63,633 nucleotides of DNA from Brachyspira innocens ATCC 29796 (GTDB lineage: Bacteria; Spirochaetota; Brachyspiria; Brachyspirales; Brachyspiraceae): assembly GCF_000384655.1 (NCBI RefSeq), contig NZ_ARQI01000116.1, positions 1 through 63,633 of the forward strand, given 5' to 3'. Below are positions 1-63,633 of the stretch, piece by piece. Under the pieces are notes generated by a model. The model did not search any database. It was not told the DNA's origin and was given only the letters and a program-made list of their open reading frames with translations. Position 1 is the first letter of the stretch. The number at the start of each line of letters is the position of its first letter. The position numbers were made by a program, and so were the translations under genes.

Positions 1-981
1 ATAAAAGAAGAATTACCAGAAGAAGAAATCATCAATAATGAAGAAGATTTGACAGACGAAGACAAGGCTATGTATGAGGGCTATTTGGATAAAGTAGACA
101 ATCATGCAGAGGAAGATTTATCTGAAGAAGAAAAAGCGATGTATCATAGTTATTTGAACTCTGAACATCAAACTACTTCAGATGAAGAAGAAACATCAGA
201 AAAACCAACAGTAGATAATGATGAATTACAAGAAGAAGTTAAAGAAAATGATAAAAAAGATGATTTAAAAGACGATGATATACTTGAAGAAAAAGAAATA
301 TATGAAAACAATGTGGATAAAACAGAAGATAATACTGTAGATGAAGATCTTCAAAGTATTTTATCCACTGATGATGCTAAAATAGATGAGATACGTGATT
401 CTGATTTAAATATGCTTGAAAATATTATCAAGGGTAATGAAGAGGAAGACGGAGAAGAACTTATACGTATAGCTGATAATAAAAATGAAAATAATGCTCA
501 AGAAGAAACTAAAGTTAAATCTGTAGAAAATTTTGATTCTATGGAAGAGCTTTTAAATAAGGAGACGAATATGTCTGAAGAAAAAGAATTACAAACTATA
601 GAGAAAGATAATGTAGACAGCAGTGTAGCGGTTGAAGATGAGTTTAAATTGGGTGATGATAATGGACCTATACTAATTGAAGAAGAAGAACATAAGCCTT
701 CCAATAGCAGTGATGATGATGATTTTGACGGAGAGATAACTCAATCTGATTTGGATTATGCTATCAAATTATTTGAGTCAGAAGAAACAAGCGGAAGCAG
801 TAATGAATACAGTTCTAAACAGGATATTTTATTATCAGAAAATGAAATTAATAAATTTAAAAAGCTCTTTGGTTATTTCAAAAATATAGTAGAAAAGATG
901 TCGCCTGAGGATTTAAATGACTTCTCTAAAACAGAGTTTTATGATATGTATTCATCATTATTTAGGAAATTTAGTGATTAA
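1..981 (+). CDS. Acidic repeat-containing protein, 5' end outside the window
   Basis: The frame is open from base 1, so the gene starts upstream; 326 codons are visible before TAA at 979-981. The protein is dominated by Asp, Glu and Asn. A motif of the form EEDL-(T/S)-(D/E)-E-x-KAMY-xx-YL occurs twice, 23 residues apart (visible residues 14-29 and 37-52), and more copies may lie upstream. The last 50 residues are more ordered, with alternating helix-like hydrophobics (KLFGYFKNIVEKM). No enzymatic motif, signal peptide or membrane segment is visible. The internal TTG at 49 is only the first start-like codon inside the window, not a likely true start. Function is unknown; it may be a structural or scaffold protein. 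It ends just before a strong terminator. Confidence 0.75.
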   Translation: MKEELPEEEIINNEEDLTDEDKAMYEGYLDKVDNHAEEDLSEEEKAMYHSYLNSEHQTTSDEEETSEKPTVDNDELQEEVKENDKKDDLKDDDILEEKEIYENNVDKTEDNTVDEDLQSILSTDDAKIDEIRDSDLNMLENIIKGNEEEDGEELIRIADNKNENNAQEETKVKSVENFDSMEELLNKETNMSEEKELQTIEKDNVDSSVAVEDEFKLGDDNGPILIEEEEHKPSNSSDDDDFDGEITQSDLDYAIKLFESEETSGSSNEYSSKQDILLSENEINKFKKLFGYFKNIVEKMSPEDLNDFSKTEFYDMYSSLFRKFSD

Positions 982-989
982 AAATAAAA

Positions 990-1014
990 GGGGCTTAAAT
1001 AAGCCCCTTTTTTA
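990..1014 (+). terminator. Rho-independent terminator
   Basis: A 7-bp stem (GGGGCTT / AAGCCCC) with a 4-nt AAAT loop is followed by six T residues. It lies 9 bases after the stop of the acidic protein. The stem is preceded by A-rich sequence, so it could also serve pyrR transcription from the other side. Confidence 0.9.
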
Positions 1015-1102
1015 TTATAACCTATTATTATCTATTGCGATTTTTTACATGTATATAGTTATATTATTGTGTAATTGTGTAAAATACATAATTGCAACAT
1101 CT

Positions 1103-1630
1103 CTAATTTCTATCTTTTAAAAGTACCAAATCTTCACCTTCCAATTCCTTCACTCTTACAGATACATACTGATCTTCTGGTACATTAAGAGCAAGTCCAA
1201 CATAATTAGCAGATACAGGAAGTTCTCTTCCGAATCTATCAACCAATACCAATAATGCTACTTTTTTAGGTCTTCCATATTCAAATAAAGCATTCAAAGC
1301 CGCCCTAATAGTTCTTCCTGTATAAAGTACATCATCTACAAGAAGTATAGTTTTTCCAGTAATATCAAAAGGTATATCAGTTTCTTTAATTTCAGGAAAC
1401 TCTGAAAGAGAAGATAAATCATCTCTATAAAGATTAATGTCTATTGCCCCAATAGGTATTTCTGTTTTTACTTTTTCTTCTAAAAGTTTTTTTAATCTTA
1501 TACCAAGAAAATCACCGCGTCTTCTTATTCCTACAATAGCGAGCTTTTCAATATCTTCTTTTTCTATGATTTCGGCTGCTAATCTAGGAAGAACTTTTTC
1601 ATATTCTTCAGCTTTTAATAAAACTCTCAT
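1103..1630 (-). CDS. pyrR: PyrR: pyrimidine regulator / uracil phosphoribosyltransferase
   Basis: This 175-residue protein has the normal PyrR length. The PRPP-binding loop of type I phosphoribosyltransferases is clear at residues 97-110 (ILLVDDVLYTGRTIRA), and the IRRRGD segment near residue 36-40 is typical of PyrR. In Firmicutes the family binds the 5' leader of pyr mRNA in response to UMP and also makes UMP from uracil and PRPP. No pyr biosynthetic gene or PyrR-binding leader is seen next to it, so here it may act mainly in uracil salvage (inference). The ATG is preceded by AAGGAG at good spacing. It is a single gene between the acidic-protein gene and fliL. Confidence 0.92.
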   Translation of the reverse strand: MRVLLKAEEYEKVLPRLAAEIIEKEDIEKLAIVGIRRRGDFLGIRLKKLLEEKVKTEIPIGAIDINLYRDDLSSLSEFPEIKETDIPFDITGKTILLVDDVLYTGRTIRAALNALFEYGRPKKVALLVLVDRFGRELPVSANYVGLALNVPEDQYVSVRVKELEGEDLVLLKDRN

Positions 1631-1818
1631 TTTAATACTCCTTAAGATATTGCTTTATTTTTATGAAATTAATCAATTTTTAAAGATTATAACGATTAAA
1701 AAGAAAAAAATCAACATAATTATTTTTTTACTTTTGCATAAAAAATATGTTAAGTGTTTTGATACTTTACCGATATTATATATAAGGACAGTAAAAAAAG
1801 TTAAAGTTAACATAAGAG

Positions 1819-1847
1819 TTGCTAATTTTATTTTACTGTTATATAAT
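1819..1847 (+). promoter_or_regulatory. Sigma70-type promoter for fliL operon
   Basis: TTGCTA at 1819-1824 and TATAAT at 1842-1847 are separated by 17 bases, upstream of the fliL ribosome site (GAGG, about 1872). A second possible promoter lies just upstream (TTGATA at 1759, TATAAG at 1781, 16-base spacer). This suggests that the flagellar switch genes here are driven by the housekeeping sigma factor. Confidence 0.65.
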
Positions 1848-1883
1848 TGAAAACAAACATATTAATTTAAGTGAGGAAATTAT

Positions 1884-2432
1884 ATGGCAGACGAAGAAAA
1901 CTTAGACGAAGAATTGGATGAAGGCGAAGAAGAGCAAGCCGAAGCTGCACCAAAGAAGAAATTTGGTTTAAGCCCTATGATTGTAAAAATCCTTATGGGA
2001 GTTGCTGCCATTTTAGTTGTGGCTTTAATATCTGGGCTTATAGCATTTTTTGTTTCTAAAAGTGTAGGCAAAGCTGCAGGGGTTCAAGGCGGAGTAGTGG
2101 ATGATATGGTAAAACAGCCGCCTCCATCAATATATCGTATAGATCCAGAGTTCAATGTAAACACAGCTGACATGGACGTAGCTAGATATGTAAAGGTAAG
2201 TATAATATTAACTTATACTACTAATGTGAAACAGCTTGCAGTAGAACTTCCAGAAAGATTCTATATGATAAGAGACAGAATTACTACAATACTTAGTTCT
2301 TATACTTATGATCAGTTAAGAACTAATGAAGGCAGAGAGCAGTTAAAAGCTGATATTAAGCGAGAGATTAATAGTATGCTTAGAAATGGTCAAATAGATG
2401 GTATATTATTTGATAACTTCTTATTAAGCTAA
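1884..2432 (+). CDS. fliL: FliL, flagellar basal-body associated protein
   Basis: The 182-residue protein has an acidic cytoplasmic N-terminus (residues 1-27), one membrane helix (about 32-57) and a periplasmic domain. The FliL-type pattern is visible: YRIDPEFNVNTAD, RYVKVSIILTYT, then IRDRITTILSS and the REQLKADIKREIN helix. FliL surrounds the stator of the flagellar motor and helps torque generation; in spirochaetes the flagella are periplasmic. It is the first gene of fliL-fliM-fliY, 41 bases before fliM, the usual order. The start is set by GAGG 8 bases upstream and by the conserved membrane topology. Confidence 0.93.
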   Translation: MADEENLDEELDEGEEEQAEAAPKKKFGLSPMIVKILMGVAAILVVALISGLIAFFVSKSVGKAAGVQGGVVDDMVKQPPPSIYRIDPEFNVNTADMDVARYVKVSIILTYTTNVKQLAVELPERFYMIRDRITTILSSYTYDQLRTNEGREQLKADIKREINSMLRNGQIDGILFDNFLLS

Positions 2433-2473
2433 TTAAAGAAGAACGGAAAAAATATTTATAGAAGGATACTCGT

Positions 2474-3505
2474 ATGACAGAAGTATTGTCACAAAGCGAA
2501 ATAGATGCGTTACTAAGTGCTATATCATCTGGTGAAAGTTTAGATAATATTGATACTAAACGTGTAGAAGTAGAGCATAGAAAGATAAAGATATACGACT
2601 TCAAACGTCCGGATAAGTTTTCAAAAGACCAAATTAGAACGCTTCAAATGATGCATGAAAACTTCGCACGTGTTACTACAACTTCATTATCAGCACAATT
2701 AAGAACATTAGTAGGTATTCACGTAGCAAGCGTAGACCAGCTTACTTATGAAGAGTTTATAAGAAGTGTTAGTAATCCTTCTACTTTGGCTATAGTTAGT
2801 ATGGACCCTTTGAAAGGCAGTTCTATACTAGAGATTGACCCATCTATCACTTTTACTATAATTGATAGATTGTTTGGGGGACCTGGTGAGAGTCCTAAGA
2901 ATTTAAATAGGGAGCTTACAGATATTGAGTTATCAGTTATGGAAGGTATTATAGTAAGAATACTTGGTAACTTAAGGGAGGCTTGGTCTCAGGTAATAGA
3001 CTTAAGACCGCGTTTGGGTTCTATAGAAACTAACCCTCAGTTTGCTCAGATGGTTAGCCCTAATGACATGGTTGTACTTATTACTTTAGAGACTAAAGTA
3101 GCCGATGTGGAAGGTATGATGAACTTTTGTATACCATATATTACTATTGAGCCTATACTTTCTAAGTTTTCAGCTCAGTATTGGTATGCATCTATTAGAA
3201 GAGGAAGCACTAGCGAAAATTTAAAGATAATAAAAGAAAAATTACAAAATATATTTGTTGAAACTTCGGCGGAACTTGGATCTATGCAATTACCGCTATC
3301 AGACATTCTCAATCTTCAGAAAGGCGATGTTGTTAAGTTTACTGATACTAAGATTACAGATCCTGTTATATTCAAGATAGGAAACAGAAAGAAATTCTTA
3401 TGTCGTCCTGGTATATCAGGCAGCAGAATGGCTGTACAGCTTACAGGTGTTATGGATGGAGAGGCTGATATAACCGAAGACGATTTATTAAAAGAGGAGG
3501 ATTAA
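2474..3505 (+). CDS. fliM: FliM, flagellar motor switch protein
   Basis: At 343 residues the protein has the usual FliM length. The N-terminal motif LSQSEIDALLSA (residues 5-16) is the CheY-P binding segment. A CheC-like middle domain follows, with the conserved loop FGGPGES near residues 134-140. The C-terminal SpoA domain covers roughly residues 255-335 (ETSAELGSMQLPLSDILNLQKGDVV). FliM forms the C-ring with FliG and FliN/FliY and changes rotation direction when CheY-P binds. It sits between fliL and fliY in the expected order, with 4 bases between its stop and the next start. Confidence 0.96.
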   Translation: MTEVLSQSEIDALLSAISSGESLDNIDTKRVEVEHRKIKIYDFKRPDKFSKDQIRTLQMMHENFARVTTTSLSAQLRTLVGIHVASVDQLTYEEFIRSVSNPSTLAIVSMDPLKGSSILEIDPSITFTIIDRLFGGPGESPKNLNRELTDIELSVMEGIIVRILGNLREAWSQVIDLRPRLGSIETNPQFAQMVSPNDMVVLITLETKVADVEGMMNFCIPYITIEPILSKFSAQYWYASIRRGSTSENLKIIKEKLQNIFVETSAELGSMQLPLSDILNLQKGDVVKFTDTKITDPVIFKIGNRKKFLCRPGISGSRMAVQLTGVMDGEADITEDDLLKEED

Positions 3506-3509
3506 GGTT

Positions 3510-4589
3510 ATGATGAGTGACGGTGCATTATCTCAAGACGAAATAGAAGCTTTGCTAAAAGGTGCCGATGAAGCTTTTGGAGGCGATTCCAAAACATCTA
3601 GTAATGGCGGCGGAAATGTAGATAAACAACTTTTTAATGAAGCTGCTAAAATGATAGCAGAAAACCAAGCATTTTCGCTATCATCTATTTCTACTAAAAG
3701 TGTATCCATTACTAATATTACTACTACAGTTGGAGATGTTAATAACTTACATCAAATGCTTTCTGGTAAAATGATAGAAGCTAAAGTAGGTTATACAGGC
3801 TCTATTACTGGAAATGTTTACTATTTCATGGGAGAAAATGAGGCTTTAATAGTTGCTTCTCTTATGATGGGACAAAAAGAAGCTGCTTTAAATGATATGG
3901 TAGCTCAGGTATTAAAAGAGGCTTTCTCTCAAATGGTGGGAGTTTCTGACAGTGCTTTATCTTCTAGGTTTGGAGGCAGTTTTACTAATTCTCCTATAGA
4001 AACTTCTATACTAGAAGATGCTTTCAGTATTAATATACCTGGACCTTTGGCTATAGTAAGCGGTTCTTTGTCTATTGAAGGTGAAGTGGAAAATGCTCCA
4101 TATGTATTTGCTTTGGAACTGCCTTTATTACAAAGCCTTTTAGGTTCTGCTTCTTCATCTTCTCAAGCTCCTGCTTCAAATGCAGCAGCTTCTAGTGCTA
4201 GCAGTAGTGCTGCTTCAAACCCTATGGCTGGACTTGTAGATAATCAGGCATTTGATTCTGGTCCTCAGCTTGGCGTACAGCATGCAGAGTTTAATTCTTT
4301 AATGCCTGCTTCTGATGTACAAGGAACTGGTAATATCGGTCTTCTTATGGACGTTACCATGAATATGACCGTAGAACTAGGAAGAGCTACTATGACTATC
4401 AGAGATATTTTAGGACTTGGTGAAGGTTCTATCATAGAGCTTCAAAAATTAGCTGGTGAGCCTGTAGATTTGCTTGTTAATGGTAAATTAATAGCTAAAG
4501 GTGAGGTTGTAGTAATAGATGAAAACTTCGGTGTTCGTGTTACTGATATTATTAATCCTATGGACAGACTTACTAATAAACCTAGATAA
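3510..4589 (+). CDS. fliY: FliY/FliN-type motor switch protein with CheC-like domain
   Basis: This 359-residue protein combines three parts: an N-terminal FliM-like motif (ALSQDEIEALLKGA, residues 6-19), a CheC-like middle region (about residues 45-210), and a C-terminal SpoA domain (about 273-350, with the ELGRATMTIRDILGLGEGS and [17 protein letters not shown] motifs). A low-complexity Ala/Ser linker (about 213-238) joins the last two. This is the FliY architecture, larger than simple FliN. In other bacteria FliY can dephosphorylate CheY-P; whether the catalytic Glu/Asn pairs remain was not settled here. Two ATG codons stand in tandem at 3510 and 3513, and GAGGAGG lies just upstream in the end of fliM. 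Confidence 0.9.
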   Translation: MMSDGALSQDEIEALLKGADEAFGGDSKTSSNGGGNVDKQLFNEAAKMIAENQAFSLSSISTKSVSITNITTTVGDVNNLHQMLSGKMIEAKVGYTGSITGNVYYFMGENEALIVASLMMGQKEAALNDMVAQVLKEAFSQMVGVSDSALSSRFGGSFTNSPIETSILEDAFSINIPGPLAIVSGSLSIEGEVENAPYVFALELPLLQSLLGSASSSSQAPASNAAASSASSSAASNPMAGLVDNQAFDSGPQLGVQHAEFNSLMPASDVQGTGNIGLLMDVTMNMTVELGRATMTIRDILGLGEGSIIELQKLAGEPVDLLVNGKLIAKGEVVVIDENFGVRVTDIINPMDRLTNKPR

Positions 4590-4618
4590 TATAAGTTAAA
4601 ATAATTACCAATAAATTA

Positions 4619-4646
4619 AAGCGGGGACTAAAATCCTCGCTTTTTT
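4619..4646 (+). terminator. Rho-independent terminator after fliY
   Basis: The stem AGCGGGGA / TCCTCGCT (one G-T pair) is followed by six T residues. It separates fliL-fliM-fliY from the second fliN gene. Confidence 0.85.
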
Positions 4647-4683
4647 ATTTTAAATAAATAATAAAATTTTTTTTATAACTTAA

Positions 4684-4711
4684 TTGAAATTATATTTTAA
4701 ACATATATAAT
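4684..4711 (+). promoter_or_regulatory. Promoter of the second fliN gene
   Basis: TTGAAA (4684-4689) and TATAAT (4706-4711) with a 16-base spacer lie 31 bases upstream of the ATG at 4743. Together with the preceding terminator this makes the second fliN an independent transcription unit. Confidence 0.65.
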
Positions 4712-4742
4712 ATACTTATTATAAATATACAGAAGTAAAATA

Positions 4743-5075
4743 ATGGCAGATAAAAAGACAGTAACTAATAATCCTAACAATTCAGGCAATATCAGTTTGC
4801 TTATGGACGTTACTATTAATGTAACTGTAGAATTAGGAAGAGCACGTTTAACTGTAAGAGAAATATTAAGTCTCGGAGAGGGTTCTATTATAGAGCTTCA
4901 GAAATTGGCGGGTGAGCCTGTAGATTTGCTTGTTAATGGTAAGCTTATAGCAAGAGGGGAAGTTGTTGTAATAGATGAATGTTTCGGTGTGCGTATTACA
5001 GAAATTGCTGATTCTATAAATAACATAGTTCCAGAAAAATCTGAAGAAGAAAAGTCCAAAGAAGAAATTAAATAA
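4743..5075 (+). CDS. fliN: FliN, short SpoA-domain switch protein (paralogue of FliY C-terminus)
   Basis: The 110-residue protein is almost only a SpoA domain (residues 17-95). It is nearly identical to the last 85 residues of the FliY-like protein just upstream, for example the stretch [20 protein letters not shown] in both. SpoA domains build the lower C-ring and bind FliH. An acidic Lys/Glu tail (residues 96-110) is unique to this copy. Both the nucleotide and protein similarity point to a local duplication. The gene has its own promoter and follows a terminator, so the FliN:FliY ratio can be set separately. No clear Shine-Dalgarno site precedes the ATG. Confidence 0.93.
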
Positions 5076-5136
5076 TTAAAAATTATTTTTGTCATTTTAT
5101 ATAAAATTGTGTTATAAAATTTTGGAGATATTCATT

Positions 5137-5643
5137 ATGGAAGATAAATATAAAAATGCAGTTCATTATATAATAGATAAATGTGAAAATCCTTATAAAT
5201 TAGGTTCTATAAAATTAAATAAAATATTATTATTTACAGATGGTATTTTACTTAGAAAAACTGGTAAAACATTAACGGAAGATACATATATAAAAAGACA
5301 ATTTGGTCCTGTACCTAAGAATATATTAAAAATTTTAAATATACTCAAGAATGATAATGCTATAGCTATAAGAGAGGGAGAAAAGAATAATGATGCCCGT
5401 TTATTTTTTAGCTTAAAAGAGCCTGATATATCAAATTTATCGTCAATAGAAATAGATGCTCTATACACTGTTACAATGCATATATATAATAATTTTAAAG
5501 CAAAAGAAATTAGTGATATAAGTCACCAATTTAAAATATGGGATTTTCTTAATATAGGAGATGAAGTAGATTTATATCCATATTTTATTTCTGAAGAGGC
5601 AGAAATAACAAAAGAAGATATTGATTGGGCTTTAAGTGTATAG
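5137..5643 (+). CDS. Panacea-domain (SocA-like) antitoxin candidate
   Basis: The protein of 168 residues shows the Panacea/SocA (former DUF4065) pattern: a helix-turn region with KLNKILLFTDGILLRKTGK (residues 24-42), then EDTYIKRQFGPVPKNI, where the GPVP turn is the family hallmark. The open frame extends 16 codons further upstream, but the ATG at 5137 has GGAG 10 bases before it and begins the conserved domain, so it is preferred. Panacea proteins are known as antitoxins of diverse toxins (PanA of PanAT pairs) or as proteolysis adaptors (SocA). The gene directly downstream (5658) is small and could be its partner (inference). Confidence 0.8.
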   Translation: MEDKYKNAVHYIIDKCENPYKLGSIKLNKILLFTDGILLRKTGKTLTEDTYIKRQFGPVPKNILKILNILKNDNAIAIREGEKNNDARLFFSLKEPDISNLSSIEIDALYTVTMHIYNNFKAKEISDISHQFKIWDFLNIGDEVDLYPYFISEEAEITKEDIDWALSV

Positions 5644-5657
5644 AGGGTTTATATTTG

Positions 5658-5978
5658 ATGTCTATCGGAATTATTATAGATGATAATGTAAATAAGTATA
5701 AAGATATTATTATAAAAGAGTATGCTCATTTTTCAAAACTTTATGATTCTATATATAAAAAAATAGCTTCTGGAGAGAAAGGCGAGCAGATAAAAGAAGA
5801 TACTTTTTTGTTTAAAGAGAGGGATTTATATTCTGATACTAGTAAACAAATAGAAGTTACTGTTTTATTTTCAAGAAAAGCTCTAAAGAATAATAATGAT
5901 ATTCTTATAGAAATTAGGATAATAGCTTTCAAATTTAAAGATTTAAATAATGGCAATATTATAATTTCTAATAATTAA
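5658..5978 (+). CDS. Small protein paired with the Panacea gene, possible toxin
   Basis: A 106-residue protein starts 14 bases after the Panacea gene, with GAGGG overlapping the end of that gene's stop. The frame is open 11 codons further upstream, but the ATG at 5658 fits the ribosome site. It has a hydrophobic start (SIGIIID), then mixed helices and a beta-rich end (QIEVTVLFSR, ILIEIRIIAFKF). No known toxin fold or catalytic motif is recognised. The tight coupling and size fit the second gene of a PanAT-type operon, but the function is inferred only from the neighbour. Pairing with a Panacea protein is the reason to test it. Confidence 0.65.
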   Translation: MSIGIIIDDNVNKYKDIIIKEYAHFSKLYDSIYKKIASGEKGEQIKEDTFLFKERDLYSDTSKQIEVTVLFSRKALKNNNDILIEIRIIAFKFKDLNNGNIIISNN

Positions 5979-6077
5979 TTAAAAAATATTTATTTGTGTA
6001 ATATCATCAGTTTATAATATAAAAATTATTTACTTGGGCTTTAATTTAATAAAATTCTTTACGATAATTTAATTACT

Positions 6078-7022
6078 ATGAATAACAAAAACCGTTTTAT
6101 AATTTTTTCAGTAGTTATTATCGTTTTAATAATTGTATCTTTCTCATCGCTTATTGTTACAGCAAATACTAAAGTTTCTGAAAATATAGTAAGAGAAAGC
6201 GAAGTAAATAAAGTTTCTACGCCTAGTGAGAAATTTAATGATATAATAGAAAATAGAAAAATTAGGATACTTATAGATCCAGGTCATAATGCTGCTACAA
6301 AAGGAGCATTAGGATATTTGGGTTATGAATATTATGTTAATTTAAGAGTAGCTAGAGAATTAGCTAAAATACTTTCAGAAGATGACAGATTTGAATATTT
6401 TTTAAGCAGAGACGGAGCATATTACAGCAGACCTATTAAAGAATATATGACTAATAATTATGCTGAGCTTTTAGGAATATACAATACAAAAGTAAAAGGC
6501 GAAGAGAGAAGCGGAAATTTAACAAGATATCAGACTTTAGAGATGTATGCTATAAGACATTATGCTATAGATAATAATTTTGACCTTTTGCTTAGTATAC
6601 ATTTTGATTATATGCCTTATATCAGTAGAAGGGCTAAAACTTCTGGTTTTCATGTTATAGTAAGTCCTTATAATAAAGAGTTTCCAGCTTCTATGCAGGT
6701 TGCTTATAAATTATCTGAACATATGCAGGAAAAATATAAAATCTCTCCTGTTATAGGTCATGACAGAGTACTTCCTAATAATGTATGGAAATTTTATGAT
6801 AAAGATGAATTAATTAAAGAAGGAATATCTTTGAGAGGATTAATAGTTATAGGCGATGCTTATGAAAATGCTTATAATAAACAGGAAATAAAAAAAGATG
6901 TGCCTTCAGTACTTATAGAATCTGCTTTTATACATGAATGGCAGTTTGGAAGCATCAAAGCTATAAGAGAATTAGCAAATCAAATGTATGAGGCTTTGGT
7001 TGATGTATATACTACAAAATAG
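6078..7022 (+). CDS. N-acetylmuramoyl-L-alanine amidase (Amidase_3)
   Basis: The protein of 314 residues has an N-terminal membrane anchor or signal (about residues 7-28), then a zinc amidase domain. The zinc-binding landmarks are IDPGHN (His70), LLLSIHFDY (second His) and the late acidic motif SVLIESAFIHE. Such enzymes cut the bond between MurNAc and L-Ala in peptidoglycan and act in cell separation. A stretch between the first and second motifs (FLSRDGAYYSRPIKEYM) is longer than in classical AmiC, so the substrate site may differ. The next gene encodes a LytM-fold protein lacking zinc ligands, which may regulate it (inference). Confidence 0.88.
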   Translation: MNNKNRFIIFSVVIIVLIIVSFSSLIVTANTKVSENIVRESEVNKVSTPSEKFNDIIENRKIRILIDPGHNAATKGALGYLGYEYYVNLRVARELAKILSEDDRFEYFLSRDGAYYSRPIKEYMTNNYAELLGIYNTKVKGEERSGNLTRYQTLEMYAIRHYAIDNNFDLLLSIHFDYMPYISRRAKTSGFHVIVSPYNKEFPASMQVAYKLSEHMQEKYKISPVIGHDRVLPNNVWKFYDKDELIKEGISLRGLIVIGDAYENAYNKQEIKKDVPSVLIESAFIHEWQFGSIKAIRELANQMYEALVDVYTTK

Positions 7023-7045
7023 GCATTTTAACTGTTTTATTATTA

Positions 7046-7074
7046 TTGATTAAATATCAATATTTTGATAAAAT
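7046..7074 (+). promoter_or_regulatory. Possible promoter before the LytM-like gene
   Basis: TTGATT (7046-7051) and TAAAAT (7069-7074) with a 17-base spacer lie in the 78-base gap after the amidase gene. The -10 is imperfect. Confidence 0.4.
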
Positions 7075-7100
7075 AGTTATCAATTATTAGGCAGCAGATT

Positions 7101-8009
7101 ATGATGCATATAAAAAATAAGAGAAAAAAAAGTAGTAAATATATTAATAAAAAACCTTCTGCGTTTTATTTGTTTTTTAAAAAAATTGGTCAGTTTCTTA
7201 CGCATAAAATATTTTTTATGTTTATACCGCATTCTAAAAAGAAAACTAAAACGTTATCAATTCCAGTATATTCTTTAATTATAATTATTATTATTATTAT
7301 TTCAGCATTACTTTCTACTTTTTCTTTTCTAACCAAAAATACTGTACTTGCAAGTAAAACAGAAATATTAAGCGGAAGCTATAAAGATAAATTGGCAGAG
7401 ATAAATTCATTGGAAACTATTTTTAATTCAGTAGTAACTAATGATTATTATATAATAGATATGTCTAATATTGCTGGTATATTAAAAATAGATAATAATG
7501 CTATATCTTTTTCTAATAACTATGTAGATAATATCATGCTTATGAACTCAAGGGCAGATGAATTAGAAAAAATAAGATTATATTTAGAAGAATTAAGAGC
7601 AAATATCAACTCTAAAAATAATTCGCTTGAATCTATTCCTTCAATACTTCCTATAGATTCAAGATACGCTGTTATATCAAGACCATATCAGGACGGATCT
7701 ATCATATCTAAGGGTATAGGTTTTGAAACTATAGCTGGTACTTTGATAAGAGCGGCTGCTTCAGGTACTGTTAATGATGTGTCATATGATAAAGACAGCG
7801 GATTTACCATCACTATTTATCATAGATTTGGTGTTGTTACAAGATACAGCGGACTTGCTACTTCGGCAGTATCTGAGAAGATGACTGTAAAAAAGGGTGA
7901 AATATTAGGAAATGCCAAGACTGGTATTTTTGACTATGATCTTAAAATAGCTACAAAATATGTTAATCCTTTGATATTTACTACTTTAGAATATGAAGAT
8001 GGAGAATAA
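7101..8009 (+). CDS. Membrane-anchored LytM/M23-fold protein lacking catalytic zinc ligands
   Basis: The protein of 302 residues has a very basic N-terminus, one membrane helix (about 55-75, ending LLSTFSFL), a coiled-coil-prone region (about 90-185) and a LytM fold (about 200-295). The fold is recognised by GTLIRAAASGTVNDVSYD, FTITIYHRFGVVTRYSGL and VKKGEILGNAKTG. The first HxxxD motif is replaced (IGFETIAG) and the HxH motif is replaced (FDYDLKIA), so the peptidase should be inactive. That is the pattern of EnvC/NlpD-type amidase activators: coiled coil plus dead LytM. Its gene follows the amidase gene. The last 17 bases overlap the next gene. Confidence 0.82.
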   Translation: MMHIKNKRKKSSKYINKKPSAFYLFFKKIGQFLTHKIFFMFIPHSKKKTKTLSIPVYSLIIIIIIIISALLSTFSFLTKNTVLASKTEILSGSYKDKLAEINSLETIFNSVVTNDYYIIDMSNIAGILKIDNNAISFSNNYVDNIMLMNSRADELEKIRLYLEELRANINSKNNSLESIPSILPIDSRYAVISRPYQDGSIISKGIGFETIAGTLIRAAASGTVNDVSYDKDSGFTITIYHRFGVVTRYSGLATSAVSEKMTVKKGEILGNAKTGIFDYDLKIATKYVNPLIFTTLEYEDGE

Positions 8010-8226
8010 GAACTTAAAAAACGCTGTAAGATATGCAGCACTTGGAGCTGAGTTTGGAAGTATGGTACTTGGTTTGGCTTTTGTAGGGCATTATGCAGAC
8101 AAACATTTTAACAGCAGGCCTTTATTTACAATAATAGGTATATTTGTTGGTTTTGTTTCTGGTATTTACAGGCTTTACAAGATATCAAAGGCTTTTGATA
8201 AAATGAATAAAAATAATAAGGATTAA
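7993..8226 (+). CDS. AtpZ/AtpI-like two-helix membrane protein
   Basis: This 77-residue protein has two hydrophobic segments (about residues 15-31 and 43-60) with a short polar loop holding HYADKHFNSRP. This is the pattern of AtpZ/AtpI-family proteins (F0F1 ATPase accessory, often annotated AtpZ). No ATP synthase gene is near, so the assignment rests on pattern only. Either ATG 7993 or ATG 7999 could be the start; both overlap the end of the LytM-like gene. pncB starts 3 bases after its stop, indicating one transcript. Confidence 0.7.
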   Translation: MKMENKNLKNAVRYAALGAEFGSMVLGLAFVGHYADKHFNSRPLFTIIGIFVGFVSGIYRLYKISKAFDKMNKNNKD

Positions 8227-8229
8227 ATT

Positions 8230-9429
8230 ATGAAGCCTATAATAAATAGTTTATTAGATACTGATTTATATAAATTCACCATGCAGCAATGTGCTTTAAG
8301 ACAGTTCTCTGATGTTTGGGTGCGTTATGTATTTAAAAGCAGGAATATACTAGAGTGGACTTTTGAGATGCATGAGGAGCTTTTAAGACAAATAAAGTAT
8401 TTCAGCAGCTTAAATTTCAAAAAAGATGAACTTGAATATTTGGCTTCTTTGAGATTTATAAAAAAGGATTATATAGAGTTTTTAAAACTATACAGACCTT
8501 TAGAAGAACATGTAAAAGCCTTATTTGATAATGATAAATTAACTGTTGAAATAGAAGGTCCTTGGTATCAGACTATACTTTGGGAAATACCTATGCTTGC
8601 TATGATTAGCGAGATTTATTATACATATACTGTTTGTAAAGAAGATAATGGAAGAAAAGCATATGAACAGGCTGAGATTAATTTATTAAAAAAAATAGAT
8701 GATAAATTAATACCTATGCATAAGGAAGAAAATGGATTTAAACTTTCAGAGTTTGGAACTAGAAGAAGATTTTCTTTTGATTGGCAGAATAAAGTTGTTG
8801 ATATACTAAAGAAAAAACTTCCGTCTTCCTGTTTGGTTGGTACTAGTAATGTTTATTTTGCTAAAAAATATGATTTGCTTGCCGTAGGTACAAATGCTCA
8901 TGAATATTATCAAATAGGGCAGGCATTAGATAAAGTAAGGCTTGCAGAAAGTCAGAAATTTATGCTTCAGTCTTGGGTTAATGAATACAGAGGCGATTTA
9001 GGTATAGCATTATCCGATACATTGGGTACTGATAAATTTTTAAAAGATTTTGATTTGTATTTTGCAAAACTTTATGACGGAATAAGGCATGATTCTGGAG
9101 ATCCTATAACTTGGGGATATAAAGTTATAAATCATTACAAAAGTCTTAGAGTAGATCCTAAAACAAAAACTCTGCTTTTTAGCGACAGCCTAAATTTTGA
9201 TAAAGCATATGTTATATACAAAGAGTTTAAAGATGAAGCTAAAGTAACATTTGGTATAGGTACCTATATCACAAATGATTTTGAACCAGTTTCTAAGCCT
9301 TTAAATATAGTGATGAAACTTCAAAGTGTTAATGGCAAACCTGTAGCAAAACTATCTGATGATGAGGGCAAAACTATTTGTGAAGATGAAGCATTTTTGA
9401 GTTACTTAAAGATAGTTGCCAAAGAGTGA
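8230..9429 (+). CDS. pncB: Nicotinate phosphoribosyltransferase
   Basis: The 399-residue protein has the PncB hallmarks: LLDTDLYKFTMQQ at residues 8-20, FGTRRRFSF (about 173-181), LVGTSNVYFAKKYDLLAVGTNAHEY, and the active-site region DGIRHDSGDPI. The enzyme converts nicotinate, PRPP and ATP to nicotinate mononucleotide in the NAD salvage route. The length matches the short bacterial (E. coli-like) class. It is translationally close to the AtpZ-like gene (3-base gap). No terminator is evident after the stop; a MITE-like repeat begins 50 bases later. Confidence 0.95.
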   Translation: MKPIINSLLDTDLYKFTMQQCALRQFSDVWVRYVFKSRNILEWTFEMHEELLRQIKYFSSLNFKKDELEYLASLRFIKKDYIEFLKLYRPLEEHVKALFDNDKLTVEIEGPWYQTILWEIPMLAMISEIYYTYTVCKEDNGRKAYEQAEINLLKKIDDKLIPMHKEENGFKLSEFGTRRRFSFDWQNKVVDILKKKLPSSCLVGTSNVYFAKKYDLLAVGTNAHEYYQIGQALDKVRLAESQKFMLQSWVNEYRGDLGIALSDTLGTDKFLKDFDLYFAKLYDGIRHDSGDPITWGYKVINHYKSLRVDPKTKTLLFSDSLNFDKAYVIYKEFKDEAKVTFGIGTYITNDFEPVSKPLNIVMKLQSVNGKPVAKLSDDEGKTICEDEAFLSYLKIVAKE

Positions 9430-9478
9430 AGAAATAAATATATTTTGCATTCTCCAATTTATAATGTTGTAATTATTA

Positions 9479-9740
9479 ATAGATTTGTTTCAAAAGTACT
9501 TGACAAATAATTTTAATAGTTTATTGTTTTATGCTAAATTATATAATATTAATTATTATATAATTTATATGTTTTACATGTTGTATAATTTATTCTTTTA
9601 GTATATAAACATTCAGTCTTTTTGCTTCTTTGGGTCACCAAAAGAAGTGGGGCTTGGGGCAAAGCCCCAACTATAATTTAAAAATATTAAATTAAAAATT
9701 TATAAATATTAATAAATTTAGTTTTGAAACAAGTCTAATA
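9479..9740. mobile_element. MITE-like repeat, copy A (complete)
   Basis: The ends are inverted copies of about 20 bases: left TAGATTTGTTTCAAAAGTA and, read on the other strand, right TAGACTTGTTTCAAAACTA. Next to the left end is a segment rich in TTGACAAA and TTTATTGTTTTATG, then a TGTTTTACATG core. The middle holds a GC-richer piece with GGGGCTT / AAGCCCC pairing (9649-9668). The right part is AT-rich and shared with copy C. No ORF of note lies inside. Related copies are at 29659, 34622, 42826 and 60563. Confidence 0.7.
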
Positions 9741-10126
9741 TATTTGTTGTATTTTATACAATTAGAGTATATAATTTTTAGTATGTACCTAAACAATTAT
9801 AGTTTGTCAAAAATAAATTTTTTATAAAATATTTTTATTGTAAAGTACAATCTATAAAAATTAAATAAAATAAAATTATTATAATAGTTTTAGATTAATT
9901 CAAATTTAATTATTTATAAATTTCACTTTTTATATATTAGAGTTGTTATATATAAAACAGTTAAGTATAATTTTATAAGAGTAAGGTAAATTTACTTATA
10001 ATTAAATATAATGTGAAGAAAAGTATTTATATTTTTAATTAGTATTCTATTATATAATTTTATTTTTCAATAATATTTAGTAATGTGTTAAAAAATCCTG
10101 ATAAAATAATATTTTTTCATATTTTC
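9741..10126. other. AT-rich gap, no gene seen
   Basis: There is only low-complexity AT sequence here, apart from a short motif at about 9790-9825 (AGTTTGTCAAAAATAAATTT). The motif recurs near 34532 and, inverted, near 29850. It may be a fragment of the same or a second repeat family. Confidence 0.5.
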
Positions 10127-10154
10127 TTGACAATTGCATTATTATTTATATACT
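10127..10154 (+). promoter_or_regulatory. Consensus promoter of the 47-codon gene
   Basis: TTGACA (10127-10132), a 16-base spacer and TATACT (10149-10154) stand 20 bases before the start codon. The leader between the predicted start site and the ATG is only about a dozen bases and contains AAAGGAGG. Confidence 0.8.
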
Positions 10155-10174
10155 TTTAAATAAAGGAGGATTAT

Positions 10175-10318
10175 ATGCCTAAAAAAGTAAAAAAATTAAA
10201 CTTAAAAAAAACTAATAATATGTTAACCGAACATAAACTTGATGATGGAACTATAGTAAAACTTAATCCTACAGTTACAAGAATAGTATTGTTTGATAAT
10301 AAAAATAAAGTTAATTAA
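10175..10318 (+). CDS. 47-residue basic small protein
   Basis: This ORF begins MPKKVKKLNLKKTNNML and ends LFDNKNKVN, with TAA at 10316-10318. It has an AAAGGAGGA ribosome site and a consensus promoter directly upstream, which is strong support for a real gene. The N-terminal third is rich in Lys; the rest (DDGTIVKLNPTVTRIVLFD) looks like a short beta hairpin. There is no signal, membrane segment or cysteine. Function is unknown; a nucleic-acid-binding or ribosome-associated peptide is possible but unproven. It converges with hisZ, whose stop is 6 bases away. Confidence 0.7.
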   Translation: MPKKVKKLNLKKTNNMLTEHKLDDGTIVKLNPTVTRIVLFDNKNKVN

Positions 10319-10324
10319 TAATAA

Positions 10325-11440
10325 TTATATTAAAGTATTATTATCAAATATATATTTTTGTTTATAATTATATTCTGTATTATATTCATCAGTATATATA
10401 TCTGTTCTTACTTTCTTTCCTTCTCTTATAAAACTATGTACTTTATTTAATAATTCCTTTTCATCACCGCTTTTATAGAGTATTAATATGTCAAAGTCAT
10501 ATTCATTTTTTTCTGTATCTTTTTTGTATAATTTATCCATATAAACAGCAAAGCCTATAGCGTTTTTTTTATTTTTCTTATTTTGTGTATGGGCATTGAA
10601 CTTATCTAATAATTTATCGTATCTTCCTCCAGAAAGTACGGCATCATTATTGCCTTTAATATATCCTTTAAAAATTATTCCGTTATAGTATCCTAATTTA
10701 CTTTCTATGGAGAAATCTAAAAGTATATTTTCAAAGTTATTATAGTTTTCAAATACTCCTAATAGGCTTTTTAATTCATCATATGCCTGCTGCATTTTTT
10801 TGTTTATTATTATATTTTCTATTTTTTCTAATACTTTTTTATAGTTTCCAGATATGTCTATTAATGATATGATATAGCTTTTTAATTTATCATCTATATT
10901 ATCTAATATTAATGTTTTTTCTAAATCATGTTTATTTTTGCTGTATATTAATTTAAGAATCTCTAATTTTTTATCTTCATCTAGGTTAAGCTCATCTATT
11001 AAAGCAGAAATAAAATCTATACTTGATATTTCTAGTATATATTCTTTATTTATTGTCTTTAGACTATCTATTGCCATACTTATAATTTCTAAATTTGAAT
11101 ATTTAGTTAAAGTTCCTATTATTTCAACACCCACCTGCTGTATTTCTTCATATTCATTTGAAACTTCATCTATTTTATAAATATCTTCTATGTAGTATAA
11201 TTTTTTTGTGTATTTATCATTATCTTTTAGAACTTTTTTTACTATTGATAATGTAACATCTGGTCTTAATGACTGAAGATTTCCATTGAGATTCATAAAT
11301 GTGAGTATATGTTCTGTTTGAAGAAAATCTTTATAATTATTGTATAGATTATAATCTTCAAATTTGCTTAATTTTATTTTTTTATATCCGTACTCTTCAT
11401 ATATTTTTGTTAATTTAGAAACTATAGTATTTTCGTTCAT
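10325..11440 (-). CDS. hisZ: HisZ, regulatory subunit of ATP phosphoribosyltransferase
   Basis: The 371-residue protein resembles a class II histidyl-tRNA synthetase core without a full tRNA-binding domain: ILTFMNLNGNLQSLRPDVT (motif 2 area), YIEDIYKIDEVSNEYEEIQQVGVEIIG, and the later FKGYIKGNNDAVLSGGRYDKLL. HisZ binds the short form of HisG and makes it active and histidine-sensitive. The short HisG is encoded 18 kb away at 28950. The open frame extends 23 codons upstream, but that part is low-complexity and contains a TATAAT-like element, so ATG 11440 is chosen; its ribosome site (AGAAG) is weak. This gene could be mistaken for hisS, but it lacks the HisRS C-terminal anticodon domain. Confidence 0.85.
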   Translation of the reverse strand: MNENTIVSKLTKIYEEYGYKKIKLSKFEDYNLYNNYKDFLQTEHILTFMNLNGNLQSLRPDVTLSIVKKVLKDNDKYTKKLYYIEDIYKIDEVSNEYEEIQQVGVEIIGTLTKYSNLEIISMAIDSLKTINKEYILEISSIDFISALIDELNLDEDKKLEILKLIYSKNKHDLEKTLILDNIDDKLKSYIISLIDISGNYKKVLEKIENIIINKKMQQAYDELKSLLGVFENYNNFENILLDFSIESKLGYYNGIIFKGYIKGNNDAVLSGGRYDKLLDKFNAHTQNKKNKKNAIGFAVYMDKLYKKDTEKNEYDFDILILYKSGDEKELLNKVHSFIREGKKVRTDIYTDEYNTEYNYKQKYIFDNNTLI

Positions 11441-11672
11441 GATATTTATTTCTTCTTTTTTAATATTATTTTGAAAAATATTATAATCTAAAAATAAAAA
11501 AATAACCATATATAGTAATTAAAAATATGATTGTTTTATTAAATGTGATATATATAAATTTCTATTTAAAATATTTACTTAAAGAAATTTTACACTTATG
11601 GGAATTAAGTATTGACTTATTAATTTTTTTTAATATACTAAAATTTTATATAGAAAAAAGAGATTATTTTAT

Positions 11673-11897
11673 ATGAAGAAATATTTATTTATATTATCAT
11701 TTATGCTTTTAGTTTTATTCTCAGAGCAGGAATGCAAAGGACCAGACGGCGACAGCAAGCCTACTCCTTTTAGAAAAGAAGCATCTATCACTGAATACAA
11801 ATATTATTTGGATATAGAAGGTATTTTTTATAGTTTAATAATATTTGCAGGTGTTGCTTTGCCTTTACTTTATATAGTTAATAAAAAAATTGACTGA
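11673..11897 (+). CDS. Small exported/membrane protein
   Basis: The 74-residue protein has an N-terminal hydrophobic segment (residues 4-17, FILSFMLLVLF) and a second one near the end (about 50-68, IFYSLIIFAGVALPLLYIV). The only cysteine (residue 21) follows SEQE, which is a poor lipobox. It probably has two membrane passages or a cleaved signal plus an anchor. It has no recognised family. It is followed 26 bases later by another small gene on the same strand, and they may be co-transcribed. Confidence 0.6.
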   Translation: MKKYLFILSFMLLVLFSEQECKGPDGDSKPTPFRKEASITEYKYYLDIEGIFYSLIIFAGVALPLLYIVNKKID

Positions 11898-11923
11898 TAA
11901 AATATATTTTTTGGAGATAATTT

Positions 11924-12337
11924 ATGATAAATATAGAAGATTTAGTTGATGTAGCAGATGCTAATATAAAAGAAGATGATTGGGAATTGTATAAAGTATT
12001 TAAGCCTATGAAAGTTTTTGGTAAGCATTTGGAAACATTATTTGATATAGGTATACATAAGGTTTGGAAACTTGAGGATATTATTAATAATTTGAAATCT
12101 CATGTTAAAGTACTTTCTGATTCAAGAGAGGAGCTTAAAAATGCTTATGGGGACTTTATGTTTAAAGATGTAGATGATGATTGGTATAATAATATAGATA
12201 TATATAAAATACTGATAAAGATAAATGAGGACGGCAGTATAGAGTCAAGAGTAGAATGCGGTGATGATGAGAATACATTCAATGTGTATTTTAGAAATAA
12301 TGATATAGTAAATATTATGGAATCTAATATAAGATAG
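11924..12337 (+). CDS. Acidic hypothetical protein
   Basis: This 137-residue soluble protein has many Asp and Glu residues and no signal or membrane segment. GGAG stands 9 bases before the ATG. Its central part, VWKLEDIINNLKSHVKVLSDSREELKNAYG, is helical; the end (ESRVECGDDENTFNVYFRNN) looks beta-rich. The family is not recognised. Its stop lies 2 bases from the end of the convergent lrgB gene, and no terminator is visible between them. Confidence 0.65.
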   Translation: MINIEDLVDVADANIKEDDWELYKVFKPMKVFGKHLETLFDIGIHKVWKLEDIINNLKSHVKVLSDSREELKNAYGDFMFKDVDDDWYNNIDIYKILIKINEDGSIESRVECGDDENTFNVYFRNNDIVNIMESNIR

Positions 12338-12339
12338 AT

Positions 12340-13050
12340 TTAAGCCCATATCATTAAAAGCAGTTTATAAAGAATAGGAAGAAGTACAACAGTTAAAGCT
12401 CCAGCAACTCCTATAGCAAGTCCAGACATAGCTCCTTCTGTCTCTCCCATTTCTATAGCTTTACTTGTTCCCACAGCATGCGAAGCTGTTCCTATTGCAA
12501 GACCTATAGCTAGAGGTGATTTTATTTTAAATATCTTGCATACAAAAGGGGCAATTATAGCACCAACCACTCCAGAAATAATAACAGATAAAACAGTAAT
12601 GGATCTCATTCCTCCCATATTTGCAGTAATATCTACGGCAATTGCAGTTGTAACCGATTTCGTTAATAGTGAAGGAAATAACTCTTCAGATATACCTAAT
12701 AATTTTGCTGATATAAATATACCAGTTATTCCTATAGAGCTTCCTATCGCTATGCTTATTAATATAACTGCTAGATTTGCTTTAAGTATAGGAAGGTTTC
12801 TGTATATAGGAAGAGCTAAAACTACAGTTGCAGGTCCCACAAGAGCATTTATAAATTTACCGCCGCTTTCATTATACACGCTGTATGGTACTTTCATGAA
12901 GTATAGAGAAAAGCCTACTAATATTACACTGGTTACTAGTGGGGTAAGTATAGGTAATTTAGTTTTTATATATATAGTGTATGATATTATATATGCTATT
13001 AAAGTTATTACTATTGGTATTATAGGATTTTGTATAAATAGTTCTTTCAT
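12340..13050 (-). CDS. lrgB: LrgB/CidB-family membrane protein
   Basis: The protein of 236 residues is hydrophobic throughout, with about seven membrane segments. The LrgB signatures are present: FINALVGPATVVLALPIYRN, LLTKSVTTAIAVDI (about 127-140), and LAIGTASHAVGTSKAIEMGETEGAMSGLAIG near the C-terminus. With LrgA it forms a holin/antiholin-like or, as shown in some bacteria, a pyruvate/glycolate transport system. It lies 29 bases downstream of lrgA in the same operon. The long ORF on the opposite strand (12536-13135) is a shadow. Confidence 0.93.
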   Translation of the reverse strand: MKELFIQNPIIPIVITLIAYIISYTIYIKTKLPILTPLVTSVILVGFSLYFMKVPYSVYNESGGKFINALVGPATVVLALPIYRNLPILKANLAVILISIAIGSSIGITGIFISAKLLGISEELFPSLLTKSVTTAIAVDITANMGGMRSITVLSVIISGVVGAIIAPFVCKIFKIKSPLAIGLAIGTASHAVGTSKAIEMGETEGAMSGLAIGVAGALTVVLLPILYKLLLMIWA

Positions 13051-13079
13051 AATTAATCTCCAATTATTATTTTTTAATA

Positions 13080-13439
13080 CTATTTTCTCAATTTTGATAA
13101 TAATTTTTCAAATATTTGAGCAGATAATCCAGTAGCAGCCATAATAACTACTACCATAAATACACATATGATTACAAAAGGTATAATTTCATCTTTTACA
13201 TATTTGTATTCGTCCATTATAGCCAAAGTACCTGGTATAAAAAGCATTGACATATTTGCTATTAATATATCGCTTGCTTCGTCTATGTGATTTTCTTTTA
13301 CTATTCCAAGCATAAGCAGTATAAAGAGAAGTATCATTCCTATTACATTTCCGGGTATTGGAAGTTTTAATGTTTTGCTTAAAATATCAGCGATAGAGTA
13401 TATAGAAAAAATGATTGTAAATTGTTTAATGAGTTTCAT
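13080..13439 (-). CDS. lrgA: LrgA/CidA-family membrane protein
   Basis: This 119-residue protein has four hydrophobic helices and the family signature LKLPIPGNVIGMILLFILL (about residues 24-42), followed by LIANMSMLFIPGTLAIMDEY. It is the partner of LrgB. The usual two-component regulator LytSR is not encoded nearby, so control of this operon is not visible in the window. Confidence 0.92.
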   Translation of the reverse strand: MKLIKQFTIIFSIYSIADILSKTLKLPIPGNVIGMILLFILLMLGIVKENHIDEASDILIANMSMLFIPGTLAIMDEYKYVKDEIIPFVIICVFMVVVIMAATGLSAQIFEKLLSKLRK

Positions 13440-13570
13440 ATTTAATTTTCCGTTTTAAAAAATTTGCTATAAATTATATATATATCTTATCTGTTTTTCA
13501 ATAGCTTAATACTATTAAAAATAATGTTTTTATAGTTTTTATATAAAAATATTATTTTTGTATTTAGTTG

Positions 13571-13599
13571 TTGACATAAATTGTTTTTGGGTATATAAT
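13571..13599 (+). promoter_or_regulatory. Consensus promoter of the rpmG-tRNA-secE-nusG-rpl-rpo operon
   Basis: TTGACA (13571-13576), a 17-base spacer and TATAAT (13594-13599) make a perfect sigma70 promoter 46 bases before rpmG. No comparably strong promoter was seen between here and rpoC. Confidence 0.88.
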
Positions 13600-13645
13600 A
13601 GAATACCTTGTAAATTATAGGTCATATAAATTTGAGGAGCTAACA

Positions 13646-13822
13646 ATGGCAGGTGCTAAAGTAAAAACCGAACAAATACATCTTCAATGTACAGAATGTA
13701 AAAGAAAAAATTATATAACAACTAAAAATAAACAAAATGTACCAGAAAAATTAGAACTAAAAAAATATTGTCCTCATGATAAAAAACATACGATTCATAA
13801 GGAATTAAAAGTATCAAGATAA
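13646..13822 (+). CDS. rpmG: Ribosomal protein bL33
   Basis: The 58-residue product matches L33: [18 protein letters not shown] at residues 12-29, then [16 protein letters not shown] at 40-55. The first pair of zinc cysteines (C15, C18) is kept, but the second pair is reduced to one cysteine (C42), with His/Asp in place of the fourth ligand. GAGGAG lies 9 bases before the ATG. It is the first gene of the conserved operon in front of tRNA-Trp and secE. Confidence 0.93.
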
Positions 13823-13856
13823 ATACTTCTTTTTTAAGAATATATTTATAAATTTT

Positions 13857-13929
13857 GGGTCAGTAGTTCAATTGGTAGAGCACCGGTCTCCAAAACCGGG
13901 TGTTGCAGGTTCGACTCCTGTCTGACCTG
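13857..13929 (+). tRNA. tRNA-Trp (anticodon CCA)
   Basis: The sequence folds into a full cloverleaf. The acceptor GGGTCAG pairs with CTGACCT (first pair G-U), the D arm is GTTCAATTGGTAGAGC, and the anticodon stem CCGGT / ACCGG carries CTCCAAA with anticodon CCA. The T arm is GCAGG TTCGACT CCTGT. The discriminator is G and CCA is not encoded. Its place between rpmG and secE is the common bacterial order. Confidence 0.97.
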
Positions 13930-13970
13930 AATAGTTCTTAATTATTAAAAAATAATTTAAGGTAAGCTTT

Positions 13971-14291
13971 ATGGCAGATAAAAAGAAAAATAGTTTTTTG
14001 AATTCTATACAGGAAATAAAAAAAGAGCTTTTTGAAAGAAGTGTATGGCCTACTCGTCAGGATGTTATAAATCAAACAGTTGTGGTTATAATTTTACTTA
14101 TAGTAGCCTCTGTTTTTTTGGGAGCTGCTGATTATATTGTAACATTTGTAGTGAGGGCTTTGTTAGATGGTTCTGTTTTAGGCGGATTAATATCTTCAAA
14201 AATTACATTGGTATTGATATTGGCTGTAGTTGTGCTTTTCGTAATATATTTTGCTATTCGCTACATGAGAAAAAATAGATATAATAGGTGA
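13971..14291 (+). CDS. secE: SecE, preprotein translocase subunit
   Basis: The 106-residue protein contains the SecE signature FERSVWPTRQDVINQTVVVII (residues 21-41), followed by the essential membrane helix (about 36-62). It continues beyond the usual end (about residue 65) with a second hydrophobic helix (about 78-98) and a basic tail, which most single-helix SecE proteins lack. SecE clamps SecY in the translocation channel. It overlaps by 4 bases the earliest possible nusG start; the ribosome site of nusG lies inside its stop region. Confidence 0.92.
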   Translation: MADKKKNSFLNSIQEIKKELFERSVWPTRQDVINQTVVVIILLIVASVFLGAADYIVTFVVRALLDGSVLGGLISSKITLVLILAVVVLFVIYFAIRYMRKNRYNR

Positions 14292-14296
14292 AAAAT

Positions 14297-14884
14297 ATGT
14301 CTGAAGAAATGGCTGATATAAAAGATTATAAATGGTATATAGTTCATACTCAGCATGGTTATGAAAATAAAGTTCGTGAACGTATAGAGAAAAGAGCTAA
14401 AGAAAGCGGAATGTCTGATTTGATAGTTGATATATATATACCTTCTGAAACTGTAACTTCTACAAAAAATGGTAAGAAAGTATCTAAAGAAGAATTTTTT
14501 TATCCTGGATATGTTTTGGTAAAAATGATAATGAACGATGCAACACAGTCTATGGTTAGACGTACTCCGGGTGTTGCTGGTTTTATAGGTAGTCATGCTA
14601 CAACTAAAGAAGAAGGTAATATAATACCTACTCCTTTAAGTGAAGCAGATGTTGCCCGTATATTTGAAAATAGAGATGAAAAATCTAAAACAGAGATAAA
14701 TGAAATTATAGGAATGGAATTTGATATAGGGGAAAAGGTTCAGGTAATAGATGGACCTTTCAATGGTTTGAATGGAGTTATAGAAAATATTAATTCTGAT
14801 AAAGGTAAAGTAACTGTAAAAATAGAGATATTCGGCAGAAGTACTCCTACAGAATTAGAGTTTAGCAAAGTAAAGAAATTATAA
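14297..14884 (+). CDS. nusG: NusG transcription elongation factor
   Basis: The 195-residue product has the NGN domain (WYIVHTQHGYENKVRERIEKR, about 16-36; then FFYPGYVLVKM and RRTPGVAGFIG) and a C-terminal KOW domain (GEKVQVIDGPFNGLNGVIENI). NusG links RNA polymerase with Rho or the ribosome. ATG 14297 is chosen over GTG 14288, because AGGTGA sits 6 bases before 14297. It is followed by rplK, as in most bacteria. Confidence 0.95.
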   Translation: MSEEMADIKDYKWYIVHTQHGYENKVRERIEKRAKESGMSDLIVDIYIPSETVTSTKNGKKVSKEEFFYPGYVLVKMIMNDATQSMVRRTPGVAGFIGSHATTKEEGNIIPTPLSEADVARIFENRDEKSKTEINEIIGMEFDIGEKVQVIDGPFNGLNGVIENINSDKGKVTVKIEIFGRSTPTELEFSKVKKL

Positions 14885-14912
14885 AAAATAAATAAATCAA
14901 GAGGTAGTAAAA

Positions 14913-15335
14913 ATGGCTAAAAGAGTAGTTGGTATTGTAAAGGTTCGCATACCGGGCGGAGAGGCAACACCTGCTCCACCATTAGGACCAGCATTAGGTC
15001 AGAAGCAGATACAAATAGCCGCTTTCGTTAAAGATTTTAATGCAAAAACTTCTAAAATGAAAGGGCAAATATTAAATACCTATATAACAGTATATGAAGA
15101 TAAAACATATACCTTTGTTACTAAAGGTACATCTACTTCTACATTAATTAAGAAAAAATTGGGCATAGAAAAAGGTTCTGGAGAGCCTAATAAAACTAAA
15201 GTTGCTACAATCAATCAAAAGCAGCTTGAAGAAATAGCTCAGGAAAAAATGGCTTATATGTCAGCTAATGATATAGAAGCAGCTAAAAAGATAGTTGCGG
15301 GTACAGCTCGTGCTATGGGTATAAAAGTAGAATAA
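14913..15335 (+). CDS. rplK: Ribosomal protein uL11
   Basis: At 140 residues it has the usual L11 length, with VKVRIPGGEATPAPPLGPAL at residues 8-27 and the C-terminal rRNA-binding part ending in VAGTARAMGIKVE. L11 forms the GTPase-associated centre with 23S rRNA and L10-L12. AGAGGT lies upstream of the ATG. Confidence 0.97.
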   Translation: MAKRVVGIVKVRIPGGEATPAPPLGPALGQKQIQIAAFVKDFNAKTSKMKGQILNTYITVYEDKTYTFVTKGTSTSTLIKKKLGIEKGSGEPNKTKVATINQKQLEEIAQEKMAYMSANDIEAAKKIVAGTARAMGIKVE

Positions 15336-15350
15336 TATTTAAGAGGCATA

Positions 15351-15374
15351 CCATTTATTGATTAGAATAAATGG
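15351..15374 (+). promoter_or_regulatory. Hairpin in the rplK-rplA spacer
   Basis: A perfect 9-bp stem (CCATTTATT / AATAAATGG) with a 6-base loop lies 36 bases before rplA. There is no U-run, so it is not a terminator. L1 is known in other bacteria to repress its own operon by binding mRNA; whether this is that site is inference. Confidence 0.4.
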
Positions 15375-15409
15375 AAGTAGACGTTTGAAAGAAAAGGAAG
15401 AAAATAATT

Positions 15410-16111
15410 ATGGCAACAAAAGAAAAGAAAATAGGTGGCAAACGTTACGACGCTATACGTAAACAAGTAGAGAGATTAAAACTCTATTCAGTAGAAGAGG
15501 CTATTGATTTAGCTAAGAAAAACGCTACCTGTAAATTTGATGAAACTATTGAGGTAACAATAAACCTTAATATATTACCAAAACACTCAATAAGAGATAC
15601 ATTATCATTCCCAAATGCATTTGGTAAAGAAAAAAGAGTAGTAGTATTTGCTCAAGGTGAGAAAGCTGATGAGGCAAAAGCAGCAGGAGCTATGGAAGTT
15701 GGTTTTGAAGATTTGATAGATAAAGTTAAAGGCGGATATACTGACTTTGATGTTGCTATTTCTACACCAGATTTGATGAAAGAAGTAGGTAAATTAGGAC
15801 AAATTCTCGGAAGAAAAGGTCTTATGCCTAACCCAAAAACAGGAACAGTTACACTTGATATAGCTCAGGCTGTAAAAAGTTTCAAAGCTGGAAGAATGGA
15901 ATACAGAGCAGATAAAAATGGTATAGTAAGAATGGGTATTGGTAAGGCTTCTATGAATGCTTCTCAATTAAATGAAAATTTCAAAGCATTCTATGATGAA
16001 ATTTTAAGAAAAAAACCTACAGATTTGAAAGGTGAATACATTAAAGCAGTAGGTGTAACATCTACAATGGGTGTAGGTATAAAAATAGATCATAAAAAAA
16101 TCAAAATGTAA
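15410..16111 (+). CDS. rplA: Ribosomal protein uL1
   Basis: The 233-residue protein carries the L1 features: KYDAIRK-like start, [23 protein letters not shown] (about 42-64), [36 protein letters not shown] (about 121-155) and the end [12 protein letters not shown]1 binds the L1 stalk of 23S rRNA and represses translation of its own mRNA in several bacteria. It lies between rplK and rplJ as usual. Confidence 0.97.
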
Positions 16112-16208
16112 TTAATTTAGCGATAAACCTGTTTTGTTTTTAGCGAAGTCATATTTTGTGATCCCATTATATGAATAGTTACAGCGAAATGGTTTAATAT
16201 AATAGAGG
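16112..16208 (+). promoter_or_regulatory. Probable L10-leader region before rplJ
   Basis: The 104-base spacer before rplJ is longer and less AT-rich than the other spacers of the operon. It contains repeated GCGA-rich motifs (TAGCGATAAACC, TAGCGAAGTC, CAGCGAAATGG) that could form paired arms. In other bacteria the L10(L12)4 complex binds a structured leader at this place to repress rplJL. A covariance search is needed to confirm. Confidence 0.4.
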
Positions 16209-16215
16209 TGGTAGT

Positions 16216-16740
16216 ATGCCTAATAAGAAAAACATTGAAACAGTATCATTTCTTAAAGAAAGTATTGGCGGCTGTGCAGGACTAGTATTCTTCGATTACA
16301 GAGGAGTAACAGTATCTCAGCTTACAGATTTAAGACGTGAATTAGCTAAGACTTCTTCTTCAATGAAAATATGTAAAAACTCTTTAGTTGATATTGCTTT
16401 AAAAGAGTTAGGCAGAGAAGTAAAAGATGAAATGTTTGTCAATCCTACAGCAGTAGTATTTGCTAAGGAAGATGTACCTGGTGCAGCTAAAGTAATAAGC
16501 GAAGCATCTAAGAAAAATGACAAAATAAAAATCAAAGGCGGCTATATGGGTGAAGATTTGCTTGACCCAGCACAAGTACAAGTTGTAGCTAACATTCCGC
16601 CAAGAGAAGTTTTGCTTTCTCATCTTGTTACAGCACTCGAGTCTCCTATATCAAGTTTTGCAAACAGCTTGCAAAGCATTATATCAGAGCTTGCTTATGT
16701 GCTTGACAGTGTTGAAGAAGAAAAGAAAAAATCAGCTTAA
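16216..16740 (+). CDS. rplJ: Ribosomal protein uL10
   Basis: The 174-residue protein has the L10 pattern: LVFFDYRGVTVSQLTDLRREL (about 23-43), MKICKNSLVDIALKE, and the C-terminal helix SLQSIISELAYVLDSVEEEK that holds L12 dimers. GAGGTGG lies before the ATG. It precedes rplL in the expected order. Confidence 0.96.
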   Translation: MPNKKNIETVSFLKESIGGCAGLVFFDYRGVTVSQLTDLRRELAKTSSSMKICKNSLVDIALKELGREVKDEMFVNPTAVVFAKEDVPGAAKVISEASKKNDKIKIKGGYMGEDLLDPAQVQVVANIPPREVLLSHLVTALESPISSFANSLQSIISELAYVLDSVEEEKKKSA

Positions 16741-16799
16741 TATGCTGGAAAATTATTAAAAATAAAGAAAATTATTAAACATTTTTAAGGAGATAAACA

Positions 16800-17186
16800 A
16801 TGGCTTTAAGTAAAGAAGAAATATTACAAGCAATAGAAGAAATGAAAGTTATAGAGCTTCATGAATTAGTAGAAGCTATTAAAGAAAAATTTAATGTAAC
16901 AGCAGCTATGCCAGTTGCAGCAGTAGCAGCAGCTCCAGCAGGCGGTGCAGCAGCTCCAGCAGAAGAAGAAAAAAATGAATTTGATATCATTCTTACAGGT
17001 TTTGAAGCTGATAAAAAAATCGCTCTTATTAAAGAAGTTAGAGCAGTTAGCGGTTTAGGCTTAAAAGAAGCTAAAGATGCAGTAGAAAAAGGCGGAGAAA
17101 CTATCAAATCAGGCGTTTCTAAAGATGAAGCAGCAGCAATCAAAAAACAATTGGAAGCTGCAGGCGGTAAAGTTGAAGTTAAATAA
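16800..17186 (+). CDS. rplL: Ribosomal protein bL12 (L7/L12)
   Basis: This 128-residue protein has an N-terminal dimer domain (residues 1-35), a flexible Ala/Gly/Pro hinge (about 37-58) and the C-terminal domain that binds translation factors ([20 protein letters not shown], then [13 protein letters not shown]). AAGGAG lies 8 bases upstream of the ATG. A hairpin follows that may reduce read-through to rpoB. Confidence 0.97.
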
Positions 17187-17230
17187 TTATTTTTGTAAAT
17201 ATATCATTAACATTTAATGATTTAAATATT

Positions 17231-17261
17231 AAGAAGGGTATGATACGCTTGTACCCTTCTT
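17231..17261 (+). terminator. Attenuator-like hairpin between rplL and rpoB
   Basis: A 10-bp stem (AAGAAGGGTA / TACCCTTCTT) with an 11-base loop is followed by only a broken T-rich stretch (ATTACTATTTTTAT). That fits a partial terminator, as known between rplL and rpoB in E. coli, which lets fewer transcripts into rpoBC. Confidence 0.65.
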
Positions 17262-17318
17262 ATTACTATTTTTATCAAGTCTATTATAAAAAGCGTTTAA
17301 TTGTGGAGATCTTTTAAT

Positions 17319-20300
17319 ATGGCCAATAACATTCAGATAGATAATAAAGTATATCCAGAACGAGGGGTAGAGTTCGCAAAGAAATATAGGATAGAAAATG
17401 GACGTGTAAACTTTTCACGTTCTGCTTCCGTAATAGAACCTCCTGATCTCCTCGCTATACAGAAAGAGTCATACGAGAGCTTCCTTCAAAAGGATGTACC
17501 TGAAAATAAAAGAAAAAATGAAGGATTGCAGGAAGTATTAACTTCAATATTCCCTATAGTGGCTTCCAACGAAAAAATGCAGATAGAATTCATCTCCTAT
17601 TCTATAGGAGAGCCTAAAATTACAGAAAAAGAAGCCAGAAGAAGAGATAAAACTTACGCTTATCCTTTTAAAATAAAAGTTCAATTAACTGTAAGAGACC
17701 CAGAAAGAATTATAGAACAAGAAATTTTTGTAGGCGATATACCTGCTATGACAGACAGAGGCACATTTATAATTAATGGTGCTGAACGTGTTGTAGTTTC
17801 TCAAATTCACAGATCTCCTGGTGTTGTTTTCAATAGAAGCGACAGAGATGCTATGTTCGTAGCCAAAATCATTCCAGACAGAGGTACTTGGCTTGAATTT
17901 GAGCTTGATACCAAAAAAGACATTATGTATGTTAGAATAGACAGAAAGAAAAAACTTCCTGTTACAGTATTTTTAAGAGCTATTGGTATCACAACTAATG
18001 AAGAAATTTTGAAATTATTTTATGAAGTAGATAATATTTCATTAGAAAAACTTTCAGATGATGAAAAGAAAGAAGCCCTAATAGGAAGACGTTCTTATTC
18101 TACAGTATTTGATACAGAAAACCCAGATGAAATTATATTAAACCCGGGCGAGCTTATCAATACAAACCTTGCTGAAAGACTTTTAATGAGCGGCATTAAA
18201 GAAATATCAGTATTAAATATGGAAGCAATAAAAGATAATGTTACTATAATTAATACTTTAGATAAAGACACTACTAAAAACCAAGAAGAAGCATGTACAA
18301 AAATATACAATGTTATAAGACCAGGTGAGCCTGCTTTAATAGAAAACGTTGTAAGAACATGTAATGACTTAGTATTTGACCCTAAATTATATGCTTTGGG
18401 TGATGTAGGACGTTATAAAATTAATAAAAGATTAAACTTCCCTGAAAGCGAACAGGATAAAGTTTTAAGACATAAAGATATAATAGAAACTATTCGTTTT
18501 TTAATAAAAGTATTTATTAATGAAGAACAGTTAGATGATATAGATCACTTAGGAAACAGACGTGTAAGAAGCGTAGGAGAATTGCTTGCTATACAAATAA
18601 AAGCTGGATTTACTAGAATGGAGCGTATAGCCAAAGAAAGAATGCAAATGCAGGATATGGAAGCAGTAACTCCTCAGTCTCTTGTAAGCATTAAACTTAT
18701 ACAGGCTGTAATAAAAGAGTTTTACGGTACAAGCCAATTATCTCAGTTCATGGATCAGAACAATCCATTATCAGAGATTACACATAAAAGAAGATTAAAC
18801 GCATTAGGTCCGGGCGGTCTTACTAGAGACAGAGCAGGTTTTGAAGTAAGAGACGTACACCATACTCACTATGGTAAAATATGTCCTATTGAAACTCCTG
18901 AAGGACCAAATATCGGACTTATAGTTTCGCTTGCTACTTACGCTAAAATTAATAAACATGGATTTTTAGAAACTCCATACAGAAAAGTTATAGACGGAAA
19001 AGTAACAGATGAAATAGAATACTTAACAGCACATGATGAGGAGAGATACCATATTGCTGATGCTAATGCTCCTTTAAACGAAGATGGAACATTTAAAGAA
19101 AATCTTATATCAACAAGATACAGAAGTGAATTCCCATATTCTTCACCAGATCAGGTTCAGTATATGGACGTTTCACCTCAGCAGATAGTTTCTCTTTCAA
19201 GTTCATTAATACCATTCTTGGAGCATGACGATGCTAACAGAGCTTTAATGGGTTCAAACATGCAGCGTCAAAGTGTTCCTTTGCTCTATCCAGAAGCTCC
19301 TATTGTAGGAACAGGTGTAGAGGCAAAAATTTGTCAGCCGGGTACTGGAATAGCAGTACATGCAAAAAGAGCTGGAAAAGTTATAAAAGTTGTACATGAT
19401 GAGATTATAATTAAACCTACAAAACAGAACAGTGATGATGATTTTGATGTTTATGAATTAGTAAAATATCAAAGAACTAACCAAGATACAAATTATCACC
19501 AAAGACCAGTTGTAAATGTAGGCGATGTAGTTAAAGCTGGAGGACTTCTAGCTGACGGGCCTGCAACTGATCATGGTGAGTTAGCACTTGGAAGAAATGT
19601 TTTAGCTGCTTTCATGATCTTTGAAGGATACAACTTCGAGGACGCTATACTTTTAAGCAGAAGATTAGTTCAGGAAGATGTATTTACTTCCATTCACATA
19701 GAAGAGTTTTCTGTAGAAGCACGCGAAACAAAATTAGATAAAGAAAATATTACTAGAGATATACCTAATGTATCAGATTCTGCTTTCAAAAACCTAGATG
19801 AAAGAGGTATTGTGAGAATAGGTGCTAAAGTAAAAGCAGGCGATATATTAGTAGGTAAAGTAACACCAAAAGGTGAAACTGAAATAACTCCAGAATACAG
19901 ACTTCTTCACTCAATATTCGGTGAAAAAGCAAGAGATGTAAAAGATACTTCTTTAAGAGTTCCTCATGGTAAGGACGGTACAGTTATAGATGTAAGAGTA
20001 TACAGCAGAGAAAACGGAGATGAATTGAAGCCGGGAGTTGAGGAAGTAGTAAAAGTATTTTTAGCTAAGAAACGTATAATACAGGAAGGCGATAAAATGG
20101 CAGGACGTCACGGTAACAAAGGGGTCGTTGCTAGAATTATGCCAATAGAAGATATGCCTTTCTTGGAAGACGGTACTCCAGTAGATATATGTCTTAACCC
20201 ATTAGGTGTACCTTCACGTATGAATATAGGTCAGGTAATTGAGATGTTACTTGGTTGGTCTGGTCATAAAATGGGACTTAAATATGCTTGTCCAGTATTT

Positions 20301-20840
20301 GAAGGACCAAAAGAAGAGGCATTGAGAGAAGCATTTGTTACAAGCGGTATGAATCCTAATGGAAAGGTTAGACTTTATGACGGAAGAACAGGAGAGCCTT
20401 TCAAAAATGAAGTAGCTGTAGGATACATGTACATGCTTAAACTTAATCACTTAGTTGAAGATAAAGTACATGCTAGAAGTACAGGTCCTTACTCACTTGT
20501 TACTCAGCAGCCTTTGGGAGGTAAATCTCAATTCGGAGGTCAGCGTTTAGGAGAGATGGAAGTTTGGGCATTAGAGGCTTATGGAGCTGCAAATATGCTT
20601 CAAGAGTTCTTAACTGTTAAATCAGATGATATGACAGGACGTGCTAGAATATATGAATCTATTGTTAAAGGCGATGTTATATCTTCTCCGGGTATACCAG
20701 AAAGCTTTAACGTATTAGTTCAGGAGCTTAGAGGTTTGGGTCTTAATATTACTATTCATGATGAAGAAGGCAATCAGCTTCCTTCTACTGAAAAAGAACT
20801 TAGACAAAAAACTAAAAAGAAAACACAGATTTTTAAATAA
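17319..20840 (+). CDS. rpoB: RNA polymerase beta subunit
   Basis: The product has 1173 residues from ATG 17319; GGAG 12 bases upstream favours this over a start 6 codons earlier. Conserved blocks include the rifampicin region (FGTSQLSQFMDQNNPLSEITHKRRLNALGPGG, starting near residue 475), ETPEGPNIGLI, the RAL/GSNMQRQ block, KMAGRHGNKGVV and the end LRGLGLNI. The rifampicin-region residues look wild-type to the eye (LSQFMDQNNPLSEITHKRRL). RpoB and RpoC form the catalytic core. rpoC starts 19 bases after its stop. Confidence 0.98.
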   Translation: MANNIQIDNKVYPERGVEFAKKYRIENGRVNFSRSASVIEPPDLLAIQKESYESFLQKDVPENKRKNEGLQEVLTSIFPIVASNEKMQIEFISYSIGEPKITEKEARRRDKTYAYPFKIKVQLTVRDPERIIEQEIFVGDIPAMTDRGTFIINGAERVVVSQIHRSPGVVFNRSDRDAMFVAKIIPDRGTWLEFELDTKKDIMYVRIDRKKKLPVTVFLRAIGITTNEEILKLFYEVDNISLEKLSDDEKKEALIGRRSYSTVFDTENPDEIILNPGELINTNLAERLLMSGIKEISVLNMEAIKDNVTIINTLDKDTTKNQEEACTKIYNVIRPGEPALIENVVRTCNDLVFDPKLYALGDVGRYKINKRLNFPESEQDKVLRHKDIIETIRFLIKVFINEEQLDDIDHLGNRRVRSVGELLAIQIKAGFTRMERIAKERMQMQDMEAVTPQSLVSIKLIQAVIKEFYGTSQLSQFMDQNNPLSEITHKRRLNALGPGGLTRDRAGFEVRDVHHTHYGKICPIETPEGPNIGLIVSLATYAKINKHGFLETPYRKVIDGKVTDEIEYLTAHDEERYHIADANAPLNEDGTFKENLISTRYRSEFPYSSPDQVQYMDVSPQQIVSLSSSLIPFLEHDDANRALMGSNMQRQSVPLLYPEAPIVGTGVEAKICQPGTGIAVHAKRAGKVIKVVHDEIIIKPTKQNSDDDFDVYELVKYQRTNQDTNYHQRPVVNVGDVVKAGGLLADGPATDHGELALGRNVLAAFMIFEGYNFEDAILLSRRLVQEDVFTSIHIEEFSVEARETKLDKENITRDIPNVSDSAFKNLDERGIVRIGAKVKAGDILVGKVTPKGETEITPEYRLLHSIFGEKARDVKDTSLRVPHGKDGTVIDVRVYSRENGDELKPGVEEVVKVFLAKKRIIQEGDKMAGRHGNKGVVARIMPIEDMPFLEDGTPVDICLNPLGVPSRMNIGQVIEMLLGWSGHKMGLKYACPVFEGPKEEALREAFVTSGMNPNGKVRLYDGRTGEPFKNEVAVGYMYMLKLNHLVEDKVHARSTGPYSLVTQQPLGGKSQFGGQRLGEMEVWALEAYGAANMLQEFLTVKSDDMTGRARIYESIVKGDVISSPGIPESFNVLVQELRGLGLNITIHDEEGNQLPSTEKELRQKTKKKTQIFK

Positions 20841-20859
20841 TTAGGAGAAGTTTAAGTAT

Positions 20860-23800
20860 ATGCAATTTTCAAACTTTGACCAAATAAAAATTAGTATAGC
20901 AAGTCCTCAGGTTATGAGAGAATGGAGTTATGGTGAGGTAAAAAAACCAGAAACTATTAACTACAGAACTTTAAGACCTGAAAGAGACGGACTTTTTTGT
21001 GAAAAGATATTCGGAACTACTAAAGAATATGAATGTTACTGCGGTAAGTTTAAAAGCATTCGTTATAAAGGTGTAGTTTGTGATAAATGCGGTGTTGAAG
21101 TTACTCATTTTAAGGTAAGACGTGAGAGAATGGGGCATATAGAATTGGCTGCTCCTGTTGCTCATATTTGGTATTATAGAAATACTCCTTCAAGAATAGG
21201 ACTTCTTCTTAATATGAATATTGCTCATTTAAGAAGCGTACTTTATTTTGAAAGATACGTTGTTATTGATGCAGGCGATAGTGCATATTCAAAAGGCGAT
21301 CTTTTAACTGAAGATGAATATAATGAGGCTTTAGACAGATACGGTGATAATATAAGAATAGGTATAGGTGCTGAGGGCATACGTGATATGCTTAAAGACC
21401 TTGATATGGACGAAGAGATTAGAAAGCTCAGAGAAGAGATGATTAAAAAAGGAGAGAAGAGCGACAGACGTTTGAGAAAGCGTCTTGAAATCTTTGAAGA
21501 CTTTAAGGCTAGCGGAAATGATCCTACTTGGATGATACTTGATGTAGTGCCAGTTATTCCTCCAGATTTAAGACCTATGGTTCAGCTTGACGGAGGACGT
21601 TTCGCTACTTCAGACTTGAATGATCTCTATAGAAGAGTTATTAATAGAAATATACGTTTAAGAAGATTATTAGTTTTAAGAGCTCCTGATATCATTATAA
21701 GAAATGAAAAAAGAATGCTTCAGGAGGCTGTTGATGCTTTATTTGATAACAGCAGACGTAAAAAAGTAGTTAAGGGACCTGGTAACAGACCTTTAAAATC
21801 GCTTTCTGATATGCTTAAAGGTAAGCAGGGACGTTTCAGACAAAACCTTTTGGGTAAGCGTGTTGACTATTCCGGACGTTCGGTTATTGTTGCTGGTCCT
21901 AGACTAAAAATGCATCAATGCGGTCTTCCTAAAAAAATGGCTGTTGAATTATTCAAACCATTTATTATGAAAAAATTAGTTGAAATCAATTCAGCTCATA
22001 ATATAAAATCTGCAAAAAGATTTGTAGAAGAGGGCAGAGAAGAAGTTTGGGGTGTATTAGAAGAAATAGCTAAAGAGCATCCAGTTCTATTAAACAGAGC
22101 TCCTACACTTCACAGACTTGGTATTCAGGCATTTGAACCAGTACTTGTTGAAGGTAAGGCTATTCAGCTTCACCCATTAGTTTGTCACGCTTACAATGCT
22201 GACTTTGACGGCGACCAGATGGCAGTTCACACGCCTCTTTCTGCTGAGGCCCAGATTGAGGCTTGGACTTTGATGCTTGCTCCTCATAATATATTAAACC
22301 CTGCAAATGGAGAGCCTATTGTTAACCCTACTCAAGATATAGTACTTGGTATTAGTTATTTAACTAAATTAAGAACTGGTATTAAAGGTGAGGGAAAAAT
22401 CTTCTCTTCTCCTAAAGATGCACTTCTTGCTTATGATAATGATTTGGTTGAGCTTGAAGCTAGAATTAAAGTACTAATGAAAAATAAAGACGGTGAAGAA
22501 GAATTCCTTGAAACTTCTGTTGGAAGATTAAAATTTAATGAAGTTATTCCAGAAGATTTTAGATTCCAAAACAGAGATTTTAACAGTAAAGATTTAGCTA
22601 AATTTATTCATGAAGTATATTTAAAACATGGTACAGCTGTAACAGTTAATATGCTTGATGATATTAAAGAGCTTGGATATAAGAGTGCTACTGTATTTGG
22701 TTCTACTATTTCTATAGCTGATATACTTATACCTCCGATGAAAAAACATGAAATAGAAGAGGCTACTAAACAGGTAGAGTTCATTGAAACTCAATATCAA
22801 AATGGTGTTATTACTACAGATGAGAAAAAGCAGAAAGTTATCGACCTTTGGACTACTGTTGAAGGTAAAATAACAGAAGCTATGATGGATAATTTAAGAC
22901 AAGACCAAGACGGATTTAATCCAGTATATATAATGGCAGACTCTGGAGCTAGAGGTTCTAAACAGCAGATAAGACAGCTTGCTAGTATGCGTGGACTTAT
23001 GGCTAAACCTTCTGGTGAAATTATTGAGCTTCCTATTATATCTAACTTTAAAGAAGGTCTTACTGTACAGGAATACTTTATTTCTACTCACGGTGCTAGA
23101 AAAGGTCTTGCCGATACTGCATTAAAAACTTCTAATGCTGGTTATCTTACTAGAAGGTTAGTAGATGTTGCTATTGGGGTGGTTGTTTCTGAGCATGACT
23201 GCGGTACTGTTAAAGGTATTGAAATAGAAGCTATAAAATCTGGGGACGAAATTATTGATCCTCTTAAAAACCGTATAGTTGGTTTCTTCAGTAATGAATA
23301 TATTTATCATCCAGTTACTAAAGAACTTATTTGTCCTGCTAATACTGAAATTACTGAAGAGATTGGGGACATTATAGAAAAAGCTGGTATAGAGAAAATA
23401 AGAATAAGACACCCTCTTACTTGTGAAAGCAGAATGGGAGTTTGTCAGAAATGCTATGGAAGAAGTTTATCTACTAATAATCTTGCTTCTATTGGTGAGG
23501 CTGTTGGTGTTGTTGCGGCTCAAAGTATTGGTCAGCCAGGTACTCAGCTTACAATGAGAACTTTCCACATCGGTGGTGTTGCTACTCAGATGGTTGAAGA
23601 AAATGAAGTTAAAGTTAATTATCCTATATATATAGAACAATTCTCAAATTATGTTGTTCAGCCTAATGGTGTAAAAATTACTGCTAGAAAGGGTGATTTG
23701 GTTATAAGACGTGTACTTGAAAAATTCGAGAAAAACACTATAAAAGAATTATTAGTTGAAAATAATGCTAAGGTTCTTATAGGAGACGTTATTGCCAATA

Positions 23801-25062
23801 CTAAAGACGGAAGTGAAATAAAAGCTACTCATAATGGTACTTTGATAGTTACTGATGATGATAAATATGTAATGATTACAGGTGTTAAACACTCTATTGC
23901 TATTAAAGTAGGAAGTGAATATAAAGTTGATGAACATGTATTTATTGAACCTAATACTGTTATAGCTAGCTTTGATACTTATAACGAACCTATCATCTCT
24001 GAAAAATCAGGTATTGTAAGATGGCAGGATATTATTCCTGGAAGAACTTTGGTTGAGTCTATAGACGAACAGACTGGAAACGTAACTAATATCATTCAGG
24101 AGTTTAAAGATGCTAGTATGCAGCCTAAGATATTAATTACAGGAGAAGGTGAGCCTTTTGAAACAGATATACCTAATGGTGCTCAGCTTATGGTTGAAAA
24201 TAACCAAAAGGTTGAAATAGGTGAGGTTATAGCTAAAACTACTCGTATACAGCAAAAAAGTAGAGATATTACTGGAGGTCTTCCTAGAGTACAGGAATTA
24301 CTTGAAGCTCAAAAACCTAAAGATACTGCTATTATTGCTGGTATTGACGGTGAGGTTGAAATAGGCGGTTCTCATAAAGGTAAAAAAGTAGTTAAAATCA
24401 GAAATGAATTTGATGAAACTAAACATTTGGTTCCTCATGGTAAGATGCTTCTTGTAAGAAACGGAGACTATGTAAAAACTGGTACTCAGTTATGTGCTGG
24501 TAAGATAAATCCTCATGACATACTAGAAACTCAGGGAGATTTGGCTTTACAGACTTATTTGCTTGAAGAGATTCAAGGTGTATATAAGCAGCAGGGTGTA
24601 GGTATTAATGATAAACACTTTGCTCTTATAATAAGACAGATGTTAAGAAGACTTGAAATTACTGATCCTGGCGACACTAAATATATTGTAGGTCAGTATG
24701 TAGATAAATATGAGTTTGAAGAAGAAAATAAACGCTATGAAGAAGCAGGCGGTTCTCCTGCAAGCGGTAAGCCTGTACTTTTAGGATTAACTAAAGCTGC
24801 TTTAAATACTGAAAGCTTTATATCTTCTGCTTCTTTCCAAGAAACTACTAAAGTTTTAACTAATGCTGCTATTAAAGGAAAAGTTGATAAACTTCTAGGA
24901 CTTAAAGAAAATGTTATTATAGGTCATTTAATACCTGCAGGTACTGGTGTTAAATTATATAATAAATTGCATGTTTATAACAAACATAGCGGTGATTTAG
25001 ATAAAAAGAATAATGTGGAAACCACCGATAAAGAAGAAGAAGTTATGCAAATAACTGTATAA
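20860..25062 (+). CDS. rpoC: RNA polymerase beta' subunit
   Basis: The 1400-residue protein carries the N-terminal zinc motif with C59, C61, C74 and C77, and the catalytic [12 protein letters not shown] motif, whose magnesium Asp residues are D448, D450 and D452. Later blocks include the bridge-helix region ([22 protein letters not shown]) and the second zinc site ([13 protein letters not shown]). The length fits a spirochaete beta' without large insertions. It ends the operon; a terminator follows 15 bases after the stop. Confidence 0.98.
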
Positions 25063-25077
25063 ATAATTTAATTAAGA

Positions 25078-25114
25078 AGAGGTTTTCATTACAATATGAG
25101 AACCTCTTTTTATA
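25078..25114 (+). terminator. Terminator after rpoC
   Basis: A 12-bp stem (AGAGGTTTTCAT / ATGAGAACCTCT, one G-T pair) with a short loop is followed by five T residues. It closes the long rpmG-rpoC unit. Confidence 0.92.
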
Positions 25115-25149
25115 ATTCTTAATATATTCAAACAATAAAGTGTAATAAA

Positions 25150-26091
25150 ATGATAAACAAAATTAATAAAATGCCTTTGGCTCTTACTGGTTTGGCACTT
25201 GGTATAGGAGGTATATTTAATGCTTGGACTATATTTACTGGTATTAAATATTTTGCTTATATTGGTGCTGTAATCTCATCTATTTTAATACTTACAATTA
25301 TAACTAAAATATTTTCATCATTTGGGGCTTTCCTTAATGATTTAGAACACCCAGTTGCAGGAAGTACTATTCCTACTCTTGATATGGCAGTTATGGTTAT
25401 ATCATCTTCTGTGGTTCAGTTTGTAAGACCGCTTGGTATAGCTATGTGGTTTATTGCAATTGCTGTACATATAATATTTGCTTTTACATTTATAGCACAT
25501 AGAATTAACTTGAAAGATTTAGAACATATGCTTCCTAGCTGGTTTGTTCCTCCTGTTGGTATAGTTGTAGCTGCTGTTGCTGGTGCTAATATGGGTTTTC
25601 CTCAAGTGTCTCAGATAATAGTTTATATAGGAACTATTCTTTATATTATAATATTTCCTTTTATATTTTATAGAATTATTTTTCATGAACCTTTGCCTGA
25701 TGACAGATTTCCAGCTTTTGCTGTAATGGGTGCTCCTGCTAATCTTTGTTTATGCGGTTATTTAACAGCTTTTCAGACTTACAATACAGCTTTACTTAAT
25801 TTTCTTTTAGCTTTGGGGTTATTTACTACATTTAAGGTTTATTTATCTCTTATAAGGGCTTTTAGAATTAAGTTTATACCTTTGTTTGCAGCTTATACTT
25901 TCCCATTAGCTGTTGGGGCTCAGGCTTTGCTTAAATATGCTAATTATTCAAAAAGTATTAATGGTGAGTATTTTTATATATGGAATATTATTTCTATATT
26001 TGAGCTTATAATAGCAAGCATGATGATACTTTATGTTTTCATCAATATGATGTTCTTTGTTCATAATAATGTTATAAAAGAAAGTAAATAA
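25150..26091 (+). CDS. TDT-family transporter (TehA/SLAC1-like)
   Basis: The 313-residue protein has about ten hydrophobic helices and patterns of the tellurite-resistance/dicarboxylate transporter family: MPLALTGLALGIGGIFNAW (residues 8-26), FLNDLEHPVAGSTIPTLDMA, and PPVGIVVAAVAGANMGFP. These proteins are anion channels or exporters; the substrate cannot be told from sequence. It stands alone after the rpoC terminator and converges with the restriction gene. Confidence 0.78.
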   Translation: MINKINKMPLALTGLALGIGGIFNAWTIFTGIKYFAYIGAVISSILILTIITKIFSSFGAFLNDLEHPVAGSTIPTLDMAVMVISSSVVQFVRPLGIAMWFIAIAVHIIFAFTFIAHRINLKDLEHMLPSWFVPPVGIVVAAVAGANMGFPQVSQIIVYIGTILYIIIFPFIFYRIIFHEPLPDDRFPAFAVMGAPANLCLCGYLTAFQTYNTALLNFLLALGLFTTFKVYLSLIRAFRIKFIPLFAAYTFPLAVGAQALLKYANYSKSINGEYFYIWNIISIFELIIASMMILYVFINMMFFVHNNVIKESK

Positions 26092-26124
26092 TATTAATTA
26101 TAATTTTTGTATTTATTTATATAA

Positions 26125-26880
26125 TCAGTTAATAATATATTTAGCTTCTTTATATAAATAAATACTATTATAATTATTTATATCTTTAAATCTAAACTCC
26201 CAAATTAAATATTCTCTATTTCTTTTTTCAAAAAATAATGTTCGTACATTTTTATTTGTATATTCAGACCATTGTCTATATGGATAGTATAATTGTCTTA
26301 TAATAGTGTCTTTAGTTTGTGAATTTTTAGCTTCTATTAATACAACATTATTTTTACCTTCGTATCCTGCATCAACTTCTGTTTGAACACTCTCAGCTTC
26401 TATTAATATTTTTCCTACATAAAAAGAAAATTTAGGAGTATATTTTCTTCCTCTTATTGTAAGTACAAGAGTATCATCTTCTGTAAAAGTTCTTATGATA
26501 CTTGAAGCATAGGCAAAATCTAAATGCTGCATTTCTGAATTACCTACTTTAGCAGTATCTAAATCAAATTCTAATTTTGAATCATATTTTAAAACTTTAG
26601 AAGTTATATCTGGTATATCAATGTATCCTTCTCCTTTTATTATAGCATATTCTCCATTTTTTATAGGAAGTATAAATAATTCTTTTTCTATAAATATATC
26701 TGGTCTGCTGTCTCTATGATCTTGCTTACATAAAATCCTTACTTCTTTTTCTGAAGTTGTCTTAAAATCTTTAGTAGCATCTTTGATCATTTTAGCATTA
26801 ATATAAAATGGTTCTTTATCAAAATTATGATTATTTATATTATATTTATCAAATATAGCTTTCCAAGAATTACTGCTCAT
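26125..26880 (-). CDS. Type II restriction endonuclease candidate
   Basis: The 251-residue protein has a PD-(D/E)xK-type nuclease signature at residues 168-186: EVDAGYEGKNNVVLIEAKN, with D170, E183 and K185 as metal ligands. The gene overlaps the stop of the methyltransferase by an ATGA, so the two are translationally coupled. By this pairing it should cleave the site methylated by its neighbour (inference). It does not look like DpnII or another restriction enzyme known to me. Base composition is close to its neighbours. Confidence 0.72.
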   Translation of the reverse strand: MSSNSWKAIFDKYNINNHNFDKEPFYINAKMIKDATKDFKTTSEKEVRILCKQDHRDSRPDIFIEKELFILPIKNGEYAIIKGEGYIDIPDITSKVLKYDSKLEFDLDTAKVGNSEMQHLDFAYASSIIRTFTEDDTLVLTIRGRKYTPKFSFYVGKILIEAESVQTEVDAGYEGKNNVVLIEAKNSQTKDTIIRQLYYPYRQWSEYTNKNVRTLFFEKRNREYLIWEFRFKDINNYNSIYLYKEAKYIIN

Positions 26881-27656
26881 AAAAAACTCTCCTTATTATC
26901 AATATCATTAAGTCTTTTATTTGTAAGTTCTATGTAATTTTCATCTATTTCTATTCCTATATAGTTTCTATTTCCTATTATTTTGCATGCTGCTGCCGTA
27001 GTACCAGATCCATTAAAAGGATCCAAAATAGTGTCATTTTCTTTTGTTGATGCTAATATTATTCTAGTTAAAAGTTTCAATGGTTTTTGAGTAGGGTGTT
27101 TACCATGTGTTTTTTCACTTTTTGACGGTGAAGATATTGACCATACACTTCTCATTTGTTTACCCTTGGATTTTAATTTATCATCTTCAAAATCCATATT
27201 TTTCATAAGATCATAATTATAATAATGTTTTGCATTTTTATTTTTTTTAGCCCAAAGAATAGTTTCATGGCTATGAGTAAATACCTTACAGCTTAAATTG
27301 GGTGCGGCATTAGGCTTATACCAAACTATATCATTTAATATATAAAAGCCTAATTTTTCTAATATATATCCGCATTTATATATACTATGATTAGTACCGC
27401 TTATCCATATAGTGCCTTCATCTTTCAAAACTCTTCTGCATTTTGATATCCAAGCCTCATGAAAAGCTGTATCTTCTTCAAAACCTAAACTTTTATCCCA
27501 TTCACCCTTATTTACGCTAACCATTTTACCAGCATGACAAGTTATTCCATTATTTGAAAGATTATAAGGAGGATCAGCAAATATCATATCTATAGAGTTT
27601 TCTTCTATAGTATCGAGTACTTCAAGACAATCACCTTTTATTATATTAAAGCTCAT
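26877..27656 (-). CDS. DNA adenine methyltransferase, DpnA-like (beta class)
   Basis: The 259-residue protein has motif IV DPPY at residues 28-31 and motif I as DPFNGSGTT at 212-220, the order of beta-class enzymes. The stretches MVSVNKGEWDKS, GTIWISGTNHSIY, NLSCKVFTHSHETILWA and GKHPTQKPLKLLTRIILAS closely recall M2.DpnII (DpnA), which methylates adenine in GATC, also in single strands. The recognition site of this enzyme is not proven. It starts 6 bases after hisD stops, so it probably rides on the his transcript. Confidence 0.87.
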   Translation of the reverse strand: MSFNIIKGDCLEVLDTIEENSIDMIFADPPYNLSNNGITCHAGKMVSVNKGEWDKSLGFEEDTAFHEAWISKCRRVLKDEGTIWISGTNHSIYKCGYILEKLGFYILNDIVWYKPNAAPNLSCKVFTHSHETILWAKKNKNAKHYYNYDLMKNMDFEDDKLKSKGKQMRSVWSISSPSKSEKTHGKHPTQKPLKLLTRIILASTKENDTILDPFNGSGTTAAACKIIGNRNYIGIEIDENYIELTNKRLNDIDNKESFL

Positions 27657-27662
27657 ATATAA

Positions 27663-36472: not shown

Positions 36473-36501
36473 TTGACTAAGTATCTAATTCATAATATTA
36501 T
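36473..36501 (+). promoter_or_regulatory. Promoter of hisA
   Basis: TTGACT (36473-36478) and TATTAT (36496-36501) have a 17-base spacer, 32 bases before the ATG at 36533. A TTG start at 36473 would lie in the -35 box, so it is rejected. Confidence 0.6.
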
Positions 36502-36532
36502 AATACAATTATATTTATTTAGGATATTAAAG

Positions 36533-37249
36533 ATGTATATATTACCTGCAATAGATTTAAAAAACGGAGAAGTAGTAAGACTTGTTGAGGGAGATTATAA
36601 TAATAAAACAACTTATTTTAAAGACCCTTTGGAAGTTCTTGATTTTTTTGTAGAAAGCGGAAGCGAATATCTTCATATTGTTGATTTGGACGGTGCAAGT
36701 GACGGAGAGACTATTAATTTTAAGACAATAGAGAAGATAATAAAAAGATGCAGTTTATTTGTAGAAGTAGGCGGCGGTATAAGAAATGAAGATACTATAA
36801 AAAGATATTTAGATATAGGTGTAAAAAGAACTATACTGGGTACTGCAGCTGTTGAAAATCTTGATTTTACAGAAAGTATGATTAATAAATATAAAGAGAA
36901 TATAGCAGTTTCTATAGATTCAAGAGACAGAATGATAGCTATAAAAGGCTGGAAAGAGATTAATAGACAGGATTCTGTAGAGTTTTGTATTAAACTAGAT
37001 AAAATGGGTATTGACACTATCATATATACGGATATTTCAAAAGACGGTAAATTATCTGGTACTAATTTAGAAATATATAAAGAGTTAAGAGAAAAACTTT
37101 CATGCAATATTATAGCTTCAGGAGGTATTACTTTTGAGGAAGAAATAGTTAAATTAAAAGACATGAATGTTAATGGGGCTATAGTAGGTAAGGCTATATA
37201 TGAAGGCAAAATGGATTTAAAAAGAATAATTAATATTTCAAAAAATTAA
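36533..37249 (+). CDS. hisA: HisA, phosphoribosylformimino-AICAR-P isomerase
   Basis: The 238-residue TIM-barrel protein begins MYILPAIDLKNGEVVRLVEG, where Asp8 is the first catalytic acid. Phosphate-binding segments are VEVGGGIRNEDTI, YTDISKDGKLSGTN (second catalytic Asp) and NIIASGGITFEEEI. It catalyses the Amadori rearrangement of ProFAR in histidine synthesis. It stands alone, with none of the other his genes adjacent. Confidence 0.94.
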   Translation: MYILPAIDLKNGEVVRLVEGDYNNKTTYFKDPLEVLDFFVESGSEYLHIVDLDGASDGETINFKTIEKIIKRCSLFVEVGGGIRNEDTIKRYLDIGVKRTILGTAAVENLDFTESMINKYKENIAVSIDSRDRMIAIKGWKEINRQDSVEFCIKLDKMGIDTIIYTDISKDGKLSGTNLEIYKELREKLSCNIIASGGITFEEEIVKLKDMNVNGAIVGKAIYEGKMDLKRIINISKN

Positions 37250-37587
37250 TGTATTATTTTGGGTATTTACTTAAATTATTTTTTTATTTCTATTTTTAAT
37301 TTATATGCTTTTGTAAATTTTCTAATTTTTTTTGCTGCATAATCACTTATAATAACTTAGAAATTTTTATAAGGCTGCAATTATTGATAAAATTAATAAC
37401 AGAAAATAGTGTACAAGAATATTTTCTACTTGTGACGGCGATACAGTGCTTTTTTGTAAACTCAAAAAATAGAAAAAATAATAAAAATATGTTATACTAT
37501 TATATAGTAACAGCTTACTAATTGATGATATTGACTTTTTATAAGTATCTTATAAAATCAAACTATATATTTAGGAGATTAACATTT
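37250..37587. other. AT-rich gap, no gene seen
   Basis: The region has no convincing ORF or repeat. A weak promoter-like pair (TTGACT with TATAAA after 14 bases, about 37540) lies before the bactofilin gene. Confidence 0.5.
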
Positions 37588-38112
37588 ATGGCAAAAAGAG
37601 ATATGATAAACAGCGTTATAGGAGACGGCTCATCATTTAAAGGTACTTTTATTGTTAAAGGTTCTTTTCAAATAGACGGGAAATTTGAAGGCGAATTAAA
37701 AATAGATGGGCATTTGGTTATAGGTCCGAACGGCAAAGTAAAAACGAGTACAATTATTACAGAAAGTATTACAATAGCAGGCACTTTGATTGGAAATATT
37801 GATGCGAGAAGAGAGGTAATATTAATAGAAACAGGAAGAGTTTTAGGAAATATAGAAGCTCCTAAAATAGATGTAGGTGAGGGTGCTGTTATACAGGGAG
37901 AAATGACTATTACGGGCGGTCAGAAAAAAGATATTTCAAAAGTTGTTGAGGAATCATTTACTGGCATAAAATTAGAAGAACAATCTATTGATACTGCTGA
38001 TAATACTTCATCTGCTAATTTAGAAAGTAATAATAATATAGAAAATAATATATCATCTTCAGATAATAATAGTTTTGGCGGCAATTCTCAAAACAGCAGC
38101 AGTATTTTTTAA
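37588..38112 (+). CDS. Bactofilin
   Basis: The 174-residue protein has the polymer-forming bactofilin core (about residues 8-115): short beta repeats such as SFKGTFIVKGSFQIDGKFEGEL, IDGHLVIGPNGKVKT, and GRVLGNIEAPKIDVGEGAVIQGEM. The C-terminal 50 residues are Ser/Asn-rich and disordered. Bactofilins assemble without nucleotide and shape cells or place wall enzymes. ATG 37588 has GGAG 10 bases upstream. It is 20 bases before map. Confidence 0.93.
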   Translation: MAKRDMINSVIGDGSSFKGTFIVKGSFQIDGKFEGELKIDGHLVIGPNGKVKTSTIITESITIAGTLIGNIDARREVILIETGRVLGNIEAPKIDVGEGAVIQGEMTITGGQKKDISKVVEESFTGIKLEEQSIDTADNTSSANLESNNNIENNISSSDNNSFGGNSQNSSSIF

Positions 38113-38132
38113 TTAATAAAGGTATATAAAAA

Positions 38133-38927
38133 ATGGCTATAAAAATAAAAACTCCAGCTGAGATTAATTTAATGCGTGAAAGCGGTCATATATTGGCTAA
38201 TGTATTTAAAGAAGTAGAAAAGATTGTTCAGGCAGGCATTTCAACTAAAGAGATAGATAAATTTGTGTACGATTATATAAGAAAGCATAATGCCAAACCT
38301 TCATTTAAAGGTTATGGTAATCCTCCTTTTCCAGGATCTATATGTTCTTCTATTAATAATGAAGTAATACATGGTATACCGAGCAAAAAGAAGATATTAA
38401 AAGACGGAGACATAATAGGTCTTGATATAGGCGTATATTATAAAGGCTATCATTCAGACAGGGCATTTACTTTTAAAGTAGGCAATGTATCTGAAGAGGC
38501 TTCAAGGCTTATTGATAAAACTATGGAGTCATTTTTTAATGGTATTAAACAAATTAGAAATGGTATTCATTTGGGCGATGTTTCTTATGCCATACAAAAA
38601 ACTGCAGAGGATGCTGGTTATTCATTAGTAAGAGAGTTTCAAGGTCATGGAGTAGGAGCTAATTTGCATGAAGAGCCTGCTGTACCTAACAGAGGAAAGC
38701 AGGGTACTGGACCTATACTTAAAACTAATATGGTTATAGCAATAGAGCCTATGGTTAATATGGGTCATCATGCCATACTTATAGAAGATGATGATTGGAC
38801 TATTATCACTAGAGACGGCTCATTATCAGCTCATTATGAACATACAGTAGCTGTTAAAGAAGACGGAGTTGAAATACTTACAGCTTTGGAAGATGATGAA
38901 ATAGTGAAAAAGTATATGAATATTTGA
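38133..38927 (+). CDS. map: Methionine aminopeptidase (type I)
   Basis: The 264-residue protein has the metal-binding pattern: GLDIGVYYKGYHSDRAFTF (Asp pair), FQGHGVGANLHEEPAVPN (His), VIAIEPMVNMG (Glu) and the late AHYEHTVAV (Glu). SSINNEVIHGIPS contains the substrate His. It removes N-terminal methionine from new proteins. It probably shares the transcript of the bactofilin gene. Confidence 0.97.
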   Translation: MAIKIKTPAEINLMRESGHILANVFKEVEKIVQAGISTKEIDKFVYDYIRKHNAKPSFKGYGNPPFPGSICSSINNEVIHGIPSKKKILKDGDIIGLDIGVYYKGYHSDRAFTFKVGNVSEEASRLIDKTMESFFNGIKQIRNGIHLGDVSYAIQKTAEDAGYSLVREFQGHGVGANLHEEPAVPNRGKQGTGPILKTNMVIAIEPMVNMGHHAILIEDDDWTIITRDGSLSAHYEHTVAVKEDGVEILTALEDDEIVKKYMNI

Positions 38928-39016
38928 TATATTTAAGGCAAAAATTATATAATGTAAAAATTATATTATACCGATAAGTATTTATATAATAATATTTATT
39001 TTGATGTAGCTTATTT

Positions 39017-39847
39017 ATGAAACGTATATTTTTAATATTTAATATATTAGTACTTAGCACTTTATATGTATATGCACAGGGTCAGTCTCTTAATATTCCA
39101 AACAGAACAGCTGATACAGTAAGAACTGTTACAATAGATACAAATATGTATAGTTCATTATTTAACGGCAAATTAGAACCTGCTTGGGTATATATAGGTG
39201 AGGCTAAGAGAGCCATATATAACGGCGATATTCCTTATGCTTTATACATTATGAATAAGACGGTAATGTACTATCCTAACAATGCCGATGCTCATTATTT
39301 TTTAGGTTTAATATATGAAAAAGAGGGCGGAAGTCCTGCTGAGCAAGGCGGTGCTGCTTCTTATCGTTTGGCTATAGAAGAGTACAGAAAAGCTATTAAT
39401 TTAGCTACTAATCTTACAATACCTGCTTATAAATTAGATGCTTATTTTAGTCTTTTATATATTTATGAAAAGTTAATCGATGAAAATAATTATGCCAATA
39501 TAGAAAAAGAAATTATTGCTATGGCTGAAAATACTTATGTAACTAAAGAAAAAGGAAGAATATATTTCAGATTAGCAGAGCATTACGGCAATAGAAACAG
39601 AGGTACAGCTGCAATTGATTATTACAGACAGTCTTACCTTAACGGATACAGACAAAAATTATCTCTTTTTAGAATGTCTTTAATTTACAGAAGAATGCGT
39701 AATTATGTTCAGGAAAAAGAAACATTGACGCTTGCAAGCAAATATAGTTTTGACAATGTAGAGCCTAGTAATTTTGAGGTAGAAAAGGCAATAGTTCAAA
39801 GATTAGAGGCTTTGAAGAATGTCAGAATACCTAAAAAATTGAATTAA
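39017..39847 (+). CDS. Exported TPR-like protein
   Basis: The 276-residue protein has a signal peptide (residues 1-20, ending YVYA-Q). Then come helical repeats of TPR type, for example AWVYIGEAKRAIYNGDIPYAL, ADAHYFLGLIYEKEGGS, AIEEYRKAINLA and RIYFRLAEHYGNRNRGTAA. Such proteins bind partners in the periplasm. The exact role is unknown. A terminator follows. Confidence 0.72.
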   Translation: MKRIFLIFNILVLSTLYVYAQGQSLNIPNRTADTVRTVTIDTNMYSSLFNGKLEPAWVYIGEAKRAIYNGDIPYALYIMNKTVMYYPNNADAHYFLGLIYEKEGGSPAEQGGAASYRLAIEEYRKAINLATNLTIPAYKLDAYFSLLYIYEKLIDENNYANIEKEIIAMAENTYVTKEKGRIYFRLAEHYGNRNRGTAAIDYYRQSYLNGYRQKLSLFRMSLIYRRMRNYVQEKETLTLASKYSFDNVEPSNFEVEKAIVQRLEALKNVRIPKKLN

Positions 39848-39866
39848 TAGTATTATACATAAATGA

Positions 39867-39897
39867 GGCAGTGATAATTTTTTATCATTGCCTTTTT
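39867..39897 (+). terminator. Terminator after the TPR gene
   Basis: GGCAGTGATAA pairs with TTATCATTGCC (one G-T pair) and is followed by five T residues. Confidence 0.9.
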
Positions 39898-39990
39898 ATT
39901 TGCATAAATATATATTGTTAAAAAATCTTTATTATATTATTATATATCAATTCAAAATAATAACAAAATAATAAAAATAGAGAAATAAAA

Positions 39991-40920
39991 ATGAAACCTA
40001 TTATTTTATCATTAATGCTTTTATTTATGTCAGCATTATTTTTGTATCCTCAAGAAAATGAATTAAATAATAATGAACTAAATTATTTATCAGATGATTA
40101 TACTTTTACTAACCCTTTTCGTATATACAGTGTTGATAAATACTATATGGGCTGGCAGGATCCAAGGGCATTTATAGGACGTATATTGTTTGGAAAAAAT
40201 TTTAATGTAGAAAAGAATTTATCGCTTATAGCTCCAGATGCTAACTGGGATTTTAAATCAATATCTGTATATGTAGAAGGACGCCTTGCAAGTGAGATAA
40301 TGTTTTATAGAAATAAATATTTTTCTGTAGGCATGGGCGGAGCTATGGAAATATCTATACTTGGAAGAAACAGCGGACTATTTGATGTATATGATTTTTC
40401 AGGGCAGTTTATGGTATTTGCTGACCTTTGGCTTCAGAATCTTGTAGGCATTAATATGAAAATAAGATTTATACCAATGTATCATCAGTCAACACATTTG
40501 GTAGATGGTTTTAAGGGAGATACTTCAATAAAGAGCGGAAGCAGTTATGAATTCGGCTCTATAGCAGTTTATTATTATATCAAAAATTTCAGTATATATT
40601 TGGGTTCTGAAATTTCATATAATGCTGTAGGAAACAGTCCTCAATTATTTAGAATACATACAGGGCTTGACTATAGATTTCCTTTGTATAAAGATCAAAT
40701 CAGCTTAATAACAGGCATAAATATTGCAGCTATTTTGGACAAAAAAGATAGATTAGGGCTTATAAAAGATCCTTGGCATGCAGCTGTTAATTTCGGACTT
40801 GGGGTAGAGTTTTACAGATATGCTGTATCTTTGAAAGTGGGTTATGGTAAGCCTAGAGGGGCTTCAAGTTATTTTGGCTATGAAACTAAAGTGGGACTTG
40901 AAATAAGTTTATTATTTTAA
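39991..40920 (+). CDS. Outer-membrane protein, DUF1207-like
   Basis: The 309-residue protein has a signal peptide (MKPIILSLMLLFMSALFLYP) and alternating beta strands typical of a barrel. The last strand ends in a hydrophobic aromatic residue (VGLEISLLF), the usual outer-membrane ending. DPRAFIGRILFG and MYHQSTHLVDGFKGD resemble the DUF1207 family. The role in the cell envelope is unknown. Confidence 0.65.
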   Translation: MKPIILSLMLLFMSALFLYPQENELNNNELNYLSDDYTFTNPFRIYSVDKYYMGWQDPRAFIGRILFGKNFNVEKNLSLIAPDANWDFKSISVYVEGRLASEIMFYRNKYFSVGMGGAMEISILGRNSGLFDVYDFSGQFMVFADLWLQNLVGINMKIRFIPMYHQSTHLVDGFKGDTSIKSGSSYEFGSIAVYYYIKNFSIYLGSEISYNAVGNSPQLFRIHTGLDYRFPLYKDQISLITGINIAAILDKKDRLGLIKDPWHAAVNFGLGVEFYRYAVSLKVGYGKPRGASSYFGYETKVGLEISLLF

Positions 40921-41144
40921 ACTTTTTATAAACTAAATATTTTTTATTTATACATTCTTAAGTATATTATAATATAATAAATATTACCAAAAAATACTAT
41001 ATAAAGTAAATAATATTTAAAAAATTAATAATTTATTTAAAAAAATTTTATTATTTTCTCGTTTTTTTGTTTAATAAAATAAATAATGTGTTACAAAAAT
41101 CGTTTATATATGTTAAATTATAGTTAAATAAATGGAGGAAAATT

Positions 41145-41819
41145 ATGGCTACATTATTTGATATAATAGGTCCTGTAATGATAGGTCCTTCAAGTTCGCA
41201 TACAGCTGGAGCCTGCCGTATAGGAAAACTTGCCAAAAAAATTTTGGGTGAGGAAGTAAAAGAAGCAAAGATTTATCTTCATGGTTCTTTTGCTTTGACT
41301 TGGAAAGGTCATGGTACGGATAAGGCTATTTTGGCTGGACTTTTAGGCTTTGAGACAGATGATCCTAGGCTTAGAGATAGCTACAGTCTTGCTGAGAAGG
41401 CTAATCTAAAATATGAATTTATACCTACAACTTTAAGAGATGCTTTTCACCCTAATAGTGTTTATATTGAGGCTAAAGGGGAAAGTAATGAGATTAATAT
41501 TCTAGCTTCATCTATTGGAGGAGGTTTAATAGTATTAGATAAGGTAAATGGTATAGAGGTTCATTATAAGGGCGATTTTCCAACTATTGCTATAGTTAAC
41601 AAAGATGTACCCGGCATTATTGCTAAGGTAACTTCTATTATATTTGAAAATGATATTAATATTGAAAATATGAATGTAACACCGCAGTTTGAAGGTCCTA
41701 ATAAGGGATATGCTATTATTGTTATAGGTATGACTAATGTTATATCCAAAGAGATAGAAGAAAAAATAAGAAATATAAAAAATATAAGGGATTTTGTATT
41801 TTTAGATAAATTGTATTAA
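41145..41819 (+). CDS. sdaAB: L-serine dehydratase beta subunit (with ACT domain)
   Basis: The 224-residue protein begins with the family hallmark IGPVMIGPSSSHTAGACRIG (residues 8-27), and ends with an ACT domain (about 146-220, AIVNKDVPGIIAKVTSII). With SdaAA it forms the iron-sulfur serine dehydratase that turns serine into pyruvate and ammonia. GGAGG precedes the ATG. sdaAA follows after 47 bases. Confidence 0.95.
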   Translation: MATLFDIIGPVMIGPSSSHTAGACRIGKLAKKILGEEVKEAKIYLHGSFALTWKGHGTDKAILAGLLGFETDDPRLRDSYSLAEKANLKYEFIPTTLRDAFHPNSVYIEAKGESNEINILASSIGGGLIVLDKVNGIEVHYKGDFPTIAIVNKDVPGIIAKVTSIIFENDINIENMNVTPQFEGPNKGYAIIVIGMTNVISKEIEEKIRNIKNIRDFVFLDKLY

Positions 41820-41866
41820 AGAGTGTTTAGATAATAAAAAAATATATATACGGAGAATAATATAAT

Positions 41867-42748
41867 ATGGATATAAAATCTATAGAATCATTGGTAGCTA
41901 TAGCTAATGAGCAAAATAAAAAAATAAGTGATATAGTAATAGATATAGAAGCTAAAAGTGAAAAAACAGACAGACAGGCAATAATAGATAAGATGACATC
42001 TTATTATGACATAATGAAAGAGTCTGTTGAAAACGGTAAAAAAGATAAATTTAATTTTGTAACAGGTTTGCAAAATGAATGTGTTGATATAGTAGAGAAA
42101 TTTTATAAAGCTAAAAAAAGTATATTAGGCGAGACTGTAGGGGAGGTAGTAACTGCAGCAATGGCTGTAAGCGGATATAATGCTTGTATGGGTAAAATTA
42201 TAGCAGCCCCTACTGCAGGAAGCTGCGGAATAATGCCAGCCGTACTTACAGTATGTGAAAATAGAGGATACAAAAAAGAAGATATAGTTAAATCAATGTT
42301 TACTGCAGCTGGTCTTGCTGATATTATAGCACAGATTGCTACATTTGCAGGTGCGGGCGGAGGCTGTATGGCTGAATGCGGAAGTGCTGCGGCTATGGCT
42401 TCATCAGCATGTGCTGAGATTATGGGTGGTACTCCAGAAGAATGTGCTCATGCTTTTGCTTTGTCATTATCAGCTGTACTTGGTCTTATATGCGATCCTG
42501 TTGCTGGTTTTGTTGAGGTGCCTTGTATGGGTAAGAATGTTATGTCTGCTGTTCATGCTATTGTATCAGCTGAACTTGCCTGTGCAGGATTTAAGAGTGT
42601 AATACCACCTGATGAAGTTGTACTTGCAATGAAAGAAGTTGGTGATGGTATGGACGAGAGATTTAGAGAAACTGCTAAAGGAGGACTTGCCAATACTCCT
42701 ACTGGGCGTGCCATTGCTGAAAAGCTTCTTGGAAGAATAAATAAATAA
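41867..42748 (+). CDS. sdaAA: L-serine dehydratase alpha subunit (iron-sulfur)
   Basis: The 293-residue protein has the catalytic pattern IIAAPTAGSCGIMPAVL and the cysteine-rich stretch GAGGGCMAECGSAAAMASSA, which with later cysteines (GLICDPVAGFVEVPC) holds the 4Fe-4S cluster. It pairs with SdaAB. The reading frame is intact. A terminator follows. Confidence 0.96.
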   Translation: MDIKSIESLVAIANEQNKKISDIVIDIEAKSEKTDRQAIIDKMTSYYDIMKESVENGKKDKFNFVTGLQNECVDIVEKFYKAKKSILGETVGEVVTAAMAVSGYNACMGKIIAAPTAGSCGIMPAVLTVCENRGYKKEDIVKSMFTAAGLADIIAQIATFAGAGGGCMAECGSAAAMASSACAEIMGGTPEECAHAFALSLSAVLGLICDPVAGFVEVPCMGKNVMSAVHAIVSAELACAGFKSVIPPDEVVLAMKEVGDGMDERFRETAKGGLANTPTGRAIAEKLLGRINK

Positions 42749-42763
42749 TAAATATTTTTATAG

Positions 42764-42791
42764 GGCTTGCAGTATTTTGCAGGCCTTTTTT
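42764..42791 (+). terminator. Terminator after sdaAA
   Basis: GGCTTGCA pairs with TGCAGGCC (one G-T pair) and is followed by six T residues. Confidence 0.82.
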
Positions 42792-42825
42792 ATTATAAAA
42801 AAATTAGAACTGTTTTAATATTATT

Positions 42826-43137
42826 ATACATCTTTCAAACTACTTGGCAAACAATTTCACAAGTTTGTTATTATATAGTATAAATGATTAAAACAACAAA
42901 TGTTTTACATGTTGTGTACATTATATTTTTAAGACATATAAATTTTTTGGGTTCTCATCTGACTACAGCATACAGAATGAGGCGTACACCATACCTAATG
43001 GTACTTTTTTCAGTCGCGTTGGACATACATCATAAAAGAACTTGGCACATGGTGTATAAAGCCGCAACTATAATTAAAAAATATTAAATTAAAAACTTAT
43101 AAATATTAATAAATTCATTTTTTAAACAATTCTATTA
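42826..43137. mobile_element. MITE-like repeat, copy C (complete, diverged)
   Basis: The left end (CTTTCAAACTACTTGGCAAAC) and the TGTTTTACATGTTG core match copy A. The right end shares a run of some 60 bases, including TATAAATATTAATAAATT, with copy A. The middle is a different, GC-richer piece (TGACTACAGCATACAGAATG and following). A 67-codon ORF inside is not convincing. The rest of the gap up to 43333 has no gene. Confidence 0.65.
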
Positions 43138-43333
43138 AACATGTTAAAAAACATGTATTTGTTTTTGGAAAATTATAATTCAGTTATATATTGTGTAGGT
43201 AAAAGTTTTGACAGTGTATGCAAAAAATGACAAAATAAAAAATTAATTATTAAACAAGTATAATATAATTTCTTGATATAATGTATAAGTTATGTTAATA
43301 TATTAGTATACAATAACTCGTACGGAGATTATT

Positions 43334-44308
43334 ATGAAAGTCATCATGCTCTTATTTTTGATGTTTGTAGTATCATGTTCTCAAGGCTCTAATATTAACA
43401 CTGATAAAAATGCACAGACTAATGAAAATTCTTTTATAGATGATAATATTGTTCATGATATGCCGTTAGAAGAGGCTTTAGCTAAATATGAAGAAAGCCC
43501 TTGTATTGATATAATAAAAAATTTGCTTTCTTCTGGTAATGTTAATAATACTCTTACAGAAACTACAAATATAGTAAATATGGAAGATACTGAATATGAT
43601 CTTAGTGTTACTTTTGATGAGGGTACTACAGCTTTAATGATAGCTTCTTATTACGGATATGCTGATTTGGTAAATGCTCTTATACAAAATAATGCTGATG
43701 TTAATTTAAAAAATAAAAGAAATTATACAGCACTTTTATATGCTGCAGATATATGGTCAAGACAGGGCATTGGAATATATGACAGTAATTATAATGTTGT
43801 TGAACTTTTGGTTATGAACAATGCTGATGTTAATGCTGTTAATAATTATGGTTGGAGTCCTTTATTTTTTGCTGCGGACAACTCTAATGCTGATATAGTA
43901 ACATTTTTAGCAGATAATGGTGCTAATATTAATTTGATATCTGATGAGGGAATAACGCCTCTTTTAATAGCTAATGATGTAGAAAGTGTGAAAATATTAT
44001 CTAAAACTACTAATATAAATAAAGCTAATGCATCAGGTATAACTCCATTAATAGCTTTTTCAGGACGTGAAATATCAATAGAAGCTATTAATATTTTGCT
44101 TGAGAATGGTGCGGATGTAAATAAAATAGATAAAGACGGAGAAACTGCTCTTTCTACTGCTATAGAAAATAGTAATTTTGAGGCTGCTTTGCTTCTTCTT
44201 AATAATAATGCCAATCCTAATTTGGGAAATAAAAAAGCTAAAGAGCTTGCGGGTATTGCAAGAGAGTTGGGAGATGAAGAGGTAGCTTCTATATTGGATA
44301 AATATTAA
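43334..44308 (+). CDS. Ankyrin-repeat lipoprotein
   Basis: The 324-residue protein has a signal peptide with lipobox FVVSC (Cys15), a short linker, and then five to seven ankyrin repeats from about residue 95, for example GTTALMIASYYGYADLVNAL, ADVNAVNNYGWSPLFFAADN and DGETALSTAIENSNFEAALL. It is probably surface-anchored and binds an unknown protein. Two other exported ankyrin proteins are encoded in this window. Confidence 0.87.
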   Translation: MKVIMLLFLMFVVSCSQGSNINTDKNAQTNENSFIDDNIVHDMPLEEALAKYEESPCIDIIKNLLSSGNVNNTLTETTNIVNMEDTEYDLSVTFDEGTTALMIASYYGYADLVNALIQNNADVNLKNKRNYTALLYAADIWSRQGIGIYDSNYNVVELLVMNNADVNAVNNYGWSPLFFAADNSNADIVTFLADNGANINLISDEGITPLLIANDVESVKILSKTTNINKANASGITPLIAFSGREISIEAINILLENGADVNKIDKDGETALSTAIENSNFEAALLLLNNNANPNLGNKKAKELAGIARELGDEEVASILDKY

Positions 44309-44313
44309 ATATT

Positions 44314-44341
44314 TTGACAATTTGGTTTATTTTGGTATATT
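44314..44341 (+). promoter_or_regulatory. Promoter of the 112-residue gene
   Basis: TTGACA (44314-44319) and TATATT (44336-44341) have a 16-base spacer, 47 bases before the ATG at 44389. Confidence 0.65.
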
Positions 44342-44388
44342 TATTACATATTAAGTAAATATAATAAATTTATTATGGAGTTTTTATA

Positions 44389-44727
44389 ATGTTTGACAAC
44401 AATGTTCATTATATTAGAAAAGAGTTAGAATCAATTTATACTATTATAGTAGAAAATTTGGGAAAAGAACTTTTAAATACTGAAATCAGACGCTTGGAAT
44501 ATGAGCCTAAGATGGATAGAATTAATATTAATAACTTTATATTTATAAGACTCACTTTTGAAAATGAATATGATCATAAAGAGTTATACTATGATATATA
44601 TATTGAAGATGAAGACGGTCATGATGTTGAAAGAGCTTTAATTAGTGTAGAGAAACCTTTTTCTAAAGTTGTTGATAAAATAGATTATTTGGTAAAATTA
44701 AATTATCAAGCTAATAATGATGATTAA
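44389..44727 (+). CDS. Hypothetical soluble protein
   Basis: This 112-residue acidic protein has no signal peptide or membrane segment. A helix at the start (VHYIRKELESIYTIIVENLG) is followed by beta strands (FIFIRLTFENEY, LYYDIYIEDEDG). No known family. It has its own promoter and ends before a long hairpin. Confidence 0.65.
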   Translation: MFDNNVHYIRKELESIYTIIVENLGKELLNTEIRRLEYEPKMDRININNFIFIRLTFENEYDHKELYYDIYIEDEDGHDVERALISVEKPFSKVVDKIDYLVKLNYQANNDD

Positions 44728-44744
44728 TGGTTGTTTTGTATTTA

Positions 44745-44788
44745 ATAAAGTTTTATTGTTAATTTAAATGATTACAATAAAACTTTAT
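44745..44788 (+). terminator. Long perfect hairpin after the 112-residue gene
   Basis: A 15-bp perfect stem (ATAAAGTTTTATTGT / ACAATAAAACTTTAT) with a 14-base loop lies 17 bases after the stop. The T-run is weak, so its role in termination is likely but not certain. Confidence 0.55.
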
Positions 44789-44797
44789 CTATATAAA

Positions 44798-44832
44798 AAA
44801 ACAAGGAGGTTTTTCTGCCTCCCTGTTTTTAT
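44798..44832. terminator. Bidirectional terminator
   Basis: ACAAGGAGG pairs with CCTCCCTGT (one A-C mismatch) and has T-runs on both strands. It serves the lipoprotein gene on the minus strand. Confidence 0.82.
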
Positions 44833-44857
44833 ATATTATTTTGGCTTTATCTGCAAA

Positions 44858-45559
44858 TTAATTTAATGCTTTAGTAGAAAGTACGAATTTATCTTCAGTG
44901 TATCTTTGAGTATTGCCGCTTATTATATCATTTAATTTTCTTTTTACTTCATCTTGCGTATCGCCGTCAACTATATATAAAGTATCTCTGTCAACTAAAT
45001 AATATCCTTCATATTCTGTATCATTATCGTATCTTTCTTTATTTTGAACTATGCAGGCATTTCTACTTTTTTTATCATCTTGAACATCAAGAGCAACATC
45101 ATCAACCCATACCAATGTAGAATATTCATCTCTTCCGTCAATTCTTCCATTTTCATATTCTCTTTTACATATTTCAGATGCACTATTGAATAATATGAAC
45201 TCTTCTTCAGTTTCTAATCTTCCATCATCATAATCTTCTTCAGACTGATACCAAGTAGTAGAATATAATCTTTGTAATAAATTATATCCTTCAGGAGTTT
45301 GAGTATTTCCTTGAGATGTATTATCATTTGCTGAAGATGTGTTATTGTCAGATGTATTATTTACTTTAACAGATGCATTTATAGCTAAAGACTGAGTGCT
45401 TCCGTCCCAATCAGATAATAAAGTACCTTCTCTTACTGTTTTATCATCGCTTGGTACAATAGTTGTTAATGGTTTATCTCCTATTGTAGGAGCTTGTTTG
45501 CTGTTACAAGAAATTACTAATGCTGATAAAATACTTAATATTAATATTATTCTTTTCAT
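44858..45559 (-). CDS. Lipoprotein
   Basis: The 233-residue protein has a signal peptide and lipobox ALVISC (Cys18), a Ser/Thr/Asn-rich linker (about 67-90) and a C-terminal domain (about 92-230) rich in Asp and Tyr (STTWYQSEEDYDDGRLE, DEYSTLVWVDDVALDV). No known family is recognised. It probably sits on a membrane surface. Confidence 0.75.
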   Translation of the reverse strand: MKRIILILSILSALVISCNSKQAPTIGDKPLTTIVPSDDKTVREGTLLSDWDGSTQSLAINASVKVNNTSDNNTSSANDNTSQGNTQTPEGYNLLQRLYSTTWYQSEEDYDDGRLETEEEFILFNSASEICKREYENGRIDGRDEYSTLVWVDDVALDVQDDKKSRNACIVQNKERYDNDTEYEGYYLVDRDTLYIVDGDTQDEVKRKLNDIISGNTQRYTEDKFVLSTKALN

Positions 45560-45810
45560 AAATATTATGACCTCATTTTTATTATTATTTTTAATATAAG
45601 TATAACATAATTTTAAATAAAGTGTAAAAAAAATTTATTTTAGCATTGTTTTTTTAAATTTTTTTTATATATTTGATAATATAGTAAATTATAATTACAT
45701 AATAATGTGATTTATTCTGATATAATATTAATAATTTTATATAGATTCAAAATTATAAAAATATATACGATTTTATTTATAGTTTTTATTATAATTATAA
45801 TAATTATTTT

Positions 45811-45838
45811 TTGACAATTTTTTATATTATTCTATAAT
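45811..45838 (+). promoter_or_regulatory. Consensus promoter of the TrkA-type gene
   Basis: TTGACA (45811-45816), a 16-base spacer and TATAAT (45833-45838) stand 33 bases before the start. The rest of the gap (45560-45810) is AT-rich and empty. Confidence 0.85.
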
Positions 45839-45871
45839 AAAATCAATTAAATAATATGTAGGGGTATTAAA

Positions 45872-46558
45872 ATGCTGCAGTATGCCGTTATAGGTGTAGG
45901 AACTTTAGGTAAGGCTTTGATTAATAGGCTTATGACGAAACCTTCTATTGAGGTATTTGCTATAGATAATGATATTAATGAGATAGAAGCTATAAAAAAT
46001 AATGTAACTCAGGCTATGAGACTTGATTCTACTCAGAAAGAGGCATTAGAGGCTATTGAAATTAATAAATTCGATGCTGTTATACTTACAATAGGTGAGG
46101 ACATGATGACGAGTATATTAACAGCTTTGCTTTTAAAAGAGCTTAATGTTAAAAATATTATAGCCAGATACTCAAATGAAAAGCATAAGGCGATACTCAG
46201 TATGATAGGTATAACGCATTTGGTAAGCCCTGAAGAATCTATGGGTATACACATAGCAGAGCAGCTTGAGGTAGGGGATACTGTTTTGCTTTATGATCTG
46301 ACAGAATATCATTCTATAGTAGAGTTTCCTGTTCATGGCGGTTTGGCAGGCAAGAATTTTAAAGAGCTTGACCTTAGAAAGAAATATAAAATTAATGTTG
46401 TGGCAATAAAAAAAGAAACTGTTGGCATATTGGGAGAAAAGAAAGTTGTCGTAGATTGTACTCCAGATCCTGATGAGCCTATGGTAGAAGGCGATATACT
46501 AATTATTGCAGGTCATGATAAAGATATAGAAAAAATGAATAAGAAGATGTCTGAATAA
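45872..46558 (+). CDS. TrkA/KtrA-type K+ uptake regulator (RCK domain)
   Basis: The 228-residue protein has an N-terminal Rossmann nucleotide fold (AVIGVGTLGKALI, residues 5-17; acidic EVFAIDND at the end of strand 2) and a C-terminal TrkA-C domain (about 140-225). It regulates a KtrB/TrkH channel on the membrane. No channel gene is next to it in the window. The next gene starts 3 bases after its stop. Confidence 0.9.
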   Translation: MLQYAVIGVGTLGKALINRLMTKPSIEVFAIDNDINEIEAIKNNVTQAMRLDSTQKEALEAIEINKFDAVILTIGEDMMTSILTALLLKELNVKNIIARYSNEKHKAILSMIGITHLVSPEESMGIHIAEQLEVGDTVLLYDLTEYHSIVEFPVHGGLAGKNFKELDLRKKYKINVVAIKKETVGILGEKKVVVDCTPDPDEPMVEGDILIIAGHDKDIEKMNKKMSE

Positions 46559-46561
46559 ATA

Positions 46562-46777
46562 ATGAATACTCAGTTTGCTAAGATTTTTATAGTTATAGGA
46601 ATAATATTTATAGTTATAGGCGTACTTTTTTTGCTTAATATAAAGATTCCTTTCGGTAAACTCCCCGGTGATATAGTAATAAAAAAAGAAAATTTTACTT
46701 TTGCATTTCCTCTTATGACAAGTATTATAGCTAGTATTGTACTTTCTTTTATAATGTGGATAATTTCTAGATTATGA
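46562..46777 (+). CDS. DUF2905 membrane protein
   Basis: This 71-residue protein has two membrane helices (about 8-25 and 50-70) around the family signature IPFGKLPGDIVIKKENFTF. The function of DUF2905 is unknown. It is co-transcribed with the TrkA-type gene. Confidence 0.88.
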   Translation: MNTQFAKIFIVIGIIFIVIGVLFLLNIKIPFGKLPGDIVIKKENFTFAFPLMTSIIASIVLSFIMWIISRL

Positions 46778-46925
46778 TATTTATTTTCAGTATATATTAC
46801 AAAACATATGCTAATAGTATTATTTTAGAAACTTGAAATTATTTTTAAACTAAGTATACAATATAGAATTTGTATAAAAATAAAAAGTATTATATGAAAA
46901 ATATTATTAACATAATAGTTTTAAC

Positions 46926-46954
46926 TTGATTATATAGTTGTTGTATACTATAAT
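46926..46954 (+). promoter_or_regulatory. Promoter of the phosphohexomutase gene
   Basis: TTGATT (46926-46931) and TATAAT (46949-46954) have a 17-base spacer and lie 38 bases before the ATG at 46993. Confidence 0.75.
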
Positions 46955-46992
46955 TTATATATAGAATTTTTTAAAAATTAGAGGTGTGTATA

Positions 46993-48684
46993 ATGGAACA
47001 AGAAGTAAAAGCAAGAATAGATTCATGGCTTAACGGTCCATATGATGAAGAAACAAAGAAAGAAATTAAAGCATTATTAGATGCAGGAAATGAAAAAGAA
47101 TTAACCGATGCGTTTTACAGGGATTTAGAGTTTGGTACTGGCGGACTTAGAGGTATAATGGGAGTTGGTACTAACAGAATGAATAAATATACTGTTGGAG
47201 TTGCTACTCAGGGACTTGCTAATTATATATTAAAACAAGGAGGAAGTGATTATAAAGTTGCTATAGGCTATGATTCAAGAAATAATTCTGATGTATTTTC
47301 AAAAGCTGCTGCTGAGATACTTTCTTCAAATGGTATAAAAGTTTATTTATATGATGATATTCACCCTATTTCACTTCTTTCTTATGCTGTTAGAAGTTTG
47401 GGCTGTATTGCTGGAATAGTTGTTACTGCAAGCCATAACCCTAAAGAATATAATGGTTATAAAGTTTATTGGACTGACGGTGCTCAAGTTATACCGCCTC
47501 ATGACAAAAACATAATAGATGAAGTATTAAAAGTTAAGCCTGAAGAAGTAAAAATGGGTGATAATTCTAGAGTAACATTTATAGGAAAAGACATTGAAGA
47601 TAAATATATGAATGATTTGATGAACTATCTAGTTAATCCAGATTTGATAAAAAAACACAGCAATATAAAAATAGTTTATACTCCTATTCATGGTTCTGGA
47701 TACAAAATGGTTCCTATGGCATTAAGAAAAGCAGGATTCACCAATCTAACAACATTAGAAGGTGCTCAGCCTCCAGACGGAAATTTCCCTACTGTAGAAT
47801 CTCCTAACCCAGAAAACCCTGAGGCATTGCAGATAGCAGTTAATAAAGCCAAAGAAATAGGTGCTGAACTTGTTATGGGTACTGATCCAGACTGCGATAG
47901 AATGGGTTGTGCTTTGCTTACTAAAGATGGAAGCTATATGTATCTCACAGGTAATCAAATAGGCTCTATAATGGCATACTACCTCATTACAAACAAAAAA
48001 AATATTAAAAATCCGTACATAGTAAAAACAATAGTAACTACTGAGCTTGCGAGGGCTATTACTGATGCTAATAATGTTAAACTTTATGATGTACTTACTG
48101 GTTTTAAATGGATTGCTGATGTTATAGAAAGAGATAAAGAAGGAACATATCTATTTGGATTTGAAGAGAGTTTCGGATATTGTATTAATTCAAATGTACG
48201 CGATAAAGATGGTGTTAGTTCTTGTTTGATGCTTGCGGAAGTACTTGCTTATTGTAAAGAAAACAATATTACTTTGGCTGATTATTTAGAAAGCATTTAT
48301 GAAAAATACGGATATTTCTATGAAGAGACTATCTCTATTACAAAAAAAGGTGCTGACGGAGCTAAAGCCATAGCTGATTTGATGACTTATTATAGAGATA
48401 ATTTACCTAAAGAAATTTCAGGTGTTCAGGTAGAAACTATAAGCGACTATGAGAAAAAAGAAGTTTATGATAATACAGGTAAAAAAATAAAAGACATCAC
48501 TCTTCCAAAATCTAATGTACTTCAATACATACTTGCAGATAAGACAAAAATTACTATAAGACCTTCTGGTACTGAACCTAAAATAAAATTCTATTTTGAG
48601 GTTTGCGTAAAAGAAAGCAAAGATAAGAGACTTGCTGTAGCCAAAGAAAAAGTGGCTAATTTCAAAAAGTTTATTAAAGAATAA
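46993..48684 (+). CDS. Alpha-D-phosphohexomutase (phosphoglucomutase/phosphomannomutase)
   Basis: The 563-residue protein has the phosphoserine loop TASHNPKEYNG (Ser147), the magnesium loop GTDPDCDRMG, the sugar-binding loop FGFEESFGY and the phosphate-binding IRPSGTEPKIKFYFE. It interconverts hexose 1- and 6-phosphates. The length fits the PgcA-like long class. GAGGTG precedes ATG 46993; a start 3 codons earlier is less likely. Confidence 0.93.
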   Translation: MEQEVKARIDSWLNGPYDEETKKEIKALLDAGNEKELTDAFYRDLEFGTGGLRGIMGVGTNRMNKYTVGVATQGLANYILKQGGSDYKVAIGYDSRNNSDVFSKAAAEILSSNGIKVYLYDDIHPISLLSYAVRSLGCIAGIVVTASHNPKEYNGYKVYWTDGAQVIPPHDKNIIDEVLKVKPEEVKMGDNSRVTFIGKDIEDKYMNDLMNYLVNPDLIKKHSNIKIVYTPIHGSGYKMVPMALRKAGFTNLTTLEGAQPPDGNFPTVESPNPENPEALQIAVNKAKEIGAELVMGTDPDCDRMGCALLTKDGSYMYLTGNQIGSIMAYYLITNKKNIKNPYIVKTIVTTELARAITDANNVKLYDVLTGFKWIADVIERDKEGTYLFGFEESFGYCINSNVRDKDGVSSCLMLAEVLAYCKENNITLADYLESIYEKYGYFYEETISITKKGADGAKAIADLMTYYRDNLPKEISGVQVETISDYEKKEVYDNTGKKIKDITLPKSNVLQYILADKTKITIRPSGTEPKIKFYFEVCVKESKDKRLAVAKEKVANFKKFIKE

Positions 48685-48706
48685 TTTTTATTAGTAATAA
48701 TAAATA

Positions 48707-48743
48707 AAAGAAGTCCTATTTTTTAATGGGGCTTCTTTTTTAT
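48707..48743 (+). terminator. Terminator after the phosphohexomutase gene
   Basis: AAGAAGTCCTATT pairs with AATGGGGCTTCTT (two G-T pairs) and is followed by T residues. Confidence 0.85.
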
Positions 48744-48810
48744 GCGACATTTTTTGTCATAGCAAGAAAGTATAATATATATAATTTGATAATCATATTA
48801 AGGAGATTAT

Positions 48811-49485
48811 ATGAAAAAAATTATTATATTATTAAATTTTTTACTAACTTTTATAATAAGCTGTTCAGGTAATTATGTAAGTGTAAGCAATGAACAAACA
48901 GGTACAGATATATCTGTGGGAAAAATTACTGCTTCAGAAATGACTATATACACAAATAATTTAAAAAAAAGTAAAATGCCAAAAATAATTATTTACTTAA
49001 ATCAAAAATTAGAAATTGATAAAACTCAATTAGTAAGCGTATCAAATAATCAAAATTTAAATTTTAATATTGCAGATTTTACATTAGAGAAGAATGAAAC
49101 TTTTTATGAAAAAGGAGTTAAAATAAACTTAAGATCAAACTCTTTTTATAAAATAACAAATATGCAGACTAATGCTTTTAATTTATATTTTAAATTAAAA
49201 AGTACATTTACAAATGAAAATATAGAAAATAAAGAAATATTATATGATGTCAATGTGAAAGCTAAAATGACAAAAACTTCTTTATTATTAACTATAATAA
49301 AATGGATATTTATAGTAATTTTAGGAATTTTATTCTTTCCATTTATATTGCTTGTTTCTATGTTTATATACCCAATAAGAACCAGCAGCGGATTTTTTCT
49401 TGCTATTATATTGCCTTTTATTTACTATCCTATTTTATTTTTTATTATAAAATTAGTTCTTAATTTTTTTGATGAACACAGATAG
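48811..49485 (+). CDS. Lipoprotein with C-terminal membrane helices
   Basis: The 224-residue protein has a signal and lipobox TFIISC (Cys18), a beta-rich middle (about 25-155) and two or three hydrophobic helices at the end (about 158-218). A lipoprotein that also crosses the membrane is unusual. AAGGAG precedes the ATG. No family recognised. Confidence 0.68.
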   Translation: MKKIIILLNFLLTFIISCSGNYVSVSNEQTGTDISVGKITASEMTIYTNNLKKSKMPKIIIYLNQKLEIDKTQLVSVSNNQNLNFNIADFTLEKNETFYEKGVKINLRSNSFYKITNMQTNAFNLYFKLKSTFTNENIENKEILYDVNVKAKMTKTSLLLTIIKWIFIVILGILFFPFILLVSMFIYPIRTSSGFFLAIILPFIYYPILFFIIKLVLNFFDEHR

Positions 49486-49519
49486 AAATTATAAGAAGTA
49501 TAATAATTATTTACTTTAA

Positions 49520-49555
49520 TATAAAAGTCTCATTATTTAATGGGGCTTTTATATT
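49520..49555 (+). terminator. Terminator after the lipoprotein gene
   Basis: AAAAGTCTCATT pairs with AATGGGGCTTTT around a short AT-rich loop, followed by a T-rich run. Confidence 0.75.
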
Positions 49556-49574
49556 TTTTAACTTTATTCTAACT

Positions 49575-49887
49575 CCCACCCATTTTAATTGAAAATTTTT
49601 CTTTGTTATTATTGTATACTTTTTCTTTATTTACTTTTACTGTTATTATGATGCCCGCCCTAGCTTTATTTAAACTTATAATCATCACAACGCACGTTAA
49701 GCTAAATTTATAAATATAAACTCATTAGAAATTCTAATTTTAATTATATATAAAATTCCGCTGACCGTGCGTTGAATAAAGTTTTAAACTTAATAAAAAC
49801 TTGGGTGGGTGCCTTAATTTTTAATTAGACTATAAAAATAATAAAAATTAAAATTTTAAAATAAAACAATAAAATATAAAGGGTGGG
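49575..49887. repeat. Nested inverted-repeat element
   Basis: CCCACCC (49575-49581) is mirrored by GGGTGGG at 49803-49809 and again at 49881-49887. Inside, CAACGCACG (49688-49696) is mirrored by CGTGCGTTG (49766-49774). These GC-rich arms stand out in AT-rich DNA. There is no ORF. The layout suggests a small mobile element or an extended RNA or DNA structure. Confidence 0.5.
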
Positions 49888-49922
49888 TATGTAAATAAAA
49901 TTTTATTAATTAAAAAGAATAT

Positions 49923-50816
49923 CTACTTTTTTAAATAATCTTTCCATTTTTCTGGAAATCCTATATGAACAAAATCTATATCATTTTTATATTCATCAAT
50001 AAGTTTAATAAAATTTGATAATATTTCATTATTCCACTTTTCTTTAAAAGGATATAATTCTTTAACTGATAATATAGCTCCCCATAACTTTCTCTCAGAA
50101 TTATTATCTAAATTATTCATTCCTTTTGGAATAGATGGAAAAATTCTATAATAAAGTCTCCCATAATGAGCACAAATATTTCTTAAGTCCGTACAGCAAT
50201 GAAGCCAACTTTCTAATTTATAAGCCGTAATATTATACATATCCTTTGCTAATATTTTCTGATCCTCTAATTTCAAATTAGCAAAAAAAGTTGATAACAT
50301 ACCAAAAGTAAATATTTTTGTTGCTGCCCATATTGGAAAATTAGAATTATATTTATCTATATAATGTTTAATGAATAATACTTTATTATTATTTTTTACT
50401 TCTCTTTTAAATTTTTCTATAAATTTTTTATGATACTCTATCTTTTTATTTATATATTTTAAATCATCATTTTTATTATAAAAATTTGTTTCATCTAAAT
50501 ATCCTAATGCTCCATATTTATGAACATGATAATATGATATTTTAGCACGAATAAAAATATATATCTCTTCTAATGCATTAAATAATATAGTATGCAGTTT
50601 TCTATCAAACTCATAAATATTAAAAACTTTTTCAAATGAAGTACCATTAATATAACTTCCGTTACTTTGTTTTAAAGGTAAAAAATAAGCACTAAAATGA
50701 TAATAATTTACTGATTCAAGTATAGATATACATTTTTTATCATCATTAATAATACAGCCTCTATCTTTTAATTTTTGAAGCTGTTCTTCATATTTATAAG
50801 TATGTTTTATATCCAT
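49923..50816 (-). CDS. Abi_2 (AbiD/AbiF) family HEPN protein, probable toxin
   Basis: The 297-residue protein starts with the family pattern YKYEEQLQKLKDRGCII (residues 8-24), then NYYHFSAYFLPL and the C-terminal HEPN motif LRNICAHYGRL with R212 and H217 (R-x4-H). A second possible R-x6-H pair is R90-H97. Abi_2 proteins cause abortive infection, and HEPN pairs are RNA-cutting sites; AbiF-like proteins have been linked to the origin of Cas13 and to RNA antitoxins. ATG 50816 is chosen because an earlier GTG (50855) falls inside the upstream hairpin; no clear Shine-Dalgarno site is seen. A consensus promoter and hairpin RNA lie just before it. Confidence 0.87.
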   Translation of the reverse strand: MDIKHTYKYEEQLQKLKDRGCIINDDKKCISILESVNYYHFSAYFLPLKQSNGSYINGTSFEKVFNIYEFDRKLHTILFNALEEIYIFIRAKISYYHVHKYGALGYLDETNFYNKNDDLKYINKKIEYHKKFIEKFKREVKNNNKVLFIKHYIDKYNSNFPIWAATKIFTFGMLSTFFANLKLEDQKILAKDMYNITAYKLESWLHCCTDLRNICAHYGRLYYRIFPSIPKGMNNLDNNSERKLWGAILSVKELYPFKEKWNNEILSNFIKLIDEYKNDIDFVHIGFPEKWKDYLKK

Positions 50817-50831
50817 AAAATAACCATAAAT

Positions 50832-50885
50832 AAAAAATGTCCCCCAATGGTCCACATCATCAAGTGACGTGCAGGGGGTACTGTT
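50832..50885 (-). ncRNA. Hairpin RNA with U-run upstream of the Abi_2 gene, antitoxin candidate
   Basis: From the predicted start at about 50885 the RNA has a 5-bp CCCCC / GGGGG clamp (50874-50878 with 50841-50845). Between the clamp strands, GTC / GAC and AC / GT pair around a TTGATGAT loop. Three bases after the clamp comes a run of six U (50832-50837), the form of a Rho-independent terminator. The product would be an RNA of about 50 bases, with the toxin made only by read-through. This is the layout of toxins with RNA antitoxins. Confidence 0.6.
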
Positions 50886-50891
50886 AATATA

Positions 50892-50919
50892 ATTATATAT
50901 TATATGATGTTTTTGTCAA
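50892..50919 (-). promoter_or_regulatory. Perfect sigma70 promoter for the hairpin RNA and Abi_2 gene
   Basis: On the minus strand TTGACA (50914-50919), a 16-base spacer and TATAAT (50892-50897) place the start just before the hairpin. Few promoters in this window match the consensus so exactly. Confidence 0.85.
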
Positions 50920-51002
50920 TATTAAATCAGAATATTTTATTTAAAATAAATTACTATAGTGTGATTTTTTATTTGTATAAAAATACTAAAATATATAAAA
51001 AA

Positions 51003-53093
51003 CTATTCATCTTTAACTATTCTTGATTTTAGATAATTAGCTTTCAATATAAACGCTTCATTTTCTTTGTAAAAAGTTTCTTTTGAGTTTTCATCTTTAA
51101 GTAAAGAACGCATTTCATCTTTGGCCTTACGCATTATTTCTTTATCTTTTATGATGTTTCCAAGTTTGAAATCTGGAATACCGCTTTGCTTATCGCCTAA
51201 AAACTCTCCAGCCCCTCTTAATTCAAGATCTTTTTCTGATATTTTAAATCCGTCAGTAGTTTCGCATATTATATTAATTCTCTCTTTTATAATGTCATTA
51301 AGTTCGCTGTGTAGTATAAGATAACAGTAGCCCAATTTATCACCTCTTCCCACTCGTCCGCGTAACTGATGAAGCTGTGATAAACCAAAACGCTCAGCTC
51401 CTTCAATTAATATAGTTGTGGCATTTGGATTATCAATACCTACTTCTATTACAGTAGTTGAAAATAGTACTTTTATCTCTCCTTTTGCAAATCTGTTCAT
51501 TATATATTCTTTTTCTTCGTCTTTCATTTTTCCATGTATCATTTCTATTTGAATATCTGAAAAGTATGTTTCTTTAGCTCTCTGAAACTCACTTGAAAGA
51601 GTTATAAAACTAGAATCATTATTTTCTATGAGTGGAAAAACAACATATCCCTGTTCTCCTTTTGATATTCTGTTTTTTAAGAATTTATAGCAATGATCTC
51701 TTTCATAAAGCTCTTTATATTTTGTAAGTACTCCTTTTCTTGAGCTAGGAAGAGTTTTTATAATTGATAAATCCAATTCTCCAAATAATGTTAATGCCAA
51801 TGACTGAGGGATAGGGGTTGCAGTCATAAGAAGATAATCAACATTTTTTCCTTTTGATAGTAGTTTATTTCTTTGGGCAACTCCAAATCTCTGCTGTTCA
51901 TCTACTATTGCATAAGAAAGATTTTTAAATATTACCTCATCATAAATAATAGAATGCGTTCCAACTAATATATTGCTTTTACCTTCTCTAAGTCTTTTTA
52001 ATAAATATCCTCTTTCGCTTTGACTTACAGAAGAGGTGAGTATATCTATTTTTATAGTATCTTCAAGTCCAGCTAATTTAATAATTTTTTTGAAAGTATT
52101 ATAATGCTGTATAGCCAGTATTTCGGTGGGTGCTAAAAATGCTGTTTGAAATCCAGATTCTATTGGTATCAATGCTGTTAAAAATGCCACTATAGTTTTA
52201 CCAGCTCCTACATCTCCTTGAAGAAGTCTAAACATTTGCTTTTTTGAAAATAAATCATTTTTTATTTCGTTTATAGCATTTAATTGATCTTCGGTAAGTT
52301 CAAAAGGAAGAGCAGATTTTACTTTTTCAAGCAGATTTGAAGAATTATATCTTTCATCTTTTATTAAAATATTAGGTCTTCTCTCACTTAAATGTATATA
52401 CTGAAAAGTTAGAAACTCTTCAAAAATTAAACTCTCTCTAGCTTCATCAAGAGCTTCAAATGATGTAGGAAAATGCATCTCCATAATAGAAGGAACAAAA
52501 CTTTTGAGTCTGTATTTTTTTTTAATAATGCTTGGTATATCATATTTCATATTTTTTTCAAATACTTCAAGCTCATCTACGATTAGAGTTCTTAACTTTT
52601 TTTGAGAAAGCCCTTCAGTAAGAGGATATATTGGAACTATCTTGCCATATGATAATGCATTTGAAGAAGGCTTTTCAAACTCTGTCATTCTGCATTGAAG
52701 TTTTCCTCTGTTTCCTCTTACAAACTTTCCAGTTAAATATAATTTAGCTCCTTTAGTAACTCCAGCGGGAAGTCTTCCGCTGTAAATAGGTACTTCGCAT
52801 ATTGCAGCTCCATCTGTAACTATAACTAAAGGTTTATTTTTATACTGAAAATTAAAAGAGGATATATCAAGAACTTCTACATATACAACACTTGTTTTTT
52901 CTTTATTTTCTAATGCCTCATGAAGTTTCAGCGTTTTTCTTCTGTCATCATAGGTTCTTGGAAAAAAAGCTATTAAATCATATAGTGTTTCTATTCCTTT
53001 TTTTGCTAATATTTCTGCGTATTTAGGACCTACACCCTTTGAATATTTAATACTTTTAGTAAAAATTTCTTTGCTGTAATCACTTTTTTGCAA
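51003..53093 (-). CDS. recG: RecG ATP-dependent DNA helicase
   Basis: The 696-residue protein has the wedge/OB region (about 60-150), Walker A LLQGDVGAGKTIVAFL (near 292-307), Walker B VDEQQRFGVAQR, motif III MTATPIPQSLALT and the late LHQLRGRVGRGDKLGYC. It remodels stalled replication forks and Holliday junctions. DEQQ in place of the more usual DEQH is a small variation. It lies 22 bases after the DUF1232 gene. Confidence 0.96.
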   Translation of the reverse strand: MQKSDYSKEIFTKSIKYSKGVGPKYAEILAKKGIETLYDLIAFFPRTYDDRRKTLKLHEALENKEKTSVVYVEVLDISSFNFQYKNKPLVIVTDGAAICEVPIYSGRLPAGVTKGAKLYLTGKFVRGNRGKLQCRMTEFEKPSSNALSYGKIVPIYPLTEGLSQKKLRTLIVDELEVFEKNMKYDIPSIIKKKYRLKSFVPSIMEMHFPTSFEALDEARESLIFEEFLTFQYIHLSERRPNILIKDERYNSSNLLEKVKSALPFELTEDQLNAINEIKNDLFSKKQMFRLLQGDVGAGKTIVAFLTALIPIESGFQTAFLAPTEILAIQHYNTFKKIIKLAGLEDTIKIDILTSSVSQSERGYLLKRLREGKSNILVGTHSIIYDEVIFKNLSYAIVDEQQRFGVAQRNKLLSKGKNVDYLLMTATPIPQSLALTLFGELDLSIIKTLPSSRKGVLTKYKELYERDHCYKFLKNRISKGEQGYVVFPLIENNDSSFITLSSEFQRAKETYFSDIQIEMIHGKMKDEEKEYIMNRFAKGEIKVLFSTTVIEVGIDNPNATTILIEGAERFGLSQLHQLRGRVGRGDKLGYCYLILHSELNDIIKERINIICETTDGFKISEKDLELRGAGEFLGDKQSGIPDFKLGNIIKDKEIMRKAKDEMRSLLKDENSKETFYKENEAFILKANYLKSRIVKDE

Positions 53094-53115
53094 GACTTTG
53101 TTTTCCTATTGTATT

Positions 53116-53589
53116 TTATTTGTGATTATCATCAACTATTTCATATTCTGCTTCATTGATATTATCATCTGCTTTATTTTCAGCATTTTCTTCTGTATTA
53201 ACAGCATCTTCTCCGTATTTCCAAGTTTTGTATTTATTTAAATCATCAGAAAAATATTTTAAACATAGTCCTATTATAAAAGCATCATCAAATAATCCAG
53301 CTATAGGTATAATATCTGGTATTGCATCTATGGGCATTATAATATATATTAATGCACCTGCTATTGAAGCTATAGTTTTCCAAGGTATATTTTTATAGCT
53401 GCCGTTTATATAATCTCCTATCATATCTATCATTAATTGTATTTTATCTAAAAACTTAGAAAGATGTGCTGATGAAGATAAATTTAGTATTTCTTTTGAT
53501 TTATCAAATATAGATTTAAGTTTATCTAATGTAATATCCAATGAGAACTTATCCCATAATTCTTTTGCTTTACTTTTCATATCGCTCAT
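53116..53589 (-). CDS. DUF1232 (YkvA-like) protein
   Basis: The 157-residue protein has the DUF1232 signature IYIIMPIDAIPDIIPIAGLFDDAFIIGL (about residues 77-104; two membrane-prone segments). The tail is acidic and disordered. The family's function is unknown. AGGAG precedes the ATG. It is first in a likely operon with recG. Confidence 0.85.
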   Translation of the reverse strand: MSDMKSKAKELWDKFSLDITLDKLKSIFDKSKEILNLSSSAHLSKFLDKIQLMIDMIGDYINGSYKNIPWKTIASIAGALIYIIMPIDAIPDIIPIAGLFDDAFIIGLCLKYFSDDLNKYKTWKYGEDAVNTEENAENKADDNINEAEYEIVDDNHK

Positions 53590-53696
53590 AAATAACTCCT
53601 ATAAAAAATAATATATTTTCCGTATATTATAACATATAAATAAAAATTATAAATATATTTAGTATTATATTTTTTTATTGAAAATATTGCATAAAT

Positions 53697-53724
53697 AATA
53701 AATTATGTTATACTTAAAAAGTAA
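53697..53724 (+). promoter_or_regulatory. Promoter of the PilZ gene
   Basis: TTGCAT (53697-53702) and TATACT (53719-53724) have a 16-base spacer, 24 bases before the ATG at 53748, with AGGAG between. Confidence 0.65.
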
Positions 53725-53747
53725 GTATTAACAGGAGTTTTAATAAA

Positions 53748-54506
53748 ATGGATAAAGAACAAGTAAAAGGCGTTATTATAGAAAAAGACCCTTCTATATT
53801 AAATAAATATAAATCAGCTTTTAATGATCAATTTACTATAAGCAGTTTTACGGATACTAATTCATCTTTGGCATATATTATAGAAAATAATTTGAGTATA
53901 TATTTTTATATAATTAAATATAATGAAGATGAAAAAGACAGTATTAAGTTTTTTACAGATAAAATTAATAAGATAAATCCGCAAATAAGATTAGTACTTA
54001 CTGATATATCTGATAACTTTAATGCAGAAGATTATCCTAACGCCTTAACTTTCCCTAAAAATACTGATATAAACACAATTGTACATACTATTACTACCGA
54101 AATATCTCGTAATGCAGAAGATTCTTCTAAAAGAAGAAGACAGTATTCCAGAGTAAATTGGCCTTTAAATGTTATTATAGCTTATAAAGATAAAATTAGA
54201 GGCACAATAGATAGAAATATCCTTTCAATAAGCGGTAATGGTGCTTATATATCTTCTGATACTAATATACCAGATAAAGGTGATATGCTTGGTCTTACAA
54301 TATCCTTCAAAGATTTTAAACTCTTTACTGAAGCTAAGGTAGTTTGGATTAATAATGATAATCAAAAACCTGATTTGCCTAAAGGTTTTGCTGTGCAGTT
54401 TATTGATATAGGTATGGCTTCACAAAAAATTATTGACCAAATTATCCGCGATAAACTATTACAGGAAATATTAGTAGAATTTAAAGATGAGAACTTCTCT
54501 TCATAA
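53748..54506 (+). CDS. PilZ-domain protein with degenerate receiver
   Basis: The 252-residue protein has an N-terminal receiver-like domain (about 5-118) whose third strand ends in IYFYIIKYNE, with no phospho-acceptor Asp. A C-terminal PilZ domain follows (about 128-235) with RRRQYSR (R131/R135 of RxxxR) and SISGNGAYIS as the second c-di-GMP motif. It should bind c-di-GMP and act in motility or adhesion. Its end overlaps the next gene by 20 bases. Confidence 0.8.
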   Translation: MDKEQVKGVIIEKDPSILNKYKSAFNDQFTISSFTDTNSSLAYIIENNLSIYFYIIKYNEDEKDSIKFFTDKINKINPQIRLVLTDISDNFNAEDYPNALTFPKNTDINTIVHTITTEISRNAEDSSKRRRQYSRVNWPLNVIIAYKDKIRGTIDRNILSISGNGAYISSDTNIPDKGDMLGLTISFKDFKLFTEAKVVWINNDNQKPDLPKGFAVQFIDIGMASQKIIDQIIRDKLLQEILVEFKDENFSS

Positions 54507-55092
54507 TGATTCTGATATAAAAGAAGCTAAACAATTAATAAGAACTTCTTTTAAACTTATTAGAAACAATTTAGATGACTCTTTTATAGAAGCTAAAAGT
54601 AATATTATATATAAAAAATTTAAAAATATAGTTAATATTAGTAAATTTACTTCTATATGTGTATATATCGACTTTAATCATGAAGTACAAACTCAAAAAA
54701 TTATTCAATATGCAATGGATAATAATATTAAAGTATCTGTTCCTTTTCTTATAGATGATCATAACATGAAATTAAAATATATTACTGATTATAATAAAGA
54801 TATTAATAGAAATACTAGGTTTGGTAACGGAGAGCCTTTTGAATATTGTAGAGACTGCAGTATTGATGAAGTTTCTATGTTTATTATTCCAGCATTGGCA
54901 TTTGATGAGAAATGCAATAGACTTGGATTTGGAAAGGGGTATTATGATAATATCTTAAAAAGAAATAGAAATGCCCTTAGAATAGGTTTAGCTTATGACT
55001 ATCAAATACTGCCATCTATACCAAAAGATGATAATGACGAGATATTAGACATTATTATCAGCGAAAGCAAAGTAATAACAGCTATTTTTTAA
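54487..55092 (+). CDS. 5-formyltetrahydrofolate cyclo-ligase
   Basis: The 201-residue protein has the family pattern: a basic helical start, a central fold with VSVPFL, and FIIPALAFDEKCNRLGFGKGYYD (about 135-157), the nucleotide-binding part. It converts 5-formyl-THF to 5,10-methenyl-THF with ATP. The start lies inside the PilZ gene, so translation is coupled. cheW converges from the other side. Confidence 0.9.
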   Translation: MRTSLHNDSDIKEAKQLIRTSFKLIRNNLDDSFIEAKSNIIYKKFKNIVNISKFTSICVYIDFNHEVQTQKIIQYAMDNNIKVSVPFLIDDHNMKLKYITDYNKDINRNTRFGNGEPFEYCRDCSIDEVSMFIIPALAFDEKCNRLGFGKGYYDNILKRNRNALRIGLAYDYQILPSIPKDDNDEILDIIISESKVITAIF

Positions 55093-55123
55093 TTAATTTT
55101 CTTTTTATCATATAATATTTATA

Positions 55124-55627
55124 TTATTTATCAGGTTCATCATCTTCATCAGTAGTAAATAATTTTTCCAAATCAAGTACAACTAACAATTTATCTTCTA
55201 ATTTACCTACACCTTTAATATATTTCTGCCCTATACCAGAAAGCATTGGAGGAGGAGGCTGAATATCAGAATTTGAAATGGATACTACTTTAGATATGGA
55301 GTCAATAATAATACCCATATCAACATCTTCTATTTTTACAATAATGATACCAGTATTTTTATCGCCTTCAGTTTCTTCTAAATGGAATCTCTTTTTTAAG
55401 TCTATGATAGGTATAATATTTCCGCGTAAATTTATTACACCTTCTACAAAATCTGGGGCATTAGGTATAAGAGTAATCTTTTCCATTTTAATTATCTCTT
55501 TAGCCTGCATGATATCTATAGCATATTCACCGCTGCCTAGTCTAAAAGTAACAAGGTTGGTACTATCTTCAACATCAGCTCTGCTTTCTGTACTTTCTGC
55601 AGTTTGTTGCTCTAGCTGTTCTGCCAT
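55124..55627 (-). CDS. cheW: CheW chemotaxis coupling protein
   Basis: The 167-residue protein is a single CheW domain (about 22-160): VTFRLGSGEYAIDIMQAKEI, NAPDFVEGVINLRGNIIPIIDL and IKGVGKLEDKLLVVLDLEKL. It links chemoreceptors with CheA. The acidic N-terminus (residues 1-20) is extra. GGAGG precedes the ATG. No other che gene is adjacent. Confidence 0.94.
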   Translation of the reverse strand: MAEQLEQQTAESTESRADVEDSTNLVTFRLGSGEYAIDIMQAKEIIKMEKITLIPNAPDFVEGVINLRGNIIPIIDLKKRFHLEETEGDKNTGIIIVKIEDVDMGIIIDSISKVVSISNSDIQPPPPMLSGIGQKYIKGVGKLEDKLLVVLDLEKLFTTDEDDEPDK

Positions 55628-55639
55628 TTAAAATGCCTC

Positions 55640-56190
55640 CATTTATATTTACAAGTTAGTTTATTATCGGAAATAACTTTTTAATATTTTATAATATAAC
55701 AAAATATTTTCAATTACAAAAATTAAATTTGATATTAATTAACTATACTATTTTATGTTATTTTTACCTAAAAGTCAATAATTTTTAATATTATGATAAA
55801 ATACTTTATAATATATTTATACTTACAATTTTTAAGTTTGTAAAAAATTGTTTTTAATCTTATTTATTTGTGGCTATTGCTATGCACATTTCATACCCCG
55901 CAGTTATTTGTGACAGTATAAAATACTAAGTAAAAGCTATAAAAACGATATTTTATCGCCTGCAGCCAAAAACGGCATTTAGTAAAGTTTATATTTATGG
56001 GCAGTTTATAATTTTTGTAAAATGTCATACATTTAAAACATATAAAGTTATGATAATTGAGTTTTTAATTAATTGTATACGAATGATAAAAACTTTATCG
56101 AAAATTTATAGCGAATGCTGGAAAAAGTTGATAATGCATTTACAAAAATATAATAATTGAAAAATAAAATTGTTTCAGAAAATATTATGT
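55640..56190. other. AT-rich gap, nothing recognised
   Basis: There is no convincing ORF. One less AT-rich stretch (about 55870-55990, with CCCCGCAGTTATTTGTGACA and GCCTGCAGCC) could be a decayed element, but no family is recognised. Confidence 0.4.
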
Positions 56191-56199
56191 CTTTTTAAA

Positions 56200-57279
56200 C
56201 TACTTTGAATATTCATCAAAAAGTTTAATGATATCATCTCTATTCTTTTTTGCAGCAAGTCTGTATGCCGTATTTCCATAGCTGTTTCTGTCTTTAGGAT
56301 TAGCACCAGCTTTTAAAAGTTCTTCTATTATATTAATAGGTGTTCCTATAGTTCTGTATACTTTTCTGTTTAAGCTAGGGTCTTCAACTGGAGATTCGTA
56401 TTCATACATTACAGCACGTATTAATACGGTATTTCCGTTTCTGTCGCGGGCATTAACATCAGCACCAAGCTCTATAACTTTTTTAATCAAATCAAAATCT
56501 AACTGCCTTTTTTCTATTAGGTACATAAGCAAAGTTTTACCGTCTCCCATATTGAAAGAGTTTACATCAGCACCTAAATCTACATATTCATTAAATATTT
56601 CTTTAGAATAACTGCTGTCAAAATTAGTAGATACCATTACAGCATTATATATAATAGCTTCATTTAAGTTTGTAGCACCTGCATTTACTAATTCTCTTAT
56701 TATATCAATATTTGATGCAGCAGTTAATGGAGATTTTTTCTCAGCACCTTCATAATTTCTATATGCTTCTATATAAGCTCTTGTGTTAACATTAGCACCT
56801 TTATCTATTAAATATTTAACTACTTCTAAATTATCACCTTCACAAGCAGAAACCAAAGCTGGATTAAGGTCTTTAGCACCAAGTTTAATAAGCTCTTCTA
56901 CTATATCTAATTTTCCGCCAAGTGCTGCATATGATAATGCTATATTATAATTACTAGCACCAGCTTTCATCATTTGTTTTGCAATATCCCAATATCCTTC
57001 AGCACAGGCTACATAAAAAGAAAAATCAAAATCTTTAGCTCCGAAATCAAGAAGTTCATTAACTATATCTATATTACCAAGCTGAGCGGCATACATTAAA
57101 GGACTCATTCCATATTTTATATTGTATAAATCTAAATTTTCTCCGTCTCTTAATAAAATTTTTATTCTTTCTATATTATTATCTCTTATAGAGTCCATAA
57201 GCTCATCATTTTGAGCGGAGAATAAATATGTATTAAAAAATATTATCAAAAACAAAAAAATAATTATATTTTTCATCAT
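56200..57279 (-). CDS. Exported ankyrin-repeat protein
   Basis: The protein of about 359 residues begins MMKNIIIFLFLIIFFNTYLFSA, a signal peptide. At least eight ankyrin-type repeats follow, such as GMSPLMYAAQLGNIDIVNELLDFGA, then shorter repeats of the form LGAKDLNPALVSACEGDNLEVVKYL, up to NSYGNTAYRLAAKKNRDD. Two ATG codons (57279, 57276) could start it; GGA lies just upstream. An earlier TTG at 57288 is unlikely. Confidence 0.86.
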   Translation of the reverse strand: MMKNIIIFLFLIIFFNTYLFSAQNDELMDSIRDNNIERIKILLRDGENLDLYNIKYGMSPLMYAAQLGNIDIVNELLDFGAKDFDFSFYVACAEGYWDIAKQMMKAGASNYNIALSYAALGGKLDIVEELIKLGAKDLNPALVSACEGDNLEVVKYLIDKGANVNTRAYIEAYRNYEGAEKKSPLTAASNIDIIRELVNAGATNLNEAIIYNAVMVSTNFDSSYSKEIFNEYVDLGADVNSFNMGDGKTLLMYLIEKRQLDFDLIKKVIELGADVNARDRNGNTVLIRAVMYEYESPVEDPSLNRKVYRTIGTPINIIEELLKAGANPKDRNSYGNTAYRLAAKKNRDDIIKLFDEYSK

Positions 57280-57487
57280 AAAATCCAAGCTGTAAAATAC
57301 CGATTCAATTATCGGAAATAAAAAAACTATGCTTACTAAATAAAAATTTACTAAAAAAACAAATAAAAATCAATAATTAGTAAACATAACAAGGTAATAA
57401 TTATAAATCTGTATTGATATTTATTCTTATAAGTTTATAATTACTAATATAGGGGTAGAATTAATAATATTTAAGAGGTATAAAATT

Positions 57488-57919
57488 ATGGAAATAAGTA
57501 TACGTAATAATGCTCCTTATATAAGAAACAATAATAATATAAGAAATAACAGCAATAATATAGCTAATATTATTCAAGAAGCAAGAGAAAAAACTCCGAT
57601 TAGTGAAGTAGGCGTATGCAAAACTTGTGCCTCAAGAACCTATCAGGACGGCTCTAATGATATAGGAGTATCTTTCAAAACTCCGACAAGAATAGACCCT
57701 TCAAGTGCACCTTCCCTTGTAGCTTCACATGAGCAGGAACATGTTGCCAATAATCAAAGATCAGCTGAAAAAAGCGGCGGAGAGGTAATTTTTCAGAATG
57801 TAACATTAACTACTAATATATGCCCAGAATGCAAAAGAGTTTATATATCAGGAGGCGTTACAAAGTCTGCAATAGCAAGCTCTTCAAGCAAAGGCAATAA
57901 TGTAGACACCTATGCCTAA
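57488..57919 (+). CDS. SprA-like putative metalloprotease
   Basis: The 143-residue protein has an HExxH zinc motif as SHEQEHV (residues 80-86), two cysteine pairs (C44/C47 as CKTC and C112/C115 as CPEC) and the block RTYQDGSNDIGVSFKTPT, all seen in SprA-family proteins. A short Asn-rich N-terminus precedes. The family's substrate is unknown. GAGG precedes the ATG. Confidence 0.78.
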   Translation: MEISIRNNAPYIRNNNNIRNNSNNIANIIQEAREKTPISEVGVCKTCASRTYQDGSNDIGVSFKTPTRIDPSSAPSLVASHEQEHVANNQRSAEKSGGEVIFQNVTLTTNICPECKRVYISGGVTKSAIASSSSKGNNVDTYA

Positions 57920-58171
57920 AATATTTAAAAAGTTCTGTTTTTTACTAAAACTTCAACCTATATAATAATTACTACAATTAATTTGAAGTTTCTGTTTTAC
58001 TTATTTCATATTCAGCATGATGCTTGTTTGAAAGCTATTTAAAACTCTATGTAGTAATGTTTAATTAAAAAAAAAATTATTACAAAAACATTTTTATACA
58101 AGTTTCATTGATTTTTTATTTTTTAAATATAAAATATTTGCCATAGAAAAAATTTTGGAGTATGTACTAAA

Positions 58172-60397
58172 ATGAGAGAAATAATAAATTTTAATACCAA
58201 TTGGCAATTTTTTAAAGAATGGAATGATGGCATAAAAACAGAAAAACTAAATGGTGAAAATGTAACATTGCCTCATACAGTTTCAGAAATACCATTACAC
58301 TATTTTGATGAATCAGATACTTGGCTTATTACTGGATATCAAAATATATTTAATTATGATAAAGCCAAATTTCAAAATAAAAGAATATTAATTAATTTTG
58401 AAGGAGCAATGGCTGCCGCTGAAGTATTTGTTAATAATAAAAGTTTTTCAGAGCATAAAGGCGGATACTTACCTTTTATATATGATATAACAGATGCCTT
58501 AAAAGAAGGAGAAAATATAATAGCTGTAAAATTAGACAGTTTGGAAAGAGATGATATACCTCCTTTTGGAAATGAAATAGACTATCTATGTTACGGCGGT
58601 ATATATAGAGAAGTTCAGATAATAATAGTAGATGATATTTCAGTAGAAAATATTATGATAACTGGTCTTGCCAATCAAAATATAACTGGAAAAATAAGAA
58701 TAAGAAACAGCAAAAAAACAAATGCAAAAGAAACTATCTCTATTAATCTCTACAACAGAGAATATCATATATGCGAAATAAAAAAAGATATTCAATTACA
58801 AAATAATGAACTATTTACAGATATTGAAATAGATGAACATATAGATTCTGACAGAATAGAGCTATGGACTATTAATAATCCTAGACTTTATAAATTGGAA
58901 GTTTCGCTTTCTAATGAAGACAGTACTTCTGTAAGAATAGGTTTCAGAGATGTTAAATTTACAGAAGACGGTTTCTATTTAAATGGAGAAAAAATAAAAT
59001 TAAGAGGTTTAAATAGACATCAGAGCTTCCCATATGTTGGTTATGCTATGCCAGAGAGAATACAGAAAAAAGATGCGGATATATTAAAATTTGATATGGG
59101 ACTTAATGTTGTACGTTCTTCGCATTATCCTGCTTCGAGACACTTTTTAGACAGATGCGATGAAATAGGATTAATGGTTTTTGAAGAAATACCAGGCTGG
59201 CAGCATATAGGAGATAAAGACTGGCAGAAAGTTTCTGTAGAAAATGTAAAAGATATGATAGAAAGAGATTTTCATCATGCTTCTATAATAATTTGGGGAG
59301 TTAGAATAAATGAAAGTCAGGACAATCATAATTTCTATAAAGAAACAAATGAAGTGGCTCATAAACTTGATAAAACAAGACAAACAGGCGGTGTTAGATA
59401 TATAGTAGGAAGTGAACTATTAGAAGATGTATATACAATTAATGATTTCAATTATGACGGTAAAGCTGACCCTATAAGAGCACAAAAATGTATAACAAAA
59501 TTAGATAAAAATGTTCCTTATATGATAACAGAATATAACGGACATATGTTCCCTACAAAAATGCAGGACTGTGAAGAGAGAACTATAGAACATACTAAAA
59601 GACATTATGAAATTATTAATGCCGTAGCTATAGATAAATATTTAGCAGGATCTACAGGCTGGTGTGCTTTTGACTATCATACTCATTATAACTTTGGTTC
59701 GGGCGACAGAATATGTTATCATGGTGTTTATGATATGTTTAGAAATCCTAAAATGGCGGCAAGTGCTTATTCATCACAAATGTGCAAAGACTACAAAATA
59801 GTATTAGAGCCTATAACAGTATATTCAAGAGGAGAAAGATCCATAGGTGGTATCTCTCCTTTAATGATATCTACAAACTGCGACTATATAGAAATATATC
59901 ATGAAAATGACTTGATAGTAAAAGAATATCCAGCGGCAGGAAAATATCAAGGATTAAAACATGCTCCGGTAATTGTAAATATGGCTGTTAATATACCAGG
60001 TGTAAGTGATATGGACTGGGCAGATATAAAAATTGTAGGATATATAGACTCAAAACCTGTTATAGAAAAAAGCTATTTAAAAAATCCAACTTTCAAAGAG
60101 CTTGAAGTAAAAGCTGATGACTATGAAATTAATTCTATAAGCGAAGGTTCATCTTGGGACTCAACTAGAATTACTGTAAAAGCTTCCGATGCTTTAGGAA
60201 ACAGACTTCCATATATTAATGAGGCTATAAAAATTAATGTTGAAGGCGAAGGAGAACTTATAGGAAATGACAACCCTGTACTAGAAGGCGGTTATTATTC
60301 TTTCTGGGTTAAATCTAACAGCAAAAAGGGTGAAATAAAAATTACTGTATCAAATAAAAGAGTTGAAACAAAAACTATATCAATAAAAGTAAATTAA
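58172..60397 (+). CDS. Glycoside hydrolase family 2 (beta-galactosidase-like)
   Basis: The 741-residue protein has the sugar-binding domain (about 1-150), an immunoglobulin-like domain and the TIM barrel (about 265-560). The acid/base is E381 in GVRINESQD and the nucleophile is E454 in MITEYNGHMFP; the barrel also holds LRGLNRHQSFPYVGYAMPE. The C-terminus (about 650-741) is a further beta domain. No signal peptide is seen, so it works on imported oligosaccharides. Galactoside or glucuronide specificity is not certain. Confidence 0.88.
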   Translation: MREIINFNTNWQFFKEWNDGIKTEKLNGENVTLPHTVSEIPLHYFDESDTWLITGYQNIFNYDKAKFQNKRILINFEGAMAAAEVFVNNKSFSEHKGGYLPFIYDITDALKEGENIIAVKLDSLERDDIPPFGNEIDYLCYGGIYREVQIIIVDDISVENIMITGLANQNITGKIRIRNSKKTNAKETISINLYNREYHICEIKKDIQLQNNELFTDIEIDEHIDSDRIELWTINNPRLYKLEVSLSNEDSTSVRIGFRDVKFTEDGFYLNGEKIKLRGLNRHQSFPYVGYAMPERIQKKDADILKFDMGLNVVRSSHYPASRHFLDRCDEIGLMVFEEIPGWQHIGDKDWQKVSVENVKDMIERDFHHASIIIWGVRINESQDNHNFYKETNEVAHKLDKTRQTGGVRYIVGSELLEDVYTINDFNYDGKADPIRAQKCITKLDKNVPYMITEYNGHMFPTKMQDCEERTIEHTKRHYEIINAVAIDKYLAGSTGWCAFDYHTHYNFGSGDRICYHGVYDMFRNPKMAASAYSSQMCKDYKIVLEPITVYSRGERSIGGISPLMISTNCDYIEIYHENDLIVKEYPAAGKYQGLKHAPVIVNMAVNIPGVSDMDWADIKIVGYIDSKPVIEKSYLKNPTFKELEVKADDYEINSISEGSSWDSTRITVKASDALGNRLPYINEAIKINVEGEGELIGNDNPVLEGGYYSFWVKSNSKKGEIKITVSNKRVETKTISIKVN

Positions 60398-60428
60398 TAA
60401 ATATTGATAAAAAATATTCATTAAATAT

Positions 60429-60464
60429 AAAGGGCTTGAAATATTATTTTCAAGTCCTTTTTTA
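60429..60464 (+). terminator. Terminator after the GH2 gene
   Basis: AAGGGCTTGAAA pairs with TTTCAAGTCCTT (one G-T pair) and is followed by a T-run. Confidence 0.88.
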
Positions 60465-60562
60465 ATAATAAAAAATTATATACTAAAATGATTTTATTTG
60501 TTATTTTTGTTGTTATTTTGTTCAATAAAGCAGAGTGTTAGTAAAGTATATGAGCTATAACT

Positions 60563-60599
60563 AAAAAACTATAAGTATTAATAAATTTGGTTTCAAGTA
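60563..60599. mobile_element. MITE-like repeat, fragment E
   Basis: A short stretch (AACTATAAGTATTAATAAAT then TTGGTTTCAAG) resembles the right end of copies A and C. It is too short to be sure. The rest of the gap (60465-60713) has no gene. Confidence 0.3.
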
Positions 60600-60713
60600 T
60601 GAATTTTATATTTTAAGTATTCAAAAATTACTATTCTTTTAATAAACAATACTTGTTTTATTTTAAATATATTGTTTAATATAAATAAAAATTATATTAA
60701 AGCAGGTAAAGTC

Positions 60714-61154
60714 ATGAAAAATGAAGAGCTAAAAAAATGTATGGAAGTTATGTATAATTTTTGGTATACTTCCAATAGATTTTATTATTTATGGGCTAAA
60801 CAATACGGCATTACAGATTCAACTTTATTTACTTTACTTATTATTTATAACAGTAAAGAATGTTCTCAAAGCTCCATTACAGAAAAATTATCATTGCCTA
60901 AACAGACTATTTGTTCTATATTAGACAATCTTGAAAAAAAAGGATACATAAAGAAAAAAATTAATGCAGAAGATAAAAGAAATAAAATTATCACTCTAAC
61001 AAAGAAAGGAATAACTTTTGCAGAACCTATTTTAAAAGATTTAGAAAAAATGGATATAAAAATGCTTAAATGCCTATCAGCTGAAGAGATAAAAACATAT
61101 ACAGAACCTCAGAAAAAACTTATTGAGTTTATGGAAAATTATTTTAATGATTAA
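60714..61154 (+). CDS. MarR-family transcription regulator
   Basis: The 146-residue protein has the winged helix-turn-helix (about residues 48-95): CSQSSITEKLSLPKQTICSI, then LDNLEKKGYIKKKINAEDKR (the wing) and NKIITLTKKG. It would repress a gene nearby in response to a small molecule; the target is not visible. ATG 60714 is chosen as AGG lies upstream; 14 further codons are open. Confidence 0.87.
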   Translation: MKNEELKKCMEVMYNFWYTSNRFYYLWAKQYGITDSTLFTLLIIYNSKECSQSSITEKLSLPKQTICSILDNLEKKGYIKKKINAEDKRNKIITLTKKGITFAEPILKDLEKMDIKMLKCLSAEEIKTYTEPQKKLIEFMENYFND

Positions 61155-61222
61155 TATATTGAATTTTAATCAATTATCATTATAATATTTATAATATATT
61201 TAAATAAAGGGGTGATTTTATT

Positions 61223-61663
61223 TTGAAAGTAATACCTTCAGACAGTCTTTTAAAAAACAGACAGGAAAAAGTTAGTGAAAAACTATGTGCAGACTGCAAC
61301 TCATTATGCTGTCATGACCTTGTTATGGAAATATCCAAACCTAAAAATGAAAGCGAACTTAATACATTAAAATGGTACCTGCATTTTAGGCACTCTTTTA
61401 TTTTTATATACGAAAATACTTGGTATCATATGATAAGAAGCGAGTGCCGATATTTGGATAAAAAAACGTACCTTTGCAAAAACTATGAAAACAGAAATGA
61501 AATCTGCTCTAAACATAGTCCGCCTAAATGCGAAAGATATGAAGAGTGGTATGATGTAATTTTTGATGATCAGTATGAATTAGAAAAATACGTATATGAA
61601 AACAAGATTATTAAAAAGAAAAGCTCAACTGCAAAAAAGAAAACTTCTAAAAAGACTAAATAA
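61223..61663 (+). CDS. Cysteine-cluster protein (YkgJ-like)
   Basis: The 146-residue protein has a TTG start (AAAGGGGTGA upstream). The cysteine pattern is C22xxC25xxxC29C30 (LCADCNSLCCHDL), then a middle ECRYLDKKTYLC and C-terminal EICSKHSPPKCERYEEW, which resembles the YkgJ metal-binding cluster. The tail (residues 130-146) is Lys-rich. The metal (iron or zinc) is not known. A radical-SAM-like gene follows 9 bases later. Confidence 0.75.
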   Translation: MKVIPSDSLLKNRQEKVSEKLCADCNSLCCHDLVMEISKPKNESELNTLKWYLHFRHSFIFIYENTWYHMIRSECRYLDKKTYLCKNYENRNEICSKHSPPKCERYEEWYDVIFDDQYELEKYVYENKIIKKKSSTAKKKTSKKTK

Positions 61664-61672
61664 ACTATTTTT

Positions 61673-63139
61673 ATGAAAAAAAAAGAAATAAGAAAAGTAT
61701 GCATAACATATCCGCCCTTTGAATATAATATAGGATATCCTTTAATATCTTTAAATAAACAGTTTCAATGGTTAAAAAATCCTACATATTCATATCCTAT
61801 AATACCTTCATATGCAGCTACGTTTTTAAAAAATAATGGAATCAATGTTATATTCTTAGACACAATAGCAAGGAATATGACTACTATAGAATGGTTTGAA
61901 AATATAGAGGAAATACAGCCTGATTTGATATTTTTTGAAGTAAAAACTCCTATTATAAACTATATATGGGATACTATAGATGTTATAAAAGAAAAATATC
62001 CTAATACATATATTGTTCTTGCAGGAGATCATGTTACAGCACTTCCAGAAGAGAGTATGGAAAAATCAAAAACGGATTTCATACTTACGGGAGGCGATTA
62101 CGATATGCTTCTTTTTAATTTGGTTAATCATATTAATAACGGCGATAAATTAAATAAAGGAATATATTACAGAACATCTAATGGAAATATCAAAAATACT
62201 GGTCAATTTGTTTTAGAGGAATCATTAGACAGACTCCCATTTATAGACAGAAATCTTACAAACTGGAAATTATATTCAAAAATAAATGATCATTTTAAAA
62301 AAACACCAGGTACATTTATAATGTCTGGGAGAGGATCTATATATAATAATTATAACAGCAACTCTTCTAATGTACTTTTTAATAATATAAGGCTTAGAAA
62401 TCCTATAAATGTAGCAGATGAAATAGAATATTTAAATAAACGCTATGGTATAAAAGAAGTGATAGATACTACAGTCTATTTTCCTACTGGAGAATGGCTT
62501 TCATTATTCTGTGAAACAATGAAAGAGAGAAAATTAAATAAAAAAGTTTATATTGACTGCTATATGTATCTTGGGGTTCTTGAATATCAGGATTATAAGA
62601 TGATGAAGAAGGCTGGATTTAAGACTATTATTTTTAATCTTCCTTCTGGAAATGCTAAAACTATAGAAAAGCTAGGTATTACAGACAACAGTGTGGAAAA
62701 TATGATTAATTCTATAAAATTAGCTAAAAAGGCTGGGCTTTTTACTGATATGATGGTTAAATTAGGATATCCTTGGGAAAATGAAGAGGATATAATAAAT
62801 ACTTTTGAAATAGTTAAATATTTGATGCTTAATGGATATATAAACTCTATGAATGTATATATTTTTGTACCTTATCCTGGAACTAAATTATTTAAGTATT
62901 GCGATGAAAATAATCTTATTGTTACAAAGAATTGGTTTGATTATGATATGAGGCAGAGCATAATGAAAATCGATATAGATGATGATAAAATATTTAAATA
63001 TATTGAATATTTTTATAATTTATCTTTTAATCCTCTTTATGTTATGCAGAAAATAAAGAGTATAAGGGATATTTACGATATAAAATATCATATAAAATCT
63101 TTTAAAAATGTACTGTCATATTATTTAAATAATTATTAG
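61673..63139 (+). CDS. B12-binding/radical-SAM-like protein lacking the cluster cysteines
   Basis: The 488-residue protein has an N-terminal B12-binding-like domain (about 6-170; YAATFLKNNGINVIFLD, VLAGDHVTALPEE) and a radical-SAM-like barrel (about 205-440; MMKKAGFKTIIFNLPSG, VKLGYPWENEEDI, FVPYPGTKLFKYC). At the CxxxCxxC position the sequence is SGRGSIYNNYNSNS, with S222, N226 and S229 where cysteines should be. So it cannot hold the usual 4Fe-4S cluster. The frame is intact. It may be a pseudo-enzyme. Confidence 0.82.
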   Translation: MKKKEIRKVCITYPPFEYNIGYPLISLNKQFQWLKNPTYSYPIIPSYAATFLKNNGINVIFLDTIARNMTTIEWFENIEEIQPDLIFFEVKTPIINYIWDTIDVIKEKYPNTYIVLAGDHVTALPEESMEKSKTDFILTGGDYDMLLFNLVNHINNGDKLNKGIYYRTSNGNIKNTGQFVLEESLDRLPFIDRNLTNWKLYSKINDHFKKTPGTFIMSGRGSIYNNYNSNSSNVLFNNIRLRNPINVADEIEYLNKRYGIKEVIDTTVYFPTGEWLSLFCETMKERKLNKKVYIDCYMYLGVLEYQDYKMMKKAGFKTIIFNLPSGNAKTIEKLGITDNSVENMINSIKLAKKAGLFTDMMVKLGYPWENEEDIINTFEIVKYLMLNGYINSMNVYIFVPYPGTKLFKYCDENNLIVTKNWFDYDMRQSIMKIDIDDDKIFKYIEYFYNLSFNPLYVMQKIKSIRDIYDIKYHIKSFKNVLSYYLNNY

Positions 63140-63246
63140 TATGATATAAACTGTAAAAAAAAATTTATACTTGCATATAAGACGTTTTAATGATATTCTT
63201 TTATTATGGTTTATATAATTATATAAATAATATTTTTATTAATTAC

Positions 63247-63509
63247 AAAAATTGCGGGCGTATATGCTAACAATTTTTATTAGCAATAATAAAAAATAAT
63301 AATTTTTAAATATTAGAAAGCCAAATATAAAAATTGTGAGCGTATAGCAAATTCATTTGCTATACATTTTTAGCAAACAATTTTTATTAGCAATAATAAG
63401 AAAAATTATAATTTTTAAATATTAGAAAGCCAAATATAAAAATTGTGAGCGTATAGCAAATTCATTTGCTATACATTTTTAGCGAACAATTTTTATTAGC
63501 AATAATAAA
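63247..63509. repeat. Tandem repeat of about 109 bases (three copies)
   Basis: Copies begin at 63247 (shorter, 82 bases), 63329 and 63438 (109-base spacing, third copy cut off). Each starts AAAAATTG(C/T)G(G/A)GCGTAT and holds the run TTTTTATTAGCAATAATAA. Copies 2 and 3 also contain a perfect 22-base palindrome (TATAGCAAAT, TC, ATTTGCTATA). There are no spacers, so it is not CRISPR. It lies just before a gene. Confidence 0.9.
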
Positions 63510-63534
63510 TAATAATTTTAAGGATTAAAATTTA

Positions 63535-63633: not shown

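Follow-up and report, generated by a model that had tools for sequence, protein, structure and literature searches.

A predicted hairpin RNA antitoxin precedes an AbiF-type HEPN toxin gene on the chromosome of Brachyspira innocens

The stretch of DNA analysed here (the window) is a 63,633-nucleotide contig of Brachyspira innocens ATCC 29796. On its minus strand, directly 3´ of recG (51003–53093), it carries a locus that is, with high confidence, a chromosomal AbiF-type toxin–antitoxin unit with an RNA antitoxin. The locus brings together a promoter at a conserved distance from a covarying hairpin RNA, a U-run and a gene whose product has the AbiF fold and an intact catalytic motif, and these parts are conserved together in related loci. 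The RNA-antitoxin mechanism is established for the AbiF family and very probably operates at this locus too.

In the proposed mechanism, a single promoter would drive the synthesis of a hairpin RNA of ~53 nt, starting with 5´-ACAG and mostly terminating at a run of six U residues (U6). Occasional read-through would yield the abiF mRNA, with incomplete termination at the 3´ end of the RNA itself setting a large excess of that RNA. AbiF would act as a dimeric HEPN ribonuclease, and the abundant small RNA would bind it in trans and block its activity. Should a phage infection, for instance, disturb this balance, unbound AbiF would cleave RNA and growth would stop, a putative phage defence.

All the elements of the unit lie on the minus strand. 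A sigma-70-type promoter, TTGACA-16-TATAAT, occupies positions 50892–50919, with TTGACA at 50919–50914, a 16-nt spacer and TATAAT at 50897–50892. Exact matches to TTGACA-N16–18-TATAAT occur three times in the 63.6-kb window, the abiF promoter being one of them, while 0.18 are expected from shuffles. The promoter is followed by a predicted AbiF-associated RNA of ~53 nt, the putative antitoxin (50832–50884), which runs from 5´-ACAG through U6 and is supported by a match to the covariance model R1, by covariation and by folding. The toxin gene, abiF/abiD of the Abi_2 family (49923–50816), encodes 297 amino acids from the ATG at 50816 to the TAG stop at 49925–49923, and includes the HEPN catalytic motif RNICAH (50166–50183; residues 212–217, R212–H217). 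This ATG is the likely start, its equivalent being common to close relatives; an upstream GTG at 50855, which would open a longer reading frame, falls within the hairpin and was rejected. Between the U-run and the ATG (50816–50831), a Shine–Dalgarno sequence is not evident, in contrast to several viral relatives, and the translation of the read-through abiF mRNA may be poor.

Just 3´ of the toxin gene there is an AT-rich intergenic repeat element (49640–49910, minus strand) with 85 matches in its own genome, on both strands and several of them clustered. A reading of the surroundings as a defence island was rejected, as PADLOC gave the four adjoining proteins helicase-type matches to RecG alone and found no other defence gene among them.

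The hairpin itself (50841–50878) is clamped by CCCCC at 50878–50874, paired with GGGGG at 50845–50841. Within this outer stem of five pairs, which continues into a U–U mismatch at the sixth, lies an inner stem of seven pairs (50871–50865 with 50859–50853), joined on its 3´ side by a linker at 50852–50846. The predicted 5´ end of the RNA, A50884, is 6 nt 5´ of the clamp, and the trinucleotide ACA separates the hairpin from U6 (50837–50832). The hairpin and U6 together also read as an intrinsic terminator, while a simple terminator scan of the window did not include them among its calls, presumably because of the bulges. The minimum-energy and centroid folds of the RNA agree. Folded alone, the hairpin is modestly better than chance: a 71-nt sequence gave a z of −1.66, with 14 of 200 shuffles equally good, and a 54-nt sequence a z of −2.33, with 8 of 200 equally good. 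It is the comparison of related sequences that makes the predicted hairpin secure.

The upstream sequences were first compared by eye in nine Brachyspira loci and in viral loci. Of 131 candidate stretches from a viral scan, 87 encoded a relative, and the best 80 of these were kept; a single-protein viral scan with the protein of locus L032 returned no relative, and a scan of genome contigs gave four loci. A larger first seed alignment was discarded because MAFFT had misplaced a bulge gap. Six viral seed sequences, none of them from Brachyspira, then served to build the covariance model R1, which was searched against the window and 66 of 120 loci (67 sources, 287 kb, both strands, E up to 10). 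Matches were found in 41 of the 67 sources, six of the 41 being the model's own seeds, and all 41 end 16–64 nt before the start of an Abi_2 gene or of an Abi_2 match. The window is matched at 50838–50884 with an E-value of 0.001. No match was obtained in the other 26 sources (L012–L015, L017, L020–L022, L031, L033, L035, L039, L057, L061, L074, L083, L090, L094–L096, L111, L113, L114, L117–L119), which include loci with an RNA of the Clostridioides difficile RCd22 type and a second class of Brachyspira loci, class B. One of them, L012, comes from another spirochaete family (genome G059); upstream of its AbiF gene, at ~1340–1405, a stretch resembling a promoter is accompanied by a hairpin of another kind, seemingly branched and ending in U7, which R1 does not match.

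Covariation was evaluated in an alignment fitted to the model (A6), which holds 39 of 40 sources, L074 having no match, and 38 distinct sequences. Compensatory changes in the stem, which the sequence-only reading of this DNA had proposed to look for among homologues, are present as double changes in 8 of the 9 pairs, and 98.2% of the cells pair. Doubly changed cells number 55, where shuffles give 11.1. The score for covariation reaches 0.511, compared with 0.172 when shuffled and at most 0.098 with the partner strand slid. Brachyspira sequences alone are too few for this purpose: with seven distinct sequences and small counts, 140 of 500 shuffles reach the observed number of double-change pairs. 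Conservation extends to unpaired parts: ACAG at the 5´ end, a 3´ bulge (for instance ACCA or CCCA) and, in many sequences, a loop reading CUCU. The same hairpin is found on plasmids, in Aneurinibacillus (L202, E 2.9e-7), Exiguobacterium (L203, E 1.4e-8) and Lactococcus lactis (L200, E 0.024), and R1 has no match in L201, from L. cremoris.

The anatomy of transcription is equally shared. A promoter with at least 9 of 12 consensus positions lies upstream of the RNA in 38 of the 39 loci, compared with a mean of 6.5% and at most 18% of upstream sequences after shuffling of single bases, in counts that are not independent since the 39 loci are related. The −10 element is 7 nt from the start of the RNA in 32 of the 39 loci and 8 nt in another 5; given this regular spacing before ACAG or its equivalent, ACAG is therefore probably the 5´ end of the RNA. 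At least five U residues occur within the 8 nt directly 3´ of the hairpin in 37 of the 39, and in the other two, L046 and L089, a second hairpin further downstream ends in a U-rich tail, as read by eye. Thus, both the consensus promoter and the CCCCC/GGGGG-clamped hairpin with U6 placed before the gene by the sequence-only reading have held up, the hairpin through the R1 match, the covariation and the U-tail.

These features are shared with an alternative in which the hairpin is a transcription attenuator only, limiting toxin mRNA in cis, with the short RNA as a by-product devoid of antitoxin activity. The U-tail, or the separate terminator-like hairpin replacing it, is what such an attenuator would need, and there is a precedent in L. 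lactis. A 50-base abiD1 transcript is reported to end at a terminator that immediately precedes the gene, and the phage protein Orf1 to bind the abiD1 leader and activate translation (PMC2661086), so that abiD1 has been explained by termination together with translational activation by Orf1; the short, prematurely terminated transcript is also mentioned in PMC12373285. However, a plain terminator does not need the conserved ACAG, CUCU loop and 3´ bulge, and the inner stem and bulge are retained in L046 and L089 despite their separate terminator. Furthermore, RCd22 acts in trans and binds AbiF (PMC12373285). Attenuation alone is thus an unlikely explanation, and an RNA antitoxin that also ends its own transcript is preferred.

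The relation of this RNA to the published abiF RNA family, Rfam RF03085, is indirect. An assignment of the window RNA to RF03085 was rejected, as the model gave no match to the window at E up to 10 and its gathering threshold was not reached; a DLEU2_4 match to the window, far under its own cut-off, was taken as chance. Eight other Abi_2 loci had no RF03085 match at E up to 5. In the genome of the strain, 150 of 1166 first-look candidates were scored, which makes that search a weak test. Among 20 AbiF loci, RF03085 matched two above its cut-off (L112, and L061 of the RCd22 type) and two below it (L109 and L075). L112, L109 and L075 are also matched by R1 and are therefore intermediates common to both models, and R1 misses the RCd22-type loci L031, L061, L083 and L090. 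The RF03085 consensus has an outer stem of 6, a 5´ linker of 1 nt, an inner stem of 3 bp and a 3´ bulge of 6, and RNAs of the window branch have the same hairpin architecture (an outer stem, a 1-nt 5´ linker, a 3-bp inner stem and a 5–6-nt 3´ bulge). Judged from sequence comparison, the window RNA is connected to RF03085 through intermediates and shared architecture, yet it lies outside the family as modelled now. The public model overlooks many well-supported relatives, and surveys relying on RF03085 can be expected to undercount AbiF systems.

The identity of the toxin gene is clear. Its product matches Pfam Abi_2 (PF07751) with an E-value of 3e-49 and 168.3 bits (curated cut-off 25.6), matches the PADLOC AbiD model at 3.9e-95, and is the one Abi_2 match in its own genome. 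Among the named records found, its closest relative is a protein of B. hampsonii 30446 (95% identical), while AbiF of the C. difficile phage phiC2 shares 38.9% identity over 100% of the length. The predicted structure (pLDDT 94.5) is closest, among solved structures, to the complex of PbAbiF with its ncRNA (8vz6), which it matches over 280 residues with an rmsd of 2.6 and a Z of 25.2. ToxN-like folds were absent from the structural matches, which is not evidence of a difference. R212, N213, A216 and H217 of RNICAH are invariant across a 35-sequence alignment. The motif aligns with RNSCCH of 8vz6, has the same spacing as RNQCAH of C. difficile AbiF (AbiFCd), and falls at the positions of R202/H207 in AbiFCd and R210/H215 in PbAbiF. 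In this way, the family assignment and the HEPN motif suggested from the letters of the DNA are borne out.

Kinship with Cas13 had likewise been suggested, and a relationship between Cas13 and AbiD/F is published (PMC12165695). In our structural search, Cas13d chains came next after 8vz6, with Z-scores of 6.5–7.5, values that may reflect a mere common arrangement. Reading the locus itself as a Cas13/CRISPR system was rejected, the protein having 297 amino acids and one family-wide R-x4-H, and the 4 kb examined (48500–52500) holding no CRISPR array. A possible second R-x6-H pair (R90...H97) stood in part: it is invariant in the nine close Brachyspira proteins, but its columns are neither invariant nor nearly so in the 35-sequence alignment, and it was rejected as a second catalytic pair for the family.

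The dN/dS ratio over positions 49926–50816 (minus strand) is 0.67 and 0.54 when the window AbiF is compared with each of its two nearest relatives, estimates based on few substitutions, while five other pairs give 0.08–0.35. The raised values could reflect relaxed or diversifying selection, or small numbers.

In relatives of the locus, toxicity, an RNA antitoxin, binding of the RNA and expression by read-through have been demonstrated. RCd22 is reported to repress and neutralise AbiFCd in cis and in trans and to bind it, and its deletion to raise abiF expression 17-fold (PMC12373285). In the same study, Saunier et al. report that mutation of R202/H207 in the RNQCAH motif of AbiFCd abolishes toxicity, and that phiC2 AbiF is 99.88% identical to AbiFCd (PMC12373285). 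The AbiFCd–RCd22 pair, encoded by the phi027 prophage, resembles the window locus in the order of promoter, RNA, terminator and toxin, in the hairpin architecture and in the HEPN motif. They differ in that RCd22 measures 88–132 nt, contains two abiF motifs and has a distinct hairpin as its terminator, whereas the window RNA is one ~53-nt hairpin with its own U-run; the RNA sequences are divergent, and the window unit adjoins recG whereas AbiFCd sits in a phage lysis module.

An RNA antitoxin for AbiF is also reported in Prevotellaceae, as PbAbiF–AbiFr (Zilberzwige-Tal et al. 2025, as cited in PMC12737573 and PMC12373285); C32 and U38 are named as bulge nucleotides of AbiFr (PMC12737573). PbAbiF shares with the window protein the closest solved fold, an aligned RNxxxH motif and a reported ncRNA partner, but the two proteins are 25% identical and the comparison stands at the level of protein, not RNA. 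Type III toxin–antitoxin systems, such as ToxIN, are similar in having an RNA antitoxin in excess, encoded upstream of the toxin with a terminator between them (PMC12373285). However, their antitoxin is a tandem-repeat array and their toxin another protein, whereas the window locus has a single hairpin, the repeat families at 48500–52500 all being two-copy, and an HEPN AbiF toxin. As for the claim that the short RNA is the antitoxin and that termination sets the RNA:toxin ratio, this is published for AbiFCd and RCd22 (PMC12373285), and for the Brachyspira locus we infer it.

Within the genus, 15 of 26 Brachyspira genomes have an Abi_2 match. The class A RNA (model R2) is found in exactly the 9 of 26 genomes with a class A toxin, one match in each; since R2 was built from eight of its nine genus matches, the independent results are the match in genome G021 and the 17 absences. 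In most genomes, 150 first-look candidates were scored in these RNA scans. The class A unit adjoins the 3´ end of recG in eight of the nine genomes. The recG and AbiF trees of the nine genomes are too poorly resolved to judge vertical descent, and genome G020 groups differently in the two. In at least five genomes that lack the class A toxin (G005, G012, G014, G017 and G023), recG is followed by what appears, by eye, to be a copy of the repeat element found 3´ of the window toxin gene.

A more distant clade of AbiF proteins comes with an RNA class of its own, class B (CCGCAG...GGGCUU...AGCUCACUCUGCGG), which likewise covaries. Four aligned class B AbiF proteins are 26–31% identical to the window protein, and G004 and G021 each carry both clades. 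The class B clade comprises L013–L017, L020–L022 and L025, with the RNA class GGGCUU...AGCUCACU, and the five loci tested from it have no RF03085 match. A class B model, R3, built from seven class B sequences, found no class A, phiC2 or Lactococcus RNA in 19 sources; weaker matches (E above 1e-5) were set aside as unrelated hairpins. Of its ten strong matches, six lie beside intact toxins, three beside broken ones (two in G004 and one in G011), and one, in G024, has no toxin. In this orphan (L137, G024:C8:2120143-2120200), promoter and hairpin are preserved with no toxin gene behind them, and an Abi_2 search of genome G024 found nothing.

Conversely, an RNA accompanies every one of the 15 Brachyspira toxins whose full reading frame is intact, a count that leaves out L023, at a contig edge, and the G012 pseudogene (L018/L024). 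That RNAs remain beside three broken toxins and one absent toxin is what a protective role of the RNA would predict, and this persistence fits an antitoxin role, on few cases and in draft genomes, where stops may be sequencing errors.

The same broken toxins raise a further alternative, that the window cassette is a decaying relic, no longer functional in this genome. Several class B toxins of the genus are broken, dN/dS between the window toxin and its two nearest relatives is raised, and the sixth outer pair is a U–U mismatch. Nevertheless, the window unit retains an intact frame, the invariant HEPN residues and a perfect promoter, and its stem has changed in a compensated manner with respect to the nearest relative (96% amino acid identity), in which outer pair 5 is A–U instead of C–G. 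Decay is, accordingly, very unlikely. A last alternative makes the RNA a riboswitch, or a leader responding to a protein, that governs read-through into abiF and whose chief task is to sense a signal, not to neutralise the toxin. The 5´-leader position would suit this role, and a riboswitch-like idea has been raised for RCd22 (PMC12373285), but the compact single hairpin with agreeing folds, and the persistence of the RNAs beside broken or absent toxins, make it highly improbable.

The evidence is best accommodated by an RNA antitoxin, and the locus adds a new example to a known kind of system. The suggestion that such a compact spirochaete unit might be undescribed therefore divides: the family's mechanism is known already, and what may be undescribed is the divergent, compact RNA together with the host group. 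Neither Brachyspira nor any word beginning with spirochaet- occurs in PMC12373285, no title on a Brachyspira AbiF system was found among the literature matches listed, and the accessible part of a paper on Brachyspira genomes (PMC3532143) has 'abortive infection' solely in a reference title. A divergent RNA branch spanning spirochaetes, viral contigs and Bacillota plasmids, whose ~53-nt hairpin seemingly serves as both antitoxin and terminator, is possibly new, as are RNAs that outlive their toxins, although we do not claim the branch as unpublished. The compact RNA may deserve an RNA family of its own.

The resemblance to L. lactis points to a wider conjecture. AbiD1, whose leader is compared here by its published description, also has a ~50-base transcript ending just upstream of its gene, and the Abi gene of the L. 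lactis plasmid locus L200 has the hairpin of the window with a U9 run; the published reading of abiD1 differs, invoking termination and Orf1-activated translation. Tentatively, and with doubt prevailing, it could be that throughout this AbiF branch of spirochaetes, viral contigs and Bacillota plasmids one ~50-nt hairpin is both antitoxin and intrinsic terminator, that the 50-base abiD1 RNA is an overlooked antitoxin, and that Orf1 is its trigger. If so, the same fold would silence both the toxin protein and the toxin gene, and a phage factor that opened or bound the hairpin would raise toxin synthesis and remove the antidote together.

The locus extends to a spirochaete chromosome an RNA-controlled toxin family from which, according to a published proposal, Cas13 arose. 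It also suggests that the 50-base abiD1 transcript merits a second look. With a compact, self-terminating hairpin of ~50 nt, the question of how a phage trips AbiF becomes testable.
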